A DNA stretch of 11,713 nucleotides. Origin: Dehalococcoidia bacterium (GTDB lineage: Bacteria; Chloroflexota; Dehalococcoidia; JAUSJJ01). A program made the position numbers and the translations under genes. Below, in pieces: positions 1 to 11,713 of this stretch; position 1 is the first letter of the stretch; each line of letters starts with the position of its first letter. The notes beneath the pieces are model-generated. The model was not told the origin of the DNA. It did not search any database and was given only the letters and a program-made list of their open reading frames with translations. The stretch covers positions 1 through 11,713 of the forward strand of contig JAUSJJ010000257.1 of NCBI GenBank assembly GCA_030647705.1. Direction: 5' to 3'.

Positions 1-4
1 CCTA

Positions 5-16
5 ATACCAGGAGGA
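5..16 (+). promoter_or_regulatory. Ribosome binding site of first binding protein, shared 12-mer
   Basis: The 12-mer ATACCAGGAGGA contains a full Shine-Dalgarno core (AGGAGG at 10-15), 13 bases ahead of the ATG at 29. That gap is a little long. The identical 12-mer occurs at 1368-1379 ahead of the second binding-protein gene, which suggests that the tandem duplication carried the translation leader with it. Confidence 0.6.
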
Positions 17-28
17 TAACCAGGGCAT

Positions 29-1285
29 ATGTTCACAAAGAAACTAAGCGCAATGGCGGCTATCCTGCTTGCGGCTGTCTTCGTTGCCGGATCTGCCTGC
101 AGCCCTGCTGCGACTCCTACTCCGGTGATAGTGACCCCGACCCCAGGACCTACCCCGACCGCTGCCGCAGCGGCGGAGACACTGCTCATCGGCAACCTCA
201 GCATTCTGAGCGGCGCAGGCACCGGGTACGGTTTCCCTGCTTCGCGTGGACTGGAGAAGGGCGTGGAGCTCTGGAACGGCAAGGGTGGAGTGGTGGCTGG
301 TGGCAAGAGATACATGCTCAAGCTGGACACCTACGATTGGGGCTACACTGCCGACTCAGGCCGCACCGCCGCCGAGAAATCCATGAACGCGGGTGCCAAG
401 ATCATCTTCGGTGTTGGCACGGCGCCCTCATCGGGCGCTCAGCAGGTGACCGATCCCAACAAGGTGCTCTTGTTCGTGGCATCGATCGCTGACGCCCTAG
501 TAGATCAGAAATATCCGTATACCTTCCGCAACCTCAACGGCGCCGGCGATGCCTTCGCGCCTGCTATGGACTACGTGTGGAAGATGTATCCCAACAACAG
601 GAAGCTCTTTGCTACTGCCTGGAACGATGCTACCGGCAAGCTGTCCTGGGACACCTGGAAGCCGGCCCTGGAGAAGATGGGCTGGAGCAAGATAGACTTT
701 CAGTTCTACGAGCCGGGTACCACCGACTTCGCTCCATTCGTGAACAGCTACCTCGTGCCCTCGGGGGCTGATGTTCTCGGTATGATCACACGGACAGGCG
801 GTGAGACCGGGCAATTGGTCAAGGCCGCTCGCCAGTTCGGGTACAAGGGCGTCATCGTATGGGCTGCCGGTGGAGGCGGAGGAGTCCAGGAGCTCTCGAT
901 AGCCGGCGACCTGGCTGACGGCGTGGTGGTGAACCAGGAATGGGACTGGGAGGGCCAGTTTGTGAATCCGGCGGGCCAGGAAGTTGCCCGGGAGTACATT
1001 CGGAAATATGGCGTGAACCCTTCGGTACATCTGATCAATGCTCTTGACGGTCTGAGGATGCTGGAGGCGGCTCTGGTGAAGGCGGGAACGGCGGACACCA
1101 CAGTCCTGAAGAACACGTTCCCCACTGTAGAGTGGGACAGCTACCATGGCGGAAAAGGCAAGCTTTGGGAGGTCAATGGTCGTCTTGCTACCTTCCTCTA
1201 CGGCATGCCGGTCTCGGTCTATAATGCCAAGGACAAGAAGCTGGTGAACGTGGGCTTTGGGTTGCCGCCAAGGTTGCAGAAGTAG
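29..1285 (+). CDS. Branched-chain amino acid-type ABC transporter substrate-binding lipoprotein (copy 1)
   Basis: This is the extracytoplasmic solute receptor of a Liv/HAAT-type ABC importer (Peripla_BP_6-like, 418 aa). It captures a solute outside the membrane and delivers it to the LivH/LivM permeases encoded downstream. The N-terminus has Lys-Lys, a hydrophobic stretch at about 7-23 and a cysteine at 24 (VAGSAC, a relaxed lipobox), so a lipid anchor is likely. A Pro/Thr-rich linker (about residues 29-50) leads into the mature domain at ETLLIGNLSILSG, the first strand and ligand loop of this fold. The length matches the family. The start is the only ATG placed behind the AGGAGG at 10-15 and gives a proper signal peptide. 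The next gene encodes a paralogue about two thirds identical by eye. The ligand cannot be predicted: family members bind amino acids, amides, urea, aromatic acids and other solutes. Confidence 0.93.
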   Translation: MFTKKLSAMAAILLAAVFVAGSACSPAATPTPVIVTPTPGPTPTAAAAAETLLIGNLSILSGAGTGYGFPASRGLEKGVELWNGKGGVVAGGKRYMLKLDTYDWGYTADSGRTAAEKSMNAGAKIIFGVGTAPSSGAQQVTDPNKVLLFVASIADALVDQKYPYTFRNLNGAGDAFAPAMDYVWKMYPNNRKLFATAWNDATGKLSWDTWKPALEKMGWSKIDFQFYEPGTTDFAPFVNSYLVPSGADVLGMITRTGGETGQLVKAARQFGYKGVIVWAAGGGGGVQELSIAGDLADGVVVNQEWDWEGQFVNPAGQEVAREYIRKYGVNPSVHLINALDGLRMLEAALVKAGTADTTVLKNTFPTVEWDSYHGGKGKLWEVNGRLATFLYGMPVSVYNAKDKKLVNVGFGLPPRLQK

Positions 1286-1322
1286 CATATCAGAGCAACC
1301 AGTTTCTATCACAGGGGCTACG

Positions 1323-1356
1323 GGGCTATGGCTGCTGCGAGCAGCAGCCATAGCCC
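1323..1356 (+). terminator. Perfect 16-bp inverted repeat between the two binding-protein genes
   Basis: Bases 1323-1338 are exactly complementary to 1341-1356 (arm GGGCTATGGCTGCTGC). Sterically this gives a 15-bp stem with a four-base loop (CGAG). It begins 37 bases after the stop of the first binding-protein gene and ends 34 bases before the next ATG. The downstream flank is CCCAAAACATAAATA, without a T tract, so a classic intrinsic terminator is not supported. An mRNA-end stabiliser or partial attenuator, leaving more message for the first receptor, fits the position. The ATG at 1328 lies inside the stem, which argues against it as a start codon. Confidence 0.6.
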
Positions 1357-1367
1357 AAAACATAAAT

Positions 1368-1379
1368 ATACCAGGAGGA
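1368..1379 (+). promoter_or_regulatory. Ribosome binding site deciding the start of the second binding protein
   Basis: ATACCAGGAGGA, identical to bases 5-16, lies 11 bases ahead of the ATG at 1391. It favours 1391 over the in-frame upstream ATG at 1328. That longer reading would add a 21-residue hydrophilic Ser/Arg-rich segment in front of the signal peptide. Confidence 0.65.
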
Positions 1380-1390
1380 GCGAGGAAAAC

Positions 1391-2656
1391 ATGGCGAGAC
1401 GGAGACTATTGGTGATTGCAGCCGCGGTGCTGGCGGTGGTGATGGTGGTGGCTGGGACCACATGCACCTCGGGGCCGACCCCCACTCCCGTAGTGGTGGT
1501 GGCTACCCCAACGGCCGGGCCCACCCCCACGACAGCAATCGGCACTGAGACGTTGCTCATCGGCAACCTGAGCATTCTCAGCGGCGCCGGCACTGGCTAC
1601 GGGTTCTCGGCCGCGCGTGGAGTAGAACGAGGAATCGAACTATGGAACGATGCTGGTGGATTAGTGGTCGGCGGCAAGAGGTACATGCTCAAGATAGACA
1701 CCTACGACTGGGGCTATACCGCTGACTCGGGACGGACTGCCGCTGAAAAGGCCATCAATGACGGCTGCAAGATCATCTTCGGCGTAGGCACCGCCAATAC
1801 CGCCGGCGCGCAGCAGACCACCGAGCCTAACAAGGTTCTGCTGCTGGCTCAGACCGCGTCCAACGATCTGGTGACGACTAAATTCCCCTACACTTTCCGA
1901 ATCCTCATGGGCGCGGATGGTCTGTATTCTCCGGGCATGGACTACGTTTGGGACAAGTACCCTGACAAGCGTAAACTGTTTGTCACCGCGTGGAACGATG
2001 CCACGGGCAAACTGGTGTGGGAGACCTGGAAGCCTCTGGTGAATGCGATGGGCTGGAGCAAGGTAGACTTCCAGTACTATGAGCCGGGGACGACCGATTT
2101 CGCCCCGTTCATCAACAGCTACCTTCTGCCTGCCAACCCGGACGTGTTCGCCCTGGTCAGCCGGACAGGTGAAACCGGGCTGCTGATCAAGGCCGCCCGC
2201 CAGTTTGGCTACAAAGGCATCATCTACTGGGCAGCCGGCGGCGGCAGCGTGCCAGAGCTGCAGATTGCCGGCGACCTGGCAGAAGGCGTTATCGTCAACC
2301 AGGAGTGGGACTGGAAGGGACAGTTCGTCCCGGAGGCGGCCAAGCCGGAAGCTTTGAGTTACTTAAGCAGGTACGGCAGCAATCCCACGGTGCACTTGAT
2401 CACTGCCCTCGATGGGTTGAGGATGCTGGCTGCCGCAATGAAGAAGGCCAACAGCGTTGACACCACTGCCATCAGGGATACTCTGCCTACGATCGAGTGG
2501 GACAGCTACTGGGGTGGCAAAGGCAAACTGTATCCGGTGAAGGACCGCCCGGGCGCGACCATGAACTTCGGTATGCCCGTCTCGGTGTGCGATTCCAAGA
2601 ACACGGCTCTGGTGAACGTCGGCTTCGGCCTGCCGCCGGCCTTGAAGACGAAATAG
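1391..2656 (+). CDS. Branched-chain amino acid-type ABC transporter substrate-binding lipoprotein (copy 2)
   Basis: This second solute receptor of the same importer has 421 aa from the chosen start. The N-terminus MARRR, a hydrophobic run (about 6-21) and a cysteine at 25 (AGTTC) look like a lipoprotein signal, though Thr at -1 and -2 is atypical for a lipobox. A Pro/Thr-rich linker follows, then the same mature start as copy 1 (ETLLIGNLSILSG). Long blocks match copy 1 almost exactly, including DTYDWGYTADSGRTAAEK, TAWNDATGKL and EPGTTDFAPF. The two differ most around the segment after GVGTA and at the following hydrophobic segment (VASIADAL in copy 1, AQTASNDL here). In this fold those regions lie near the ligand cleft, so a different or broader ligand range is plausible. 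Most likely a tandem duplication followed by divergence, with both copies intact. Confidence 0.93.
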   Translation: MARRRLLVIAAAVLAVVMVVAGTTCTSGPTPTPVVVVATPTAGPTPTTAIGTETLLIGNLSILSGAGTGYGFSAARGVERGIELWNDAGGLVVGGKRYMLKIDTYDWGYTADSGRTAAEKAINDGCKIIFGVGTANTAGAQQTTEPNKVLLLAQTASNDLVTTKFPYTFRILMGADGLYSPGMDYVWDKYPDKRKLFVTAWNDATGKLVWETWKPLVNAMGWSKVDFQYYEPGTTDFAPFINSYLLPANPDVFALVSRTGETGLLIKAARQFGYKGIIYWAAGGGSVPELQIAGDLAEGVIVNQEWDWKGQFVPEAAKPEALSYLSRYGSNPTVHLITALDGLRMLAAAMKKANSVDTTAIRDTLPTIEWDSYWGGKGKLYPVKDRPGATMNFGMPVSVCDSKNTALVNVGFGLPPALKTK

Positions 2657-2679
2657 GCTCTCAAGCGATTAGCAAGTAG

Positions 2680-2725
2680 ATCCTGTCATCCCGTTGCCCA
2701 CTTGCGGGCGGCGGGATGACAGGGT
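2680..2725 (+). terminator. Long hairpin after the second binding-protein gene
   Basis: Bases 2682-2693 (CCTGTCATCCCG) are perfectly complementary to 2712-2723. The pairing continues inward through two G-T wobbles and four more Watson-Crick pairs (2696-2699 with 2706-2709), and outward through one T-G wobble and an A-T pair. This makes an approximately 20-bp stem with a six-base loop (ACTTGC). It starts 24 bases after the stop codon and 160 bases before the next gene, livH. No T run follows (GCAACCAATCG), so it is either a weak terminator or an mRNA-stabilising element separating the abundant receptors from the scarcer permeases. A dispersed palindromic repeat is an alternative. Confidence 0.6.
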
Positions 2726-2839
2726 GCAACCAATCGTTGAAAGGCCGCATCTGGCCTGCAGGTGGATGCAGCCACGGCTTGGTGCGACTGGGGGGCAGTG
2801 GCAACGGATCATTTCGAACGCTAGCTGAGAGGTTGGGAA

Positions 2840-3700
2840 ATGGCTGCTTATACGCAAGCGCTCGTTAACGGCATCATGCTTGGCGCCATCTACGTGGTGG
2901 TGGCGCTGGGGCTGACGCTCGTGTTCGGCATGATGCACATCGTGAACTTCGCCCACGGCGAGATTTATATGCTGGGCGCCTTCGTGCTCTGGACCTTCCA
3001 AGTGGCACTGGGCGTGAACTACTTCCTGGCGACGATCATCACGGTAGTCGTTCTGTTCATACTGGGAATGCTCTTGGAACTGATCTTCTTCTCGCGATTT
3101 CCGGGCAGGGCGGGTCTGTTCAAGAGTCTGATTATCTGTCTGGGGCTCGCGGCGGTTTTACCCAACACGGTGTCTCTAATCTACAGTCCTTTCAGCAAGA
3201 ACATTCCTTCCGTGTTCACCAACAGCCTTCAGTTTGCGGGGCTCTTCGTCCCCAGCGAAAGGCTGCTGGTCATCCTGTTTTCGGTGGTGTTTGTGGGGGG
3301 CCTGTTCCTGTTCTTGAAGAGGACCAGGACGGGACAGGCCATGATTGCCGTGGAGCAGGACGGCGAGGCTGCTGAGATGCAGGGGGTGAGCATCAGCAGA
3401 GTAAGGTTGTACTGCATGGGTATTGGCGCGGCGCTGGCCGGGGGTGCGGCCAGTTTCGTGGCGCCGGTGCTGGGCGCCAGCCCGTGGATGGGCGGCGATA
3501 TGATCATGAACTCTTTCAACATCATCATCATCGGGGGCATGGGCAGCCTGCCCGGGGCTGTGCTCGGCGGGCTCATTCTGGGCCTGGCGCAGAGCTTCGG
3601 CCCCATGTGGGTTTCCCCGCCCATGGTGAACCTGCTCGTCTTCTTCATGATCATCTTGATACTGCTGGTAAAACCGACAGGACTGCTCGGACATGCTTAA
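2840..3700 (+). CDS. livH: Branched-chain amino acid-type ABC transporter permease, LivH family
   Basis: This is one of two inner-membrane channel subunits of the HAAT/Liv-type ABC importer (286 aa, normal for LivH). It is hydrophobic throughout, with likely membrane helices at about 8-30, 42-55, 60-82, 95-115, 140-160, 190-212, 225-250 and 262-279. The N-terminal signature GLTLVFGMMHIVNFAHGE (about 24-41) is characteristic of LivH. The segment around 170-184 (AVEQDGEAAEMQGV) matches the cytoplasmic coupling loop that contacts the ATPase, and GGMGSLPGAVLGG (about 232-244) is the conserved late-helix motif. The start has GAGAGG seven bases upstream. The 3' end overlaps livM by 8 bp, indicating translational coupling. 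The symbol is given by family. The transported solute is not necessarily a branched-chain amino acid. Confidence 0.94.
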   Translation: MAAYTQALVNGIMLGAIYVVVALGLTLVFGMMHIVNFAHGEIYMLGAFVLWTFQVALGVNYFLATIITVVVLFILGMLLELIFFSRFPGRAGLFKSLIICLGLAAVLPNTVSLIYSPFSKNIPSVFTNSLQFAGLFVPSERLLVILFSVVFVGGLFLFLKRTRTGQAMIAVEQDGEAAEMQGVSISRVRLYCMGIGAALAGGAASFVAPVLGASPWMGGDMIMNSFNIIIIGGMGSLPGAVLGGLILGLAQSFGPMWVSPPMVNLLVFFMIILILLVKPTGLLGHA

Positions 3701-4703
3701 AGAAAAGAAAACGCTCCAATTCCTGGCCATAGCGGTAATAGTGGTATTAGCGTTCCTGGTGCCGGCGTTTATCAAGGAGCGCTACCTGCTTCACGTGTTT
3801 ATCACCATCTTCTATTTCGTCATCCTGGCCGCCAGCCTGCTGCTCATCATGATGGTGGGCCAGATGAGCCTGGCGCATGCCGGGTTCGTGGCTATCGGCG
3901 CCTACACCGCAGGCATCGTGACCAGAGACTTGGGCTGGTCGCTCTGGGTGGCCATGCCGCTGGCGGGGCTCACTTCCGGGGTCATTGGCGCCCTGGTGGG
4001 TTTCCCCACGCTCAGGCTCCGGGGCACCTACTTCCTGCTGGTGACCTTTGCCTTCGGCTCGCTGGTGACGCTATTCTTCGGAAACATCTTGGACAACGTC
4101 TTCGGGGGCGTTGTCGGTTTCAGGAACATACCGGCGCCGACCTTTGAATTGGGCTCTTTCAAGGTGGACTTCATCGCCAGCAGGGTCCCGTACTACTACC
4201 TGGCGCTGGTGCTGGCGCTGATCACGGTACTGGCCATGTACCGACTGCGCAATTCGCGCCTGGGCGTGATCTTCAACTCTATCGCCCAGGCGGACGGCCT
4301 GGCGGAGCACTGTGGGGTAAACCTGATGAAATACAAGGTGATGGCCTTTTCCATCGCGTGTATCTTCCCGGGCATGGCCGGCGCCTTCTATGCGGGCTAT
4401 CACTTCGTGGTGTTCCCCGCCGACTTCACCTTCAAGGAGTCACTAACCACGCTTATCCAGATGATTGTGGGGGGTACCGGGTCCCTGGCCGGGCCCGTGG
4501 TTGGCGCTGCAGGACTAACGATTGTGCAGGAGCTCCTGACAGCGCTTCCGTACCAGAAGGCGATCATCTTCGGCGGGATTCTGATCGTAGTCGTTATGTT
4601 CCTGCCTGGTGGACTGGTTGGCGTGCCGGGGCAGGTAGTCTCAATCTTCAGGAAATTCCGCCGTCCTGAGCGGGTCAATGTGGAGACGAAACCCAAAGAG
4701 TAA
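3693..4703 (+). CDS. livM: Branched-chain amino acid-type ABC transporter permease, LivM family
   Basis: This is the partner permease of LivH (336 aa, typical of LivM). After a short basic N-terminus come hydrophobic segments from about residue 8. The LivM hallmark GQMSLAHAGFVAIGAYTAG lies at about 56-74. The coupling-loop region is near 194-215 (FNSIAQADGLAEHCGVNLMKY). The conserved MIVGGTGSLAGPVVGA lies at about 257-272, and the last helix at about 288-305. The C-terminal tail (about 318-336) is charged and cytoplasmic. Translation probably starts by coupling: its ATG lies inside the last codons of livH, in a different frame. No livG or livF ATPase gene follows, although in many operons they come directly after livM. 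They may be upstream of this window or elsewhere in the genome. Confidence 0.94.
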   Translation: MLKEKKTLQFLAIAVIVVLAFLVPAFIKERYLLHVFITIFYFVILAASLLLIMMVGQMSLAHAGFVAIGAYTAGIVTRDLGWSLWVAMPLAGLTSGVIGALVGFPTLRLRGTYFLLVTFAFGSLVTLFFGNILDNVFGGVVGFRNIPAPTFELGSFKVDFIASRVPYYYLALVLALITVLAMYRLRNSRLGVIFNSIAQADGLAEHCGVNLMKYKVMAFSIACIFPGMAGAFYAGYHFVVFPADFTFKESLTTLIQMIVGGTGSLAGPVVGAAGLTIVQELLTALPYQKAIIFGGILIVVVMFLPGGLVGVPGQVVSIFRKFRRPERVNVETKPKE

Positions 4704-4999
4704 CGGGGTCCGTGTGGTCCCGGCATGTTGCGTTTGACCGTGGCCTAGTTGTGAGGCAGGGTCTTCAGCGGGATTCTCACCAGAAACGGGAGTCAACACG
4801 TCACCGTCACTTCAACTCCCTGACGGCGTATGAGGTCGACTTCTGTGGAAGCCGGTCCACCCCGGCGCCTGGATTCTGGTTGAGGGGCCGGCACGACGTT
4901 CCAGACTCATGGTGGCAGAGACACTCGTGTATGGGGATTCCTGCGTCAGCCTCCGGTTGTCCGATACCGGCGAACTTCAGCGCCTAAGGAGGATGGGTC
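4704..4999 (+). other. 296-base leader between transporter and molybdoenzyme genes
   Basis: I find no convincing gene in this stretch. The one open frame (4712-4987, GTG start) has no ribosome binding site, a composition unlike its neighbours (rich in His, Arg, Ser and Trp) and no recognisable family. An 8-bp stem with one wobble can form between 4851-4858 and 4885-4892 (GCCGGTCC with GGGCCGGC) around a 26-base loop. I cannot identify a sigma-70 promoter: a TTGACC near 4735 has no acceptable -10 box at the right distance. The length and position suggest that the downstream redox operon has its own promoter and 5' untranslated region here. Confidence 0.5.
4985..4992 (+). promoter_or_regulatory. 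Strong ribosome binding site of the molybdoenzyme gene
   Basis: TAAGGAGG, a full-length Shine-Dalgarno match, ends seven bases before the ATG at 5000. An ATG at 4993 lies in another frame and too close to be used. This fixes the enzyme's N-terminus as MSVNPEATE, which carries no twin-arginine export signal. Confidence 0.85.
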
Positions 5000-7219
5000 A
5001 TGAGCGTGAATCCTGAGGCTACCGAGCTTGAACAAGAGAAGATAATCCCTACCATGTGCGCCAGCCACTGCGGTGGCTCTTGCCTGCTCAAGGTGCATGT
5101 CAAGGGCGGCGTGATCACCAGGATAGAGACCGATGACGGCGCGGAGCCTCAGATCAGGGGTTGCTGGAGAGGCCGTTCATACCGGCAGAGGGTATATGCC
5201 CCGGACCGGATACTGTATCCGCTGAAGCGAGTTGGCGCCCGAGGGGAAGGCAAGTTCGAACGCATCTCTTGGGATGAGGCTCTGACCGCGACCGCCAACG
5301 AGATCAAGCGAGTCAGAGATACCTACGGCCCGGCTTCGATCATCTTTGTGCCTATGGGCGGAGACCTGGGCATAATCCACGGCGCCCATCTTTTTGACCG
5401 CCTGCTGTGCATGGCCGGCGGCCATACCAGGACATGGGGCGTGACCTCGTTCGGCCAGGGCATGTTCTCTTCCCTGGCAACCTACGGGACGATTCACTGC
5501 AGCAACAGCCGTGACGACCTTCTCAACACCCGCTTCGTGCTGATGTGGGGCTTCGACCCCGGCAAGTGTATCAACGGCCCCAATACTGCCTGGTACCTGG
5601 CTCAGGTCAGGGACAAAGGCGTACGCATAGTTTCGATCGATCCCCGGCTGGGCGATACTGCAGCCGCGGTTTCCGACCAGTGGGTCGCCATAAGACCGAG
5701 CACGGATGCCGCCATGGCCATCGCCATGGCCTACGTCATCGTCTCGGAGAACCTGCAGGACCAGGCTTTTATCGACAAGTACACCGTCGGCTTCGACAAG
5801 TACCGTGACTATCTGCTGGGCAAGGAAGACGGCGTGGCCAAGACGCCTGCCTGGGCTGAGCGCATCACCGGCGTCCCTGCTGAGACTACCGCCTCTCTTG
5901 CCCGCCAGTACGCCACGATCAAGCCTGCCGCGCTGCTGGCTGGCATCGGCCCCGGACGGACTGCGGTTGGGGAGATGTTCCATCGCGCCGTTGCGGTTCT
6001 GGCGGCAATCACCGGAAACGTCGGCGTTCATGGTGGCGATGCGGCGGCCAGGGCCTGGGAGTCGCTCATCGGCGGCCTGCCCTACAAGGTCCTTCCGATA
6101 GTCACCCGCGTCATGCCCAGCACCAGCAACCCTGTGGAAAGGGGTTTCCCGGTAGCTCAGAATACGCTGCCTACCTATCGGGGGCCCAGGGTGCACTACA
6201 ACAAGGTGGCTGACGCTATTCTGAGAGGCAAGGCCGGCGGCTACTACTCGGACTACAAGATGCTGTTCACGGCCAACTGCAACTACCTCAACGCCATGCC
6301 CAACAGCAACAAGATCATCGAGGCGCTAAAGAAGGTCGAATCGATCATTATGGTCGAGCAGTTCATGACGACTTCGGCGAAGTACGCCGATATCATATTG
6401 CCCACTAACACCTACATGGAGCGCAACGACTACACCCCGGGCGCCTCGACTTGGTTCCACGGCATCCAGAACAAGATCATCGAACCTCTGGGAGAGTCCA
6501 GGTCGCATTTCGACATCGCGACGGCGCTGGCCGATAAGATGGGAATCACCGGCTACAACGATAAGACCGAAGCCCAGTGGCTGCAGCAGATATTGACCAT
6601 GGCGGAGGTCAAAGACGTCGACAAGCTGAAGAGAGACGGGATCCTGAGGATCGAGCGTGACGAGCCCTACGTGGCGTTCAAGGACTTCATCGAAGACCCG
6701 CAGAAGAACCAGTTGTCCACGGCATCCGGGAAGATAGAAATATATTCCCAGACGATGGCCGCCTGGAACAATCCCAAGCTGCCGCCCGTGCCTCAATGGG
6801 TCGAGCCATTCGAGACCCTGACCGACCCACTGGCCAAGAAGTACCCGCTGCAACTGATCACGCCCCACGGCAAGCGTCGCGCCCTGGGACAGTTCGAGAC
6901 GCTCCCCTGGCTCAAGGAGCTGATGCCGGAGATGGTCTGGCTGAGCATCGCCGATGCCAAAGCCCGGGGCATCAGAGACGGAGACATGATCAAGGTGTTC
7001 AACGACCGCGGAGTCATAATGCTCCCGGTCAAGGTGACCCGCCGGATGATGCCTGGCGTGGTGCAGGTTGAGTCAGGCGCGTGGCATAACTTCGATGAGA
7101 ACGGCGTTGACCGCGGCGGCAACGCCAACACGCTGCTGGGGGACGACCTTTCCATCGGAGGGCATTTCCCCTATAACACCTGCCTGGTCGAGGTCCAGAA
7201 GGTTGAGGAGGAGCAGTGA
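5000..7219 (+). CDS. DmsA-like molybdopterin oxidoreductase catalytic subunit, cytoplasmic form
   Basis: This is the catalytic subunit of a DMSO-reductase-superfamily enzyme (739 aa; DmsA is somewhat longer with its leader). It is predicted to bind a bis-MGD molybdenum cofactor and one 4Fe-4S cluster. The N-terminal motif is C20-x3-C24-x3-C28-x26-C55, followed by WRGRSYRQRVYAPDR and RVGARGEGKFERISWDEA, very close to E. coli DmsA as I recall it. Aligned on GG...YG blocks, Ser150 (TWGVTSFGQG) falls on the DmsA Mo-ligand serine. ADIILP...E occurs near 462-473. The C-terminal molybdopterin-binding domain begins near 614, with FNDRG and a later ESGAW. No Tat leader is present, unlike exported DmsA. 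The stop codon overlaps the start of the iron-sulfur flavoprotein gene, its likely electron partner. The substrate is unknown: S- or N-oxide reduction is one option, but another reaction of this superfamily is equally possible. Confidence 0.9.
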   Translation: MSVNPEATELEQEKIIPTMCASHCGGSCLLKVHVKGGVITRIETDDGAEPQIRGCWRGRSYRQRVYAPDRILYPLKRVGARGEGKFERISWDEALTATANEIKRVRDTYGPASIIFVPMGGDLGIIHGAHLFDRLLCMAGGHTRTWGVTSFGQGMFSSLATYGTIHCSNSRDDLLNTRFVLMWGFDPGKCINGPNTAWYLAQVRDKGVRIVSIDPRLGDTAAAVSDQWVAIRPSTDAAMAIAMAYVIVSENLQDQAFIDKYTVGFDKYRDYLLGKEDGVAKTPAWAERITGVPAETTASLARQYATIKPAALLAGIGPGRTAVGEMFHRAVAVLAAITGNVGVHGGDAAARAWESLIGGLPYKVLPIVTRVMPSTSNPVERGFPVAQNTLPTYRGPRVHYNKVADAILRGKAGGYYSDYKMLFTANCNYLNAMPNSNKIIEALKKVESIIMVEQFMTTSAKYADIILPTNTYMERNDYTPGASTWFHGIQNKIIEPLGESRSHFDIATALADKMGITGYNDKTEAQWLQQILTMAEVKDVDKLKRDGILRIERDEPYVAFKDFIEDPQKNQLSTASGKIEIYSQTMAAWNNPKLPPVPQWVEPFETLTDPLAKKYPLQLITPHGKRRALGQFETLPWLKELMPEMVWLSIADAKARGIRDGDMIKVFNDRGVIMLPVKVTRRMMPGVVQVESGAWHNFDENGVDRGGNANTLLGDDLSIGGHFPYNTCLVEVQKVEEEQ
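7206..7213 (+). promoter_or_regulatory. Ribosome binding site choosing ATG 7219 over GTG 7216
   Basis: AGGAGGAG lies inside the last codons of the molybdoenzyme gene. The ATG at 7219 is seven bases past AGGAGG and shares its A with the TGA stop (TGATG), a usual arrangement for translational coupling. The in-frame GTG at 7216 would add only one methionine. Confidence 0.7.
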
Positions 7220-9267
7220 TGCAGCTAGCTTTTTCTTTTGACCAGACCCGCTGCGTGGGCTGCTACACATGCGGCGTGGCCTGCAAGGACTGGCACGATA
7301 TCCCCGCCGGCCCGGCACACTGGAGGCGGGTGTCACACATGGAGGAGGGGGAGTTCCCCAACCCGTTTGTAGCCTATCTATCCGCTGCCTGCAACCACTG
7401 CGTGAACCCTATCTGCGCCACAGTTTGCCCCGCAACGGCCATCACCAAGCGCGAGCAGGACGGCGTGGTACTGGTGGACCAGCAGAAGTGCCGGGAGGCT
7501 GCCCACTGCGGCATCATATCCGGCTACGAGGTCGGGCCCGCGCCGACCATGGGGGAGAGAAGGTCTCCCTGTCAGGTGACCTGTCCGGCCCATTTGAAGG
7601 TGCCGGGCTACATTGCGCTCATTTCCAAGGGCCTGTTCGATGAGGCCCTCGACCTGATTCGGGTGAACATGCCGTTGCCTTCGGTCTGCGGCCGCATCTG
7701 CACCCACCCTTGTGAAACCGTATGCAAGCGCCAGGACCTGGACGAGCCGATAGCCATTTCCGCTCTGAGGCGGTTCGCCGCGGACAACGCCACAAATCAT
7801 GTTTCGCCTATGCCCGTGCCCAGGACCAAGCAGGGCAAAGTGGCCATCATCGGATCGGGTCCTGCCGGCCTGGCCGCCGCGTATGACCTGGTGAGGATGG
7901 GATACGGCGTCACCGTCTTCGAAGCGCTGCCGGTAGCTGGCGGCATGCTCGCCGTGGGCATACCCGACTATCGATTGCCCAAGGACATCCTGAAGCGGGA
8001 GATCGATTACATCGCCGGGCTGGGTGTGGAGATCAAGACCAACAGCCCGATAGGCTCTGCGTTCACCCTGCATGAACTGGCGCAACAAGGCTACGGGGCC
8101 ACGTTCATCGCCACTGGCTGCCACCGGAGCATCAAGCCGGATGTGCCCGGCACTGAACTTTCCGGCACTCTGGATGGCGTCTCCTTCCTCCGCGACTTAA
8201 ACCTGGGCAAACAGGTCAAGGTCGGGGAGAAGGTTGCCGTAATCGGTGGAGGCAACGTGGCCATCGACGCTGTGCGGACGGCGCTTCGCCTTGGCGCCAA
8301 GGAGGCATTCATCGTGTACCGGCGCACTCGCAAGGAAATGCCGGCCACCGATGAAGAGATCAAGCAGGCTGAGGAGGAAGGCGTCAAGTTCAACTACCGG
8401 CTCGTTCCCACGCGTATCGTTGGCGTGAACGGCAAAGTAACCGGGCTGGAGTGCGCCAGCGTCCGTTCCATCAGGTCAGGCAAGCAAGGCAAGGCGAGCG
8501 TCAGCATCGTCGATGGATCTGAGCGTGTACTTGCCGCCGACACGGTGATCTTCGCCATAGGGCAGGCGCCGGACCTGGACTTTGTGAAGGCGATCGGCGG
8601 CTTGAAGCTGACCGAAAGAGGCACTATCGAAGTGGACCCGGTGACCATGGAGACGAGCCGTCCCGGCATCTTCGCTGGCGGCGACGCAGTATCCGGCGCT
8701 GCTACCGCCATCGAGGCCATAGCCGCCGGACAGCGGGCCGCTTCACACATTCGCAAGTTCATCGAGGGCGAGGTGGTGAGTGGTGAGAGGCCCGCAACCG
8801 AGATTAGGGGCTCGGACATCAAGGTGAAGATACCCGCCGATATCGTCAGTGCGCCGCGCCAGGTTGCCAGGACTCTTCCCGTCGACGGCCGTCTCGTGAG
8901 CTTCGGCGAGGTCACGGCCGGGTTCGATCGCGAGGCGGCCATGGCTGAGGCGAGCAGATGCCTGAACTGCGCGGGCTCGCTTTGCCGCGACGCATGCCCT
9001 TACGGCGTGCCTCAGTTCGGCGCCGAAGAGAACGCCAAGATGCAGATGTGCAACTTCTGCGTTGACCGTCTTGCTGAGAACAAGCTGCCTGTTTGTGTTG
9101 GCTCCTGTCCTACGCGGGCGCTCGATTCCGGGCCTGTCGAGGAGATGAGGGCCAAGCACGGCGACGGTAAAGAAGCAGCGGGCCATGCCTTCTATTGGGT
9201 CACCGAGGCGCCGACCGTAGTGAAGCCAAAAGATGGTTTTCAGGTCGTGCCCAACGTGCGAAAGTAG
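7219..9267 (+). CDS. Composite iron-sulfur flavoprotein: DmsB-like ferredoxin split by a GltD-like NAD(P)H/FAD module
   Basis: This is the predicted electron-transfer subunit of the molybdoenzyme (682 aa). Residues 1-100 match the first half of DmsB: cluster motifs C12-x2-C15-x2-C18-x3-C22 and C58-x2-C61-x4-C66-x3-C70-P, then VLVDQQKC. Residues about 103-575 form a glutamate-synthase-small-subunit-like module. It has an N-terminal cysteine domain (C118, C122, C157, C161, C165, C169, with CGRICTHPCETVC), an FAD dinucleotide fold GSGPAG (212-217), an NAD(P)H fold GGGNVA (343-348) with VYRRTRKEMPA, and the FAD-closing GGD (487-489). Residues about 578-682 resume DmsB: C581-x2-C584-x4-C589-x3-C593-PYGVPQF, then C611-x2-C614-x11-C626-x3-C630-P and ALDSGP. 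All four DmsB cluster motifs are therefore present across the split. No transmembrane segment or Tat signal is seen. The inferred role is electron exchange between NAD(P)H and the molybdenum subunit. Domain calls are firm; the physiological direction is unknown. Confidence 0.88.
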   Translation: MQLAFSFDQTRCVGCYTCGVACKDWHDIPAGPAHWRRVSHMEEGEFPNPFVAYLSAACNHCVNPICATVCPATAITKREQDGVVLVDQQKCREAAHCGIISGYEVGPAPTMGERRSPCQVTCPAHLKVPGYIALISKGLFDEALDLIRVNMPLPSVCGRICTHPCETVCKRQDLDEPIAISALRRFAADNATNHVSPMPVPRTKQGKVAIIGSGPAGLAAAYDLVRMGYGVTVFEALPVAGGMLAVGIPDYRLPKDILKREIDYIAGLGVEIKTNSPIGSAFTLHELAQQGYGATFIATGCHRSIKPDVPGTELSGTLDGVSFLRDLNLGKQVKVGEKVAVIGGGNVAIDAVRTALRLGAKEAFIVYRRTRKEMPATDEEIKQAEEEGVKFNYRLVPTRIVGVNGKVTGLECASVRSIRSGKQGKASVSIVDGSERVLAADTVIFAIGQAPDLDFVKAIGGLKLTERGTIEVDPVTMETSRPGIFAGGDAVSGAATAIEAIAAGQRAASHIRKFIEGEVVSGERPATEIRGSDIKVKIPADIVSAPRQVARTLPVDGRLVSFGEVTAGFDREAAMAEASRCLNCAGSLCRDACPYGVPQFGAEENAKMQMCNFCVDRLAENKLPVCVGSCPTRALDSGPVEEMRAKHGDGKEAAGHAFYWVTEAPTVVKPKDGFQVVPNVRK

Positions 9268-9400
9268 GCTGGGTTTCGCCGTCCTCGGAGCGCTTCGGGG
9301 CGCTGCGAAGGGATGAGGATCTCTTCTCGCATGGAGGGGAGAGGGAATCTGTTTTCAAAGTAACGCCCACGGGTATAAACCGAGGAGGTTTTCTGAGCAG
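9268..9400 (+). other. 133-base gap between the flavoprotein and VOC genes
   Basis: No gene is present. Two alternative short inverted repeats overlap here: AGCGC (9289-9293) with GCGCT (9300-9304), and CTTCG (9293-9297) with CGAAG (9306-9310). Neither is followed by a T tract. GAGGAGG at 9382-9388 is the probable ribosome binding site for the next gene, 12 bases before its ATG, which is rather far. A TATAAA at 9374-9379 has only a weak -35 partner. Confidence 0.45.
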
Positions 9401-9877
9401 ATGAGCAGCAAGTTCGGGACAGCGAAGGTAAGCCAGATCGGCGTTGTAGTCAAAGACAGGGATAAGACCATCGAGTACTTCTCCAAGGTCCTCGGCATTG
9501 GTCCGTGGAGCACATTAGACAGCACATACGAGAAGGACGAAGTGATGACGGGGCAAGGGCGGTTCACCCTCAAAGTGGCCTTTGCCGACCTGGGAGGCCT
9601 GGAGATAGAGCTTATCGAGGTTGGCGAAGGCCATCCCATACATGCCGATTTCCTGAAGGCCCATGGAGAGGGACTGCATCACGTGGCTTACGATGTTACT
9701 GATTTGAAGCAGAGAGTGGCGGACCTGGAAAAGCAGGGCGTCAAGCCGCTCCAGTACGCCATCAAGAAAGACGGCGACCGCGGACACGCCTACCTGGCGA
9801 CCGACAAGGTCGGGGGCGTGGTCGTGGAACTGGTGCAGCGGTCGACCAAGAGCGCTTTCCGCACCCCGGGTCGGTAG
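9401..9877 (+). CDS. VOC-fold protein, methylmalonyl-CoA epimerase/glyoxalase-like
   Basis: This is a 158-aa protein of the vicinal-oxygen-chelate superfamily, whose members bind a divalent metal and catalyse epimerisation, isomerisation or C-C/C-O cleavage. Two beta-alpha-beta-beta-beta repeats are visible: VSQIGVVVKDRDKTIEYFSKVLGIGPW (about 10-36) to LEIELIEV, and GLHHVAYDVTDL (91-102) to VVVELVQR. The closest resemblance is to methylmalonyl-CoA epimerase (the LHHVAY motif, overall size, GHPIHADFL loop). By motif position the metal site would be Q12, E70, H94 and E143. In the epimerase the first ligand is normally His, so Gln12 is a departure. The protein is cytoplasmic with no signal. It lies 133 bases after the redox operon and ahead of an ene-reductase-type gene, which suggests catabolism of an acyl-CoA or cyclic compound. 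Epimerase activity itself is not assured. Confidence 0.8.
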   Translation: MSSKFGTAKVSQIGVVVKDRDKTIEYFSKVLGIGPWSTLDSTYEKDEVMTGQGRFTLKVAFADLGGLEIELIEVGEGHPIHADFLKAHGEGLHHVAYDVTDLKQRVADLEKQGVKPLQYAIKKDGDRGHAYLATDKVGGVVVELVQRSTKSAFRTPGR

Positions 9878-9910
9878 TACCTGGTTGCAGTCGCAAGCGG
9901 CGCACAGGAA

Positions 9911-9934
9911 TCCCCTGCATCTCTTGATGGGGGA
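9911..9934 (+). terminator. Bulged hairpin after the VOC gene
   Basis: TCCCC (9911-9915) pairs with GGGGA (9930-9934), and CATC (9918-9921) pairs with GATG (9926-9929), around a TCTT loop, with a two-base bulge on the left arm. The hairpin starts 33 bases after the VOC stop codon. No T tract follows, so termination is only possible, not shown. Confidence 0.3.
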
Positions 9935-10000
9935 GGCCAATATCAAGTTGACTTGTCTGGTTGCCGCCCATGAAGAAAAGGGTGCAGGATTTCACATGCC

Positions 10001-10061
10001 GGGGGTCTGGGGGTGTCCCCCAGCCTTGAAAGTCCCCCAAGACTGGGGGGATTTAGGGGGC
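10001..10061 (+). repeat. G/C-run inverted-repeat element with competing hairpins
   Basis: This 61-base stretch alternates runs of five to six G and C. CTGGGGG-TGT-CCCCCAG (10007-10023) is a perfect 7-bp hairpin. The same right arm, CCCCCAGCCTTG (10017-10028), can instead pair with CAAGACTGGGGG (10038-10049) at 11 of 12 positions. A third pairing joins TCCCCC (10033-10038) with GGGGGA (10046-10051). A further G run (10056-10060) could join another fold. The element lies in a gene-free gap, 31 bases before the start codon of the next gene. It resembles dispersed REP-like palindromes, but only one copy is visible here, so genome-wide repetition is an inference. A leader attenuator is the alternative. 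Confidence 0.55.
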
Positions 10062-10091
10062 TGACCAAGACTTTTCTCTGGAAGGTAACTA

Positions 10092-11713
10092 ATGGCTGAC
10101 CGATTCAACAAACTATTTTCACCGATCAAAGTGGGCCGGATGCAACTGCGGAACCGCATCTGCTCGTTGCCTCACGGGGGGAATTTCCCCGAGGGCAGCA
10201 TCAAGGGTTTGCCCGTGGCCATGCCCGGCCCCAAACATGCCGCATACTGGGAGGAGCGGGCCCGTGGCGGCGCTGCATGGATAGGCACCCAGGCCACCGC
10301 CGTTTCTCTTATTCCCGGCCAGAACCAGTTCAAGTACAAGGAGCTTCTGGGGTACTACAAGAACGTCACGGAATCTATCCACCGGCATGGCGCCTGTTGT
10401 ACCACAGAGATCATGAATATGGGTTCTGAGGTTGCAGGGGCTTCCAATGACGTCATCGATTTCCCCACCCCTTATGCTCCCTCGGCGTTCCCTTCTCACC
10501 ACTGCTGGCGCATTCCTCATGAGCTCACCGCCGATGAGATACATGAGTTCGTGGGCCTGTATGCCGAGGCGGCCAAGGTCATACGGGAGGGCGGGTTCGA
10601 CGGTGTTGAGGTGCACGTAGCCAACGGCTATCTGCTGAACGAGTTCCTGTCGCCTCTGACCAACCAGCGTACCGATGAATATGGAGGCAGCCTGGAGAAC
10701 AGACTCCGTTTCCCTGTAGAGGTAATCCGGGCGGTGCGACAGGCTGTCGGCGATGACTACTCGGTGGGCATCAGGGTCTCAGGAGACGAGTTCTGCGAGG
10801 GCGGCTACACGCTCGAGGACATGGTCGAGATGGCGCCGCTTCTGGTCAAGGCAGGGAATCTGGATTGGGTTGACGTGACGGTGGGTGTCTTCCGCTCGGC
10901 GGCAACGCTCTGCACCAGCATGTACTTCCCGGTAGGCAACTTCGTCTACTGTGCTGCAGCCATCAAGCAGGCGGTGGACATCCCGGTGATGTGCGTGGGC
11001 AGGATCAATGACCCGGAGCAGGCCGAGCAGATTCTGGAGAACAACCAGGCCGACCTGATCGGCACGAACCGGGCGCTGATCTGCGACTCGCAGTGGCCGA
11101 ACAAGGCCAGGGAGGGTCGGCTGGAGGAGATCAGGAAGTGCCTGGGCTGCAACGAAGGGTGCTGGGGACGCCGAAGGCTGGCCACGGGGATGACCTGCGC
11201 CATCAATCCGGTAGTGGGCAGAGAGACGGAGCCGGGTTGGCTCGACCTGGAGCCGGCGAAAGTAAAGAAGAGGGTGATGGTGATAGGCGGTGGCCCGGCA
11301 GGTCTGGAAGCGGCGCGTGTGGCCAAGCTGCGCGGCCATGAGGTATCGCTGTATGAAAAAGGCTCAGAACTCGGAGGCATGACCAACGTGGCTGCCAAGG
11401 CGCCCGGCCGGCTGGACTTTGCCGAGGTGGGGCGGTACTACACCTATCAGATGAAACAGGCAGGGGTGGACGTTCACCTGAATACCGAAGTCACCGCGGA
11501 CGACGTGAGGCGCCTGAAGCCCGAGGCGGTTGTCGTTGCCACAGGCTCCATCCCGTTGCCTTTGACCATATACAAGATATCCGGCGCCGACCAGAGCAAC
11601 GTGGTGCAGGTGAAAGACGTCCTGACGGGCAAAGTCCAGGTGGGCAAGAAGGTGCTGGTGGTGGATGAGGACCAGACCATCCAGGCAGCCAGCACCGCTG
11701 ACTTTCTGGCATC
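10092..11713 (+). CDS. Old-Yellow-Enzyme/2,4-dienoyl-CoA-reductase-type flavoprotein (partial, 3' end outside window)
   Basis: The first 540 codons of an NADH:flavin oxidoreductase of the FadH/trimethylamine-dehydrogenase type are present. Full-length relatives are about 640-680 aa, so the last NAD(P)/FAD part is missing at the window edge. Residues 1-345 form the FMN TIM barrel: NKLFSPIKVGRMQLRNRI at the start, the hallmark H175-VANGY180-LLNEFLSPLTNQRTDEYGGSLENR, and VGRINDP near 302. The 4Fe-4S motif C350-x2-C353-x3-C357-x11-C369 has the same spacing as E. coli FadH. A dinucleotide fold GGGPAG (399-404) opens the C-terminal reductase domain. The start ATG has GGAAGG six bases upstream. Tyr180 matches the FadH active-site tyrosine, but the FadH catalytic His aligns with Phe267 by eye, so true dienoyl-CoA reductase activity is doubtful. 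Reduction of another enone or dehydrogenation of an amine or steroid is possible. Confidence 0.9.
   Translation, partial: MADRFNKLFSPIKVGRMQLRNRICSLPHGGNFPEGSIKGLPVAMPGPKHAAYWEERARGGAAWIGTQATAVSLIPGQNQFKYKELLGYYKNVTESIHRHGACCTTEIMNMGSEVAGASNDVIDFPTPYAPSAFPSHHCWRIPHELTADEIHEFVGLYAEAAKVIREGGFDGVEVHVANGYLLNEFLSPLTNQRTDEYGGSLENRLRFPVEVIRAVRQAVGDDYSVGIRVSGDEFCEGGYTLEDMVEMAPLLVKAGNLDWVDVTVGVFRSAATLCTSMYFPVGNFVYCAAAIKQAVDIPVMCVGRINDPEQAEQILENNQADLIGTNRALICDSQWPNKAREGRLEEIRKCLGCNEGCWGRRRLATGMTCAINPVVGRETEPGWLDLEPAKVKKRVMVIGGGPAGLEAARVAKLRGHEVSLYEKGSELGGMTNVAAKAPGRLDFAEVGRYYTYQMKQAGVDVHLNTEVTADDVRRLKPEAVVVATGSIPLPLTIYKISGADQSNVVQVKDVLTGKVQVGKKVLVVDEDQTIQAASTADFLA

Follow-up and report, generated by a model that had tools for sequence, protein, structure and literature searches.

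The window analysed here is one entire contig (C285, 11,713 nucleotides) of a Dehalococcoidia bacterium whose assembled genome comprises 1.59 Mb and is 70% complete. At its centre, the gene of a DmsA-like catalytic subunit is followed by the gene of a 682-residue protein (P0001), whose ATG overlaps the stop codon of the former (TGATG). Upstream, window positions 29–4703 encode a tandem pair of periplasmic binding proteins as well as two permeases of LivH/LivM type, all of branched-chain-type ABC transporter character; no ATPase was found among the eight window ORFs scanned with Pfam. Downstream, positions 9401–9877 encode a VOC protein resembling methylmalonyl-CoA epimerase (57.7 bits against a cut-off of 115), and positions 10089–11713 an OYE/FadH-like flavoenzyme (TIGR03997, 528.6 bits, cut-off 793, with BaiCD as the next match) that is cut by the contig end. 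The features of the gene pair are collected in Table 1.

Table 1. Features of the DmsA-like gene and of P0001 in window coordinates, with the basis of each assignment.
Feature	Position	Strand	Basis
DmsA-like catalytic subunit, 739 aa	5000..7219	+	Pfam Molybdopterin, Molydop_binding, Molybdop_Fe4S4
P0001, nested DmsB-GltD-DmsB, 682 aa	7219..9267	+	ORF intact
DmsB domain, N-terminal part, residues 1-98	7219..7512	+	TIGR02951 profile 1-103, 98.7 bits
Cys motif I (C12, C15, C18, C22)	7252..7284	+	kept in 119-120 of 120 aligned proteins
Cys motif II (C58, C61, C66, C70)	7390..7428	+	kept in 119-120 of 120
Host Cys motif III, first half (C91-x5-C97)	7489..7509	+	120 of 120; C-x5-C in 102 of 120 unsplit sisters
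Insert, circularly permuted GltD module, residues 99-585	7513..8973	+	PRK12771 109-636, 482.9 bits; permutation test
GltD Fe-S Cys C118, C122, C161, C165, C169	7570..7725	+	alignment; Pfam Fer4_20
R184, aligned with StnC cluster-ligand Lys K170	7768..7770	+	K in 110, R in 10 of 120
FAD-binding GSGPAG, residues 212-217	7852..7869	+	motif
NAD(P)-binding GGGNVA, residues 343-348	8245..8262	+	motif
YRR, residues 367-369, read as NADPH-type dyad	8317..8325	+	6 of 120 keep YRR; E369 in 113 of 120
Canonical GltD opening segment (FxEV..EAxRCLxC), here C-terminal end of module, residues 546-585, with C581 and C584	8854..8973	+	
DmsB domain, C-terminal part, residues 586-682	8974..9264	+	TIGR02951 profile 102-161, 69.8 bits
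Host Cys motif III, second half (C589-x3-C593 P)	8983..8997	+	120 of 120
Cys motif IV (C611, C614, C626, C630)	9049..9108	+	120 of 120

P0001 is confirmed, at the level of sequence profiles and of the predicted structure, as a single four-cluster ferredoxin of DmsB type with a GltD module in its interior. An earlier sequence-only reading had proposed a nested order instead of an end-to-end fusion, and it was right: residues 1–98 joined to 586–682 match TIGR02951 over its full length (1–161 of 161) in one stretch at 166.2 bits, and the two halves abut at profile positions 102/103. Both as found (157.5 bits) and joined, the protein scores below the TIGR02951 cut-off of 214.1. Once the insert is removed, the four 4-Cys motifs stand in DmsB order. 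The eight cysteines of motifs I and II lie at residues 12–70, as noted before, and the PYG.PQ and ALD.GP signatures occur as PYGVPQ and ALDSGP. The joined ends furthermore retrieve natural unsplit sisters, the closest being 65–67% identical over 86–94% of the query among the matches listed. The 120 unsplit sisters listed are 182–217 residues long, and some carry the source name "anaerobic dimethyl sulfoxide reductase subunit B".

These sisters also locate the cut. Motif III reads C-x5-C-x2/3-C-x3-CP in 102 of the 120 listed, and since the first pair in P0001 is C91-x5-C97 and the second C589-x3-C593, the insertion lies within motif III, between the second and third cysteine of the host motif. 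The sequence-only reading had placed motif IV at C611–C630, which stands, but its motif III (C581–C593) is a composite, in which C581 and C584 belong to GltD's own EAxRCLxC segment. Whether both ends fold as one DmsB domain was addressed with an AF2 model built without cofactors (pLDDT 86, pTM 0.88; two of the five models were poorer, with pLDDT 72). PsrB (2vpw_B) superposes across it, with 177 of 193 residues at 2.4 Å over model range 1..676, and ArrB does so with 177 residues over 1..675. The domain search proposed earlier, run with Pfam, returned Fer4_11 (best at 51–97, in two stretches), Fer4_20 (116–193) and Pyr_redox_2 (207–504).

The insert is itself rearranged. A canonical GltD chain, as seen in 4ylf_B and 5vj7_A, opens with FxEV...EAxRCLxCxxxxCxxxCP. 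The module of P0001 has PCQVTCPAH at its opening and the FxEV...EAxRCLxC segment at its close, so that the canonical N-terminal RCxxCxxxxCxxxCP is not present in one piece, being split and permuted. When residues 546–585 are moved ahead of 115–530, TIGR01316 is matched over 1–449 of 449 at 381.2 bits (unpermuted 36–449, 350.6 bits) and TIGR01318 over 7–465 at 312.4 bits (unpermuted 49–465, 274.1 bits). In solved NfnABC and StnC chains the order matches that of P0001, the alignment extending through the closing RCLxC. FAD and NAD(P) motifs and two 4Fe-4S motifs of GltD type are all carried; the proposal of a GltD-like module with FAD and NAD(P)H folds therefore holds, but the usual order does not. 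Among NCBIfam models PRK12771 is the best match to P0001, below its cut-off of 516 bits.

The homologue sample consisted of P0001 and the 119 best of 8,000 candidates at E ≤ 0.001, and these 119 are 51–87% identical to P0001 over 96–100% of the query and all share the nested order. Twenty-three cysteines are conserved in 119 or 120 of the 120 proteins, with gaps only in P0094 and P0008, and the full nested spacing pattern fits 116 (the misses being P0008, P0026, P0044 and P0094), so the nested cysteine pattern is no chance result. C157 is variable, being Cys in 99 of the 120 aligned proteins. An assembly artefact or frameshift was considered and is ruled out by the identical order in the 119 other homologues listed. 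In a survey of the genome class, 14 of 197 genomes matched at E ≤ 1e-150, and three of these matches (own genome, G032 and G100) span residues 1 or 2 to at least 671. A neighbourhood sample of 80 kept loci from 395 relatives contained 17 nested loci besides the window, originating from Dehalococcoidia/Dehalococcoidales, Anaerolinea, Lokiarchaeia/Lokiarchaeota, Deltaproteobacteria, Pseudomonadales and Hydrogenedentota.

The assignment of cysteines to clusters can be approached from the right-hand junction of the module in other hosts. All rows above the score limit of the module comparison were used, giving 66 GltD rows with hosts other than DmsB; they include 62 of the 63 remaining kept loci and a stand-alone GltD in L039, together with L002 and L003. 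In 63 of the 66 the junction reads RCxxC-x2-CxxCxxCxxxC, so that a full 4-Cys motif comes after the RCxxC of the module; the three rows lacking the complete pattern are L003, L057 and the 465-residue GltD in L039. The 18 DmsB hosts, by comparison, have a split host motif in which C91/C97 are still conserved. Taken together, these two observations make it most likely, as far as sequence comparison goes, that C581/C584 belong with the GltD cluster and C91/C97 with that of DmsB. A hint against that pairing comes from four rows of the structural comparison, in which the superposition on canonical GltD chains starts at C97 of the model, close to the first cluster cysteine of those chains. The spacing from C584 to C589 is four residues in 116 of 116 pattern matches, by which the GltD and DmsB clusters would be tied closely. 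Under either pairing, the 23 conserved cysteines and K/R184 would supply 24 ligands, enough for six clusters. Published work on StnC reports that K170, the counterpart of residue 184, ligates the FAD-proximal cluster, that Arg at this place keeps half of the activity, and that NfnB has Glu (PMC10482914).

No description of a DmsB or DmsA with a nested GltD was found in the literature searched, at title and abstract level and with most subscription journals outside it, and the passages of DMSO-reductase-family papers checked for fusions contained no such case. In this respect the novelty suspected in the sequence-only reading stands, but a GltD that interrupts a ferredoxin domain is already known from type III HdrA, and one placed inside another chain from StnC. 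In type III HdrA from ANME-1 and Bathyarchaeota, GltD interrupts a ferredoxin domain (PMC12054007, PMC9012536). Two separate insertions of GltD are described, with the suggestion that they keep ferredoxin out and let NADH in (PMC12054007). As in P0001, GltD lies within the ferredoxin domain, and the published reading is that of a ferredoxin site turned into an NAD(P)H port. The HdrA-type examples in this comparison share the permuted module and its junctions with P0001. They differ in the host, which is HdrA with a complete 4-Cys motif beside the module, whereas in P0001 the cut goes through the DmsB motif and a molybdoenzyme is the partner. No HdrA model appears among the 25 of 78 NCBIfam matches listed for P0001, in which GltD is surrounded by the DmsB halves and not by an HdrA FAD/thioredoxin-reductase-like domain. 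HdrA models match three scanned non-DmsB hosts: in L022 the match stops at profile position 302 before GltD and restarts at 293 after it, and in L028 and L058 the post-GltD stretch starts at positions 284 and 277. The own genome also holds, on contig C2 (L002, ORF 1141–3366), a protein read from its sequence as HdrA-like, with a permuted GltD after the first ferredoxin motif, and on C98 (L003, ORF 1462–3666, minus strand) a chain read likewise as NuoG-like, followed by a GltD ending in EADRCLRC.

Other relatives are more distant in design. GltD also sits inside StnC (PMC10482914). Unlike P0001, StnC and NfnA of NfnABC (8oh5, 9bov, 9n5u) have a NuoG-like host with an inactive FdhF domain and no DmsB, and StnC feeds a HydBC-type bifurcating unit. 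AegA and YgfT place the ferredoxin first and GltD second, end to end (PMC8097209); like P0001 they combine ferredoxin and GltD in one chain and are linked in published work to a molybdoenzyme, formate dehydrogenase H. A fusion of this type was rejected for P0001, which scores 289 bits against a cut-off of 1003 and 242.7 against 1154. The PRK12771 family, and DsrL with it, resembles P0001 in having cysteine motifs C-terminal to the GltD core, but its model starts at residue 109 and leaves the N-terminal DmsB half uncovered. DmsB, PsrB and ArrB share the four-motif fold and the DmsA-type partner; in contrast to P0001 they have neither insert nor flavin, and their electrons travel via a quinone-linked membrane subunit (PMC8076601).

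TIGR02166 is first among the NCBIfam matches listed for the DmsA-like subunit (646.7 bits, cut-off 777.7), and DMSO and TMAO reductases are its first PDB matches. FS0-type cysteines are present at C20, C24, C28 and C55, and S150 aligns with S147 of 1eu1 (DorA), which we take to be a Mo ligand. A single-sequence fold, predicted with no alignment, reached pLDDT 35.8 and was set aside. A twin-arginine motif is absent from the start of this subunit and from the first 60 residues of the neighbouring DmsA-like proteins as called, among which L007 lacks the N-terminus and several starts are uncertain. The expectation that the nested gene might always neighbour a DmsA-like gene was nearly borne out: in 16 of the 17 other nested loci such a gene adjoins, with gaps of −40 to +153 bp. 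In the exception (L020) the gene starts 65 bp from the contig start, with no DmsA-like gene in 2.4 kb downstream.

Membrane partners were sought at the same loci. Judged by hydropathy, no membrane-helix-rich gene lies directly beside a nested pair in the nested loci, where flanks are short in L005, L007, L010, L011, L016, L018 and L020; helix-rich ORFs occur farther off or on the other strand in L008, L009, L011, L016, L017, L019 and L021. The membrane proteins among the window ORFs scanned are BPD_transp_2 permeases, with no DmsC/NrfD-type protein beside the dmsAB pair. PF04976 (DmsC) had no match in the 70%-complete own genome, with a positive E. coli control, and PF03916 (NrfD) had two, on contigs C58 and C286. 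The first lies between a four-motif ferredoxin that starts with an RREF-type sequence, which precedes it, and a cytochrome-c-like ORF, which follows, and the second is upstream of a HypF-like ORF (names read from sequence). Each NrfD-like gene lies in another gene group, but might conceivably supply P0001 with a partner in trans. The genome contains five or six strong DmsA-like paralogues (C285, C199, C269, C216, C294 and C151); those on C294 and C151 are incomplete matches at the ends of their contigs, perhaps two pieces of a single gene. The DmsA-like genes of the window, C269 and C151 lie near an OYE/FadH-like gene, and among the five other paralogue contigs only C216 has a ferredoxin match, a weak one.

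We propose, with a probability of about 0.7, that P0001 and the DmsA-like protein form a soluble molybdoenzyme of two subunits in the cytoplasm, linked to NAD(P)H, with P0001 as the subunit for electron transfer and its module in place of the quinone-linked membrane subunit. The earlier view of an electron subunit with a built-in pyridine-nucleotide port is thereby supported, the port being predicted. NADPH would reduce the FAD of the GltD module, and electrons would pass from FAD through the two GltD clusters, reach the motif II/III cluster of DmsB over the four residues of the bridge C584-xxxx-C589, and run along the DmsB chain to FS0 and then the Mo centre, the likeliest direction being reduction of an oxidised substrate at Mo. 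In membrane-bound relatives motif III ligates the distal cluster, at the quinol/haem end, as known from work on DmsB and NarH. An insertion in the motif of this very cluster suggests that the module replaces DmsC, so that an enzyme once linked to quinol would now be linked to NAD(P)H. In ethylbenzene dehydrogenase, electrons pass from FS0 to FS4 in order and then to haem (PMC8840923), and in PsrABC the quinone site is described as close to a PsrB cluster (PMC8076601). Together with the distal position of motif III, this electron order would put the cassette at the docking place of the membrane subunit.

The same architecture could also run in reverse, with the Mo subunit oxidising (e.g., hydroxylating) a substrate and the GltD module passing the electrons to NAD(P)+. 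The neighbours look catabolic (OYE/FadH-like reductase and VOC downstream, branched-chain-type ABC genes upstream), ORFs read from sequence as enoyl-CoA hydratase-like lie in the fetched flanks of 6 of the 17 other nested loci, and hydroxylases, ethylbenzene dehydrogenase among them, belong to the wider family. The DmsA-like subunit, however, scores best with S- and N-oxide reductases and has Ser at the Mo-ligand position, as in DorA, so that we consider reverse flow unlikely, if worth serious attention.

A further question is the identity of the donor. P0001 retains YRR, and NADPH is favoured for this reason; the same triplet is kept in only 6 of the 120 aligned proteins, so the donor may vary across the family. 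The 113 proteins with E369 may use NADH. That most of the family uses a donor other than NADPH, either NADH or another reduced protein that docks, is suggested by these two counts and by extra conserved cysteines in the NAD(P) domain at positions 351, 367 and 412 (114, 112 and 112 of 120). Against it, P0001 keeps both YRR and GGGNVA, and the FAD motif is kept, 113 of 120 rows being counted in its six commonest forms. An acidic residue at a 369-type site usually favours NADH, and this too was counted against the alternative, which we judge decidedly unlikely. Most nested relatives have CLE or similar instead of YRR, and a further cysteine of the NAD(P) domain, at position 490, is conserved in 40 of 120. 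A regular expression found YRR in 28 of the 66 GltD rows of other hosts, a count that was set aside with 36 rows unreadable.

Flavin bifurcation of the kind performed by NfnB is disfavoured by the alignments and appears very improbable: R252, kept in 118 of 120, aligns with StnC R239 and thus with NfnB R201 near the flavin, but where NfnB has a Glu that ligates the FAD-proximal cluster, the nested proteins have K/R, like the non-bifurcating StnC, and the gene pair includes no partner flavoprotein gene. Hardly credible at all is a PRK12771-like GltD with two independent ferredoxins fused to its ends and no single split domain, since the one-stretch PRK12771 match (109–636), which implies that members of that family can carry cysteine motifs after GltD, is outweighed by the contiguous DmsB profile, the unsplit sisters and the joint superposition on PsrB and ArrB, by which, given the predicted model, separate end ferredoxins would be ruled out.

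If P0001 is indeed the NAD(P)H-linked electron subunit, a single insertion at a precise point would have rewired a four-cluster molybdoenzyme subunit to a new electron donor. More generally, and with moderate confidence, the permuted NAD(P)H-FAD-2[4Fe-4S] cassette can be regarded as a portable power socket that enters at a cysteine motif and connects its own cluster with that of the host across a few residues; in DmsB a single [4Fe-4S] cluster would take its ligands from either side of the insert of about 490 residues, and quinol would give way to direct use of NAD(P)H with no membrane subunit. The module ends PCxxxCPA and EAxRCLxC are common to DmsB and HdrA hosts, and entry would have occurred beside the host motif in HdrA and inside it in DmsB. 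On this proposal, uncultured Chloroflexota, Lokiarchaeia and others should contain soluble enzymes of the DMSO-reductase type that are linked to NAD(P)H. Such proteins carry general names in the few cases where a source name was listed, e.g., "FAD-dependent oxidoreductase"; annotation could benefit from the junction rules, which might also open the part played by each cluster to direct test.

As to its origin, a single entry of the cassette into DmsB is probable, with the permuted GltD modules that also interrupt HdrA as the common source. The module tree places the 18 DmsB-hosted rows on one side of a branch with SH-aLRT 80, or 91 with L022 added. The DmsB tree, built from 60 of the 120 nested rows and 62 unsplit ones (60 of 120 plus those of L007 and L021), has a single misplaced row, the unsplit P0121 among the nested side, and its likelihood is better when the nested rows are held together (AU p 0.96). 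Split and unsplit forms also occur side by side. In two Lokiarchaeia loci (L007 and L021) the nested DmsB and its DmsA lie beside an unsplit DmsB and DmsA on the opposite strand. Contig C253 of the own genome breaks off (L004, L111) within another DmsB-like N-terminus, which shares 59% identity with residues 1–98 of P0001 and whose motif III reads C-x5-C-GGLC, like that of the unsplit sisters.
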